From: Gordius sp. MW1
Taxonomy: Eukaryota > Nematomorpha > Gordioida > Gordea > Gordiidae
Assembly (NCBI GenBank): GCA_964036665.1
Contig: OZ038528.1
Span: forward strand, 17,285,245-17,349,244
DNA length: 64,000 nt
Direction of reading: 5' to 3'
The position numbers and the translations under genes are program-made. Shown here piece by piece: positions 1 to 64,000 of the stretch (its first letter is position 1; every line of letters starts with the position of its first letter). The notes under the pieces were generated by a model. It did no database searches. It saw nothing but the letters and a program-made list of their open reading frames with translations, and was not told where the DNA came from.

Positions 1-1118
1 GTGTTGGCTCGGACAATTTCGTATGTAGGCCCATAGATCAATACATCGTCGAGGTACACGTTGTACCTACAAGTGGTGACCGATTTCGCACACAGGTCAA
101 GCATTATCTGCTGTAACACGTAGGGGGAGAAGCTTGCTCTCATAGGCAGGACGTTGTAACAATATTTTCGTCTTCCCACTTTGAAGCCGAACAAGTGACT
201 GATCGCTGGGTCAAGGGGAATAGAGAAAAAAGCGGATTTCATATCGATCTTTGTAGCAAAACGGGCTTCTTTTAGTGAGGACGCTATCAATGGGATGGAT
301 TTGAGGGAAAACGGGTATTTTATGAAGTTGCGTGAGACTGTACCCAGGTCAGCTATTAGTCTAGGGCTTCCATCACTCTTCGGGATGAAGTACATTGAGG
401 ATGGGATTGTTGTAGAAGACTCTCTAACCACTTGAGAATCGACCACTTCGTATGCTAGCTGTCTATGTTCCCGAGAAATAGGGTGCACCCGGGTTGGTAC
501 GAAGTATTTTCTTCCATTCGAGGTTATTGCCATTCTATCGTACAGCGGCTTGAAACCATGACGTGCCACTTTGTTTGTGAAGGAAGATTGTGAACGATGA
601 GGTTTAAGGATGGTAGTTTCGATGTTTAACGGATGAGTGAAGGTGGAGTGAGAAAAGTTAACGATTAAGATTTGGGGAAAAAGAGGGATATTGGATGGTT
701 CGCTGATGATTGGTGGATCCTCGCCGTCAGGACCCACCACCGTCCAATCATTTTGGAGATGTTCCGGCACATTAGCTGGAGAGGGTGGCGACGTGGTAAA
801 GGGCGGATCGGGCTCCTCTACCTCCGGACCATTGTCAGGGGAGATCGTGTTTAGGGCGAGACTCCTGGCTATCGAGGTGATGTTAGTTAGCCAGCCAGGA
901 ATCCGTTCGTCTCCCTCTGACCTCAGCGGGTATACACCACTGCTGAGGGTCGCCGCCACCTTCCGGACGTGGGATCGCTCCCTACGTCCTATCCTCTGAC
1001 GCCCCTTTCTTTCTTGCCGGGGGCGCCCTTCTTTGATTCTGAGGTCGACCAGTCGAACGAAAGGAACTTGCTTGTTCCGTGTATTCTGCTCGGGGCCTGG
1101 TGTATGTTCTGTGTGTAT
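1..1118 (-). CDS. Divergent reverse transcriptase (pol) region, open to the window edge
   Basis: One uninterrupted minus-strand frame runs from 1118 to base 1 (about 372 codons). The first 180 or so codons are low-complexity and proline/serine rich. The reverse transcriptase follows: MYFIPKSDGSPRLIADLG (about 410-350), then ATKIDMKSAFFSIPLDP (about 260-205), where the D is the first catalytic aspartate. YNVLPMRASFSPYVLQQIM follows (about 160-105), and VYLDDVLIYG (about 59-30) supplies the other two aspartates. The catalytic triad is intact. The usual MPFG box is replaced by LPMRASFSP, unlike the Ty3/Gypsy elements elsewhere in this window. I see no retropepsin D[ST]G motif before it. RNase H and integrase or recombinase would lie beyond base 1. 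It shares a frame with the gag-like ORF above it, separated by one TAA at 1119-1121. Lineage (DIRS-like or another LTR-type group) is not determinable from this piece. Confidence 0.7.
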   Translation of the reverse strand, partial: MHTEHTPGPEQNTRNKQVPFVRLVDLRIKEGRPRQERKGRQRIGRRERSHVRKVAATLSSGVYPLRSEGDERIPGWLTNITSIARSLALNTISPDNGPEVEEPDPPFTTSPPSPANVPEHLQNDWTVVGPDGEDPPIISEPSNIPLFPQILIVNFSHSTFTHPLNIETTILKPHRSQSSFTNKVARHGFKPLYDRMAITSNGRKYFVPTRVHPISREHRQLAYEVVDSQVVRESSTTIPSSMYFIPKSDGSPRLIADLGTVSRNFIKYPFSLKSIPLIASSLKEARFATKIDMKSAFFSIPLDPAISHLFGFKVGRRKYCYNVLPMRASFSPYVLQQIMLDLCAKSVTTCRYNVYLDDVLIYGPTYEIVRAN

Positions 1119-1895
1119 TTACGGGTTCCGTGTATGACCCAAGTCCATTTCTCTCCGCCCAGTCTTTGGATTTTCCTGTGACTGCCTGCCACCCGTAGTA
1201 TGTTGCCAATGCGAGGGTCTTACTCTATCCGAGAACTTATCGATAGTATCATCAAAGCAGTCTATCGATTCCCCCATTGATAACAGGAACTCGGCCTCAT
1301 GGCGTTGGTATGGCGGGATTGAAGGATTCTTGTCGCAGGCTTCTTTGAGGGCCTTCAGCCTTTTCTTGAGAAGTTCGACGTTAGTAGGTTCCATGGTAGG
1401 GGAACATTTTGCCTTTTCAATGTCAATGATTCTTTTGAGTTCCGCGTCTGTCAACATATGCATCTTTGCTGGTTGCGACGGCCCCCAATGCGTGAGATCC
1501 TCAGCGGATTCATAAACATGGGATGATGTGGCTTGTGCTCCGCCCGTCATGGGTCTTGTTTCTCTGCTGGCGGGTCCGGGCAAGCGTGACTCCAGCAACG
1601 CTTCCATGCGGTTCATTTTCGAGGCCCAGCCGGCAATCAATGAGTGCAGCTGATAAGCCGATGGTATTGATTCCTTTTCAGGCGTCTTTAGGGGTGAGAT
1701 AATGGCCTCCGTAACCACTTCTGACTCCGTGAGGACCTTGTCTGTTTGCCCAGGCGGTATATAGTTATTCAGGAACAACGTCTGCGAAAACATGTCCGTC
1801 ATTGGGATGATGGTTTGGACCGTTGACACGGAGGAGGTACCAGGGGTGATGTAGGTAAGAGTAGTCATCGTGATCTCTCTCTTTCCTCTTGGCAT
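1119..1895 (-). CDS. Gag-like ORF upstream of the divergent RT
   Basis: A 258-residue ORF starts at ATG 1895-1893 and stops with TAA at 1119-1121. It begins MPRGKREITMTTLTYITPGT and contains a probable coiled-coil stretch rich in K, L and E (ELLKKRLKALKEACDKN, about residues 175-191). There is no CCHC zinc knuckle. I do not recognise a named family. I call it gag-like only because it lies directly upstream of a reverse transcriptase in the same frame, as in LTR and DIRS-type elements. Base composition is clearly more GC-rich than the flanking AT-rich DNA, which fits a relatively recent insertion. No stops or frameshifts are visible, so the copy may be young. No second LTR can be seen because the element leaves the window. 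Confidence 0.5.
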   Translation of the reverse strand: MPRGKREITMTTLTYITPGTSSVSTVQTIIPMTDMFSQTLFLNNYIPPGQTDKVLTESEVVTEAIISPLKTPEKESIPSAYQLHSLIAGWASKMNRMEALLESRLPGPASRETRPMTGGAQATSSHVYESAEDLTHWGPSQPAKMHMLTDAELKRIIDIEKAKCSPTMEPTNVELLKKRLKALKEACDKNPSIPPYQRHEAEFLLSMGESIDCFDDTIDKFSDRVRPSHWQHTTGGRQSQENPKTGRREMDLGHTRNP

Positions 1896-2106
1896 AAGGC
1901 AAGGGAAGGGGGGTTAGTTATATGGGGAAGTAGGGAATTGGGCAAGGTAAAAACAGGGGGGAATTCCTGATGTGGCTAATAGTAGTTCCGCACAAAAATT
2001 AAGGGGTATTACTTAAACTGGCGCAAAAACAGTAGGCAAGCAAGAAACAAGATGAAATTCGTTATTTACAGGTGTCGAATTATACTATGTTTCTTAGACT
2101 AAATAA

Positions 2107-2171
2107 GAAAATATGATACCTATAGAACTAAGTTTTTATTATAACAAAAGAAATGAGATAGAAGAAGATAA
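2107..2171 (+). repeat. 65-bp orphan fragment of the Gypsy element at 20723-26330
   Basis: The stretch from AAATATGATACC through AGAAGAAGATAAA matches, with two or three differences, the reverse complement of about 22000-22060. There it encodes the segment KELSFYYNKRNEIEEDK of the Gypsy polyprotein. No adjoining Gypsy sequence is present, so this is an isolated scrap followed by an A-run. Confidence 0.7.
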
Positions 2172-3542
2172 AAAAAAAAAAAAAAAAATGCGAATTTCCA
2201 AATTTTCCCGAAAAATTTTCTTGGCCAAAGTGAGCATCAAAATTTTTTTTTCCATTTTTTTAAAATACATTACATTGAAATAAAACTTTACATGCATTTA
2301 AATCTAACCTCTAGCCATTGTTTACTTTTGGATTAGAAATATGTGTGAGCCATTTTAATATATAAGATATTGGACATACACATTCCCACACTTTACTCCT
2401 GGTAAAACTGCAAAAACATCTAAGCACTAATCCATTTTTTGAGCAATCAGGAGGTTTAAATGAATGACATAAAATCTTAAAATAATTTGTATTTGCTGTG
2501 TGTGTCACTAAAAAAACATAATATATTGATTATGATTTAAAATTGAAATAACTGATAAATATTTAATTATAAATTGGGGAAAAACAATTTGATTGACACC
2601 GTTAGTTAAATAATCTAACAAGTGTTAAATTTTTTAAATATATTAACTAGTACTCTATTAAAAACTACTATTCAAAATTAACTATCTCAAGTTAGAAATA
2701 CTAAAAATACATCTTTTTTGATAACATTTTTCATAACTTTTAATATATGTATATTTTTTCACAATTACACCTATTTTCACAATATTTCTCCTAAATTCCC
2801 GTTATTTACTATTTTTCCCCGGAAAATATCTCTAGCATTTTCTATAAATATATACATAAAATTCCTGAATAATTGCAAATTATAAGTAAAATCACGTTTT
2901 TTAACATTTAAAGTATCACGTAAAAACTTGTTGCCCCTGGAATGGAAAACACTTTTCAATTAAACTCCACAGCCATTAGAATTTTTGCTCATAACCTTTA
3001 TATTTTGCTCATTTTGTTTATATTTTTTTTACCTTCTAAGTTTTTATTAAATGGTATACAAAAAATTAGATTCACGACTAAAAAAGTATAAAAACGCGCT
3101 ATAACTAAACGGATGGCATTGATCCGTCTATCGAAATCGTGTTGGATTTAACGATTTCCATTGTGATCTTTTACCTGACAAAAAAGTACTCTTTCAAATC
3201 TAAAGAGACGCTGGAGATCGCTTATGAATATAATTTAATCTCATAGCCCGAGGTCTCATAGAATAAAAGTGAGTTTAACAGTATAATACAAAATGCTTGC
3301 AAACATTATATTCTCTTATAAAGGGTGAGGCGCCGGGCAAGTAAAAAGTACATACAAAGGGTCATCGTTGAAACTCTTATGCATAGTGTTTATTAAAACG
3401 ATTAATAGCTTTATAAATAGCACCACCAACCAAAATAATCTTTATTGCTTGATTCAAACAAAGGGTACATATGTGATTAGAGGTCACGATTGTAACAAAT
3501 AAATACAACAAAAACAACTAAATATATTTAATATGAGTCTTT
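2172..3542. other. AT-rich intergenic DNA
   Basis: I see no ORF with recognisable content, no RNA gene and no clear repeat. The stretch separates the retroelement at the left edge from the 3' end of the SPT2-like gene. Confidence 0.5.
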
Positions 3543-6500
3543 TCAAAATTTCCGCGAAAGCCCAGGTTTCTTTTGCATTTTTCGCATCAGCATTTGCTTT
3601 TCCATCCGTATATCCTCCAAATCTTCCAATTTCCCTATCCTAGCACTAAAACACAAATATAATTTCCATTTGTTTCATTTATGATTTCAAAAAATATTAA
3701 TTAACTAAAGCACAAACCTTCGAGCCTCCTCCTTCATTTGTTCGCGGAAAGAAGTTTCTTCTATATCATCATCCCTTTCGTTCGCATACCTAAATGAGCA
3801 GCATTGAATGCAAATCATGAATGAATAAAGGAAAGAGAGAATAGAATCCGTCCCGCTGCCCGGCCGTAAATTTAGATTCTCGGGCTGGCACCAAAACAAG
3901 ATTCGAGATCGAGGAGATTTTTTATATTAGTTTTTGCTTATTATTTTGTTTTCGTGTATTACCCTTGTCCCTTTTGATTTAATTGTATGATGTTATAAAT
4001 CGTTGCTTTTTCTCCAAAACAAGAAAATTAAAATTCAAAAGTTTCGGAACATTAAAAAATTACTGCTATAAAAAAAAATCATCATCATCTCGGGCCGGGC
4101 AGTTTGGGATGCTCTGATGATTCGGGCATGGCCGGGCGGACGTTTAGAAGAGGTAGGGCCCAGATTGGCAATTTATATATATCATAGGACCGGGTCGGGT
4201 TATACACAAAAATTAAAACTGATTTGACCTTTGCAAGAAACAATAATAGTAGTTAGTGTTACCTAGTTTTGTCGTAACCAAATATATCTTTGATGTGCTT
4301 AGAATAATCATCGGTGTATTCTTTTTCTGGGCCATCACCATCGTCCACAAATGAATCCACTTCACTTTCATACTCCTCTTCTTCAAGCTCCGATTCACTT
4401 ATCTCTCCTCCGTAGTTGGAATTTCTCACGGCTAAAAATGTTAAAATATTTGTTAAACAGGTTCAATCAAATAAAATAATCATAAAAAAATCAACAAAAT
4501 TGAAACTCATCCAAGCTAAATAAAGAGTTAACATAATCATAAAATAGATATTTACCTTTACCAAAGGTACTATTGACATTTTGACATAAAATTGAAAATT
4601 CAATATTATCCAAGCTAAGTTCCTAATGAATGTTTTAGCTCTTGAAAAAAAGTACATCGATTTTCTGATCTTCGCAAAAAGAATGCCTTATATATTAAAG
4701 TTAGAGTATATGCCACAGAACTTGTCCGCTTTAATCTACAATATCATATTAACACTTCGTAGATCGGGTGGGGTAATAATGACCCCAAGCCGTTTAAAAA
4801 TGGTGTAAAATTTTTGGGGGTCGCTCTAATTATAGGTATAAAATTTAAACCACTTGATCAAATAGACAAATTAATATATTAATGAACGTATAAGAGTTGA
4901 AATATTATTCTTGCAAATTTTGACAAGTTTATATTATAAAATATGGAAGGTATAGCTATTTAAAGTTTGGGGTAATTATAACCTCAAATACCATCCGTGT
5001 TAGCATTTTTGACCCAACCTACGAAGTGTTAAAAAACTGTCATACCCTAAAACATAAGTTAAATTATGAACCGTTTGAAAAAACTGGGTTTGTTTGGTCG
5101 ACTTTGAACGAAAACTAACGGTCGACTATGGTCTGTTTTTAAAATATCGACTAAGGCTAGAGGTCGACTAAGAAAATCGGACCAAAATCCTTTGGTTTAT
5201 TTAGGTTTAATTTACCCAAGGCGACCAAACAAAACCCAGCCGTTTTTACAACACTAATATAAAATTAAGGAAAATTAATAATAACCACTTTCGGGCATTC
5301 TTCCGGGAGCCGGTAATAGGTGGCGGGGGATACTTCTCGGCAAAGCACAATTATTACTCTTGGCGAAGCTGGAGGGGGCAAAGCCATTTTTCGTGTATAT
5401 ACCATTGGGGTTGGGAGCCATGATAGTCGTCGACTGAACTGAGACTATTTTTGGCTTGGGGGTAGTCCCTTTGTTATCAAGGTTACCCGAGGCTTGAGGT
5501 TTAATTCGATCGGGCATTTTGTGGCAATACAAAATGTGATGATTGGAAGGAATTTTTGAATTCCCTTCCAGAGCGTCCACCTTCAACTTGGGTTTCGTTT
5601 GCGAAGATAACGTCGCCTTAGGCTTCGGGTGATTAGATTTGTCGGGCAATAGTCTGCTAGGTAAACTTGATACCGGCTGTGGACGGCCCATCTTTAATTT
5701 CGGGCCCAAAGATTTTTCTGAAACGTTTGGAGGCAAAACGGACTTTTCCACCGCCCTTTTTACCCCTTTATCAGCGGTGTTATTAAGGGACGTTTTAGGT
5801 GCGGGTTGGGAAGGCGTTTGTTTAGGTGGGACGGCGCCTAACTTCTTTTTAGGCGGATGCATCCTATACCTAATGTTAGCGTGGTTTCAAATATAGCTAC
5901 TGAAGTCACTAATGATTTGGCATTAGTGTTGTAAGAACGGCTGTGTTTGGTCGACATTTGGGTTTAGTCGATTAAGCATCAACATACCGAAGATTTTTGG
6001 TCTGTTTTTCTTAGTCGCATAAACTCAAACATCTAGTCCATTTATGTTTAGTCGACTAAAATCAAAGGGCGACCAAACAAAACCCAGCCGTTTTTACAAC
6101 ACTATTTGGCATAAAATTGCTTAAGTAACAGACTTTATTGAGGTAAGGGTTTCAAAAACGATGAATTTTGAAACGACAAGCAAATACATTTCACAACTTT
6201 AGTTCTTTAAAAGTCTCAGCCCATACCTCCACTCGGCCAATTGTCTCTCCAAACTCTTAGAAGAATGGTCATCGGGCGAGCCAGCATTTTTGTCCGCTCG
6301 ACCCGAAGCGTAATCTTTTTGCTTGAGTTCGGCCAACTTTAAAATCTCTTCGTATGACAAAGGCGGTGGAGCCGTTTTACACTTTTTCACCTTGAGAGGG
6401 CTAGTCGAACTAACGACCGGCTTTCTATGGTCGCCTGGTGTCGTGTTTTTAGGCTTGACGCTTGGCTCGGCGGCGCATTCCAATGGTCTTTTAACGCTTT

Positions 6501-6670
6501 TAACGGAGGCGTTTGGCGGTAAAAGTTTTTTATTGTTACCTAAAATAGTTTAAGAGATGGGAATTTAAGAAGAAAAATAAGATAATATTAAGGGGATTTA
6601 CTCGTAGACTAATAGACTGCTCCTCTCTTATATATTCACGCATCAAAAGTGTTGCAAAAAAAACCGCCAT
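3543..6670 (-). CDS. SPT2: SPT2-like chromatin protein, six exons, 423 aa
   Basis: Reconstructed minus-strand exons are 6670-6640, 6539-6227, 5869-5286, 4431-4263, 3789-3718 and 3645-3543. All introns are GT-AG and all phases join, giving 1272 bp including the TGA at 3545-3543. The C-terminus is the diagnostic SPT2 domain: an acidic run (ESELEEEEYESEVDSFVDD), then DDYSKHIKDIFGYDKTRY, then SFREQMKEEARSARIGKLED. The middle is a basic, proline-rich disordered tail. Near the N-terminus is PPPLSYEEILKLAELKQKDY, also seen in SPT2 proteins. The family binds histones H3-H4 and DNA and acts in nucleosome reassembly during transcription. That role is known for the family and inferred here. Introns 2 and 3 hold miniature transposons. 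The 31-bp first exon (MAVFFATLLM) and the small exon 5 are the least certain; the conserved C-terminal exons are the firmest. The gene looks intact. Confidence 0.85.
5080..5256. mobile_element. hAT-like MITE (TAGTGTTGTAA family) in SPT2 intron 3
   Basis: The right end reads CCAGCCGTTTTTACAACACTA and matches the right end of the 5924-6104 copy. Interior motifs GGTCGAC and GGCGACCAAACAAAACCC are also shared. The left end is degraded (CTGGGTTTGTTTGGTCGAC near 5084), so its boundary and target duplication are not resolved. Confidence 0.65.
5924..6104. mobile_element. hAT-like MITE with perfect 8-bp TSD in SPT2 intron 2
   Basis: This is a 181-bp element with inverted ends TAGTGTTGTAAGAACGGCTG and CAGCCGTTTTTACAACACTA. 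It is flanked on both sides by TTTGGCAT (5916-5923 and 6105-6112). An 8-bp duplication and TAGNG-type termini are hallmarks of hAT elements. It has no coding capacity and needs a transposase supplied in trans. Related termini appear near 40611, 51745 and 62119. Confidence 0.9.
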
Positions 6671-6949
6671 TTTGATGAGTGACGTAGAGTTTGTATAGCG
6701 ATGGATTGTGTTGGTCAATAATTATTGGTTTTATATCATGAAACAACCCATTTTAATCATTATAGCGATTTTAAAAATTCATCAAACCATATAAATTTGC
6801 CAAAATTCATGTTAGAAAATAAGTTTAAGTGTAGATGGCGCTATAAAAGTTAATTTTATTTATAAATAATTAATAATTTTTGTACCAATATTTTAATTAT
6901 GAAAAGCTCATGTTGATAAAACTCAAAATGATTTACATTTTTATATCTG
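6671..6949. promoter_or_regulatory. Probable SPT2 5' flank
   Basis: AT-rich sequence upstream of the inferred ATG at 6670. I see no defined promoter motif. It is assigned only by position between the gene start and the repeat element beginning near 6950. Confidence 0.25.
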
Positions 6950-7110
6950 TTGTAGTTACTTACTACTACAGATCCTCACACGCATATTTACTCCCCCCCC
7001 CATCGCTCTCTCCGCGATTTATTATAGTGATGTGCTAACACGAGTATTTCCCTCATTATCTCTCTCATATTGATTTGTTAGATGCGTAGTAATACATACA
7101 TACGCCGGTA
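6950..7110. repeat. Left terminal-like repeat of a decayed element
   Basis: It begins TGTTGTAGTTACTTACTAC. A C-run follows, then CATCGCTCTCTCCGCGATTT and TTGATTTGTTAG. The same blocks recur at 8807-8880 (the beginning) and 9096-9205 (the rest), separated there by about 200 bp of extra sequence. TG start and duplication around a GC-richer core suggest an old LTR, but no clear CA end or target duplication is visible. Confidence 0.45.
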
Positions 7111-7589
7111 AAATCTTGCAATATATAATAATTTTTGAGTTAATTATGAATAACTTTTTATTTTTTATATTTAAAATCCTAATTATGTATTTTATTTTAA
7201 CGATTAAATATTTTAGAATATATATTGTTAGGATTTTAATACTTTGTTTATTGGAATAATACTTTTGAAAATTCGCGTTTATACAAATATTTTTAACCTT
7301 AATAGTAGTTTACAGTTTAAATAATAATGCCCTTTCCTTATTCAATATCTTTCTAACAGTAGTGTCAGAACCAAACGATACTCAAATAATTTATGGCTTA
7401 AAAATTTTATTAAAAAGATGATAATTTTTTGGATTTTATATTTTTGGATTAGGGTTAAAAGTAATATTTTGAACTTTAAATTTAGACAAAACTATGTTGT
7501 TAGTTATTGTAACGTAAATTTTGGGGTGATATTTGATCTAATAAGATGGGTTTGGCAGTACTTTTGAAATTTAATAAATTAGTGCATAA

Positions 7590-8806
7590 GTCCCAATAGA
7601 ATCGCGCGAAGGTAAACTTTTTTATAATGCATGTTTTATTCCTTCAAATTTTTCGCTTTTGCTTTTTTTCACATGGAATTCTTTTTATATTTATGAATAT
7701 GATTGACGCGCATGTGACCGTCAATCGCTATCCGTCATTGTCCTTGATTGATCAACTGATATCGAACGGTGCGATGACGCGGTGGTATTTAACGTTAGGC
7801 ATAAAATTTGCATGTACAAGGCGTAGGGCTAAGCCCGAATGAATCTGCCGGTAAAGAGCAATACGTGTACGACGAGGTTTCGGATATTAAAATTAGTATT
7901 GCATGAGCGCACGTGTTACCCGAAAGCGAATTAAGAGATCATTTACGACGTTAATCGCCGGTACACTTTCGGGTGTGGCGCCCACGGGTGCGGCGTCTAC
8001 GGACGCGTTTAATTAATTCGGAGGCTTAATGCCTGTTATGACCTGTTTTTTTGGCTTAATGCCGTATCACCTTTAATTAGGTTTGATGAGGTCGAGTTTC
8101 CTGGGTGGGCAAATTGCCCGTGCGCATAATTGATTAATCTTTTGGAGTTAATTACCTCGCATGTACGAAGGGAAGTTAATACCATCGTTGTCAGGTCCAA
8201 GATTACCGTTACGGAGTTCATAGCTCCCAGGTGATTATGGTAGGCGGAGTTGCATTTTATGCGAGATACGTCTATGACAATTTTTTACACTTAGTGATGT
8301 TGCTGGTGCCTATGTCTGCGCCGATAGCTGATGTGTGGTATAGCGACGTCACCTTAATTTAATGGAAATATCGTACCCTTTGTGTCGAGAGGCTAGCAGC
8401 TCTTATGGAGAAGCAGCTTGAACGACTTAGAGTGGCGAAGATGTTTATGTCTCGCTTTATGGGGGAAATCAAAGAAGCTACTTTGGGTTGCGTTAACGAA
8501 AACGAATGGGTAAAGTATCCCGAACCCAACGACGCCCGGATATATTGACAAAAATTCCACTCCCCCCTAGCAAGCTTGAAGGGTATGGTGCGAGTCAATT
8601 TTTTACGGTCAATGACGAAATCAGATCGAAAAGACCAATTGGAAGGTCGAACCAGAAAAACGATCCTGAAGACGTTCAATGCAAATCGATACGTACACTC
8701 GAACAAGGGACAAGTGGAAACTTAATGCGGACAAGAACTCAAATCCGACGACCGTCCTGAAAGAATCAACACTCGGGTCGAAGGAGGTTATCTTGAAGGG
8801 TATGGT
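7590..8806 (+). pseudogene. Decayed retroelement core between the repeats
   Basis: This stretch is more GC-rich than its surroundings and full of stops. Near 7706-7800 the plus strand reads TVNRYPSLSLIDQLISNGA, loosely like the Ty3/Gypsy RT segment that precedes the first catalytic aspartate. No intact RT, RNase H or integrase can be followed. The 3' part from about 8595 to 8806 is repeated at 34130-34325, including TTTTTACGGTCAATGA and the closing GGGTATGGTGTTGT. It is therefore a dispersed family whose 3' end is recognisable. Assignment to Gypsy is a weak inference. Confidence 0.35.
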
Positions 8807-9250
8807 GTTGTAGTTACTTACTACAGATGCCTCACACGCGTGTTTCCCCCCCCCCCCCCCTCATCTATCTCCTCGATTAATTACGCGTAGTAAGACCAGC
8901 TGCGCTGGCAAGGCAGTTATGCTTGAAGGTGCGCACGGGAACGTACGGGAAATTTATTCTCTTGGTTTAGAATGTTGTACCACGGATTTACAGAATTATA
9001 TGTATTTCCACATACACACACAAAACTTCCTCCATCCCCATCATCATCTCTTTCATTGATTTGTGAGACGCATCTTAATGTATACGCGTAGTCCCTCTCC
9101 CCCATCGCTCTCTCCGCGATTTATTATAGTGATATGCTAACACGAGTATTTCCCTCATTATATCTCTCGTATTGATTTGTTAGACGCGTAGTAATACATA
9201 CGCGTGTTTCCATGTTGTGATCGCGTGTCTCCCCCCAAATATCTCCCTAC
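8807..9250. repeat. Right terminal-like repeat block
   Basis: It opens with TGTTGTAGTTACTTACTACAG as at 6950. A C-run and new sequence follow, then at 9096-9205 a near copy of 6995-7105 (TCCGCGATTTATTATAGTGA and GAGTATTTCCCTCATTAT). Beyond it, AATAATGCCCT...TTCAATCTTTCTAACA at 9459-9497 resembles 7324-7365, so the duplication extends past the core on the right. Confidence 0.5.
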
Positions 9251-9892
9251 GCGTTTTTTCTTTTGTTCTAATGAATATATTCAATCTTTTTCTAACTTAA
9301 TTATTCCTTCAATCGCTTACCTTCGCGCGTGATATTCTTGTGGGCAACTTTAATGAATGGAAACTAGTACTATCAAATGAAATAAATATTCTAGATGATT
9401 ATAATTAAATGGAAATATAAGGTAAGACTTAAAAATAATAATAATAATTTCCCTTGAAATAATAATGCCCTATCTTTAATTCAATCTTTCTAACAATATC
9501 AAAATAGATATATAGGGCATAGCCGAAACCATTATAAGCATAAACCTAACCATTCAATTCACTTATCAAAATGGATGCCAAAATTTGGAACACTTTTTAA
9601 AAGGGAGTAAGCAGTCTATTTAGTCTATGGGTTTACTCGAACGCTGGGCTATAAATTTTTGGATAAGCGGCGAATTTAGGTTGATTTGAGGCTTAGGGTC
9701 CCTTTTAGGTGCGGCGGGCTCGGTTGAGTACAACTTTTTTCGTGCCTGTAGATGTAAAATTTATAAGTTAACATGTTTGGGTAAGACTAAATTTGTTTGT
9801 ATTTCGAATGGAAAATTACAAATATCGGTTGAGATAAAATAACGTTATAAAAAACTTTATATTGAGGTAATAATTAATCTCGAATTTACAAT
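9251..9892. other. AT-rich DNA without identifiable genes
   Basis: No ORF or structured repeat is supported, apart from the short flank similarity near 9459-9497 noted for the preceding block. Confidence 0.4.
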
Positions 9893-10097
9893 ATCCCTTA
9901 GGAATTTTCGAGTAATACTATTAGGGATATTTTTTTATTTTGATTCCTAATGAAGATATAAGACCTTATATATCTAGTCTTTTAGTAAATAAATTGATCC
10001 CTTAGGAATTTTCGATTAATACTATTAGGGATATTTTCTTATTTTGATTCCTAATGAAGATATAAGACCTTATATATCTAGTCTAGTAAATAAATTG
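9893..10097. repeat. Two-copy 104-bp tandem duplication
   Basis: Unit 1 is 9893-9996 and unit 2 is 9997-10097. Both start ATCCCTTAGGAATTTTCG and contain ATTCCTAATGAAGATATAAG and ACCTTATATATCTAGTCT. They differ at only a few positions plus a short deletion, so the duplication is recent. Confidence 0.9.
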
Positions 10098-11448
10098 AAG
10101 TTCAAAATAAATAAGTAAAGTTTTCTAAGTTAAACAGATAAAAAGGATGCAGTTTAATTAATATTTGAATGACAAAAAAGCTATAAAATGTAATGTTTTA
10201 ATTTAATACATTTAAATTCAGCAAGTAATAAATATGAACAAACGATTGCAATGTAAAATCAATGCTAATAGTAATTAAAGAGCATGTAACATAATAATAT
10301 TCATTCAATTATTCTTAAGTATTTAAAAATTATTGTATATCATTATTACCTTTTAAAAATACATTCATACTTAAACATTAAAGGTTATATGAGTGTATTT
10401 TATAAAAAACTACTTAAAAATTATTGAGATGCATTGTAAGCTTATTTAAATTCTGTGAAATTCCAAACAAAAAATAAATTAGTTTGCAAAATTTTGTTAT
10501 TCTTTAACCACTTCATTATAAAAATAGCAATTAAATGTAATTTATTATACAATGAAAGTCATGTCACTAAAAACTGAATGGTCAAATGAAATTAAAAAAT
10601 GCTGTACAATGATTTATAAAATAGGCTTATTTATTTCACATCAAGTATTTCAATGTTGATATTCTACTTATAAACAAGGTAAAAATCAATAAATAGGTAT
10701 GTAATGTTATTGTATAACGTTAACTCATAAATGAATCTCTTTTTAAATTAAATCACATATTAAGTAACTAACATTTTAGCTACAATCAAATTTGTTATCT
10801 AAATAATAAATTTTAAAAGGATTGCAAATTAAGTTGTAAACTTTTTTATCGTTTAAAATTTTGTTATCATGCAACAGAGCTATTGTTCAAAAAAAGTTTC
10901 ACACCAATTTAAAGGAAAAAGCATTATTGAACTGAATATGTGAAAATAATTTAGCTTATATGTTAGATCAAATACTCTAATAAGATCTAATTCTAAAATG
11001 TGTATTCAATCAATCGAATTTTTACCTAAAAAATATTTTTAACCACGTCTTTGAATCATACGTTACAGGCAATATTTATATGGGCCCTTAATTTACTAAA
11101 TTATAAAAGCATGAAATATTTTATTGTCATCAGAAAATATTTTAAGAAAGTAATATCTTATAGCTAACAAAATTTAAACTTACGTTTTTTACATTCTCCT
11201 GCTTATTTTTTTCAGCCAAGTAAAGTAATTTATTATAATCCATTTTAGGATCTTGTTTTAGTTTAGTTAAAGTTAAACCATATGATTAAATGGCACTGGG
11301 TCAAAGTAGCAGAAAAAAGCAGCGAAATTGATCAGATCAAGATTGGTCAGGAGGGCTAGGGTTAGTATTTTAGGTTGGCCCTTTAGGTTAGGGTTAGGGT
11401 TATTTGCACATCAGATTCCCTCCCCATTTGAGATCTAATTCTAATATA
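10098..11448. other. AT-rich intergenic DNA
   Basis: No gene is recognised. At 11284-11309 TGGGTCAAAGTAGCAGAAAAA is the inverted counterpart of TTTTTCTGCTACTTTGACCC spread over about 11470-11508. Two to three TTAGGG-like units at 11388-11402 are too few to call a telomeric tract. Confidence 0.4.
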
Positions 11449-11734
11449 TTGATAATCTAAAAAATATATTTTTCTGCTACTTTTTCATCATTCTGCTACT
11501 TTGACCCCGATTCGATTAAATATAGATTCACCATAAATTCTCGAATGACAACCTAAGGGAAAATTTGAAAGTCAAATTACTTGCTCCAATAAAGTTAAAT
11601 TGGCTAAAAATTTCGCTTTACCTTGACCCCAAACCAGGCCCTAGTATAAAATTATATTTATTGTTACCTTAAAGGATTTTAAGAAATTTTAGACCTTGCA
11701 GGCTTAAAAATGTAGACAAAAACGTATTCAGACT
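11449..11734. repeat. Direct repeat A (left), LTR-like
   Basis: A 286-bp block from TTGATAATCTAAAA to ACGTATTCAGACT. It is repeated in the same orientation at 12758-13036 at high identity. The pair brackets a gag/protease fragment and could be LTRs of an internally deleted element. The ends lack clear TG and CA. Confidence 0.7.
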
Positions 11735-11777
11735 ATAATAAACACTAATTCTGATGATACCAGTAGATTAATTTATA
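11735..11777. repeat. 43-bp direct repeat r (left copy)
   Basis: ATAATAAACACTAATTCTGA through ATTAATTTATA is identical or nearly so to 12714-12756. The right copy lies inside protease coding sequence; the left copy abuts the gag start codon. Confidence 0.85.
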
Positions 11778-12151
11778 TGGCGCGGATGAATGAATTAACG
11801 AACCTACAGGTACCTTCTCATAAAGAAGAAGATGATATAGATGCATATTTATATACATTAAATGCTATATTTAATGCCAGAAATATTGGATCATCAGAAA
11901 AACATTTGGAGTTTAAGAAGAAACTGTTTATAGCATACTTTGGACAAACAAATATAGAAAAAATAAGAAATTTTTTATATCCCAAAGACCCAAAGGAATT
12001 TACCTTTCAAGAACTCACAGAGGTGGCTAGAAAATTATTCAAACCAAAAACAACCATATTCCAAGCAAGAATTGATTTCCGTAAAGCCCTAAAGAAACAG
12101 GGGGAATCAATTCAAGAATTTGTTACTAGATTAAAACAAAAAATTTTGTAA
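11777..12151 (+). pseudogene. Ty3/Gypsy Gag N-terminal fragment
   Basis: A 124-codon ORF starting MARMNELTNLQVPSHKEEDD. It resembles the Gag of the Gypsy element at 25669-26148, with the same MxRMxE start, DIDAYLYTLNAIFNAR versus SIEDYLYNLDAILDIK, and a QARIDF/AHRLDL-type segment near the end. It continues in another frame at 12152-12761 after a frameshift, so the gag gene is broken here. It would have packaged the element's RNA into virus-like particles; that role is known for the family. Confidence 0.75.
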
Positions 12152-12209
12152 TTTTCAAGATCACCTTGATGAAAACTTACGGGATCAATTAATCTGTGGA
12201 CTGCATAAT

Positions 12210-12761
12210 TTGTCACTGGAAACAGAAATACGTGCCCGATGGCCTGATGCCATAGATGAAAAGAATAGACAAATATCATTTGATGAAATTTTTAAATTAG
12301 CTGAATCCATTGAGCTTGCAAATAGAGAAATGAATACATCTTCAGATATCAACCAATTGAAACCAAAGAAGTATAAGAATAAATTTGAACCAAAAACATT
12401 TTTATGCAAAAGATGTGGTCATAGACATTCAAGTGGAAACTGCCCAGAATTTGGTAAATCATGTTATAAATGTAATAAAAAGATTCATTTTCAACAATGC
12501 TGCTTAAATAAATTTATAAACTCCTTATCAAATCTTAATAACAAACAACCTAAAATTAAAGTACAAATTGAAAATTTTGACATGCTTATGATATTTGACT
12601 CAGGTGCTTCAGCATCTTTAGCTGGGTATGACTTCTATAATAAGATAGGTAGACCATCATTATTACCTACACAGGCAATATATACATATGTGATTCTAAC
12701 TAATTTGAATAATATAATAAACACTAATTCTGATGATACCAGTAGATTAATTTATAATTGA
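12210..12761 (+). pseudogene. Ty3/Gypsy Gag C-terminus and protease fragment
   Basis: The frame contains two zinc-knuckle motifs, CKRCGHRHSSGNC and CYKCNKKIHFQQCC (residues about 66-94). A retropepsin active site follows in MLMIFDSGASASLAG (about residues 125-139, DSG triad). The frame then enters the 43-bp repeat r and stops. Reverse transcriptase, RNase H and integrase are absent, so the element has lost all of pol beyond the protease. Both knuckles look usable, although the second has an extra spacing change relative to the canonical CX2CX4HX4C. Confidence 0.8.
12714..12756. repeat. 43-bp direct repeat r (right copy)
   Basis: Second copy of the repeat at 11735-11777. Here it reads as protease coding sequence, INTNSDDTSRLIY, and runs directly into repeat A'. 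Confidence 0.85.
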
Positions 12762-13036
12762 TAATCTAAAAAAAATATTTTTCTGCTACTTTTTCATCAT
12801 TTGACCCCGATTCGATTAAATATAGATTGACCATAAATTCTCGAAAGACAACCTAAGTGAAAATTTGAAAGTCAAATGACTTGCTCCAATAAAGTTAAAT
12901 TGGCTAAAAATTTAGCTTTACCTTGACCCCCAACCAGGCCCTAGTATAAAATTATATTTATCGTTACCTTAAAGGATTTTAAGAAATTTTAGACCTTGCA
13001 GGTTTAAAAATGTAGACAAAAAAACGTATTCAGACT
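12758..13036. repeat. Direct repeat A' (right)
   Basis: Second copy of 11449-11734, in the same orientation, with small deletions (the TTCTGCTAC segment near its start) and scattered substitutions. Confidence 0.7.
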
Positions 13037-13126
13037 GTAATATTCAGCCTACGAAATTACGTTTTTGGTGCAAAAACATATTTAATTTTGTACTTCTGAT
13101 CCAATTGTTTTATCCTGATTAACATA

Positions 13127-13273
13127 CATTAGCGTAGCCAGCATTGGGATAAGATGGGGGCAATAGTGATTTAGGGAGGGACAAATATAATTTCAATAGA
13201 TTTTAAAAAATTATATGATTTAGAGGAGGGCAGCCCCCCTCCCTGCCCCCCCCCCCCTCTGGATACGCCCATG
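13127..13273. mobile_element. hAT-like MITE, CATGGGCGTAGCCAGG family, perfect TSD
   Basis: A 147-bp element with ends CATTAGCGTAGCCAG and CTGGATACGCCCATG. It is flanked by the 8-bp duplication TTAACATA (13119-13126 and 13274-13281). The interior holds opposed G-rich and C-rich runs. It is non-coding. Confidence 0.9.
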
Positions 13274-13281
13274 TTAACATA

Positions 13282-14839
13282 CATCAAAATTTACTAACAA
13301 ACTTTAATAAACTTCACCTTCATAATAAAAGCTTAAATTGAGACTACATTTATATAAAATTTAAATTTAGCTATTAAAATTTAGATTGTGTCTTATGCCT
13401 GAATCTCTTTTTCCTTACCACCCCCTCTCGCCAAACAACTTTAAATTGGCGATATATTTTATCGTTTTATTGCCGTGCTTTTAGATGATGCATGACCACC
13501 CCAATGGCAGAGATGATGAAGAGTGAGTAATAAATTATTATATATTTTTTTATAACGCTTGGTAGATGATAATTCAATTAAGCTATTCTGGGATAATCAT
13601 TGTGTTGAAGAAATATTGTGATAAATCTTATTAGTTTGATCAAAAAATTTATGTATTAAATCAATCAAAGTGGCAGCTTTTTACCAATTGTAAATAGCAG
13701 CAACCACTCTTCCTATTATAGGTTTTTGCACTATTCATTTACATCATTGAATAAATCTAATGACAACTTATTATCCACAATAATACCTATGATTGCTGAA
13801 TGAAATGTGTTTTGAAAGATGTCATTAATCACTGATTTAACGATCAAATCATGACACTCCAGTGAAAAATTTACTTACTTTTTCTTAATCGTGTATTTAA
13901 TCCCAAAGTCGCGGTTTTTATTTATATCAGTTTTTCCGATCTTTATCTTGTTAGACCCTATTCGGATCTCCATTTTTCCCATCATAGCTTCTTCCACTTG
14001 CCCTTACAGCGTAACGAAAAGTCGTTTCTTTCTCTCTTCACCGCCACATGTCTATTATTATTTTTACAACAAGCAGAAAATCACCATGGAATTGTAAAAT
14101 CCAATTCTATTTCAATCCATGGCTCTATGTCAGCTCTTGTAAGATATTTTGGCATTTATCATACACAATTATTTTGAAATAAACCTCTATTAGTGTTTTA
14201 AAAAAATCACATTATTTAGTTGATTAATAAATAAAATAATTTTCTTGTATATTTATTATGATTTAAATGTTATTGAAAAGACCCTAGCACCAACTTAAAA
14301 TCCACAAAGTAGATTTTTTTACTTTGATTGATATTACCCCAACACAATTTTGATATTTTGCCATCTCAAAAAGGAAAAACAATTTTAATGCTCAATCTCT
14401 ATGTAGTTGACAAAACTACTAAGATTAGCAAATACTATTATTGTGCAGACATTCAAAATGCCGTTACAGATTAATATTTGATGAAAAAAATGCTATATTA
14501 TTTGGAGTATTCTTTAATGGTTTATTCGTTCCCATTCAAAGGAAATACTCGCTTTTTTATCAATACATTGTTAAAGAAGTTCGTGATTGTCGTGACTCCT
14601 TCCTCCCGGCATCCAATCCATGCTTCTATCGGTATTTTCTATGGTCCGTTAGCTTTACCTTTTTACATCTTTCTCATTTGTACCTTGAATTCATTATCTT
14701 GGAAGAGTCCGATGATATAGAATCATTGGGAAGGGGAATTTTGTCCTATACACAAATTATTTCTCATAATAATTTTCCCCACCTTTCTATCACTTTCGTC
14801 TACTTGAGCAATGTTTGACTATCCTGGCTTTTTACTACT
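13282..14839. other. AT-rich DNA without supported genes
   Basis: A 125-codon frame at 14441-14818 overlaps another open frame on the same strand and shows no domain or family resemblance. I do not call it. Part of the right side may be decayed LINE sequence leading into the endonuclease at 14840, but I cannot follow it. Confidence 0.35.
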
Positions 14840-14920
14840 TTAAGGGCCGGACAACACGGTTTTTTCCCTTTAACACCTAATAAACGCGAAGATCATATTG
14901 TGAGTTATAGATGTGGGAAG

Positions 14921-16636
14921 TAGTGATGCGGAAAAATCGAGAAAAATCTCGATCTCGTCTCGAAAAACCGAGACGAGAATTCGAAAAAGTGATTCGAGAT
15001 CGAGACGAGAATTTTTACCTCGAGACGAGACGAGATTTTATCGGCGAGATCGCGGCTTTAATTTTTATTTTTAACTATTGAGACTTAATTTAGCTAATTA
15101 AGAATTTTTATTTTATGAAATTTACATTTAGGATATTAAATGCAAGTTAATATAATTTTGAAACTTTTAATATTAAATAACTTAGGCACCTAATTATCCG
15201 CTTCGCGCAAATTTCAAATTTGAAATATAATCTTATTCAATAGACAACATAGTATTAGTGGCCCTTAGATTATATGAACAAATAATTATGTATTTATTAC
15301 TTATTTGTATAGCATAATTATATAATATAAAAATTTTAGACCTATAATGAGTTTATGCACATCAAGTTCATCCAACTCAAAAGAAAGCAAGCTGCTCAAA
15401 CATTTTACAATATCCAAGGATGAATCAAATAAATGGGGAAGCAAAAATTGTGCTCTAAAGCAGTAAAAATGACTGATAGCAATACTTCAGGTCTTCAACG
15501 ACATCTTATCTTAAACGTTATTATCATAAAATTACTATAACCTTTACCCTTCTCCAGATAATAAGGAATAAAAACTGCCCAAAAACTTTTTTTCAGCCAA
15601 CCTAAATGTTTTAAAAAATGTAAGCATATTTATTATATATCATATGTATACCTTGAAAATGATTATATAATTGTATAAATTATATAATTAGTTAATTAAC
15701 AAAAACAATTATACCAATCTGCCAGCAATGGCTAGAGATTTTCTGAGCACCCCGGCGACCTCGGTGCCTGCCAAGCTTGTTTTCGAAGGCCTCTCTGACT
15801 ATTCGAAAACATTGTAATTAAATAACTCATGAATCTGCCAGGAGCTTGCTATGCTTAAACTCATGGCACGCTTCAACAATTTTCAACCCATCACATTCAT
15901 AATATTTTACGTCTGTGAACTTGGCAGATTTCAAATTCACTGAATTGCAAAATGCTGCAATTTATTAATAAATTAATATATATGAACATAACCTTTATTA
16001 GTACGTAATTATTTTATGCGTCAATTAATAATAAATGGATTTGGTAAATATTTTGTTATATATAATGGGATGTCACACATTAATAGAATTGTTTAATTTT
16101 ATTGTTAACAACCTTAATTAAATTATATATGTGCAATTAACGCAGGACCTCAAAACTTTTATGTTCTTCCATCAATATTAGCCAGGGAATAAAAGTTATT
16201 AGTTAGCAACTTTATACCTTTGAGCATGGGCGTAGCCAAGGGGGGGGGGGCAGGGAGGGGCGGCCGCCTTTAATAAAATTATGGATAAAATTTAGAAAAA
16301 TGATCATTTTGCTCCTCCCTAAGTCATTATTGCCCCCCTCTAATCCCAATGCTGGCTACACCCATGCCTTTGAGTCAAGTAGTATATAACACCTATATTA
16401 ATGCTTCCTACCTTAAGTTACTCCTTGTGTTTGATAAATTTATATCTTATATAATAATTTATGAGCCAGAAAAACAATGGTATAATTATTTTTAAAAGTC
16501 GAGACGAGACGAGAATTTTCGCCGAGACGAAATCGAGATTTTTATGGGCCGAGACGAGACGAGATTTCAATAATCGCACCCGAGACGAGACGAGATTTTG
16601 CTTTCGAGACCGGGACGAGACGAGATCGAAACATTA
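14921..16636. mobile_element. GAGAC-rich hAT-like element, copy 1 (perfect 8-bp TSD)
   Basis: A 1716-bp element beginning TAGTGATGCGGAAAA and ending GATCGAAACATTA. It is flanked by GTGGGAAG on both sides (14913-14920 and 16637-16644). About 130 bp at each end are packed with GAGACGAGACGAGAT-type motifs; the interior is AT-rich and non-coding. It sits inside the endonuclease region of the RTE LINE. A second copy lies at 60615-61701 in the opposite orientation. It carries its own nested MITE at 16225-16366. No transposase is present. Confidence 0.9.
16225..16366. mobile_element. Nested hAT-like MITE, CATGGGCGTAGCC family, perfect TSD
   Basis: A 142-bp element from CATGGGCGTAGCCAAGG to GCTGGCTACACCCATG. 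The 8-bp duplication CCTTTGAG lies at 16217-16224 and 16367-16374. It inserted into the GAGAC element after that element had entered the LINE, giving three nested layers. Confidence 0.9.
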
Positions 16637-17761
16637 GTGGGAAGCATTTTAGTCAAATTGACTATCTGCTCATTAGGCGAAAGGACTTATGTAGCTTTAA
16701 GGATTTCAAAGCAATACCTGGAGAAAAAATCTCCAGGGAACATCGTCCCCTTGTTATGGATCTTGACAGAAAAGTATTTTCAGAAAGAAGAAAGGTCTAT
16801 GCACATCGAATTCGATAAGAAAGGTTAAAGGATACGCTGACGAACGAAAGACACCATCAAAAAGCCTCCTCACTCTTGGGTGCGAGAATGTTGCAAAGGG
16901 ACGTAGACGACGATTTAGAAGGACATAAGGGAAACAGCGATTCGAGTTCTAGGACAAATTAAAAGTGACAATGCGCTGAATAGGTAACTATGGTGGTCAG
17001 AGCAATTCGTTAGGGAATTCATCAACAGAAAGAAAAATCTATAAAGACGGTGGCATAAATCAAAAAAGTCAAAGGATTATCAAGAGTATAGGGAGGCAAA
17101 GAGAGACGCAAAAAAGGCCGTTGCAATAACAAAGAATACCGTGACATCGAGATGACAAACAAACTGGACTATATAGGGGGCGATAGGCCTATGTACAAAT
17201 TGGCCAAGATAAGGAGAAGAAAAGTCGCGATGTCGGCCTTAAAATAGTCAAAAAAGAGAAGGGTCAAACCTTATTCAAGCCGAAGGAAGTGATGAAAAGG
17301 TGGAAAGGATATTTTAAGAAACTTAATATTGCAAATGACAAAGATTTCCTTCTCGATATTTAGCCAACTATATGTATGGTGGAACTTTTTCAGGAGGATT
17401 GAGTTAGGACACAAATGAACAAAATGCAAAGAAAAAAAGCTAATGGCCTAGATGATACCTATGGGAAGCATTGCTCGGATGCCATGAAGATGGAGTCACG
17501 ACCATGACGAACCTCTTTAACAAGATATTGACAGAAGAGCTAATTACTAATCAATGGAGAGCAAGCACGAATATACCCTTATTTAAAGGACCCTCAGGAC
17601 AGTGGCAATTACAGGGGTATTAAGCTAAGTTTCCACTCCTTGAGGCTTATGGAAAGAATCTTAGTAACAAGGCTGAAAAACGAGGTGGAAATATCGGCTA
17701 ACCAATTGGGATTTGTGGCCAGCAAATCCACAATCACCCAATCTTCGCATTAAGATCAAAG

Positions 17762-18160
17762 ACTAGTATATTGTGTGTCAAATTTTCGTCCATTTTGAAG
17801 ACAATAACTGGTGTATTTCAATCATGTAATTTCCATAACAGTCAATTTACCTTCCACATTAGTTTATTAATTTTAGCGAACGTCAATAAAGTGATATATA
17901 CAAAATATTGATGGTGCTATATTTTTAAACACACTTTCATCACAATTTTTAAATTTTAAATTTTTATGTATTGTTTAAATGATAATTAGTTTAGAATGCT
18001 GTTTTTGATATCTACCCAATTCAATATTTTTTTATATTTTTTTTAAGATTATTTAATTAAAAATTACTAATATCTATATAATCACTACTTTACCATGTTA
18101 TCATAGAAATGGTAAAATAAAGGGTACACATTTTGTGCGTTGATGAGCATTCTATTTAGT
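17762..18160. mobile_element. Insertion of unknown type inside the LINE
   Basis: About 400 bp of AT-rich non-coding DNA separates two collinear LINE RT segments (end of NQLGFVASKST and start of GYGEKRRDLHM). That spacing shows it is an insertion. I cannot define inverted ends or a target duplication. Confidence 0.4.
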
Positions 18161-19215
18161 TTTATGAATAAGACAAATGATGGATATGGTGAAAAGAGAA
18201 GAGACCTACATATGGTCTTTATCGACTTGAATAAAGCTTATAACCTCGCGATTTAATATAGTGGTGCCTGAGAAAACTAAATATCCCTGACGCATATATA
18301 TGGCTTTCAAAAAATATTTATGAAGCCTCAAATTCTTGCGTTAGGACGACAGTGGGAGACTCTAAACCTTTTCTGGTGAAATTGGATTTACATCAAGGAT
18401 CTGCTTTAAGTCCCTTTTTATTTAATATATTTATGGACACGATACCGAGTGACATTCAAAAGCCATCGCCATGGTGTAATAGTACTAAGCGAAGAAACAA
18501 AGGAGAAAGTATTCGAAGAAGCCGAAAAGTGGTCAAAACGCTTAGCTGGATATGGTTTAGACGATCAAAAAACAGTATACAAGGAAATGAACGTTACAGG
18601 CAGCACATCGCTGGATTACCATTTAAAGTACCCACAAGTAGACAGGTTTACATACCTCGATTCGATGCAACATCAAGAGGGAGGTTGCGAAACATAAGTC
18701 AATGCCCGGATCCAAAAAAAGATGGCTTCAATGGCGAGGTGTATCCGGTGTATTGTACGACAAGAAAATGCCAATATGGTTAAAGAGCAAAGCTTACAAA
18801 TTTGTACGGGTGTTACTGAGTGAAATATGGTCACTAAACACCAGGGAAGAAAAGCTATTACAAGCTACAGTTGAGAATGATACGGTGGAGCTTAGGGTAT
18901 ACCAAACTCGACCATATGACGAATGACTTTCTCATGACAAATATGGGTATTCAACCTATGGCGTACATGATTAACGAAAATCGGGTAAGGTGGTATGGGC
19001 ATATACTGAGAAGGGAGACGAATGACCTAAATCGAAAAAAACTAGACATGGAGGTACCGGGGAAGAGTGGAAGAGGTCGTTAACGTGTCACGTGGATAGA
19101 ACAAGTCTATAAAGTGATGAAAACAAAAGAGATTAGTCAAGACATGGCACTCACCGGGTCAAGATGGAAAACTCATTAAAACAAACCCCACAACTGTGGG
19201 ACCAAATAACTGATA

Positions 19216-20585
19216 AAGAAGAAGTTTATCATATTCTATCATTTATTCCTCAAAACCTTTTACTCTTGATATGTTAAATTGCTTGATGACATAAGCTAAC
19301 TTATTTAAAGCAGATATAATTAACATGGACAACGTAAATTTTTTAAAATTAATTCAGAAACTAAATGAAACCTATTTTTTTTTGATGTGGAACTCAAGGG
19401 AATGTTTAATAATAAATCAGTAGGTCACAAAATTTATTAGTTTTTATACCAAACACCCTAATGAAAAGATTTTTAATAAAATTTTATCAAAAACCCATCG
19501 TAGATATTGAATGTATTTAAAATAAATGAACCCCCCCCTCCAGGCGATCCGGCCTCCTTCAGTGGTTTGTTACATAGTGGCGTAGTTAGGATGGTCAAAG
19601 TGCCCCAGAGCAAAATCCTGGCCCCATCGACCCACCCTGGCCCAAAGGGAAAATCCAAGCCCTTCCCCCCCCCCCCAGCAACTGTGGGCTTAAGACGGCC
19701 CGGACAGGCCTTTAAGTATAATTACTTATAATTATAATCAACATCTTTAACATATATATATATTTATTCAATAAAAATATTACAATCAAGTATTAAATGA
19801 TGCAAAATAGAAGCTTTTCTATAAGGTAAAAAATTAGCGAGCCGGGTCTATCATCTATTATTTGGATCCGGCCCGGGCCCAGGGTTTATGTATTTGTGGG
19901 CGCGCTGATTAAACTAAAGAGGCCCGTTGCAGTGTCTAATTTCGCATGCTCATATATAAGTCTAAGGTAAACGGAAGAGAGAGGATCTAAAGCTAGGGAA
20001 CCTAATATTAATATGAACTTAAAATTGCACAAGTTTAAGTGAATTTTGAAAAAGACATTACACATGACGAATGGCTCTGGAAATTTAATTAATTCGCCAT
20101 TGCTCAATGGTATAAAATTTAAATTCGACCCCCCCTAAGGGCAAAATTCTTGCTACGCCGAAATTAATGGCATTATTAATAACGTGACCTTATGCGCCAT
20201 TTGGCCTAAGAATGGTCCTAACCTTAGATTGCACTTATTAAGCTTTTGAGCGTCTTTCGGCAAACATACGTTCATACAATCACAATGCCTTTCATGTCAA
20301 CCGACAACCGGTCAGCCGAACAACCACCTAATCTCACCTAAACTTACCTAATCTCACCCCCCCCCCCGTTCGTTTCAAATTTTTTAAGTGTAAAATGTTT
20401 AAATTTTAACCAATTTTAATATATAATTTAGCTTATACAATATTGCTAGTATAATAAGTTAATAATTAAATATAAATTAGGTCATCAATAACATATATAT
20501 ATTTACAAGCCCATGATTTACTTTCTGTAATTATACTCAGATTAGGACTATCACTTATTTGTTGAACAATAACAAATAAAATTAA
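19216..20585. other. Mixed repeat debris with MITE-like ends
   Basis: GTGGCGTAGTTAGG near 19581 and TTGCTACGCC near 20149 resemble outward ends of the GGCGTAGCC-type hAT-like elements. C-rich runs lie near 19537, 19665, 20130 and 20358. No matching target duplication was found, so an element of about 570 bp is only suggested. No genes are supported. Confidence 0.35.
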
Positions 20586-20722
20586 TTGCAAAAGATTGAT
20601 AATATATAGCAAAATGTCATGTTTATTCTTCATATACATATCATTCTATGAACAACATTGATTATGAGGGTAAAAAGTCAGGTTTATATTTATTTTTTAG
20701 GGTTAAAAACTAAGTTATTTTT
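20586..20722. repeat. Left remnant of the ~107-bp tandem array
   Basis: It contains TATATAGCAAAATGTCATGTT, then TTAGGGTTAAAAACTAAGTTATTTT, which are blocks of the tandem unit at 26331-27450. The Gypsy insertion at 20723 separates it from the main array. Confidence 0.75.
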
Positions 20723-20871
20723 TAAAACAAAGCTTGAAGTTCCGATTTATAGTTTATTCAAATATAACATAAGATCATAATAATGCGCAATTGATTACAT
20801 TGTCACGTGTTAATGCCATGTTGTTTTATATAAATATGAAAGGTAATAACATTGTATAATCATTTATTATA
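20723..20871 (-). repeat. 3' LTR of Gypsy element 1
   Basis: 149 bp, nearly identical to 26181-26330, with three small difference sites. On the minus strand it is preceded by AGCGAAGGGAAA, a purine-rich stretch that fits a polypurine tract. Confidence 0.9.
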
Positions 20872-21068
20872 TTTCCCTTCGCTAATTTAAGTTAGAACTA
20901 AATTTCTTGAATAAGCCGCTTAGGTGGATGTATTTCTCGATTTGACCTTCGAGGCCCTGTGCTTTCTGTAACGATATCTTCAACGCCTTCGTCATCGCAA
21001 TTTATTTCGTCATCGCTCTCTTCTCAAACATTCTTGGTTGGCTGGTATCGTTCCCTTAGCTGGTCACT

Positions 21069-22232
21069 ATGCTTTTTCACGGTTCTATTCATCGTATCGA
21101 CCACGTAGGAATAAGGTCCATTTCACTTAAGGACTTTCCCCAGCCGCCATTCTTTTTTGATCTCATTTTTTACCCATACACCCTGACCTGGAATAAACTC
21201 TCTGGTAACAGCTTTGTCCCTTTGCCTGTCTTCACTTTTCTCTGTCTTTTGTTCTATGTAATTGCCGACTGTTGGTTGTATCCAATCGAATGACGTTTTT
21301 AGGTTTCTCCCCATCATCACTTTCGACGGTGTTCTCCCAGTTGATGAGTGTTCACTGATTCTATACCCCATCAACACGTAAAGCATACGAGACTCGGGAT
21401 CTTTGGTATATTCCCTGCATGCGTGATATCTGCTCTTTATAGTTCTAATAGCACTATCCACCAATCCATTTGTTTTTGGATGATATGACGTAGATCTGAT
21501 GTGTTTTATGTTTAAAGATTTGCAAAATTGTTCCATTTCACAATTTCGAAACTGAGGACCGTTGTCTGTAACGATCTGTTTTGGAACTCCCCATCTTGCA
21601 ATGCAAACCATTGGCGCATGGTTTTAATGGTCGTTGTAGTGGTGGAGCTATTTTGTAGCTACACTTCAACCCATTTTGAATATGAATCAACAGCTATGCA
21701 CCAAAAATATCCATCTATGGGACCCGCGTAGTCCATATGTATACGTTCCCAAGGCTGTTCTGTTACATTCCACGAATACAGTAGAACTTCGGGCTTGTTG
21801 CATCTATTTTTTTGACATCCGATGCACTTCTGTACGTAGGTTTCAATATCCTTATCTAACTGAGGCCAGGTAACATAAAGTCGTGCAATCGATTTCATTG
21901 AACTAATTCCTGGGTGGCCCTTGTGGATGAGTTTTTAAAATAGAAAGTCTTAAATAAGTGGGAATGACAAGTAATCCGTTGGCGTAAATGATGCTTTTAT
22001 CTTCTTCTATCTCATTTCTTTTGTTATAATAAAAACTTAATTCTTTAGGTATCATATTTTTGTTCAACGGCCAACCTTTATTTACAAATGTTTTTACTTT
22101 CTTTAAAACTTTGTCTTTTTGAGATTCTTTCATTAAAATGTCCCTGTCTAATTGCATGTCATTGAGATTCAGTATACGAATGTGACTAATGGAATTACTT
22201 CTACACTCTTTGATTTCTAACTCATTGACAGT
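21069..22232 (-). pseudogene. Integrase and C-terminus of Gypsy element 1
   Basis: From 22232 down: a pre-integrase segment (ELEIKECRSNSISHI), then zinc-binding CIGCQKNRC (about 21805). IHMDYAGPIDGYFWCIAVDS follows with the first catalytic aspartate. IVTDNGPQFRN (21570-21540) carries the second, and HPKTNGLVDSAIRTIK sits at the E-equivalent region, where the usual glutamate of NG.vER appears to be D or lost. The GPQF and HP..NG landmarks identify a retroelement integrase. Frame changes near 21610-21660 and 21900 break it. It would insert element cDNA into the genome; this copy is unlikely to function. Confidence 0.8.
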
Positions 22233-23599
22233 CAGGGTTTCTTTCAGGGGGGAGCCCGGGGGGGGGGGTATTACCCCCCCTGGCAATTTCAAATACCCCC
22301 CCCCCCCCCCCGGAGAGTTTTGATTGAAGGAAGCATGAACTCAAATTCCATCATGAAGTCATAAATTATATTAATAGGCTAAAATTGAAATTCAATAAAT
22401 TATTTTAATTTGTCAATAAAAAAAATATAAAATTGGCGAAATTAAATTTTTTTTTACAAATCAGGTGGAAATAATTCATAGACATCATTTTTTAACATCT
22501 GTGAACCCTAATTTACAATCTTGAAAGTTACAAATTATCTTTAATTAAAAAATATCAATAGGTAATAAACATAAATAAATGCTTTTAGAATTATTAAATC
22601 ACTATCTTACTTATAAACTTAAAAAGAATTATTATTAATAATAGATTCTATTGTTTGTTTTTTATTGATATAATATGCTTATTTTGAATTGCAGATGTCT
22701 GGTAAATATAAAAGTACTCTTTTACACTACTTTAGTAAAAAGGAAAAGCCTAATAAAAAAGTTGGTAAATATGATTTAATTTGGAATAATTTTAATGTAT
22801 GGGTATTTGTGTTTATATAAAATAAGACATAAAGATGTTTGTTTGTAATAGGTAAAGATGGGACTGAATTAAAAAAAACTCTTGTTTTATCCCTTACTAT
22901 GGGAAATTATGGTAATTATTTTTAAGCATTCAATATTTTAAATATATATAAGTTAAAGGCAAATATTATTCTGCTCCCAACAGTAAAATTCACATGAACT
23001 CTGAAAGAGGCAAGAAAGATTTTGGTTTTAATATAGAAGTATTGTATATATTTTCATGTTTTAGGTCAAGATGAAAATTGTAATTCTGCTGGAGTGGGGA
23101 AAACTGTCTCTTCTTTTTCTTATGATAAAAATGCTGGTAATTAAAATTATGCAAGTTGTTTTTATTTTATCAATATATATTGATAAAGATGAGTGTATTG
23201 GCAGCTCTACTAATTGCTCAGTCTCTGAAAGTGAAAAACATGGGCAAAAATTAAAACTTAAACCATCATATAAATTTATGATTTCATGGACATCTAAATA
23301 CAAATGGCTAATTTTTGATGAAGCCTTAGGTGGGGCTTTATGCTCTGTCTGTTCTCTTTACAACAAAAACGATTTATTCATTCAACAAAAAACAAAGGGT
23401 GTGTTTTAATGTCCCATTTACAAATTGCAGAAAAGCGACAGGAGAAAGAGGAAAGCTATTAAAACATGATATATCACTTATATCACCAATAAAAATCAAT
23501 AAATATTATACAAAATGGTTTAGCAATTAAAAATTTCCCCCCCCCCCGGATGAAAATTCCCCCCCCCCCCCCGGAGCTTTTTTTCTGAAAGAAACCCTG
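22233..23599 (+). mobile_element. hAT transposon remnant nested in Gypsy element 1
   Basis: A 1367-bp element with inverted ends CAGGGTTTCTTTCAG and CTGAAAGAAACCCTG. It is flanked by TTGACAGT and TTGGCAGT (22225-22232 and 23600-23607), an 8-bp duplication with one change. Long G and C runs lie just inside each end. It keeps only the 5' exons of a TTF-zinc-finger-type hAT transposase, so it is an internally deleted derivative. Confidence 0.85.
22694..23520 (+). pseudogene. 5' exons of a TTF-type hAT transposase
   Basis: Several putative exons on the plus strand are separated by short GT-AG introns. Exon 1 starts MSGKYKSTLLHYFSKKEKP near 22694, a typical N-terminus of ZMYM/TTF-type hAT transposases. 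Small exons follow near 22853-22910 and 23065-23134. A longer one from about 23190 holds SYKFMISWTSKYKWLIFDE and GGALCSVCSLYNKNDLF, which is the TTF zinc-finger block. A frameshift at about 23408 precedes RKATGERGKLLKHDIS. The catalytic core and the dimerisation domain are absent. The protein would have bound element ends and DNA; this copy cannot encode an active transposase. Confidence 0.65.
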
Positions 23600-25012
23600 T
23601 TGGCAGTAACTGGTAGTCGTGAAAGTGCTCAGCAATTTTGTTTTCTTGACCCGGAATATACTTAATGGTGTTATGCCGACATCTTCCAGGCCCATCTAAT
23701 AAGTCGATTATTGTTTATTTTTGGCAAGTCTATTGACTCGCCAAACAATCTTTCAAGTGGCTTATGGTCAGTTCTTAACACAAATTTTCTCCCATACAAA
23801 TACATATGGAACTTTTCAACACCATACAGTAGGGCTCTTGCTCTCTATCAATTGGGGCATAATGCTTTTCACCATCGATTAAAGTTATTGAAGCGTATGC
23901 TATTGGCCTTTTACCCGAGTTCACTGTGTGATATAAAACAGCTGGAAAACCATTTTCGGACGCATCACATTCTAAAATTATTGGAAGAGATTTTGAATAC
24001 GGAATTAATGTCGATTGATCGGAGAGCATTGATTTTACTTTCTCAAAAGTTTTTGTGTGCTCTACTGTCCAATCCCACTTGGTTCTCGTACCAGTCAATT
24101 GATGTAATGGCGCTAAGAAGCTATGTAAGTGGGGAATAAATTTTTCATGGTAATTAACAAGTCCTAAAAAAGATCTCAGTTCATGGATGTTTCGAGGGTT
24201 GGACACTGTTTGATTGCAAGGACTTTATCTCCCGATAGACGAATTCCATTTTTATCAATTATGTGCCCCAAAAACGATATAGTGGTTCTGGTTTTACAAA
24301 ACTCAACTTTAGAAAGACGAGCTTTCATCCCTGCAGATTGCAGTTTGTTTAGAACTTTTCTCACATTTTTAACATGGTCGTCATAGCCTTTTCCACTTAT
24401 TATGATGTCATCCATGTAAACCCCAGTGTTTTCACAGTCTTTTAGAACCTATTCCATAAACCTTTGAAAAATTAGTGGGGCGCATGACAACCCAAATGGC
24501 ATTGTTTTATATTTAAATAGGCCCACATGTGTCGCAATGACTAGTATTTTTTGGGAATCAATGTGCACAGGGAGCTGTAAAGAAGCATCTCGCATATCGA
24601 TTTTTGTGTATATTGAACCTCCTTCAATCTTTCCCATGATGTCCTCAAAAGTTGGAATTATTTGAAAATCATTAAGAATGAATTTGTTTAAGGTAACTTT
24701 GAAATCTGCACATATCCTAATATCTCCATTACTTTTGCGGACATTGACGGTTGGGGTACTCCATATAACTTGTGTTTCACATGGATCCACTTCTTCAATT
24801 ACACCCATTTGTAGTAACCTATTTATTTCAAATTCAATTGGTTTTCTTAGTGGAAACGGGACCCTTCTAGCCGGTAAGGCAATGGGTCTAGCATCATCTC
24901 TTAATTGAATTTTAACCGATATATTCTTAACTGATGCTGGACTTTTATCAAATAATAACGGAAATTATTTGTCGAAAGATATTAATGAATTACTATCATT
25001 TAACTTTCTGAT
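23600..25012 (-). pseudogene. Reverse transcriptase and RNase H of Gypsy element 1
   Basis: The RT lies at about 24890-24176. It has SNGDIRICADFK, IYTKIDMRDASLQLPVHIDS (first catalytic D), FKYKTMPFGLSCAPLIFQRFM, and MDDIIISGKGYDDHV (the DD pair, at 24415-24370). FLGHIIDKNGIRL marks the end of the thumb. RNase H at 24206-23775 has PIILECDASENGFPAVLYH and GKRPIAYAS. Frames change around 24440 and 24200, and the hAT insertion cuts the polyprotein at 23599. The active-site residues are still readable. The enzyme copies element RNA into DNA. Confidence 0.85.
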
Positions 25013-25014
25013 TT

Positions 25015-25627
25015 TTACTTCTTGTGGAATATTAATCCGAATTTTATAATCCATGGTAATCCAAACAAGGGGACATCATCTGTCTTTGTAACCACAGCTG
25101 TCAAATTATGATTAATTTTCCCCATCTGGACATTTAATAATGTTTTGCCCAGCGTTTCTACTGGCTGGTTACCATAAGCTTTGGGAGACATACATTTGGT
25201 CAATCTGGGTCTGCCTATTTGTTTCCCCATTTTAAGGTTGATAAGACTAATCTGAGCCCCCGTGTCATATTCTATTATGAAATTTTGACCATTTAATTTA
25301 ACCTCTAGTGTGGCTCGTTTAGATAATTGACATACACGCTTGATAGAATCACCAGAATCATCATTATCATTTTCGAGAGTCATTTGATTTAATGCACTAC
25401 GACAAGCTATAGCAAAATAACCTTTCTTTTGACATCTGAAGCATGTTGCTGTAAAGGCTGGACAACGAAATTTTGCATGTTGTTTTAGACACACATTTAA
25501 ATAATGTTTTGTTATCATTCTTGTTGTGATCATTCAACTGTTTCTTAGTGTCATATTTTAGTTTAAAAAGTCTTTCCTCAGAATCACCATTTATCTCTAC
25601 TTTAGCTCTCTCCATACATAAAGCCAT
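25015..25627 (-). pseudogene. Gag zinc-knuckle and protease region of Gypsy element 1
   Basis: Overlapping frames hold a degenerate knuckle (CPAFTATCFRCQKKGYFAIAC) and the retropepsin motif FIIEYDTGAQISLINLKMG (DTG, about 25285-25230), followed by PLFGLPWIIKFGL. A frameshift near 25510 separates it from the upstream Gag. The protease would process the polyprotein during particle maturation. Confidence 0.8.
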
Positions 25628-25668
25628 ATTTATTATTCTTTCAAACGTAAGGGGCTTGCCTTCCTCAT

Positions 25669-26148
25669 CTAGAGTATCAGGTATTTTGTCTTAAGTTCCA
25701 TCTCTAGTTGTTTAAATTTAAGGGCAAAGATAAAATGATCTCGGGCTCTTTCATCAAAGTCATGCTTGTATGCACATTTACTTAAGCATATTCTAATTCT
25801 TTTTGACAATTCTAAAATACTTTCACCAGGCAATCTGCTTAAGTACATCAAATCTAACCTATGAGCAAAAATAGTTTTCATTGGTTGATATCTTTGATAT
25901 AAGGCCTTTTCAATATTTTCCCATTTTGCATCATTTAAAGTCATGGGATATAAAATTTCCCTCAGTTCCTTGATTATTGGCAATCCTATGTATGCCAAAA
26001 CTATCTTCTTTTTAACTATTGGACTAGATTTAATTCCTTTTATGTCTAGGATGGCATCTAAATTGTACAGATAATCTTCAATTGAATGAATTTCTGGATT
26101 AAATTCAGCCATGGATATTCTTTTCAGTTGCTCATCCATTCTTGGCAT
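25669..26148 (-). CDS. Gag of Gypsy element 1
   Basis: A 159-residue frame starting MPRMDEQLKRISMAEFNPEI just after the putative primer-binding site. It contains SIEDYLYNLDAILDIKG and AHRLDLMYLSRLPGESILEL, a capsid-like segment typical of Ty3/Gypsy Gag. It parallels the Gag fragment at 11777. The frame ends at 25669, just before the knuckle region, so Gag is split from its C-terminus by a frameshift or stop. Confidence 0.75.
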   Translation of the reverse strand: MPRMDEQLKRISMAEFNPEIHSIEDYLYNLDAILDIKGIKSSPIVKKKIVLAYIGLPIIKELREILYPMTLNDAKWENIEKALYQRYQPMKTIFAHRLDLMYLSRLPGESILELSKRIRICLSKCAYKHDFDERARDHFIFALKFKQLEMELKTKYLIL

Positions 26149-26180
26149 ATATATTTATAATAGTTTTGCCTCGTCGCCAA

Positions 26181-26330
26181 TAAAACAAAGCTTGAAGTTC
26201 CGATTTATAGTTTATTCAAATATAACATAAGATCATAATAATGCGCAATTGATTACATTGTCACGTGTTAATGCTATGTTGTTTTATATAAATATATTTA
26301 GGTAATAACATTGTATAATCATTTATTACA
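26181..26330 (-). repeat. 5' LTR of Gypsy element 1
   Basis: 150 bp; on the minus strand it begins TGTAATAAATGATTATAC. It pairs with 20723-20871. The unusual end TTTTA, instead of CA, precedes the primer-binding site. Confidence 0.9.
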
Positions 26331-27450
26331 TTTTTAAATTTCCCAAATGTGTACAGTATAAGTATTTAAGTTTAAGATTTGTAATACATAGCAAAATGTC
26401 ATGTTTAGATTTTTAGGGTTAGAAACTAAGTTATTTTGAAATTTCCCAAAATGTGTACAGTATAAGTATTTAAGTTTAAGATTTGTAATATATAGCAAAA
26501 TGATATGTTTATATACATTAAAAACTAAGTTATTTTCAAATTTCCCAAAATGTGTACAGTATAAGTAATTAAGTTTAAGATTTGTAATACATAGCAAAAT
26601 GTCATGTTTATATAGATTTTTAGGGTTAGAAACTAAGTTATTTTCAAATTTCCCAAAATGTGTACAGCACAAGTAATTAAGTTTAAGATTTGTTACATAG
26701 CAAAATGTCATGTTTATATAGATTTTTAGGATTAAACTCTAAGTTATTTTCAAATTTCCCCAAATGTGTACAGTATAAGTATTTAGGTTTAAGATTTGTA
26801 ATACATAGCAAAATGTCATGTTTAGATAGACTTTTAGGTTAGAAACTAAGTTATTTTCAAATTTCAATGTGTACAGTATAAGTAATTAAGTTTAAGATTT
26901 GTAATACAAAATGTCATGTTTATATGGATTTTTAGGAATAGAAACTAAGTTATTTTCAAATTTCCCAAAATGTGTACAGTGTAAGTAATTAAGTTTAAGA
27001 TTTGTAATACATAGCAAAATGTCATGTATATATAGATTTTTAGGGTTAGAAACTAAGTTATTATCAAATTTCCCAATATGGGTACAGTATAAGTATTTAA
27101 GTTTAAGATTTGTAATACATAGCAAAATGTCATGTATATATAGATTTTTAGGATTAGAAACTAAGTTATTTTCAAATTTCCCAAATGTGTACAGTATAAG
27201 TATTTAGGTTAAGATTTGTAATACATAGCAAAATGTCATGTTTATATAGATTTTTAGGTTAGAAACTAAGTTATTTTCAAATTTCCCAAAATGTGTACAG
27301 TATAAGTATTTAAGTTTAAGATTTTTAATAAATAGCAAAATGTCATATTTATATAGATTTTTAGGGGTAGAAACTAATTATTTTCAAATTTGTAATATTT
27401 ACCAAAATGTTATTGTTATGTTTAAGATTCTTAGGGTTAGAAATTGTTAT
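26331..27450. repeat. Tandem array of ~107-bp units (about ten copies)
   Basis: The unit is roughly AAATTTCCCAAAATGTGTAC, AGTATAAGTATTTAAGTTTA, AGATTTGTAATACATAGCAA, AATGTCATGTTTATATAGAT and TTTTAGGGTTAGAAACTAAG plus TTATTTTC. The TGTACAG block recurs at about 26347, 26454, 26553, 26660, 26765, 26870, 26972, 27075, 27187 and 27292. A decayed partial unit follows to 27450. Open frames within it are artefacts of the repeat. Confidence 0.95.
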
Positions 27451-28098
27451 TTTCTATATTATAAAAGATCAGCACAGTCTGCAGCAACATGTGATTTTTG
27501 AAGGGTGTAACCAATTCTGACCCCCACATAATTTATAATTAAATTTTTTTAAGTGGGTTCTAAAAATGTTGTGATTAATAACAGATGTAGGGGGTTTTAC
27601 CCAACATTTTTAGAATGAATGTTGTATACAAAGTGGATACAACATTAAATGTAAGAATTAGGGAGTAAAATTAGTTTACGGCTTTAGTTATATTACTTCA
27701 GCGTTTAAATTGACTATAAACTCTAGCACATTATACAATTTACACTCTGATATACAATATTCTATTATATTCTTATATTTAAGATTAATATATGTTGTGC
27801 CATTCTTGCCTTACAAAGAAAACTACAATATTATCACTTTATAATCCAATATAAAATAATTTGGCACATTCATGCATTTTCTTTAAGTAGTTAAATATTG
27901 TGCTATTTATAGCTTTTTATATTTATATTCATTATAACATTATGCAGATTTAATTTTATAATCGTATGTTCATATATTTTAAAAGCACCGTGAAATGTGA
28001 GATTGTGTTTCATTTAGGCGTGTGGCATTTAGTCATGGTACCTTAACGACGACTTTTTGTTCAGTTGTATGGTTGTCAGTAGACTCGGATTCATCACA
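27451..28098. other. AT-rich DNA upstream of the four-exon gene
   Basis: No ORF or repeat is supported. The last 100-200 bp would hold the promoter of the gene starting at 28099, but no motif stands out. Confidence 0.35.
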
Positions 28099-28631
28099 AT
28101 GCAACGCTACCCGAAAAATTTGCAAGATTCTACAGATTTTGAAATAAATAATTTGTCTCCTGGAATTTCTAATAAAATAATTAATGGGTTAGTATAACTT
28201 TTTTTATTTTCACATAAATTTAGGTTGGTTAAAATACAAGACGAAATAACTGTTTCTCACCCTTTATGTATTGCACAAAAAATAGTAAATATTTGCTTAC
28301 ATCTATAATTTCCTAATCAGGAGAAAAAAGATCAAGATAGCCCTTTTTTTGATATGTCACCTGGACTTAAACTTAAGCTCAAAATGGAAAGGAAACTTAC
28401 TGAACAGGTTATTTATATATTTTGCTTATTTATTTCCAACAGATTCAACCTTTATCTTGTCTCAGTTCTGCAAACCCATCACTAAATGTGTTGACTGGAA
28501 ATGATACTTCAATAGATTTTAATGATATTTTGAACAGTAAAATTAACTCTCTTATATTATATTTTGTAGACATGAGGGAACAATGTCCTGAACCAAGATT
28601 TGCCATTGAAAAGCAATTTAAGTTACTGTAA
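28099..28631 (+). CDS. Small four-exon gene of unknown function, 141 aa
   Basis: Exons are 28099-28187, 28224-28284, 28321-28407 and 28443-28631. The introns are only 35-36 bp, all GT-AG, and phases 2, 0 and 0 join to 426 bp ending in TAA. The protein begins MQRYPKNLQDSTDFEINNLS. It contains a charged stretch FDMSPGLKLKLKMERKLTEQ, likely helical, and ends PRFAIEKQFKLL. There is no signal peptide or membrane segment. AATAAA at about 28676 provides a fitting poly(A) signal. Four exons of very short introns that keep one frame are hard to explain by chance, so I regard it as a real host gene. I do not recognise the family. Confidence 0.7.
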
Positions 28632-28673
28632 AAGCTTAAAATACTTGCTTACTTATAATTTATATGTTTTTTT

Positions 28674-28682
28674 TTCAATAAA
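28674..28682 (+). terminator. Poly(A) signal of the four-exon gene
   Basis: AATAAA lies about 45 bp after the stop codon, in a T-rich context. Confidence 0.5.
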
Positions 28683-29659
28683 AAGTATCCTTTACTTTTA
28701 ATCAATAAATTTGTGTTATTATTTGTGTATAAAATTTTTTTAACCCACTTTCTTATATAGGAATAATCCTATTTCTTAATTCAAGTTAAAGTTCAATTGT
28801 TTTCTGATAAACTAATTAGGTTATGCATTTAAATTATATATGCTAACTCATTTATAAAAAGCACAAAATATGTATCTATCAAATCTTTGATTGTTGCTGT
28901 AGGTGTTTATATTAATATCTGCAATTTTCTTTGTGTTGAGTGACCTCTATTATAAACCTTTTTCTATTAATGGCTGATTATCTGAATTTAGGTTTGTGTG
29001 CCCCAAATTTCACTCAAAGCTAATCTAGGAAGTTTGGCATAAAAATCATTTAATTTTGTAACTCAAAAACCTGTTTATTTTGAATTAAACAAAGGTTAAA
29101 AATAAGCTTTTATTATAATAAAATTAGATTTGTATGCTGCAAAATTGGAAGGAATGACAATTTAGAAATAGCTTTAAATCAAAATGTGTTAAATTTAAAA
29201 AGGTCACAATTTCACATCTTATGCAAGTAATAATGTAAGGATATTAAAATTCAGGTCTTTAATTTTTTGTTACTGGTAGCCCTAGCAGCCTTTGAATATA
29301 AATTCTATAGGTTTCTAACTTGTTTGTTCATCTTATACAGAATGACAAATCATTACTTTTTCCTTATAATGCTAATTTGAAGCTTCAAAGGTTTTAAACA
29401 TTGAAGTGAATTAGAAAATACCCTCATTGACATGCTAAATTCTTGCCAAAGCATATGTCGCCTATCCAACATTATCGTGGTTACTACTAGAGCCCTGCAA
29501 ATTTTTTGGTCTGAGGGCAGCACTTTTTTTATTGTGCCCTGTAGCCTATCAAACTTTTTTTTAAATGTAATTTTAATTTTTTATATTCAAAATACCCACC
29601 CGCATCTTTCATTTGACATAAAAATAATTTGTCTCTAAAATTAGTAAAATCACTAAACT
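28683..29659. other. AT-rich intergenic DNA
   Basis: I see no supported gene or repeat. Confidence 0.4.
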
Positions 29660-30760
29660 TTTTTATGTTTGAACATCTTGACTCCAATCCCGCACACTAG
29701 TAGGAGAGAATGGGTGATCATTCAAAGCTTTTGAAAGAGAACGCTCTTTCCCTTTCCTTCAGTGGCGTAAAAGTAAATAAGGGGGGCTGTTTTTTGATTA
29801 ATAACTAAATTAAATGGGTTAAAATATTTTGGTTACATCAAAGATTTAAGGCAAAAAACCTCGAAACATAATATATACATTTAATTTGATTAAATTTTTG
29901 ACAAAATGCGTTGTAAATTTTTTTGCCGCCCCTTCTCTCGTGAAAATCCTGACTGCGCGCCTGCTTTCCTTCCTTCGCATCCCTTACGATGTATATTTTT
30001 TCGCCACACTTGCATTTAATTTTGCCCCTTTTTTTAATTTGGTCGCTTTGGTCAGAGGATTTTTCGATTTATTTGACAAATTTTTTGATAAAAACGTGGT
30101 CTAAATTTTAAAATTATTGCGTGGAATTTTGAATAAAAAACTGTTATTTTTTAAGTTTAAAATTATGAAATTTTTTACAAAATTGGTTAGATGAATGAAA
30201 TATTTTTAAAAGTTGTTTTAAAAAATAATTTAGTTATTACATTTTTTGCATACATATACTTTATGAAATAGGTAAAAAATTAGAATGAACAAATTTAAAA
30301 GTTCAAATAAATATTGAATTTAAACCTTAAAATTATAGAAAAAATTAATAAAAATGTCACTCTATATTTTGAACTTGCGACCAAGTTTTTTTGCTTTTTT
30401 TGAAATGGTCCCTTTAAAACAGCAAAAAAAATAACCACCAAATTTAAAAAAAATTATAATCTTTAACTTAAAAAAATAACGTTTTTATAATCAAATTTCC
30501 ACTCAATTATTTAAAAATTTCGGCCACGTTTTTTTATCAAAAAACTTGGCAAAAAAAGCAACAAATTTCTGATAAAAACCACCAAATTATAAAAATAAGC
30601 AATATCAAATGCAAGAGTGGCGAAAATTTATACATGTTAAGGGAGGGAATAAGTTGTATGCGAACTAGGGAGAAGAGCGTTCTCTTTCAAAAGCTTTGAT
30701 TGATCACCCTTTCTCTCCTACCAGTGTGATGAAGGGGAGTCAAGATGTTCAAACACAAAG
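29660..30760. mobile_element. Foldback-type element with long inverted arms
   Basis: The left arm (about 29662-29757) contains GAACATCTTGACTCC and GCTTTTGAAAGAGAACGCTC. The right arm (about 30664-30756) contains GAGCGTTCTCTTTCAAAAGC and GGAGTCAAGATGTTC. Pairing continues inward at lower identity, for example TTCGCCACACTTGCATTTAA (about 30000) against GCAAATGCAAGAGTGGCGAA-like sequence at about 30605. The whole element can therefore fold into one long hairpin. No coding capacity and no clear target duplication were seen. Confidence 0.75.
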
Positions 30761-30972
30761 AAAAACGCTGTATAAACCGTCTGGTAGATCAGAGCTGGAA
30801 AAGTATGCACATGAATGACCTGGCTAAAAGTCATATTAGATGGGACTTCAAATCATTCAAAAATTAAAAAAAATTCTATATAGTTGTGTGAAGTGTGAAC
30901 ATTACAGAATCATTAATTTTTAATAATACCGCAGTTCACTTTATTAAATATTATAGAAAACAATACAAAAAA

Positions 30973-31098
30973 CATGGGGGTAGCCAGGATAAAGGGGGCA
31001 GAATGATTATTTTTTGATATTTTAGTCAAAATTATATTAAATTTGGATTTAAAGGGGGGGGGACCGCTCCTACCTGCCTGCTCCTGGCTACGCCCATG
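30973..31098. mobile_element. hAT-like MITE, CATGGGCGTAGCCAGG family
   Basis: The ends are CATGGGGGTAGCCAGG and CTGGCTACGCCCATG. Flanks ACAAAAAA and CAAAAGAA are only roughly alike, so the target duplication is decayed. Confidence 0.8.
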
Positions 31099-31739
31099 CA
31101 AAAGAATGTACTGTACCACAATCTACTTTTAGAATATGAAAATAGATAAAAAAAAAAGTTGTTAAATATTTGAACATTTTTGCAATAAAATTTGGGAATG
31201 GCAGGGGGACCGTTCATTGCAATTTTTCATCATTAAGTCCTGAGCACTCCCCGTATCTGTATGTATACCTAAATTGTTTTTCTCCTACTCAATCAATTAT
31301 ACACTGCACTGCATGAGTTTTTTTAACGTCCTACCCACCCATCTCAAAAACATAAAAGAGTTTAAAAATTAATTTCCCAATAGATATTTACATAAAAACG
31401 CTCAACAGGTATCTGAAATGTAATGTCCGGCAGAGACCAGAAAATCCCGGCCCACGGGACGGGCTAGGTAACTGTCTTAAATCTTAATTTCGGGCAAGCA
31501 CGCTGATAAGATTCGGGCATAATTAAATAAAGAATAGTATATTATTTCGTCACTTTTTTATATTGTATATCGAAAATGCTTAAAATGTTAAAATAACATA
31601 ATTTTGCCACCCCTTTTCAAGTTATTTTTATAATCTTTGCCCGACTCCATTTCTTTCAGATCCCTAGCTACGTTTTGGAAATGATTGAATTTCTTTCTGA
31701 TATACTTATTTTAACTATTTTTGCTACTTAAAACTCTTC

Positions 31740-33420
31740 ATAATCTAAGCCATCCTTTTTAGGTCAATATGTAGCATCGAGCCGATATATGTAAACTTGT
31801 CTACATTTGAAACTTGAGATGGTCATCAAAGCGATAAGGAGCTTGTGACGTTTATTTCCGAGTATAAAGTTTTTCTCGTTGACTATTAAATCATATCCAG
31901 CTAAGCGTGATGACCACGCTTTGGCTTCTTCAATACTTTCACTCACCTTTGTCTCCTTGCATTATACTATTTCATAAGCATATAGCATACACTGCAAAGT
32001 CAGATTTTTTCAACCCGAACCCGACCCGACCCGGAATTTTTTTAAGGTTTTTAACCCGAGCCCGACCCAACCCGAAAGCATTTTAAAATTTTCAACCCGA
32101 GCCCGACCCGACCCGAAAGCATTTTCAAATTTTTAACCGGGATCCGCCCGACCCGAAAGCGTTTAATTTTTTTACCGAATCCCTCCCGAACGCGTACAAA
32201 TTTTGGTATCCAACGCGAGTAAGAAAAATTGCAGTGTGCATGATGGGCGTAGTTAGGGCTGGCAGGGACGGGCGGCTGCCCCCCTTTAACTCTAAAAAAT
32301 CTTTGAACTTTTATCAAATTATGGGGTAAAATTTAAAAAAGTGTTATTTGGCCCTTCCCTTACTCATCATTGCCTCCCTCCCCATGGCGGTGTGTAAAAT
32401 TTAATCGACAAATAAAAGTGCGATTTGCGAAACTAATTGATACCACAGATTTTGATTACTAATTTTATTTGAATTATTTATTATAGAGATATATAAATAT
32501 GATAACATCTACAATATCGAGTCACACTTAATTTGAAATATATAGTTTTGCAAATGAACCAGTTATTAAATTAAACTTACTTAAATTTGTTTTATGAATG
32601 TATGTTTATGTAGTTTGAATTAATAATGAACTACCACTTTACATTATTTAAATACAATTTAAAATATTATTTTCTTGATATATTTTATCTTTCGCGAGTC
32701 AAATTTGAATTTGCGTCCAAATCCAAAACAATCAAAAATTTAAAGGAATTTAATTAACTGAAAGAATGATTTTCAATTATACATTTCGATATTAATTAAA
32801 AAATATTATATATAATAGCATTAATTTAAAAGATATGTCCCGTGTATTTTGCATTGTAAGATTTATAACCTTTGACCCGACACTTTAAATCCAACCCGCC
32901 CGACCCGAAAGCATATTAAAATTTTCAACCCGAACCCAACCCGACCCGAAAACATTTTAAAATTTTCAATCCGAACCCGACCCGAAGACATTTCAAAATT
33001 TTTACCCGACCCGCCGTGCAGATCTCTAGCATACACCTAGGAGATGGCTATGAATTTCTCGCGTTTTCATGTCCATATGTTGAAGAAAAATGGACTTTGA
33101 GCAGATCCTTTATGTAATCCAACTTCGACTCGTAAAGGTTTAGAGTTCCCAATTATCGTTATAACGCATGAATTTGAGACTTCATAACTATTTTTCTTAA
33201 GCTGTACATATGCGTCAGACATATATTATACTTTCTTAGGCCTCACCATATTAAGTCGGTAGGGACCCTGTCATAAGCTTTCTCTAAGTCAATTTAGACC
33301 ATATGTAGGTCTATTATCACCCATATTTATACAAGGTCGGGTCGATTGTGAATTTGAGGACACAAACCGAATTTTCCATCTCGTTTTTTAGCCTTTTTAC
33401 TACGATCCTTTCCATAAGTT
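31740..33420 (-). pseudogene. Second RTE-type LINE fragment, split by a hAT-like element
   Basis: The upstream part (33420-33037, minus) has ERIVVKRLKNEM, TYIWSKLT and a SKLDYIKDLLKVHF segment that matches the GLHQGSALSPF block of the other LINE. The downstream part (31984-31740) has ESIEEAKAWSSRLAGYDLIV and KCRQVYIYRLDA, equivalent to EEAEKWSKRLAGYGL and PQVDRFTYLDS in the copy at 18500. The FADD box is again not visible. Stops are frequent. The interruption is the element at 31993-33028. Confidence 0.75.
31993..33028. mobile_element. GGGTCGGGTTC-rich hAT-like element, copy 1
   Basis: A 1036-bp element flanked by the perfect 8-bp repeat GCATACAC (31985-31992 and 33029-33036). The right end is GTGCAGATCTCTA. 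The left end begins TGCAAAGTC and seems to lack the outer 8 bp seen in copy 2. Both ends carry repeated CCCGACCCGAACCCG-type motifs. The interior includes a decayed GGGCGTAGCC-type MITE (about 32236-32391). It is inserted in the minus-strand LINE. Confidence 0.85.
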
Positions 33421-34129
33421 ACAAAGAGTTTAAATTTTAAATTTGCTTCAATTTTATGACACCCTAACCCTCACTTATCGTTAAAAAATTTATTTAGCTC
33501 TAAAAATAACAACTATCACCAAGACAAGGTGACTAATTTAAATTTTATATTTACAACAATATTATGATACCTTAACCCACCAATATTCATTTAAAGAATT
33601 TATTTTGCTTCATAAGAGCCAATTAAGACAATTGTCATCAAGTTAGATTGACAAAGGATTTATTTTTAAAATCATATTTTATAACTAGGTACCAATATTA
33701 GAAAATCATCCTAAACCATTATTATAATCAAATCAGTACGATTAAAAAGCTCCCTGTATCTATATTACTAATTTTCAAAGTCACTAAATCATATACTATT
33801 TTTTCCAACCCAAAACACCTAAATCAAACCAAAAACAGTTTAAAAAAATTTGGTCTATTAACAAAATTAAAACTAAGCCTAAAAAATACACTAACGAACT
33901 TTGGTCTTATTTTCAAATTTCCACTAAGTGTAAAGGTCGACACCAAAAACTATTGGTCTGTTTTGGCTTTTAAACTGTTTTTAAAAAAGTAAACTGAAAT
34001 TAGAGGTCACCCATACAGGGGCGTCGTACGCAAGATTTTATTTCTAGTTTCCATTTTTTTCTTCAAATTTTAAAAAAATTTATAGAGAATTTTTTTTTGT
34101 ATTTTGATTAGAGGTCTTGCGATTCAATT
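33421..34129. other. AT-rich DNA
   Basis: No gene is recognised. Fragments near 33900-34010 such as AAGGTCGACACCAAAAA faintly recall the interior of the TAGTGTTGTAA MITE family. Confidence 0.3.
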
Positions 34130-34325
34130 TTTACGGTCAATGATGAAATCAAATCGAGAAGACCGATTGAAAGACCAAGCCAGGTATGCAATTCGATACA
34201 TACACCCGAACAAGGGATTATAAAAAACGTATGCGGTCAAAAACTCAGGTCAGACGATCGCGTTGAGAGAGAGTCAACACTCTGGTCGGAGGAAGTTACC
34301 TTGAGGGGTATGGTGTTGTGGTTGC
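34130..34325 (+). repeat. Dispersed retroelement 3' end, second copy
   Basis: It shares TTTTTACGGTCAATGA, GAAGACCGATTG and GGGTATGGTGTTGT with 8595-8815, in the same order and spacing. Two independent copies with the same right end define a repeat family. Confidence 0.75.
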
Positions 34326-34575
34326 AAATGCGCAACCACTCATGCGCAGGCGCACCCACGCGCAGTCCCCCATGCGCACCATGACTTGCCAGCGCAGCTG
34401 CATTCGCACGCGTATAACAAAGCGAGGGGGAGAGAGGGGAGAGGGGGGGAGACGCGTATGGTAGACTGCGTATGGGTGCGCCTGCCATGGGAGACTGCGC
34501 ATATGAGACTGCGCGTGGGTGCGCCTACGCATGAGTGGTTGCGCATCAGTGGTTGCGCATATGCAACCACAGCAG
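34318..34575. repeat. GC-rich palindromic block
   Basis: GGTTGCAAATGCGCAACCAC and the following CATGCGCAGGCGCACCCACG are mirrored at 34500-34572 by GCGTGGGTGCGCCTACGCAT, GAGTGGTTGCGC and GCATATGCAACCAC. Purine-rich GAGGGGGAGAGAGGGGAGA lies in the loop side. The block is full of TGCGCA and is far richer in GC than the flanks. Overlapping frames in it are not genes. Confidence 0.85.
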
Positions 34576-35145
34576 ATCTATAATTTAAGTTTGTCCAGCC
34601 AAGTTTAGATCTTAATTTCTATTGAGGCTGGTGTAATGAAAAAAAAACTAATTTGGTATTTAAAAATTATTACACAACACATTATTATGTTTATGTGAAG
34701 TCTCACTTTGTAATTCTCCTTTATTTGTTCTAATAAAATTAAAAAAAATTATCTGGATAATAAATACCAACTTTCAAAACTAACATGAAATTCCGCAATA
34801 AATATTTTTCCAGTAGTTTCCCCTTTTCAACATGACAGCATTTAATGCTTTTGATAGGTGTAAATTACTAAATTAGTTTTTAATAACACAGGCGTAGGTG
34901 AATTTAAAGTCCTGCAAATTGTTTTTCAGAGCTAAATTCAAGCTTGGGGTTTATGCCCGTCCAAAAATAATGTTTTTAAGCCCTTTTAATTATTAAACAA
35001 ATTAAAAATTCAGAATCTAATAACTCGTAGCATACAATAAAATTAATTGCTATTGATAAGTGAGAAAACATAATTTCAACTGACTGTTCTTAGATAGGCC
35101 CTTAGGATGCTAAACAATAATTTTTAACAAACTGACAAAGAATTT
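34576..35145. other. AT-rich DNA
   Basis: Nothing supported. Confidence 0.35.
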
Positions 35146-35153
35146 GTGATACC

Positions 35154-37341
35154 CAGTGGCGTAGCTAGCCTTTTTGCCTGGGGGGGGGGGGGGCTGCGCA
35201 AATCAAGCCATGCGGGGGACAAAAAAAATTTAACTAAAAAAACCCTTAAAAATTAAAAAAAATTATGTTTTGCCCCCCCCCCCCTCCCCCCCTAATCCAA
35301 AACCTGGATACGATCATGGGTCAAACGCAAATGAAAAATTTTACCCTCATAAACATTGGACTAAAATTCCGCTACTACTTTGTGTATTTGTTCTAATAAC
35401 ATCACACTGGTATGTCTTAGACCGGCATGTTTCTAGGGCATAAAATAAATAAAATTTATTCATAAATAAAACAAAGTAATGTAGTTGAAGCAATATTGAA
35501 AATTTCACTTGGTATAATAAGTTTTTGTATAAATGAATTGTAAGGGCACAAAGTGGAACGGGAATATTGACAAGAAATCATTGACATTTTAGAAAATAAT
35601 ACAAATAGTAAAAAAACTATAAAACAAAGTTTTATAGATTTTAAAAAATTTTTTATACAACCCCAAAAATCTGGCCATATATATAACAAATTTTAATTTT
35701 ACATATGCACTATTGGCAGCATTTTCAGGCAGCATTTATATAAGGAAAAGAATGAGAACATTTAAAAGTCTTTTTTGGCTAGATCACAAAAGGTGTAATT
35801 ATAACATAAAATATAAAAAAAATTAATTATGAAATTCAAATTCCATCGAGAATAAGTGTTTAGATGTTATTCTCCTTGATGATATTATAGATATATTTGC
35901 ACAACCCCTCCCCCCCCCCCCTTACACCACTTAAAAATAAAATGAACTAATAAATTTAACGGCTAAATGAACCTTAAAAATATTCTGTTAAAATTAAATG
36001 AATAAAAATTTTACTTAATAATTTTAGATGAAATTAGAGATGTGAGATGCACAGAACAACGTAGCGTTTGTGTACATTTTGCTGAATTCAATGGCACACC
36101 AAAAGGAATTTTTTGGGGGGTTTTATCCCTTGAAAGTTTTGATGCGCTAACAATTGTCTATAAAATTCAGAAATTTGTTATTAATATTAATTTATAAACT
36201 TTTGATGGGATATCACTAATAAAGGGGAAAAAGTAGTGTACAAACGATTTTTTGGAAAATCATTGGCTTTGTATGTCCATGTGGTACGTAAAAATACGTA
36301 AAATATGTCAAACAATAAGCATGTGAGGCCAATTAAATTTAATCCAGGATAGAATTTTCGTAAATTTAATAATATTTTAATATATTTTGAAAGTGTTAAA
36401 AAGTTTAAGATAATTTTTCATTAAATATTAAAATTAGTCTTTTAATAGTAGTTCATTACGCCTTTTACTCGATGTTGCAAACGAATTTATAACATCATCC
36501 GGGTGAATGATATTTATAAAGTCATGTTCTAAGCTCAATAAAGCTAAGGAAGATAACCTATCTTGTTCAATTATGGAACGAAAATAGTATTAATCCATTT
36601 TAGCAATGAGAACGATCCTTCGCATGAACATGAAGTTATTGGGATAGTTAAAATTATTTTATCAAAATAATAAAATTTGGAAACACTATTGAGGGCAAAA
36701 TTTTAATAAGTGAATAAATATCATTTTAGTTTATTGTAAAGAATTATAATATACATAATTTTTGCCATTTTATTTCGGCATCTTGCAGTTTTAATTCAAA
36801 TGGTTAATAACTTCTGATAAAAGAGATTTATCGCAAAAAAAGGGTATGAAGTTTTTAAACCTTACCTTCTAAAGACCTACATAGATTACAATTAATTTCC
36901 GAAAATCTTATGTTTAATTCTGCTATTATTCTATCGATGATAGGATGATAGAAATCAATTTTGAAATCAATTAATGAATTGGTAGATTCGAAAGAGTAAA
37001 AAGTGTCATTTTTTGGTTCTTTAATACGTTTGGAAGATACCAAATCAAAAATTGAAGCTAAATGTTTCGCCTTATTATAAAGAATTTGATAGTTATCCTC
37101 ATTTCTAATATCCTTTAAAGTTAATATTAGACTATTAAGCGTTGAAATTGCATTTATTAAACAAATATTTGCTCTTTATATTATAATTTAATAATCTTCA
37201 TATTTTGTCTTAATTGATGAAATAAAAAAATGGCTTCCGGGGCTCAGGGGCCCAAGATTTTTCCCTTGGGAGGGGGCCATGGGATCCGGTTTATGCTCTT
37301 GGGGGCTCGGGCCTCCTGGACTCCCTCTAGCTACGCCACTG
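35154..37341 (-). mobile_element. hAT transposon with perfect 8-bp TSD
   Basis: A 2188-bp element with ends CAGTGGCGTAGCTAG and CTAGCTACGCCACTG. Each side is flanked by GTGATACC (35146-35153 and 37342-37349). G runs lie just inside the left end, and short C runs recur inside. It carries a degraded transposase on the minus strand. Matching ends and intact duplications prove it transposed as a unit. It is a plausible source of activity for the GGCGTAGCC-type MITEs, whose ends share GGCGTAGC. Confidence 0.95.
36430..37200 (-). pseudogene. hAT transposase, TTF/DUF4371-like, degraded
   Basis: The upstream part (about 37200-36862) reads LKDIRNEDNYQILYNKAK and HPIIDRIIAELNIRFSEI, a standard segment of DUF4371-type hAT transposases. 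It ends at a plausible donor (GAAG/GTAAGG). The downstream part (about 36660-36430) is the C-terminal dimerisation domain: TIPITSCSCEGSFSLLKWI (CERSFS changed to CEGSFS), then in a shifted frame RSIIEQDRLSSLALLSLEHD, ending NELLLKD and TAA. The frameshift near 36590 and the missing N-terminal and catalytic parts mean it is not functional as read. The family cuts and pastes elements with 8-bp target duplications. Confidence 0.8.
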
Positions 37342-37349
37342 GTGATACC

Positions 37350-38143
37350 TGGCGGGTTAAACATACTTTTGTACGAATGAATTATTACGCTAAAAACATA
37401 CTTTACTTAAATTTTTGGACAAATTTGATACATCGAATGCGCATTCAAACAAAAAGAAAGAACTGCTAGTTACATTGCGTTATCACATGTGAAAACTTTT
37501 TATAATTAAAGTTTAGCTATATTCGAGTTACAGCTAAAACATAAACAAGTGAAGTCGATTTACACATATTTATAAATACCATCATAAAGAAGTTGAACCT
37601 TTTTTAAAAATCCCATGATTTGGAGAAACAATCTAAGGGGAAAATAAAAGGGTAAATTGTTAATATATCACATAAATTAATTCGATTTTAATGACTCAGC
37701 CTAGTTTAAATTGCAATAATTTTATGCATGACAATAAAAAAATATAAATTTTACTACATTTGATCCGTGCGGTAGATGTTGATCTTATTGTGCCATTGTT
37801 AAAGGCGCCAAAATGTATATTTTGCTATACTAGTATTCCAATTATAATTAATTATACAAGCCTTAATATTTTAATCGTTGTGATTTTAATAAACATATCT
37901 AAAATGATAAATTATATTTATATCATTATAAATAATGATGTATAACGAGAATATATTCGCTTTATTAAAAATAATTTCTTGCCTAATAAATAATTTTTGC
38001 TTGGAATAACATAATAAGGGTAAATTTGCAACCTAATGTAGTTATTTTACCAAATTTTGAATAATCCCTAATCATAATTCTCTACAATGAGATATTGAAT
38101 GACGTGTTGTGCTATATTCAAACTTTCCGTTTATTAATTTGTT
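37350..38143. other. AT-rich 5' flank of the first receptor gene
   Basis: No repeat or gene is supported. The promoter of the receptor at 38144 should lie here. Confidence 0.35.
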
Positions 38144-39193
38144 ATGGATTCCTTGAATTATTCATCGACAGATCGCCTATTTCTTGTCATCATATTGATT
38201 ACTTCAATCGGTGGCATTATTGGCAACATATTTTTATTATACGTTATAAGGGTAACTAAAAAACTTCGTGAACAATCCTCGATGCTAATCATTTTCAGTT
38301 TAACATTGTGTGACGCCCTTGGAGGTCTATCTTATGGATTAGGTTACATATTATTTTACTTCGCCAGACACCTGGCCACGAATACTTATTTTTGCACATC
38401 GATTGGAATTTGCAATGAAATTTTCTTTTTATCGCACTCTATTCACTTGTTTGTACTCGCTTTTAATCGCTTACTAAACGTGTGTTTCCCATTTGCTAAA
38501 TTTTCTCTCATTTTAAACTCCAAGAAAAATATCATGATCCAACTGGCTTGTACATGGCTAATCAGCATAGTTATTCGTGTATTCCATTGGTTTATAGGAG
38601 GCATAGTTTTTTACAAATTCTACAAGAATTGCACAGTGAATTACCAAAAATTTAAAAATCCCACCTTTAAAACCCATTTGATATGGCAATATCTTAATAT
38701 ATTTGTAATACTAATCATGTACATTGCAATTATAATAAAATTGCGGGAACAGAGAAGGGTGATGGGCAATTGGGAAACAAGTGTAGTAAGCGGACAAGTG
38801 AGTGCCCCAAGCGCGAATTCCAAATCTATCCTAGGAAAGCTTTACAGGCAAACCAACCGTTCTAATGTATCATCCATCAATGCCACGGTCTCATCTATGA
38901 GAACAAACCAAGGTTATATGTCTCCAAACAAAAAGAAAGCACGAGAGCGAGACCTAGTCTTGTATTCGCTCACGTTATTTATTTTCTATTTTATAGCAAC
39001 TGTAACCTTTAATGTCTCGAGTCAAAAATTCTCTCAAAACGCAACCACTCATAAAACTATCTCCAACTTTCTTTCATTATTTTATTATTTTCTCTTTTCA
39101 TTTAATCCAATCATTTCTTTCGGTTTTACAAAGGTATTCAAGGAAGAGGCCAAAAAAATTTTATGCAAATCATCTGCTACTTTTAATCGCTAG
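38144..39193 (+). CDS. Seven-transmembrane receptor A, intronless, 349 aa
   Basis: A single-exon rhodopsin-like receptor. TM1 (about residues 12-35) has IGNIFLLYVI with the conserved N. TM2 contains LTLCDALGGLSYGLGYILFY. A cysteine (FCTSIG, about residue 86) sits before TM3. TM3 ends VLAFNRLLNVCFPF, where NR replaces DR of DRY. A long third loop, basic and serine/threonine rich (about 200-265), precedes TM6 (LVLYSLTLFIFYFIATV). TM7 carries SFNPIISFGF, a version of NPxxY. A short basic tail follows. It is predicted to sit in the plasma membrane and signal through G proteins; the ligand is unknown. It is a clear paralogue of 57127-58260. The family resembles nematode chemoreceptor-type receptors, but I cannot assign a subfamily. 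No stops or frameshifts. Confidence 0.85.
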   Translation: MDSLNYSSTDRLFLVIILITSIGGIIGNIFLLYVIRVTKKLREQSSMLIIFSLTLCDALGGLSYGLGYILFYFARHLATNTYFCTSIGICNEIFFLSHSIHLFVLAFNRLLNVCFPFAKFSLILNSKKNIMIQLACTWLISIVIRVFHWFIGGIVFYKFYKNCTVNYQKFKNPTFKTHLIWQYLNIFVILIMYIAIIIKLREQRRVMGNWETSVVSGQVSAPSANSKSILGKLYRQTNRSNVSSINATVSSMRTNQGYMSPNKKKARERDLVLYSLTLFIFYFIATVTFNVSSQKFSQNATTHKTISNFLSLFYYFLFSFNPIISFGFTKVFKEEAKKILCKSSATFNR

Positions 39194-40604
39194 TTAAACA
39201 TTAATGTAAATGTCGATTGTTATTACGAGTGTATTATTACGCAATGCTTGCATATTAAAATATTGATATCACTTCATTATTACAAACGATTAGATCATAT
39301 AAATAATGATTTATTTGTTGTATATTTCTCGTATTTTGTGTTAAAAATGTATAAATTCCTTATAGATTAATCAAACATATTTTATGGTGATAAAGTTTGT
39401 TTAGCATAAGATTCGATGCATTTAATTGTAATGACAACACGTTTCTTTTAATCTTATTCAATGTTTACGTTGGGGAGAGTTTGGAAGAAAATAATACCCA
39501 CACGCACACCCATATTGTTTAAACTACTCCCATCCCCTTCCATTTACCTATTAATAATAATTATTTTTTTAATATATTTGATTGCCATCTTTCAAGTTTA
39601 AACAAAATAAAAAATAGTATTATTATGCTCAAGTAAAAATCTAACACAAATTAATCTAATTTTAACAGCGGAACTTTTCAATAAAAATCACACATCAATA
39701 ATATCCAAATTCCGCTTCTCTCCAAAAATATCTCATAAATGTATAAAGCCAAACGCGATTTTACTAATATTTTAGAAATGCTGACATGGTTGCGAGTAGG
39801 TAAACAAAAACAATCATGAGTAGTTATCGTTTGTTTCGATCACCTATCAGTATTGAAAGCAAACCTTGTTTCGTCTAGCGTGCTTTTATGAGACTCTTAA
39901 TCTCGTATTGGTCTTAATAAATCTCATCTCATATTATCTTCACAATAATTCTCAACTTGTTTCACCTTTTAAAAAATTTTCCCCTCTGATTTATTTAATT
40001 ATTTTTAATTAAAAATTTAAAATTAAAAAGGCAAACTTATTTAAAAAACAAAACACAAGAGTGGATGTAACAAGACATCAATATCGCTTATGCATTATCA
40101 CACAACAATATAAACACGGTTACCAATTCATGATTATAAGAATTTCCAGAAAAGGATAAACTTGCAAAAAGTATAGCTTAACTTGAGTTTAAATAACTAT
40201 ATTATTTAGTTTAATTAAATTGATACAAGTTGTAATCACTGTATCTGCCAAATATAAATTAACATATTATTTTACAAGAGTACCTATCGTAATTAACAAA
40301 AGCCAAAGCTCAAAATTTTGATTAAATAACCTAGAGAATTAAAAATAACACAGAGGTGATAATGCTTATTTGTGATAATATTCTTGTTTATGAATATATT
40401 AGAGCGTTTTAAAAACAAATACGAGAAGGATTGTATTTAAATATAAACATAATAGTTTAAAATTTCTAAAAAATTGCCGTATATAATCTAAATCAATAAT
40501 AATATGTAAAAAAAACGCTTATATAATATTGTAAGACCCATGTAATATTCCAAAATAATAAGTGTCCTAAGGTGATTCATGATTTGGGAGTTTTAGTATC
40601 ATGT
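39194..40604. other. AT-rich DNA downstream of receptor A
   Basis: No gene or clear repeat is supported. Confidence 0.35.
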
Positions 40605-40935
40605 AGTGTAAAACGGCTGGGTTTTGTTTAGTCGACCTTTGGTTTTGGTCTAATTTATTTATAAACTTAGCATGTAATTTTGGAAAGCATAATTTATTTA
40701 AATACTATAAATAACTTAAATACTTGGCACAATTTATTTAAATACTTAGCATAATATATTTAAATACTTAGCATATAATTTAAATATTTAGCAAAATATT
40801 AAAATACTTAGCAAATAAATAAAATACTTAGCAAAACGATAAAATACTTGGCAATTTTTTTTAATACTTAAATGAATAAAATACTTAGCATTTGAATTTA
40901 AAACTTAGATTTAATTTAAAAACTTAGCAAACGAC
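40605..40935. repeat. ACTTAGCA short-motif array, left of the foldback element
   Basis: It starts with a TAGTGTAAAACGGCTGGG end (40611) of the TAGTGTTGTAA MITE family. More than ten spaced copies of AATACTTAGCA or AAACTTAGCA follow. The same motif recurs at 42715-42812 and 55795-56245. Confidence 0.8.
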
Positions 40936-40939
40936 TTAA

Positions 40940-42745
40940 ACACCTAGCTATAGTTGTTAAATTGCTAACTTTAGCAACGCTAACTATGTGCTATGCTCGA
41001 GCACAAACACTAGCTGGGTAATATGCTAACACATTGAGTGCTAAGCTAACTGTTCGGTGCAATAGTTTTAACAGTAGCACGTAAAAATGCTCGAGAGGTT
41101 AGTCGATAGCAGCCAAATCTGTTAAAAAATTTAGCAGGAGCTCGAGCAGTAAATTCAAGCATTGATTTGCTTTTGTTAAACTATTTTAGTTACTTACAAT
41201 ATTTGCTCATGGTATATTATAAAGTTATTATATTATAGTTTTATAAGAAATTAAGCATGTTGAGCATAAATGATGGATTGCACAAGATGAGATTGTATAT
41301 TTGATTTTTTACTTGACATGTTATTATATACATTTTGAGTTTTTAGGTATAAATATTTTGTACAGGTGGTTAAATAAATATATAAGGGGTAAATGTCATA
41401 ATCTATGTTTAAGATGCAATTTAAATTTTTTTCAAATTGTGACTCACTAGGAGCTTAAAAAATGTTTTTCACCTTTAAAATTAAGATTTTAACAGTTTGC
41501 CGCAGGGGTTCGTCCCAACCTCTGAACCCGCCGGGAAAAACCCGATGTTTTACGGAACCCGAACCCATTTTGAAAATACCCTTAAAACCCGAACCCGATG
41601 AATACAAAATTTTCGCCATCTATTAGTAAAAATTTTAAATCGTACCTGAGCCACCGCTAAACTTTCAAAAATCTTAATTTCAAAGGTGAAAAACATTTTT
41701 TAAGTTCTTAGTGAGTCATAATTTGAAAAAATAATTTAAATCCCATAATAAACATAGATTATGACATTTGTCACCTGAGCGACCGCTAAACTTTCAAAAA
41801 TCTTAATTTCAAAGGTGAAAACCATTTTTTAAGCTCTTAGTGAGTCACAATTTGAAAAAAAAATTTAAATCCCATAATAAACATAGATTATGACATTTGT
41901 CACCTGGGCGACCGCTAAACTTTTAAAAATCTTAATTTCAAAGTGAAAACCATTTTTTAAGTTCTTAGTGAGTCACAATTTGAAAAAAAAATTTAAATCG
42001 CATCATAAACATAGATTATGACATTTGTCACCTGGGCGACCGCTAAACTTTTAAAAATCTTAATTTCAAGGGTGAAAAACATTTTTTAAGTTCTTAGTGA
42101 GTCACAATTTCAAAAAAAAAATTTAAATCGCATCATAAACATAGATTATGACATTTGTCACCTGGGCGACCGCTAAACTTTTAAAAATCTTAATTTCAAA
42201 GTTGAAAAACATTTTTTAAACTCTTAGTGAGTCAAAATTTGTAGAAAAAATTTAAATCGCATCATAAACATAGATTATGACATTTACCCCTTATATATTT
42301 ATTTAACCACCTGTACAAAATATTTATACCTAAAAACTCAAAATGTATATAATAACATATCAAGTAAAAAATCAAATATACAATCTCATCTTATTATCGT
42401 GCAATCCATCATTTATGCTCAACATGCTTAATTTTTTATAAAACTATAATATAATAACTTTATAATATACCATGAGCAAATATTGTAAGTAACTAAAATA
42501 GTTTAACAAAAGCAATTCAATCTACTATCTGCTCGAATTTACTGCTCGAGCTCCTGCTAAATTTTTTAACAGATTTGGCTGCTATCGACTAACCTCTCGA
42601 GCATTTTTACGTGCTACTGTTAAAACTATTGCACCGAACAGTTAGCTTAGCACTCAATGTGTTAGCATTTTACCCAGCTAGTGTTCGTGCTCGAGTTTTT
42701 AGTTGAAGCTGCTTAGCAATTTAACAACTATACACCTAGCAAATG
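40940..42745. mobile_element. Large foldback element with ~500-bp arms
   Basis: The left arm (about 40940-41490) and right arm (about 42150-42745) are inverted copies. For example, GCTCGAGCACAAACACTAGC (about 40996) pairs with GCTAGTGTTCGTGCTCGAG (about 42677), and GCAGGAGCTCGAGCAGTAAA pairs with TTTACTGCTCGAGCTCCTGC. The core holds five ~126-bp tandem units and a GAACCCG-rich stretch near 41500-41600. No ORF exists. Arms are nearly identical, which suggests recent origin or gene conversion. Confidence 0.9.
41640..42285. repeat. Five tandem ~126-bp units inside the foldback element
   Basis: Each unit carries TCACCTGGGCGACCGCTAAA, AATCTTAATTTCAAAGGTGA, TTAGTGAGTCACAATTTGAA and AACATAGATTATGACATTTG. 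Starts are near 41645, 41772, 41900, 42028 and 42150. A part of one unit is also present inverted at 41400-41490, in the left arm. Confidence 0.9.
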
Positions 42746-43379
42746 AATAAAAGATTAGAAATGACGCTAAAAATACTTAGCAATTTGAATAAAATACTTA
42801 GCAAATAATTTTTTGGGGTTAACAATTCTATTAGTCTTGGAAGCAGGGAAATTTAAACTTTATGAATGTGACAAATATTATGTTGGTGAGGTAATTTGAA
42901 AATTTTTGACTTTTTATTTGATGCTAAATACTAATTAAAATATCAAAGTATAAAAAATTAGCTTGACACTAAATAAATTTACATTTTATGTATTAGAATT
43001 TATTGTATTTGTTTTTATACATACATAAAATTGATGTATATTATTATTTAATAGACTCACTTAACAATTCTTAGTAATAATTTGATATTAGTCTTAGAAG
43101 GGGGAAAAATATAAACTTTATTAATAAGACAAATATTAAGTTGATAGGTAATTAGAAAATAATTGACTTTTCATTTTATGCTAAATATTAATAAAAATGT
43201 TTTACTCTAAATACAATCCTCGTCCAAACAATTTTTCATAATGTTTTAAATGACATCTGTTAATTTTAGCGCCAAATCTGGCATTAAAACTAGGGATTAT
43301 GTGTTTTTGGGAATGTGCCTAGGTACCACCTAAATTGGATAGTAACTATGTTTAACTAAGCACTAATTTAGATTGGTGC
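42746..43379. other. AT-rich DNA beyond the foldback element
   Basis: The first 70 bp still hold ACTTAGCA motifs. After that, CTTTATTAATAAGACAAATATTAAGTTGATA-like sequence at 43116-43150 echoes 42858-42885, so an imperfect ~260-bp direct duplication is likely. No genes. Confidence 0.4.
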
Positions 43380-43383
43380 CCTA

Positions 43384-43536
43384 TCAACTCGCCGAATTTA
43401 ATGTCCCCCGGCAAAAAAAAGGCCCCCTAATTTAAAATCGTCCCCCATTCAACCAATCACAAAATGGGGGACCTTTTTTGGAGCTGGAGGACATTAAATT
43501 CGGTGAGATTGTTTTCGGCAAGTTGACGAGCCACCA
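43384..43536. mobile_element. Small hairpin MITE
   Basis: TCAACTCGCCGAATTTAATG and GGACATTAAATTCGGTGAG with TCGGCAAGTTGA form imperfect inverted ends. GTCCCCCATT and AATGGGGGAC pair inside. It is non-coding and no clear target duplication was seen. Confidence 0.6.
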
Positions 43537-43728
43537 TTTAGATTATCATCATATCAAGTAAATGGGGAAATTGTTTCGCGAAATATGCATATATTTTAGT
43601 GATGTTTTATCTTAAGCCTATAATTTTTAGTTTAGAAAATAATGCTATGGACTCAAATATATATTAAATTATACATTAAAACATTTACATACATTAAGTG
43701 CAACTCATATTGTATTGAATAAGCAAAA

Positions 43729-44055
43729 CTAAAATTTCAATTTTGGGCTGCAACAAATTTATTATTTACTCCATTTGTGTTAATAATTTCAAATGTATTC
43801 CAAGCGAACATACCTACAATTATAACATAATTCGTCATTATATCGGCTGCATTTTTTTAAATTTTGAATTTCCGCATTGCATACAACAGCACAGCTTTTG
43901 CTAACAAATTTGACATAAAGTGAGATAGCAGTTAGCACTGTAGACAATAAACGTAACTCTGTTTTCTGTAACACAATACTCTGTTCATTCTCTAGGCGTG
44001 CTAACTCAACAACAGCTAAACTTGGTTGATCTATGGGAATTAAAGAATTCGCCAT
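43729..44055 (-). CDS. Probable two-exon small gene, 86 aa
   Basis: Exon 1 is 44055-43814 and exon 2 is 43747-43729. The intron is GT-AG (donor AG/GTATGT, acceptor TTGTTGCAG) and phase 2 joins to a TAG stop. The protein starts MANSLIPIDQPSLAVVELAR. It has a predicted helical middle with heptad-like spacing (RLENEQSIVLQKTELRLLST) and a cysteine-rich end (KSCAVVC, KKCSRYNDELCYNC). Six or more cysteines in the last 35 residues could bind metal or form disulphides, but I know no family with this pattern. If the intron is not used, the frame ends at 43789 with 88 codons. Composition is less AT-rich than the flanks. I consider it a real but unidentified gene with moderate confidence. Confidence 0.5.
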
Positions 44056-45007
44056 ACAGCTTCATTGCTTTATAATTATTATCTTTGAGCCTAATATTCT
44101 ATATTTTCAACTTGAGTTGTTTTAAAATGTGTTAGAATGACCATATAGGTATTATTAAATACTAGCAGAAAATTACAAAATACGAAGTTTTCTGCTAATT
44201 TATATATAAAGATTGCTAGGTTTAAATTTCAAAGTGTTAGGTTAATATTGTGTTCCTTACCTGAAATGCAAAATCATTCATTAAGCTAAGTTTTTCCCTG
44301 TAACAAATTTTTGTGTTGTGAACAGTTTCATTATTATTGAAATAGTTACATATAGATATACAAGTCCCTTTTCTGTCTCACGCCGTATTGGTAGTTATCC
44401 AATCTCACCCTTATCCTGACTTTTTTTCTAATCTGTTACTAAGTCGAACTGCTTGAATATTGATTTTAATGATGAAAAACTCATATAAATAATAATCAAA
44501 TTGTAGGTCCAGAAAATAAATGTCCTCGCATATTTTAAATAATCGTTTAAAAGTTGAACTGGTTATTCGCTGCCTAACAATCTCGTAGCAATAGGTTCAA
44601 ATCCCTTAAAGCAAATCAAGCAAATTAAACATAAATTTACAGGCATTTGATCATTAACTCAGAATAAGTATAGACACTGCAAAAGAATAGAAAACTAAGT
44701 ATCTTAACTGCATTACAAATATTCCGAAATGAGACAATTGAGTTCAAGGTTTATATGCTATAAAACATAAACATATTAATCACATTACTTGAAATTATGT
44801 TTGGAAAGGTAAACTATTAGCATCTATAATATTTTAGCAAAAGATTTAGATTTTTTTTCTCTTTTTTCCATTTAAAAATGGTTTTTTTGAATTTCAGGTG
44901 GAGCAAAGTTAAAAACTTTTTGCGATTTCATTTAGCTACTTCGCTCTGTCTGCATTTTTAAACCCAAATTTTAAGATTTTGTTGAAATTAGATTCATAAC
45001 TTTAACT
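44056..45007. other. AT-rich DNA with one tRNA-like stretch
   Basis: No gene is supported apart from the tRNA-like segment listed separately. Confidence 0.35.
44553..44627 (+). ncRNA. tRNA-like sequence (possible tRNA pseudogene or SINE head)
   Basis: GAACTGGTTATTCGC resembles a D-arm with an A box, and GGTTCAAATCCC about 35 bp later matches a B box. The acceptor stems do not pair well and there is no clear anticodon, so it is not a functional tRNA as read. Confidence 0.3.
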
Positions 45008-45012
45008 ATAAT

Positions 45013-45203
45013 CGTAGAGAGATAATTGGAGTGCGAAGTATCTCGAGCGATAAGTAAATTACCGAATGGTAAAATGTTACTGGTAATGCCTCGAACAATT
45101 TAATTAGTTTTAGCCTATATTGTCGTTCTGTATATACGACTATCATTCTTACTATTCTCATGTCCCTTCCTAATGCCAAATAAGAATATTCCGCGTTCCA
45201 ACA
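45013..45203 (+). repeat. 5' LTR of Gypsy element 2
   Basis: 191 bp beginning CGTAGAGAGATAATTGG (expected TG mutated to CG) and ending TTCCAACA. GTGGCGACGTCAAGG, a likely primer-binding site, follows. Confidence 0.9.
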
Positions 45204-45616
45204 GTGGCGACGTCAAGGAGAAACCTACGCGGTGATGCAGAAGTACAAGATAACTGATAACATTAACGTATTTATGCCCAATTTGAGCTATTCCTAAGGA
45301 ACGTGAATAAGCTTGAGACAGAGTAGCAAAAAGCGGCGTTACTTTTAAGCAGCCTCGATGGGGAGACACTCCAATTAGTATTAGAGGACCATAGACCGCA
45401 AGATCTTACAGGAATTTCATACGAAGAAGCTAAGGGCCGGTCATAATATACGATTCAACTTCAAGCGCCATATTTTTGTTTGTCTAAATATGCGATATAC
45501 ATGTCGTGGAATCAACAATTTTAGTTTAGTTACCATATGAATATGCATTGATAAGCGTAATTAAATGATAAATATTTGTTTTATGAGCAAAAACACAAAA
45601 ACAGAACAAAAATGAA

Positions 45617-46010
45617 GTGACGCTCGTATTAAGACGCGGCTATGTTTTAACATGCATTCGCTTTTTTAATCTAGTTTCAAAATCGCGTATTAAGACGCAC
45701 CCGAAGACACAACTAAAGAAATTATTCCAGAGGAATTCATGCGTGATGGCCAAGAGGTATGTATTCTCAAAAATTCGAGAAGACCAGGGAGAGACGATAG
45801 ACGTGTATGCAAATAGACTCAAGGCCGCAGCTAACAGCTGCAACTTCGGAAACGAAGAATTGCAAAACAGAATTATTGACCAATTCATTATAGGATTACG
45901 CGATAGAAGCTTATAGACAAGGCTGTTGGCAGAAAACGAGATCAAATGGGACCGCCTACGAGAGCTGGCGTTAACTGCCGAGAGGGCAAATGGGGGGGGG
46001 GGGGGTTAGC
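45617..46010 (+). pseudogene. Gag fragment of Gypsy element 2
   Basis: MAKRYVFSKIREDQGETIDV starts within the 45617-45916 frame. It continues YANRLKAAANSCNFGNEELQ and RIIDQFIIGLRD, a capsid segment typical of Ty3/Gypsy Gag. A TAG follows, then RLLAENEIKWDRLRELAL in frame. The poly-G run near 45992 disrupts the rest, and a zinc knuckle is not evident. Confidence 0.75.
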
Positions 46011-46129
46011 ACCTTGCAGGAGGTGTCAGAAGGGAGTGGAGCGTAGTGGCAAGACGAGAAGCGTGGCCTGGGCGGGTCCGGAATCCCAGGTTAAACCAAG
46101 CTTCAGATGTGTTAACAGTAGATATATAT

Positions 46130-46500
46130 ATTAATAACGAGTTGTTCCAATTTAGCTTCGATTCCGGCGCTACTGTATCAATATTATGGGCGCGAAGATG
46201 GGCGAAGGTGATCCCACGCAACTAAGAGCCCGTCCCGACGGTGTACGCATACGGCCAGATAAAGATCGTAGCCAAGGTGCAAGCTTATGTCCGAATGGGT
46301 AACACGAGAAAACAGCTGCCCTTATTGTTAGCAGACGTAGCTAGACCGCCGTTGTACGGGACCGACATTTGGCGAAGAATACGTTGGAACTTGAAAGCAG
46401 CGGCTTTACGGTTTGCGGTTTACGTGGAAGACCGAAGGATACCAAGTCCGCCAGCACGTTATGAAACAATGAGAGGGCCAGCAAAACGAATTCCCTAAAG
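46130..46500 (+). pseudogene. Protease region of Gypsy element 2
   Basis: NELFQFSFDSGATVSIL carries the DSG active-site triad of a retropepsin. The segment ends GTDIWRRI, corresponding to the usual G[RT]DWL-like end. A stop lies near 46222. Confidence 0.75.
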
Positions 46501-46549
46501 CAGCCAAGGATTAAGGGTGGAAGTACCGTTAAAAGAGGGCATAGATCCC

Positions 46550-47315
46550 GTATTTTTCCCCTCACGATGGGTGCCGATGGCTTGGAAGAAAGAAGTCAAA
46601 AAGAAATGAATAAATGGGTCAGAGACAAACTAATAGAGCCAATCGATTTCTCAAGATGGGCCAGTCCAGTGGTACCCGTAAAAAAAGCGATGGGAGTCTA
46701 CGATTATGCATTGATTACCGGTTTACGATAAATAAATACGCACAATGTTTATTGTACCCCTTACCAAAAATCGATGATTTGTTAAATAAACTCGATAACG
46801 CATGTTGTTATCGAAGCTGGACCTAACTAAAGCTTACTTATAGCTGGAGTTGGGTCCAGAGATTAGCCAATGATTGACGATCTCCACGCACAAAGACTTA
46901 TTTAAAGTTAACCGTATGCCTTTTGGCTTAAATTGTGCCGGCTATTTTCCAAAAAACAATGGATCAAATATTAGGAGGCATGGAGGGAGTAGTGGTATAC
47001 ACCGACGATATACTAATTGCAGGGGAACGGAAGAAGTCCACAACGAACGGCTACTCAAGGTACTGGAAACGTTACAAAAATGGGGGTTCGTGCCAAACAT
47101 ATCCAAGAGCATCTTATGGGCTAAGGAAGTAGCATTTTTGGGATACTTTATAAGTAACAAGGGAATTCAAATCAACAATAATAAAGCCGAACTAGTCACG
47201 CAATGGAAAAATTTAACAAACAAAATTGAAATAAAATCGTTTCTTGGGTTACATATTTTTCAAAGTTCATTAAGAACTACGCCAAAATCGTGCATTCTAT
47301 TCAAAAACTCATGAA
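46550..47315 (+). pseudogene. Reverse transcriptase of Gypsy element 2
   Basis: Segments across three frames give KKSDGSLRLCIDYR, YPLPKIDDLLNKLDNA, LFKVNRMPFGLNCAG and VVVYTDDILIAGE (the YTDD catalytic pair, near 47005). EVAFLGYFISNKGIQI marks the thumb. The first catalytic aspartate region (near 46815) is damaged: SWT*LKLTYSW stands where LDL..GY is expected. Not functional. Confidence 0.85.
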
Positions 47316-47321
47316 AAAAAT

Positions 47322-47660
47322 GTGACGTACCACTGGCGTGGAGAACAACAAGTTGCATTTGACGCTAAGATGTCCGCGCTTACGAAGGCCCCCGTGCTAG
47401 CATACTTTAATGGAAATTTGGAGACAGGCCTGATAGTAGACGCCTCGGGTACAGGGTTAGGGGCTATCTTACAGCTACGTGCACCATGGGAGAATTGGAG
47501 AATGGCTGCCTATGCTTCAAGAGCGTTAAACGATAGTGAAAGTCGATATTCCACGATCAAACGGGAGGCGCTGGCGGTGGTCTATTGGCTAAAAAAGTTC
47601 AATGAATATATACAAGGACGAAGCGTTACTATTATGACGGATCATAGACCGGTAGTATAA
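47322..47660 (+). pseudogene. RNase H of Gypsy element 2
   Basis: LETGLIVDASGTGLGAILQL, AAYASRALNDSESRYSTIKR and REALAVVYWLKKFNEYI are standard RNase H landmarks with D, E and D (MTDHRPVV) all present. The frame of 112 codons is open, so this part is well preserved. Confidence 0.85.
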
Positions 47661-47989
47661 ATATTTGACCAAAGCAAAAGGGGCAAGGAACAATAGTCTC
47701 CACGACTAACTAGGTGGGCGCTCATGGTAGATTACACGACCAAGTTTGAGTACAACAAGGGATCCGAAAACGCGGCAGATGTCCAGAAAACCGAACGAAC
47801 ACGCGTATCATGTTAGCGAGGAAATGCCAGAAGACACTACAAATCCATTTATATCATTGGACGTGGTGAGACAACACACCTTGGACGATCCAGGGCTACG
47901 TCAGTTAAAAGAGTGGATAAGAGGTAAACAAAACACAATGATCACTTATGGGCTAAAACGCTCCTACGAAAGACAGAGTCAAAAACATA

Positions 47990-48860
47990 ATCTTTTACAA
48001 AGAGCGACGAATATTAATTTCGGCCAAGTTAAGAGGAGCCTTTAGAGACTACATAGGGGCCACGTGGGTATCAAGCGAATGCATGAAGTGGCGTGGCAGT
48101 ATATATGGTGGCCTACTCTCGACGATGACTTATTGAGCGTAGCAAAAGGGTACCGAAATTGCAATTACACGGCCGCGGCGGCGAAGAAGGCACCGTTTAT
48201 AGAGTGTCAACCTAGATAGACCGTGGTTCATGTACATATTGATATCATGGGCTCTCTCAGGGGTAAGTCATACCTGGTTATAGTAGACAATAGCTCCAAA
48301 TGGGTAGAGGTGTTTAATAGGAAACACCACATCGATCACCATTATAAAAAAGAACTTGCCAAAGCCACCATTTTTAATATCAAATAATGGGCCGAAATTT
48401 AAAGGGCATGAATTACAGAACATTTGCAAGATAATAGGTATTAATCAGCGATAGACAGCCCCTTACCATCCTGCGTCCAACGGTCTGGCAGAAAGGTACA
48501 TACGATTAATTAAAGAAGCCATTATGAGAAACGAGTCGGAAGTAGGGCTAAGTAGATTTTTGGAAAACTACAGAGCTACAAAACACCCCACAAGCAATAA
48601 AAGCCCAGCCGAGGTGATGCTAAAAAGGCGTGTGCGAACCGAACGGGAGGTATTGAGGGAAACCGTACCACAATAATGGTTAGAGGCCGGGAACCCACGT
48701 ATTCAACGTAGGAGATATGGTTTGGGTGCGCATGCTCTTGAGGCCAAGCAAATGGGTAGAGGGCATTATAAAAGCCAAGCACGGTAGGCGTTCCTACGAT
48801 GTGTGGGCACAGGGAATAAAGCACCATTGACATGTGGATCAAGTAAGGACATGGAAAATC
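47990..48860 (+). pseudogene. Integrase of Gypsy element 2
   Basis: GHVGIKRMHEVAWQYIWWP is the HHCC zinc-binding start. The paired cysteines survive as YRNCNY, with one lost. VHIDIMGSLRGKSYLVIVDN has the first catalytic aspartate, followed by SSKWVEVF. The DNGP.F block survives only in pieces with stops (near 48390), and the HP..NG..ER block is shifted (near 48465-48500). Dead. Confidence 0.8.
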
Positions 48861-49056
48861 CTGGATTGGACCACACTGGGACAAGAGAACGGGTGGCCGC
48901 AAAGGATATCGTCAGAAGGGGAAGGGGGAACAAGTGCTCCAAGGGAACAAATTCAAAACCAGTCTAGAACGCATAGAGAAGAACCTAGATATCCGCCGCG
49001 TAGTCGGAAACCGCCAGCATTTCTTAAGGATTTTGTCTGTGAAAGGAGGGGGGGAC

Positions 49057-49260
49057 TGTAGAGAGGTAATTGGAGTGCGAAGTGCCTCGGGCGATAAGCA
49101 AATTACCGAATGTTAATAAGTTTCTGGTAATGCCTCGAGTGACAATTAAATTACCCTTGATTGGTTTTAGCGTATATTGTCGTTCTGTATATACGATTAT
49201 CATTCTCACAATTTTTATTTTCCTTCCTAACGCCAGATAATAATATTCTGCGTTTCAGCA
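49057..49260 (+). repeat. 3' LTR of Gypsy element 2
   Basis: 204 bp from TGTAGAGAGGTAATTGG to GCGTTTCAGCA; pairs with 45013-45203. Confidence 0.9.
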
Positions 49261-49265
49261 ATAAT

Positions 49266-50480
49266 AAGAAAATTAGTATAAGATTATTAAACTAGTTACA
49301 TATTAAAATGACAATATTAATCCAATAAATTTTTTTAAACATATAATTAATGATTTATTATTTAATAAAAAGAGTTACCTATTTTGTGAATGCGAGATTA
49401 ATAAATTAAAAAAGTAAGAATTATAAATATTGGGAAAAGATTCCGCTATAAAAAAATTAAATTTATTCCATATTATTAAAAAATGTGCTAAATAGGGGTT
49501 CTGTACCCTATTAAATTAAACTATAATCTTTAAGGGAATAAATGTAATAAATAAATTTTGAAAACAATCATAATGATTATATCCTTTATACAGCTAAAAA
49601 TAATTACTGGAGCCTATCATTCCTACTATTTACAACAAATAATAGTATTAAATTTATTAAATGTAAATGATACATTCAAACTAATATAAAAGCTCCTTTA
49701 ATTTTATCTCTTGACAATTTTGAATAATCTAAAATATTCTCCTTTAACGATTGATTATTTCTTTTCCTATCTGTCGCAAAAGATTTTTTGGCCAAAACAA
49801 ATAATTTTTCATCTGATTTGTCCTGCATTCTTTTATCTTGTCAAGAGAGCATTTCAAAAAACCTATGAATTAAAATATAAAATGAATTTTTATTCTATAT
49901 ATATAATTATAAAATTCATCTGATTGATCTTTTCCTAAAGCATTTTTTTCCCCTTTCGTTTTCTTAATAGGTGAATTAGAAATGTCCTTTAAAGGAGAAG
50001 TCTGTTTTCTATCTATTTTTCTCTATAGTAAATTTATTGGTTACATATTAAAAGAATAAATAATATAAATTAAGTTTTGTAAATAATAATCTTAATAAAA
50101 TCAATAAAGGTTTATGGGTCACCTGTGCTGGAAAATTAAAAATTGTTGGAAGGGCATCTTTTCTCAATTAATAATAGTTTGTCTAAGTTGGATAGAATAT
50201 TTCTGGGGCTAGAATATTTTGTTAATCCAAACTCTTATGGAAAGAATATTGTTTATACCCACTTCTTCTGCTGGAACAAAATGGCACAGCGCAAAATGTC
50301 ATAGTTGAAATACACCAGTTATGGTGGAATTTTTGATACAAAATTTACCATATGGAACATATGGTATGAGCAGTTTATCTAGTCTATGGTTCCGACGGCG
50401 CATCCTAAAAATGTCACAGGTGCTCAAAAAAAATTAATAATAGGCTTGAAAAAGGCCAAATAGGCTATAATTATATATGG
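49266..50480. other. AT-rich DNA
   Basis: No gene or defined repeat is supported. Confidence 0.35.
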
Positions 50481-50482
50481 AT

Positions 50483-50815
50483 AAATCATAGAAAATTTTT
50501 TTTATTCACACTCTGGCCAGGGGTCATTTTTCCCATTGGTCAGTAGCCGCAGACGGTCAAATAACCTACATTTATATAAGGGCAAAATATAGAAAAAAAT
50601 TTCAATTGACACTTTGGCCAATGATCATTTATATCGATTGGTCAGCAGTCAGCAGACGGCTAAAAATCGTATAAATACATAAGGGCTAAATATTAATAAT
50701 TTTAAGGCAATCCAATCACACTTTGGCCAGTGGACATTTTTTTCATTGGTTAGTAGCCAGGAGATGGCGAAAAAGCCTAAAGATATTATTAATGCAAAAT
50801 TTAGATAAATAACAA
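50483..50815. repeat. Three degenerate ~112-bp tandem units
   Basis: Each unit has a CACTYTGGCCARNGNNCAT block, a CATTGGTCAGTAGCC-like block and an AGACGGC/AGATGGC block. They occur at about 50508-50550, 50618-50660 and 50728-50775. The units have diverged. Confidence 0.75.
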
Positions 50816-50829
50816 AAAGCAAAAAAAAA

Positions 50830-50900
50830 TTTGTCCTCACGGAGATTCGAACTGATTATAGTGTAGGCAAAAGCCCCGCAAGGGGGGGGGGAGGCGCAAA
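50830..50900 (-). ncRNA. Pol III-like tRNA-derived fragment
   Basis: On the minus strand CAGTTCGAATCTCCGTGAGGA resembles a tRNA T-arm plus acceptor 3' half with a B box, followed by a T-run. No convincing 5' half is seen; perhaps a SINE remnant. Confidence 0.25.
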
Positions 50901-52240
50901 AAGTGTACTATGTATTTTAAATGAGGCAAATGCAGCAAGTGCTCAAATAGGCTTTAAAAAAATTTGCCCCCACCGATATGCAAACTCATATTAATGGAGG
51001 CATATGTCCTTTTTAGGGGGTGCGGTGAGACGTGGGAAAGATTTGTTTCCTCGAAATCCCAAGCGCTAGCTAATGACCGCTGGGTGCCTTTCATTTTTCG
51101 ACCTCGCCCAAACCCAAATTCGATTTTTATTTTTGTGTCTCGACTGTTACATTTATATGTTTGTCAGCTTGTCTAGCTTGTTGCTTTATAATGGAAGATA
51201 ATTTGCGAAACTGACTAATCAATTCTTTATACAATGATAATAATCGTTGTTAAATTCTCATTTGTCTAACCCTGGCCCGAGGCCAAAATCCTTTTTTAAA
51301 TGCTTCCGCCTTGTCCTGTACTGTCAACTTTTAGTTTTTTTTATTCGCTCTGGAAACTTATACTTCTGTCCCCTCCCTCTTTCTAATTTCTATTCAATTT
51401 ATGGGCTCGCTTTTCGTATCCTCTCCGTCCTGTCCTGTCCTGTTTTGTCCAACTTTTCATTTTTTTAAATTGCTGAAATTTATGGGCTTGCCTTTGGTTG
51501 TTCTGCTGTGGCCCCGTCCTTAATTTAAAAGTTTTACAAAAGCGAACTGCAGAATAATTTAAAAAATTGAAAGTTGGACAGGACTGGAAAGGACTGACAG
51601 GGTAGGACAACCAAAAGGAAATCCATAAAATGCATAGCAATTAGAAATTAATCAAATAACAAGACCCCCCATGCTTAGGTGATATGAAGTTTTTTAATAG
51701 AGCGTGTACTTTATATTTGTTGTTTCTGGGTATAAAATAGTGTTGTAAAAACGGCTGGCTGGTTCATCGTATTGCTAAGCTTAGTTATTAGTGTTTATTT
51801 TCACCCAGCCTTTTTAGTGCTAGGTGAAATTTCTTGGGAGGGCTTCGGCGTTTGGCGTTTTATAAAAAAAAACAAAAGCCTTTTGGGTGCATTTCATTGG
51901 GGACCTTTGGCGTTTTAGCTTTGGGTGAATAATTTTATTAACCTTTTGGTTTGGTTTTGGTTATTTTGAGTGGGGAATGCAAATGTATAAATTTTTTATG
52001 TTTATAATATTTGCTGTATTTAGATTTAGGTAATGAACCTTTGATTAAAGTAAAATAAAAATGAATGTATTATTTCGTCACTTAGTGGAAACTTTTCACA
52101 TTGTGATGTCATAATGACTAAAATCATAATCTAATCTATAGTAAATTATAGTCAATTATTATAGATTTTTTTTTTTTTAAATTTTTATTAGGTAAAATCT
52201 ATATATGAAAAATATAAAACACGATCAATAAATAAATAAA
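50901..52240. other. Repeat debris, no genes
   Basis: AGTGTTGTAAAAACGGCTGG at 51747 is the left end of another TAGTGTTGTAA-family element; its right end was not found. CTGTCCTGTCCTGT-type pyrimidine motifs at 51430 and GGACAGGACTGGAAAGGACTG at 51577 are inverted relative to each other, suggesting an old hairpin (about 51290-51640). Confidence 0.4.
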
Positions 52241-52248
52241 AAGCGTGA

Positions 52249-52788
52249 CTACTCGTCATCTTCATCGAGGGCCAGAGGCCAGGTGTCGGAAAATGCCTTA
52301 TAATTGTATTTGGCAATTAAAATTCCTATTTTTTGGCGCAAAAGAAAACTTGCTGAGTATTTTCCTTCGGGGGATCTCTTTCCCATCAATTTAAAGAAGG
52401 CTAATGCCTGTTTGCCAAAAGTGGCAGAACAAGAAGCCACGATAGGGATAAAAATTTTAGAAGGAATTATATCACGGTATTTATGAGTTTTGCGTGCTTC
52501 CGCTAGAGCTAATGGGTCAGCGTTATTGTTAGAGGGTGCAAATACGTCGATGCAGGTAAAGTCCCAAGATAGGAACTTACCATCCTCCCATGGAATTGTG
52601 GATGTTCTATCGGGGCGCATTCTACCCTCAAGAGTGGGTTCAGATGGTTCGAGAATAAAAGGGAAGCCGGCTTTTAGTAAAGCGGTGAGTGCCATATCTT
52701 GACTAATCTCTTTTGTTATCATTACTTTATCGACTTGCCCTTTCCACGTGACACGGGGTCGTTCTCTTCCTCTCTTGCCCCATATCAA
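52249..52788 (-). CDS. Intact chimeric ORF from two non-LTR retroelement tails, 179 aa
   Basis: Residues about 1-35 (MIWGKRGRERPRVTWKGQVD and ITKEISQDMALT) match the tail of the RTE LINE here, where 19075-19160 reads GRGR-RVTWIEQVYKVMKTKEISQDMALT. Residues about 36-179 are a different module: EPTLEGRMRPDRTSTIPWED, then WDFTCIDVFAPSN, KYRDIIPSKIFIPIV and LGMGKR-like LMGKRSPEGKYSASFLLRQK, ending LDEDDE. That module resembles the C-terminal segment found after RT domains in some animal non-LTR retroelements (RPDG..-W....WDFTC.DT.APS). The frame is uninterrupted, unlike every other LINE piece in the window. No RT or endonuclease is present. It may be a captured host gene or a recent 3' fragment. 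The first M is preceded by AT-rich DNA. Confidence 0.6.
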   Translation of the reverse strand: MIWGKRGRERPRVTWKGQVDKVMITKEISQDMALTALLKAGFPFILEPSEPTLEGRMRPDRTSTIPWEDGKFLSWDFTCIDVFAPSNNNADPLALAEARKTHKYRDIIPSKIFIPIVASCSATFGKQALAFFKLMGKRSPEGKYSASFLLRQKIGILIAKYNYKAFSDTWPLALDEDDE

Positions 52789-53559
52789 TTAAAATAAATT
52801 TTTTAAATTAAATTTCATTTATGAAATAAGTTGTATTACTAAATATAATATTTATATATATGAAGTTTTAGCATCACACTAGATATAGATGGCGCTATAT
52901 TTAAAGAAATTTGTCATCTTTAAGAACAATATACCAAAATATGCGAAAAGTATGCCGGCCGATTATTCATGTTGAACACAACAGAATTTTAAAACATTAT
53001 CTTCTATATTTTACTTTATTATTTCCATTGACTTTCTCAAGCGCGCTGCGCACAGTTAATCTTTGAGCTAGACTCAGACATATCACCACCCCCCATCTAC
53101 TAATCCACCTTCTTTCCCTTCTCTCGTTGCAACATTGCCATATAATATATAATTTAAGTTAAGTAATTAAACATTTTTAAGACGCCTTTAACAATATTGA
53201 GAAGGCACAACTACGCGTGGAGCTTGGGCTGGCTAGCCTCCGAACATTTTATAATAAATTATATCATCTAAATTCTCTTCTTTTTTTGTGCTGCTCATTA
53301 ACGTGTAACATGTTTTGTTATGATTTTGACTCTACTATGGATGAAAGTGATGTTTTTTCTTATGACCAAAACCGGACAATAACTGGCGTTTTTTGGCGCC
53401 AAGATCACACATCAAAGCATTCATTTATTAATTGCTTAATTATGGAAGTCCAACAAATCTCGCCTTATTTATCAGACGAAGAGGAAGAAGCAGGAAGCTC
53501 AGGAGTCGAAATTTCATCGCAGGCGGTTGTACAGATCGATTGAATGAGTAAAAAAAGCC
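52789..53559. other. AT-rich DNA and unassigned frame
   Basis: A 108-codon plus frame at 53217-53543 ends with an acidic segment (LSDEEEEAGSSG). It may be an upstream part of the MULE-like gene, but nothing identifies it. Confidence 0.3.
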
Positions 53560-53934
53560 ACCTATGATAATGAGTGTGAGGCAAAAAGGGCTCTTAAAGC
53601 CGAAAATATATGGGGTTTTTGGGACCGAAATGAAACTGAGGAAGGCATTAAGATGTATTACAGGTAATGTACTTCTAAAATGGGACTTCAAATTACCTAC
53701 AATACATTCATTGCTTTTTTAAGAATGAATGGATCAATAAGAATAATACATCGTACATTGGTTATCGACTTTATACTCCAACCACAAACAACTGTTTGGA
53801 ATCAACTAATAGGACTATAAAAGATTATTATACGTTAAGAGAAAGAATCCCTCTTGCTCGTTTTAAAATTGTAGCGATGGATATGGTTAAAAAGTGGTCC
53901 GTATGTTACCAACTACAACAAATCACAATAGCAT

Positions 53935-55074
53935 TAGAGAACTGCACGGGTGACCCGACCCGGACCCGACCCGATGGTCGGGTTCGGGTCAAAAATTTTG
54001 AAATATCTTCGGGTCGGGTTTGGGTTGAAAATTTTGAAAAGCTTTTGGGTCGGGTTCGGGTTAAAAATTTTAATGTGCTTTCGGGTCGGGCCGGGTTGGA
54101 TTTAAAGTGTCGGGTCACGGGTTATGAATCTTACATTGCAGAATACACGAGACATATCTTTAACAATAATGCTATTATGTATAATATTTTTTAATTAATA
54201 TCGAAATTTATAATTGAAGATCATTCATTAAGTTAATATAAATTACTTTTGTTTTTTTTTAAATCTAATTGTTTTAATTTGAACGCAAATTTAAATTTGA
54301 CTCGAGAAAATATCAACAAAATAATATTTTTAAATTGTATTTAAATAATGTGAAGTGGTAGTTATTTATTAGTTTAAGCTACATAAATATATATTCATAA
54401 AACAAATAAGATTATGTTTAAATTTATTAAATGATTCATTTACAAAACTCTATATTTCAAATTGAATGTGACCTGATACTGATTGCTATCATATTAATTT
54501 ATATATATATATATCTATAATAAATCATGAAAATAAATTTAGTAATCAAAATCTGTGGAATTAATTAGTTTCATAAATCGCACTTTAATTTGTTGGTTAA
54601 ATTTTAAACACCCTCATGGGAGTAGCCCGGAAATTGAAATTAGAGGGGGCAATAATGATTAAGGGAGGGGCAAACTGAACATTTTTTTATTTTTAGCCAT
54701 AATTTGATAAAATATCTAAGATTTTTCAAATTTAGACGGGGGCAGCCGCCCCTCCCTGCCACCCCCTGGCTACACCCATGCACCCCGCAATTTTTTTTAC
54801 TCTCGCGTTGGATACCAAAATTTGAAACACGTTCGGAAGCGATTCGGTTAAAATTTTTTTAACACTTTCGGGTCGGGCCGAATCGGGTTCGGTTTAAAAT
54901 TTTAAAATGCTTTCGGGTCGGGTTCGGGTTAAAAATTTGAAAATGCTTTTAAGTCGGGTCGGGTTCGGGTTGAAAAATTTAAAGTGCTTTCGGGTCGGGT
55001 CGGGTCCGGGTTAAAAATTTAAAAAAAATTTTGGGTCGGGGCAGGTTCGGGAAAAATGACTTTGCAGTTCTCTA
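53935..55074. mobile_element. GGGTCGGGTTC-rich hAT-like element, copy 2 (perfect TSD)
   Basis: A 1140-bp element with ends TAGAGAACTGCA and TGCAGTTCTCTA. It is flanked by AATAGCAT at 53927-53934 and 55075-55082. About 190 bp at each end repeat TCGGGTTCGGGT-type motifs separated by AAAATTTT spacers. The interior is the inverted equivalent of 31993-33028 and contains a CATGGGAGTAGCCCGG-type MITE at 54615-54782. Confidence 0.95.
54615..54782. mobile_element. Nested GGCGTAGCC-type MITE
   Basis: The ends are CATGGGAGTAGCCCGG and CTGGCTACACCCATG. The same insertion is visible, more decayed, at 32236-32391 in the sister element. The MITE therefore inserted before these two copies of the host element separated. 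Confidence 0.85.
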
Positions 55075-55464
55075 AATAGCATCTATTCCAACAATTTCAA
55101 CAAAGCTTTGGACAGAACGCTACCAATGGGCAAAGCTCAACAAAAATGCTATAATGTACAACAATAAAAATAAAAAAAATTATATTGTACCTGCCAAAAG
55201 AAGTCAATCAATATATCAAGATGACAATCAGACTAGGCCTCCTATGAGGATTTCAAAAAGCAAAATTTTATGGCGTGGCCCATAACCTTCCTTGAAGAAA
55301 GCCATATGTGGCAAAAGGGTCAATGCAGTTGCCCCTCATTTCACAATAATTACATCTGCAAGCATATAATAGGATTAGCCTCAACACTAAAATTCTGCAA
55401 ACCTCCTATGGAAGCTAATAATGTCACAATAAGAGAGAAGACGAGGAAGACCTTCCGAAGCTAA

Positions 55465-55790
55465 AAAAGCTTTGATAGTCCAATAAATATATATATAAAG
55501 CCCAGCGTATTATAATTATATTTTGTAGTTGAATAAAATCTCTATCAATTATCCTATTAGCTATTTAGATTGTTTTATATGTAAAGCCATTGTAGAACAT
55601 GAAGGGTATTTCTTCACCTATAAATAAATAATCATAATCTTCTTTATCTAAATCTAAAATAAATTATTTTTTATATTATAACTATACAAAATTGAAATAT
55701 TATAATTTTCAACTTTAAATTTTGGTAGTTCAAATTCCCATTAAAACTTACCTTCAAATTTTCAACACTTTTTTGTGTCATAAATAAAAC
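55465..55790. other. AT-rich DNA
   Basis: Nothing supported. Confidence 0.35.
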
Positions 55791-55794
55791 TTTG

Positions 55795-56245
55795 AATTAA
55801 AAAACTTAGTATTTTAAATTAATAACTTAGCACTTCAAAATAAAAAACCTAGCATTTTTATATTTTAACTTAGCATTTTTAAAAATTAAACATTTTTTTT
55901 GAAATTATTAGCATTAAAACTTTGCTTATTTTAGCTTAAAACCTTATTATCTTATATTTTTTTAATACTTAGTATTTTGAGTAAAATTAATAGCTTTTTT
56001 TTTAAATAAAATACTTAGCATATTAATAAAAAAACCTAGCATATCAAAACAAAAACTTAGCAATATAATAATAAAAACTTAACATTTTAATGAAAAACTT
56101 ATCATATTTTGAAAATAAAAAACTTAACATTCCCTTTAAAAAACTTAGCATTTAGATTAAAATACTTAACATAAAATACTTCGCAAGCACTTTAATTAAA
56201 ATACTTAGCATAAATTACTTAGCAATTTGTAATTTTTTACTTAGC
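55795..56245. repeat. ACTTAGCA short-motif array
   Basis: More than fifteen copies of AAAACTTAGCATTT-like motif (AACTTAGCA, TACTTAGCA) at 15-35 bp spacing. It matches the arrays that flank the foldback element at 40605-40935 and 42715-42812. Confidence 0.8.
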
Positions 56246-57126
56246 AGTTAAATAACACCCGTTTTTAAATCTGGAGGTCTAAGAGGAATAGATTTTAATA
56301 GGATTTAAAATAGGTATTTTTAAAATTACATTTTTCCCCATTTTTTCCTTATATTACGAAAATCCTAGTCCTACATTGTTCAAAATACTTCTCTTTACTA
56401 AAAAATAGTTTTCTCTCCATTTTATTTTAAATCGCTAACATGGGAATTTAGCTATTTTAATATCTTTAATAATAATAAATTATTTCAAACATTATTTGCT
56501 GTTTTTCTATAATTCTCTATAGTTTAACAGCTTAGAGGAAAATTTATTTAACATTTGAATATAAAATATGCCTCCTCTGTTTTTTAATTTCAAGATCTAA
56601 ATTACTATTATATGACAATTTTTTTTATAAAAATTATGGCGGGAAGGACCAAACGAGATCACTTTAATAGTAATGACTAGAGTGTAATAGTAATGACTAG
56701 AGTGCTCTATGCGTTGCGCACAGAGAGCACAATTTTTTTTTATCTTTTTAGATCCATAATTTTTTAATTGCCATCAAATTCAGAAATTTTGAACGATATT
56801 TATATCATTTAAATAAAATTCCAAATTTAATTATTGGAATCATTCAATTTTAGAGAAAGTGATAATTTTAATTTTGTAATAACCATTTGTTATTTATTTG
56901 GTCGTATGGTTCTATTAATTAGTAAAAATTGAATCTAATCGATTATACTCAATTACGGGCCTATTGATCAATAACTAGAAATGGGTCTTTTGTATTTGAT
57001 CAATTATCGAATCTTTTATAATTATTTCAAGAAGTAGAAATATTGTCATATTTTTATTTTTTCCCCATTTAAATATGTTCAATTTTAGCTTGTTAAACAT
57101 CTCTAGGCTGCGATTCCCTTGCGTAC
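56246..57126. other. AT-rich 5' flank of receptor B
   Basis: A 23-bp direct repeat, AGTAATGACTAGAGTG with flanking bases, is present twice at about 56671-56705. No gene is supported. Confidence 0.4.
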
Positions 57127-58260
57127 ATGATAACCGATCCCTATCCTGGGTTATACCTTACAACACGAGTCGGTTCTATCGTTTTATTCGTTATTTCGGT
57201 GTTGGGAACTTTAGGCAATGCTTTTTTGTTGACAATAATACTCAGCAACAAAAAACTGAGAGTCCATCCAACAATGATGCTCATTTCAAGTCTAACAATT
57301 TGCGACTTGATAGGTGGACAGGTATTTAGTCTCGGTTATCTCCTCTTCATTTTTAAACGAAGTTTGTCAACCAGATGGCTTCTCTGTTCGGTTTTCGGAA
57401 TGATCACAGAAACGGCGTTTTTATCCCATTCGATTCACATGTTTTTCCTAGCGTTAAATAGGTACATTTACGTGTGCCACCCATTCAAAGTTAATAAATG
57501 GGTAACGGCAACCGTAACTAAGTGGGAAATTTCAGCGATTTGGTTAATCTCAGTTTTTGTCAGAATAGGACATCAACAAGCGGGTCCGGGCATAGTATTT
57601 ATACCAAACGTGGGAAACTGCCTAATGGGTTACAATGCTTATGCCGCTTTGATCTTTACTATCCATATGTATTGGCAATACATTAATATAGGTGTCATAA
57701 TTATATTGTACTTTCTCATACTTAAGACGATGAGACATCAGAGAATAGCTATAACCAAAACTGAATCGTTTACTAATCATACCACCCCCGTGGCCACTGC
57801 AGCACCTAATAGCCAAATAATATCAACTCAGTTAAAAACTGAAAATCGCTTAACAAAATTATCCAACCTTTTTAACGAAGTTAGTGATTTAGCAACTGAA
57901 AAAACGAATACGAATACTCAACTGCAAAGAAGAGTTGATCAAGTTAGAAGAGAACGAAAAGAGCGAGAAAGAGATGTAGCTTGGTACTTTCTAATGATTT
58001 TTGGCGTTTTTCTGTTCGTAACATTAACGTTTACAGCCTCGGATAAGATTGTTTATAAAAACACAGCCGCAAAGTATGCGTACTATTTCATCTTTAATTT
58101 CTTTTTCTGCTTTACATTTACCATGAATTCCGTGATCTCCTTTGCATTCACTAAATTATTTAGGACAGAAGCCAAATTGTTTATCTCTCAAAAATATAAA
58201 AAACTTAGAATTACGTGCGCTCAACTTAAAGAAAAATTATGTACAATTTTTGAATTTTAA
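57127..58260 (+). CDS. Seven-transmembrane receptor B, intronless, 377 aa
   Basis: A single-exon paralogue of receptor A. TM1 (about 14-38) has LGTLGNAFLLTIIL. TM2 has LTICDLIGGQVFSLGYLLF. A conserved cysteine (LLCSVFG, about residue 88) precedes TM3, which ends FLALNRYIYVCHPF with NRY in place of DRY. TM4 and TM5 surround a loop with NVGNCLMG, whose cysteine could pair with the TM3 cysteine. The third loop (about 205-285) is long, polar and basic, ending RRERKERERD. TM6 is WYFLMIFGVFLFVTLTF. TM7 has TMNSVISFAF, where S replaces the P of NPxxY. The tail is rich in K and Q. It is likely a plasma-membrane G-protein-coupled receptor with unknown ligand. The frame is intact, and an AATAAA overlaps the stop region. 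Confidence 0.85.
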   Translation: MITDPYPGLYLTTRVGSIVLFVISVLGTLGNAFLLTIILSNKKLRVHPTMMLISSLTICDLIGGQVFSLGYLLFIFKRSLSTRWLLCSVFGMITETAFLSHSIHMFFLALNRYIYVCHPFKVNKWVTATVTKWEISAIWLISVFVRIGHQQAGPGIVFIPNVGNCLMGYNAYAALIFTIHMYWQYINIGVIIILYFLILKTMRHQRIAITKTESFTNHTTPVATAAPNSQIISTQLKTENRLTKLSNLFNEVSDLATEKTNTNTQLQRRVDQVRRERKERERDVAWYFLMIFGVFLFVTLTFTASDKIVYKNTAAKYAYYFIFNFFFCFTFTMNSVISFAFTKLFRTEAKLFISQKYKKLRITCAQLKEKLCTIFEF

Positions 58261-58838
58261 TAAACTTTATGTTTGCTCTAATATAAATTTTTTGATTGTC
58301 GGAAAAAGTAATCTTTTGGTTGTGTCATTTTATGTTATCATATTTGTATATTGGAAGATATTTAAAGTTATAGCTCAGCTAACTCCATTATCGAAATTGT
58401 TTTAATTTTAAACCTCAATATAAATGTAATTGTTCGTATTTAATAAAAGAATTTAAAACTTTATTGCTCTACATAAGAGTTTAGGTTCTAATGCTTATAT
58501 TAATTAAGTTATGATTGATAAATTCGTCAAAAATTTATCTTTTTCATACGAGTTCTCCTTTTGTTGGGAAATTAACCGCAGCTTTTTTAATAAAGGACTA
58601 TGCTGCACAATATAATTGATATTAGCTCTTAGGGAACGTTCAGCCATAAATTATAAATATCAATTTTAACCTAAAGCATTGCATAATAATTTGGTTTAAC
58701 GTTATGTAAAAAGAAGGATTAATAAAAATGAATTGATATTATGACCCTTAATAAGCTGGTACTAGTAAACGTTGCCTCAACTAAAGATTCAATATTATTT
58801 TGTGAACGGCGAATGCCTTAGCTTTATAGATATAGCAA
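58261..58838. other. AT-rich DNA downstream of receptor B
   Basis: Several AATAAA motifs (about 58259 and 58441) may serve as poly(A) signals. Nothing else is supported. Confidence 0.35.
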
Positions 58839-58880
58839 CAATGGGCGTAGCCAGGTTTTGGATTAGGGGGGGGGGGCAAA
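58839..58880. mobile_element. Single end of a GGCGTAGCC-type element
   Basis: TGGGCGTAGCCAGGTTTTGG then ATTAGGGGGGGGG. The same end in reverse occurs at 62750-62779 and 35285-35318. A partner end was not found. Confidence 0.6.
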
Positions 58881-60606
58881 ACATAATTTTTTTTTAATTT
58901 TTCAAAGTTTTTGCATTGAAATTTTTTTTTCTCGTAATTTTTGAAAATGCTTTTAACAGATTCTGATAGATGTGACACATAAAAATAAACTTCAAATAAA
59001 CATAAGCCTATAAAACATTTATGTTTACGCGAAAAGAGAATTTTAATGAGGTACAATCTAGTCGTCGCATTTATATGATGACTAATAGAATTACTCAGAT
59101 AGGGCTTTAATCATGAAATATTTAACATTATAAAAAGGCTTTTAGTGAATACATATTTTTCAGAATAATATGAGATGTTCGGCCATTAAGCCTCCGAAAG
59201 TGGTTCATCTTTTATTCATTTTTAAAATTTACCAAAACACAGCCTCTTACGAAAGTATTCTCAATACCAGTTTCAAATGTATTATTTATAAATAATTATT
59301 AGCCATCCTTGGAGATATATATTTAAGGGTGCAATAATGTATATATTATACAAAGTAAAAAAGATTAAGTCCTATTTGTTATAGGCTTTAACAAATATCA
59401 CAAATATTGAAACAAAGTAAACATCTGGAAAATAATAAAAATTAAAAATGCTAGTTATAAACCCAAAAGAGATATCAGATGGAAAAATACTGTATCTAAC
59501 TTTATACATTATTTTATAAACATATAAATTATTATTGAAATTAGCAGCTTTTGTTAAGACCCTGAAGTGATAAATTAATAATATCGTGACCCGACAAAAT
59601 ATTATATTTGCTTACACATGTACACTTGGTTGACAATAGTCATAATGCAATATTTTCCATTTTGATTTTTCATACTGTTGTTTACTAATCTAATATATAA
59701 AAGGGATATCTAAACTAAGGTAATTAGAATTTTAGCATGTAGGCAAAGAATAAAAGGGATAACCAAAGCTTTTAACAAATTTAATCTCATATAGAACATT
59801 GTTAATTATTAATAAGCTTTTTCAAAAGTGCAAGGCAATTAAAAAATTCTTGTCTTTTTAAAATCTATATACTTCTAAAAGCAAACGGGGTTTTTTCGAT
59901 GGCCTTCCATATGCTTATTTTAACAATAAATTATATTGAGAGATATCACAATGCCAAAAATCATTAATGATTTAAATGTATATATCCCTTTAGCAGTTTC
60001 ATTTTAATAACAATCAGTAGCCCATAATAGGTAAGCCTATAAACTCTTTTACTTTATAGCTATAAAAATATATGTATATGATATAATCACGAATATGGTT
60101 CTCAATAATGTCAGATGCATGGGGGTAGTCCGAATTTGGACAAGGATTTTTTTGCTCTCCGATTTTGATATCATATTTTTCCAACGCAGAGGTTGGGGGA
60201 ATTTCCTAGCGAAAATATGGGAAATAATGGGTAAATAACGGTAAAATATGGGAAATTAGACAGCCCATTGTAGGGTGAAATAACATTTTAAATAATATAA
60301 ACACCAAAAACAATTAACATAAAATTCATACCGATTTATTGAAAAGAAATTTAGCTAATGTAATAATGTTTACCAACGTCAATCGTTCCCTAATTCATTT
60401 TTAGACCTTAAGATGACCTAGCATAATAATCGAGAAAATTTAGTTTAGATTTATTACCACAATTTTGCAAATCTATTTATTAGCCAGTTTGCTCCTGAAA
60501 TTACTATAAATATTATCCAATCTAAACGGAATTATTTCGTAAGCGGCACTAAAAGGCGGCAATGAAAAAAATTTAACCGCCTCTGCAGTAATAGTTATAA
60601 GCGCAC
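58881..60606. other. AT-rich DNA
   Basis: No gene or defined repeat is supported. Confidence 0.35.
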
Positions 60607-60614
60607 ATCCCTTC

Positions 60615-61701
60615 TAATGTTTCGATCTCGTCTCGTCTCGGAAGCGATTATGAAATTCTCGATCTCGTCTCGTCTTGGTCTGGAAAAATCTCGGTCTCGT
60701 CTCGACTTTTTTAAAAAAATATATACGGAATAAAAATTTCTTCTGTTTTATTAAAAATATTATATAAATGTTAAAAAAATCCAAATGGCAAACTTTTATA
60801 TTTTTTTTTTAAATTTTGATACACACACTTTTTAAAGATTTAGCCGGACACGACATCTCATTGACAAAATAAAAATATGAATTAATTCATAAAGATAACA
60901 TTCTCCATAGAAATTGCAGACTAAAAACTATAAATAAATTTGAATAGAAAGTTTTATTTTATTGTTTTATCAAATTATAATATTTGAATCAAATTCACTG
61001 TGTCTGTCAACTATAAATAGACTTAGAAAATTATAAGTTCGTTTATAGTTGACTTTGCATAATTGAGCAAATTAAGACCCTTTATTAACCCCGGTTAAAG
61101 CTTCGAAGTAGACCTTAAAAAATTTAGGGCAAACGTTTATGTACATTGATATTACCCTCATACATTATATCCCATATATTTATTGTATGTTTACTATAGC
61201 GTTATAGAGCCACCTTAGCTTAACTTGCATAATTATTCAAACTGATAGACCACCAATTTATAATTACCTCATCATGCAGGATGAGTAACTGCGAAATTAA
61301 AATATTCTTTAGTAATATTTACTATTCCATCAGAACTCATTCTAAGCCTAAAATTTTGTATATTTAATAATGCTATGGATAAAAATATGTGATAAATATA
61401 TTATAAAATTATTCACATACCCTAAGGGTCAACCATATTTAGGTTAATGATTGCCAAATTTTAAAACTTGCAAAAATATATAATAATATTTACTACGCTT
61501 AGGACTTTTTTTAATATCAAATATATTCCAAACATATTGAGTTACTTAATATCTTAGATCTAAATCATGCAAATTAAAATACGCAATAATTTACTAAAAT
61601 CTAACAATCAATAAAAAGTCTAGATCACGCCAATCTCGTCTCGTCTCAATTTTTCGAGACGAGACGAGACAGAGAATTTTCTCGGGTTTTCCGCATCACT
61701 A
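60615..61701. mobile_element. GAGAC-rich hAT-like element, copy 2 (8-bp TSD, one mismatch)
   Basis: A 1087-bp element in the opposite orientation to 14921-16636. The left end is TAATGTTTCGATCTCGTCTC and the right end is TTTTCCGCATCACTA. Flanks are ATCCCTTC (60607-60614) and AACCCTTC (61702-61709). Motif arrays CTCGTCTCGTCTC occur at both ends. It is shorter than copy 1 because copy 1 holds extra AT-rich DNA and a nested MITE. Confidence 0.9.
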
Positions 61702-62074
61702 AACCCTTCCGCTAATTAATCAAAATTAGCCCATAAAAGATTTTGTTACCTACTTTTGGCTGACTATTTAAGAGAGAGAGATTAATGATATTTTTTTGAA
61801 AATAAAAAATTCTAATGGGCCTGGCTCTGGCGGGCCAAATAACTTTATATCGGGCTCGGCAAACAAGTTTCATAACGGGCCCAAAGGGGTCAAAAATATG
61901 TAACCGGTTCTGGAATTTATATAAAAAACCGACCATAGGCTTTAACAGGATTTTTATGTTTTTTTTAAATATGGATTCTAGGTCTTTAAAATAAAATTTT
62001 TTTGATGATAAATGAAAATGGCGTTTATATTTAATTAATTAAGGCACTAATAAAGGAATATTCTTACCTGCCAC
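61702..62074. other. AT-rich DNA with a GC-richer patch
   Basis: GGGCCTGGCTCTGGCGGGCC (61817) and CGGGCTCGG (61850) form a local GC-rich patch. No gene. Confidence 0.35.
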
Positions 62075-62605
62075 TTATTAACTAGCGCGTCTTTTTAGAC
62101 CGACCTTGTTGAAAGGAGTAGTGTTGTAAAGGGTGCGCCGAGGGGTCTGTTAGAGTTATTTTATGGTATCTATAAAATAGCCACACCATAAGTGCTAGTA
62201 TCCTTTCCTTTTGAGGAATTTCAATGTAGGTGTGGTACAAACTGACCACTAGTATATTATTATGTCATAGAGACTCGGATCTGCCATCAGTTATATGCTA
62301 ACTTAGAAATATGCTAACGGGGTGTTAGCTAGTTGTTATTGTCAACTACACGCTGTGTGTTGTGCCGTGCAGTAAATTAAGCTTGACCAGTTTAGCTAGA
62401 AAATACGACACATTTGGCGGTGCTATAAAATTAACAAAGCTCGTCCCATAATAATTCTAACCAGTATTTAAGACTATAGAGAAGGGGATCCTTAAAAAAG
62501 GGACCTTACGCTAGGGAGGCAAATTCCCTGATAGATTACTTTAATGGTGATGGTATAAAGTCTATATATCTTTCTAGTGTTGTTAACTAGCGCGTTTTGT
62601 TAGAC
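62075..62605. repeat. Direct repeats around a TAGTGTTGTAA-type end
   Basis: TTAACTAGCGCGTCTTTTTAGAC at 62078-62100 recurs as TTAACTAGCGCGTTTTGTTAGAC near 62583-62605. TAGTGTTGTAA lies at 62120 and TAGTGTTGTTAA at 62576. The arrangement suggests an element or tandem duplication of about 500 bp. Confidence 0.5.
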
Positions 62606-62607
62606 TT

Positions 62608-62779
62608 AGTCTCATGGGCGTTTCCAGGGGGGAGGGGGGGGGGGGGTGAAATGAAGTAAAAATTTTTAATGCAAAAACCCTAAAAAATTTAAAAAAAATA
62701 TGTTTTGCCCCCCCTCCCCTAATTGAACTTGTGAACGTTTCGCCCCCCCCCCCCTAATCCAAAACCTGGCTACGCCTTG
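62608..62779. mobile_element. GGCGTAGCC-type MITE
   Basis: CATGGGCGTTTCCAGGGGGG on the left and ACCTGGCTACGCCTTGG on the right. G-runs and C-runs lie inside. The target duplication was not recognised. Confidence 0.65.
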
Positions 62780-63836
62780 GCCTACGCTGTTGAAAAACTT
62801 ATCTATGTGATATTTTATAATGTGATTCAAAATGTATGTATGAATATGAAATGCTAAATAATTAAATTTAGTATTAAAGGGGTTTATTACATCTTAATTT
62901 AGGCTCATTTTCATAAATAAAAATTACACTTAGAAAGGGCTGTGTGCCCAACTATGGACATGTAGGTATCGAATTTATTAAAAGATCTTTGAAGCTTAGC
63001 AAATATTCGATTTTATAAATAACCCTGGAAAAAGTCTTTTTTTAGCCGCATTTCTGTACACAAAATCAAGGTATAATATTAAAAGTGTCATGTTAACAAA
63101 ATCACAACTTTTGGAGTTATCAATCAGGAAATTATTCTGATAATATTATTTGCGAATCAAGATGTGGTATTTAATATAAATATCAAACTATTCACCCGGG
63201 ATATCTTAATTGAACTATCAGTAATAGCAATAAATATTGCATAAGATTTCGGATTTTTATGAACCGGACCTACGGGCCAATTTTGGTAGGGGGCCGTGTC
63301 TAATATTCTTTAAAAATTAATAAAAAAATGAGCCCGGGCAGGCTTGAAAGTTCTCCAAACGGGTACAAGCGGGCTTGATGTGCACAATAAAATAACTGAT
63401 GTGCTCGGGGGGAGGGGGGGGGCTGAAAGTTTTTAAAGCAGGCACGAAGGGGGGGGGGGGTCGGCTCCTAAAAACGCCCCATTGCAGATCTCTAGTTGAT
63501 ATATTATTTAGCATTATCCCTATAATATTAAAAGTAAATCTAGTCCCTAAAAAGTATCATTTGATGATGCATCTTATTCAATTTTGCGAACTGATCTATA
63601 AAAGCTACAAGAGTCTGGGCTGGCCAAGGCTAAAACATAACTGGGACAAAATAAAATAATTGGGCTTTAGGCGGATCTGATAAGCCTGTTTAATAAACTC
63701 ATGCCCACACCTCAAAATTGTTTAATCGAATTCTCATTTAATAAAAACATTCATATAAAATAGCGATTATAAGTTAAAAAATAAAATAAAAAGACAAGTT
63801 CAAAAACTTTATAGTTTTAGCTACGCCTGTGGGAAA
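62780..63836. other. AT-rich DNA with G-rich patches
   Basis: G-runs at 63409-63421 and 63450-63460, and GCAGATCTCTAG near 63484, the last resembling the TAGAGATCTGCA end of the GGGTCGGG elements. No gene is supported. Confidence 0.35.
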
Positions 63837-64000
63837 TATTCGAGATTCGATTCGATATTCGATTCGGATTCGGATTCGATTCGAAATTTCGAATCGAATC
63901 CGAATTCGATTCTTATATGTAAATTTCGAATCGAATATTTAGTTGCTGAGATTCGAAAATTCGAATCGAATCTTTAAAAAAAAATTCGAAAATTTATTTA
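63837..64000. repeat. ATTCGATTCG-rich array running off the window
   Basis: Repeated GATTCGATTCG, ATTCGGATTCGG and TTCGAATCGAATC motifs begin after GGGAAATATTCGAG. The layout is like the ends of the GAGAC and GGGTCGGG families, so this may be the left end of a third such element. The other end is outside. Confidence 0.6.

Follow-up and report, generated by a model that had tools for sequence, protein, structure and literature searches.

Pentamer arrays at the ends of coexisting hAT transposon families in Gordius sp. MW1, probable targets of the families' own BED fingers

Introduction

The transposase of Herves binds CG(A/G)ATTCAT repeats at both ends of its element, and these repeats are critical and sufficient for that binding; according to the Herves authors, a hAT enzyme is kept to its own element by differing binding sites (PMC3143072, accessible portion). 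That hATs owe their specificity to differing binding sites is an already published idea (PMC3143072; PMC8097297; accessible portions of both). In the Hermes crystal, the side chains of Q64, S66, N67 and R70 contact bases; Hermes places several BED domains on its left end, which is quasi-palindromic, whereas the right end has none (PMC10368747, in the part available). Proteins that combine BED and Hermes domains usually prefer CGG or CGC, some of them A+T-rich motifs, and the four hAT-encoded BED proteins that worked have motifs matching the subterminal regions of their own elements (PMC8097297, in the text available).

How a BED finger chooses its DNA is poorly known, Hermes being the one co-crystal in the literature examined. 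Elements of the hAT type are expected to have a short terminal inverted repeat that starts T/C-A-G or similar, and Repbase includes plant and insect hATs with CGGGT-rich ends similar to those described below. In the open-access literature that we searched, we found no papers on pentamer arrays in hATs. Here we analyse such arrays in one stretch of 64,000 bp (C2:17285245-17349244; hereafter, the window) and across the genome that contains it (211.8 Mb, 12 contigs).

Results

Array-ended elements in the window

An initial annotation had claimed four array-ended elements with 8-bp target duplications. These are real, and a fifth duplication belongs to a third motif, ATTCG, which proved to be part of a complete element with arrays at both ends; duplications are exact in four of the five elements and contain one mismatch in the other (GA2), as had been claimed. 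The features are as follows.

14921..16636, + strand: GA1, internally deleted (CGAGA)n hAT element
14913-14920 and 16637-16644: GA1 target duplications, GTGGGAAG on both sides, exact
14953..15035, + strand: GA1 left array, direct CGAGA units behind an inverted outermost copy
15355..15512 (bounds approximate), + strand: remnant of a BED zinc-finger exon in GA1, MTDSNTSGLQRHL retained, frame broken
16225..16366, no strand assigned: small G-rich MITE inside GA1, ends CATGGGCGTAGCC/GGCTACACCCATG, read by eye
16217-16224 and 16367-16374: the MITE's own 8-bp duplication, CCTTTGAG, read by eye
16500..16625, + strand: GA1 right array, units all in the same direction
31993..33028, - strand: GG1, non-coding (CGGGT)n hAT element
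31985-31992 and 33029-33036: GG1 duplications, GCATACAC, exact
53935..55074, + strand: GG2, (CGGGT)n hAT element, non-coding, with terminal repeat TAGAGAACTGCA
53927-53934 and 55075-55082: GG2 duplications, AATAGCAT, exact
60615..61701, - strand: GA2, short (CGAGA)n hAT element flanked by ATCCCTTC/AACCCTTC, duplications with one mismatch
63822-64650 (63822..64000 in the window), + strand: ATTCG element, (CGATT/CGGATT)n hAT, 829 bp
63814-63821 and, in L042, following the right end: ATTCG element duplication, GTTTTAGC, exact

The layout of the four elements was also as claimed, except that GG1 is incomplete at one terminus: its low-coordinate end begins TGCAAAGTC and is without the outer 8 bp (TAGAGAAC) that are present in GG2 and in full-length relatives. 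The right end of the ATTCG element lies 650 bp beyond the window. Within the window, all 19 CGAGACGAGA sites fall inside GA1 and GA2, and 21 of 22 GGGTCGGG sites fall inside GG1 and GG2, the remaining one being at 4192. The MITE entered GA1 later than GA1's own insertion.

The terminal repeat of GG2 carries the hAT signature and matches at 12 of 12 positions; that of the GAGAC family (TAGTGATGCGG) matches its right-end counterpart (TAGTGTTTCGA) at 8 of 11, and that of the ATTCG element (TACGCCTGTGG), with TACGCC, is less typical of hATs. Duplications of this length and subterminal repeats might instead point to Mutator-like elements (MULEs), since all 14 mosquito families were described with 8-9-bp duplications and 10 of the 12 with long terminal inverted repeats have 9-15-bp subterminal tandem repeats (PMC5225508, accessible portion). 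However, the terminal repeats here are about 5-15 bp rather than more than 100 bp (family X, below, apart), and the presence in full-length copies of PF05699 hAT transposases matching Hermes refutes this identity, whose probability we consider negligible.

The window contains other repeats and genes. The ACTTAGCA arrays (40686-42830 and 55791-56230) were considered as another hAT family and rejected as a minisatellite of about 20 bp; the second, at 55791-56230, has a period of about 20-22 bp. Inserted in the ACTTAGCA minisatellite is an element (40949-42732) with a 20/20 terminal repeat TATAGTTGTTAAATTGCTAA, a duplication CACCTAGC and a 129-bp tandem array in its middle. A hAT-like element at 35154-37341 has a 15/15 terminal repeat CAGTGGCGTAGCTAG and an exact duplication GTGATACC, with no CG arrays seen in it; a tandem array of about 8 copies of a 108-bp unit occupies 26330-27391; and two long single-frame genes (38144-39193 and 57127-58260) appear receptor-like from their translations.

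Full-length relatives and further lineages

Copies with transposase frames, and related lineages, were recovered elsewhere in the genome.

GAGAC, L039: 3595 bp, duplication GTAATTCC, BED exon with a stop, listed hAT frame of 459 aa
GAGAC, L040a: 3352 bp, duplication TAAATTGC, BED frame of 89 aa and hAT frame of 573 aa
GAGAC, L040b: 3367 bp, duplication ATTAGGTT, BED frame of 89 aa and hAT frame of 573 aa
GGGTC, C7:6164806 (C7): 3263 bp, terminal repeat TAGAGAACTGCA, duplication GTTAGTAT, exact
GGGTC, C7:5891262 (C7): 3296 bp, terminal repeat TAGAGAACTGCA, duplication ATCCAAGC, exact
ATTCG, L059: 2828 bp, duplication GGAAAAAG/GAAAAAAG, one mismatch, frames of 233 and 341 aa
GC lineage: terminal repeat TAGAGGCCTGCA, motif CGGGT, short copies L009, L011, L012, L014 and L031 with exact duplications
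CC lineage: terminal repeat TAGAGCCCTGCA, motif CGGGC, full-length copy L033+L067 with exact duplication AGGACAGG, BED and hAT frames
GATCC lineage: terminal repeat TAGAGGTGTGCACGG, motif CGGAT, short, clean copy L074 with exact duplication GTTAGGAT
Family X: L036+L069, TAGTGATGGGGAAA ends, exact duplication CCCTCAGG

These copies bear out the proposal of hAT families each with its own array, in that full-length GAGAC, GGGTC and ATTCG elements hold a transposase between matching arrays. All three full-length GAGAC copies have exact 8-bp duplications with the BED and hAT frames between the arrays, and the full-length GGGTC copies, on our reading of the sequence, appear to carry a multi-exon gene. 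A third GGGTC copy (C5:14097719) has both ends, with its flanking repeat shifted by one base; in two more GGGTC stretches a left end was sought and none was found. The full-length GC copy, inside L025+L070, has flanks that share 6 bp only (GGCTCA), and the 8-bp repeat CTATTATA of the full-length GATCC copy L080 appears only if a left TA is counted as lost. On the reverse strand of L025+L070, the GC-type element is nested in a CC-type element with duplication CGCGTATC/CACGTATC.

The stricter suggestion that each motif corresponds to one transposase is not supported as a strict rule: arrays are family-specific and the transposases deeply different, but CGGGT is common to two lineages, which have the terminal repeats TAGAGAAC and TAGAGGCC and share 65% identity in their N-terminal parts, and family X has no CG pentamer array in L036 and does not obey the array grammar described below. 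The ends of family X are long, nearly symmetric and inverted, made of CTATAGGAGATGGGA-like units, and like units adjoin L082. For L072, which encodes a protein of the X lineage, ends were looked for and not found. No complete element was found at L075, L076, L077, L078 or L079, the last two of which have a GATCC left array; L082/L083 has a (CGGGC)n array on the 3' side only, and a duplication looked for there was not found. L081 shows neither array nor terminal repeat in the 3.5 kb examined. It is the one read, BED finger included, of at least 21 places with near-equal scores (19.4-19.9 bits, under the Pfam cut-off) and open frames of up to 530 aa, which represent either a gene that has multiplied or a hAT lineage of recent origin. 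On C4, four equal-scoring matches to GGGTC and PF05699 (near 0.19, 0.31, 1.54 and 1.68 Mb) form mirrored pairs, which suggests a large duplication or inversion.

Comparison with full-length copies indicates what the short ones have lost. GA1 aligns to L040a at 77-91% identity in three parts (1-724, 2316-2814 and the right end); its catalytic middle is therefore gone and a broken BED exon is kept; the BED helix is the same in GA1, L039 and L040. GA2, GG1 and GG2 resemble full-length copies chiefly at the ends, and the ATTCG element resembles L059 over its left 267 bp (84% identity) and right 331 bp (72%); over its left ~180 bp it is 99% identical to five other places. Non-autonomous copies thus retain their ends with most of the middle gone.

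Transposase proteins

The GAGAC protein contains zf-BED, PF05699 and PF14372, and the GGGTC protein zf-BED, DBD_Tnp_Hermes and PF05699 (Pfam). PF05699, the C-terminal dimerisation domain of hATs (Dimer_Tnp_hAT), matches GAGAC at 1.1e-22, ATTCG at 6.7e-23 and GGGTC at 2.6e-25, and all three proteins exceed the 20.6-bit cut-off of the BED model PF02892 (36.3, 21.4 and 23.5 bits, respectively); the GATCC finger was seen by its match to the Hermes BED structure. With PF14372, which we take to be the Ac-type hAT RNase-H model, the GAGAC protein scores 29.9 bits, over the cut-off of 27, and its predicted transposase is accordingly of the Ac type, whereas the ATTCG protein matches at 25.0 bits, under the cut-off, and may be so too. 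DBD_Tnp_Hermes scores 29.1 bits against a cut-off of 20.5 in the GGGTC protein and is also over it at the GC, CC, GATCC and L082 places; the Pfam search did not report it in the GAGAC or ATTCG proteins. Judged by these domains, the transposases of the GGGTC group are Hermes-type.

Sequence matches to Hermes in the PDB were significant for GAGAC (3.8e-12) and for the N-terminal parts of GGGTC (1.5e-12) and GATCC (6.9e-47). In GATCC, TLDLWTD and VTDQGSN align to Hermes acidic motifs (the query was without its C-terminal part), and in GAGAC, SVPAERLFS aligns over the Hermes glutamate region, the first aspartate being covered only in a non-significant piece; here we presume which Hermes residues are the catalytic D, D and E. 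Comparison of GAGAC, ATTCG and GGGTC-AA gives 26-43% identity in the BED segment. As predicted from sequence, the families have a common catalytic plan and different fingers.

Motif counts and the tie to element ends

The CGAGA 15-mer CGAGACGAGACGAGA occurs at 5789 places genome-wide, as against 1 for the reversed pattern, and the CGGGT 15-mer CGGGTCGGGTCGGGT at 2115, as against 29; PF05699 scores at no fewer than 150 places (i.e., at least 150). The looser spaced CGNNN pattern CGNNNCGNNNCGNNNCG outnumbers the reversed control only slightly (3199 vs. 2586 places), a comparison that is not decisive because the control can also be satisfied by GGGCC arrays. Among 50 CGNNN places listed, 43 were by eye recognisable CGAGA, CGGAT, CGGGT or CGGGC arrays, 4 were mixed and 3 unrelated.

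That the motifs are tied to element ends, as the initial annotation expected, is largely correct. In 29 complete elements, the zone left after setting aside 400 bp at each end contained none of four motif patterns in 22 and a single motif in 7, although this zone is small in short elements and the elements had been found via their ends. By a simple rule that pairs neighbouring clusters no more than 4 kb apart, 83 of the first 100 CGAGA sites and 65 of the first 100 CGGGT sites lie in paired clusters (28 of 36 and 30 of 55 clusters, respectively). A minority of arrays therefore stand alone, a larger one for CGGGT; these are perhaps broken or solo ends.

The expectation that no copies would lack duplications was likewise upheld in part. 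Among 21 GAGAC left ends (20 of 40 listed places, plus one more in L040), 14 belong to elements with both ends and a duplication, which is exact in 10 (one read by eye, with a changed terminal repeat) and has one mismatch in 4. A search of about 4.7 kb found no right end for the other 7, although in L046 and L051 this interval contains further array clusters. At the 30 PF05699 loci L009-L038, with 3.2 kb taken per locus, both ends and a duplication with at most one mismatch were present in 8; L010 and L016 have both ends and no matching duplication, and the remaining 20 have one end or neither within that distance.

Array grammar

In the CG families, CpG density is 5.6-8.6 per 100 bp at the ends versus 1.5-2.5 in the interior, and a CG-CG spacing of 5 is the commonest at the ends (in GGGTC-AA, second to 41), with other peaks near 10-11 and 30-42 (14 GAGAC, 5 GGGTC, 6 GC, 5 CC, 2 ATTCG and 1 GATCC elements). 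From these peaks, each family's array consists of tandem CG-N3 units in blocks, with A+T-rich spacers between them. The motifs are CGAGA, CGGGT, CGGGC, CGGAT and CGATT, and the period-5 grammar is found in both Ac-type and Hermes-type families. Observed/expected CpG across the window is 0.95, indicating little CpG loss there.

Orientation is also patterned. In 13 of 14 GAGAC elements (exception, L043) and 4 of 5 GGGTC-AA elements (exception, GG1), the left array starts with inverted units and turns direct further inward, a layout reminiscent of the quasi-palindromic left end of Hermes, to which BED domains bind (PMC10368747, accessible portion); right-end units are unidirectional in all 19. 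Four of five short GC copies have the inverted-then-direct order, save one forward unit within the terminal sequence; orientation is irregular in CC arrays and turns at both ends in ATTCG arrays.

CpG-rich patches of this kind could be mainly promoter, insulator or chromatin signals, read by BED-type host factors and unconnected with end recognition, and BED-finger host proteins do bind CG-containing sites (PMC8097297, accessible portion). However, the arrays are at both ends even in copies that have no gene to express, and the motif varies by family along with the family's own BED helix. We therefore regard host signals as a very unlikely main role for the arrays.

Array turnover and recent activity

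In L040, a stretch of 9 kb holds a pair of full-length GAGAC transposons that are oppositely oriented and have different target duplications. All 3352 aligned bases of L040a and L040b are identical, and the two gaps between them, of 10 and 5 bp, are whole units in the left array; copies identical save for array units, with different duplications, indicate that activity is recent. Among GGGTC copies of the 99.5% identity class, terminal arrays contain 7 of 9 gaps between C7a and C7b and 5 of 8 between C7a and C5 (C7a is in both pairs), and these gaps are mostly whole units of 5, 10, 16 or 41 bp. The array rule is weaker between L040a and L039, where 3 of 7 gaps are in the ends, and neither of the two gaps between the local duplicates L041a and L041b is in the ends. 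The latter are two GAGAC copies 3.2 kb apart, 99.8% identical and with a common flanking 8-mer GTCAAAAA, and so probably represent one insertion copied by local duplication. The transposed pairs that are most alike thus show array length evolving faster than base sequence, with the motif staying with the family.

Such rapid change in unit number is what would be expected if the arrays were by-products of replication slippage or end repair (i.e., micro- or minisatellite growth at hairpin-prone ends), inherited and unread by any transposase. Several observations make this explanation unlikely: GG1 and GG2 kept their arrays with most of the middle lost (in part by construction, as copies were found by their ends), array orientation and left-right asymmetry are conserved, and families of the Ac and Hermes types alike follow the period-5 CG grammar. 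Moreover, the Herves transposase has been proven to bind a related subterminal repeat (PMC3143072, accessible portion). The two processes may act together, slippage making units while binding keeps them.

Discussion

The hAT families described here are real, common in the genome, recently active and ordinary in kind. We consider it very probable, taking the explanation as a whole, that the window copies are non-autonomous deletion derivatives of several coexisting hAT families, the BED fingers of which would read the family's pentamer array. A family's transposase would find its own ends first, through its N-terminal BED zinc finger, with several fingers of the transposase oligomer binding cooperatively, initially at the inverted pair nearest the left end and then along the direct blocks. 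It would then cut at the short terminal repeat, leaving the 8-bp target duplication. Since the right-end repeats of Hermes are not BED-bound in cryo-EM, some array units may go unoccupied. The terminal repeat and chemistry would be shared or slow to change, and the array motif and recognition helix would change together.

If helix and motif are coupled, residues at the Hermes contact positions might follow the array. Aligned on the zinc histidine, residues 66, 67 and 70 are N, H, K in GGGTC-AA (4 copies) and GC (1 copy), N/T/Y, H, R in CC (3 copies with broken frames; array read in L033) and S, H, H in GATCC (1 copy). The L082 helix, examined after the readings of the other four lineages had been noted, is S, H, R, with a 3' array of CGGGC. 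Outside GC, position 64 is occupied by G; in GC it coincides with an intron junction, and the residue may be R. The five Hermes-type lineages are thus sorted by motif according to residue 70 (CGGGT goes with K, CGGGC with R and CGGAT with H), a statistically weak pattern: by our own arithmetic, shuffling gives a match this good in about 2 of 30 ways. A small tree built from six N-terminal parts does not join CC and L082 as sisters (support is 84 for L082 + GATCC + L081). With five lineages, two of them sisters, the sorting is only a lead.

A readable BED-finger code is accordingly a tentative and rather doubtful extension. It would have a constant CG(G) core paired with a constant H67, and last bases that follow position 70; families would split when helix and array switch together, with terminal repeat and chemistry unchanged, and growth and shrinkage of arrays by whole pentamers, faster than base change, would supply the variation. 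One genome contains at least six transposase lineages with separate readable arrays, some with copies so alike that movement must be recent. With these matched finger-array pairs, a recognition code, and the way in which sibling transposons gain independence from each other, can be tested directly, and it is in this parallel series of fingers and arrays that their value lies.

Comparison with known systems places these families among described hATs (cited papers from their accessible portions). Ac and Tol2 are similar in having a BED finger and short subterminal repeats (PMC10368747, PMC3143072), and differ in motif, density and tandem layout. The CGGBP and hAT-19-like proteins also combine zf-BED with a Hermes domain and have many motifs in one genome, that of the coelacanth (PMC8097297); they are, however, mostly domesticated host proteins, whereas here a transposase accompanies its own array in recently active-looking elements. 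Hermes of the housefly (PDB 8edg, 8eb5) is like GGGTC-AA, GC, CC, GATCC and L082, in which its DNA-binding domain is over the Pfam cut-off, and shares with them inverted sites after the left terminal repeat and A+T-rich site flanks (PMC10368747); its BED site, AAGT, has no CG core and its repeats are sparse, in contrast to the CG-pentamer arrays in 30-41-bp blocks at both ends here. Herves of Anopheles gambiae resembles the ATTCG family in its CGATT core and in repeats at both ends (PMC3143072). Relative to Herves, the Gordius elements have dense period-5 tandem blocks and form several coexisting families, with a motif that differs by family and a binding that is predicted.
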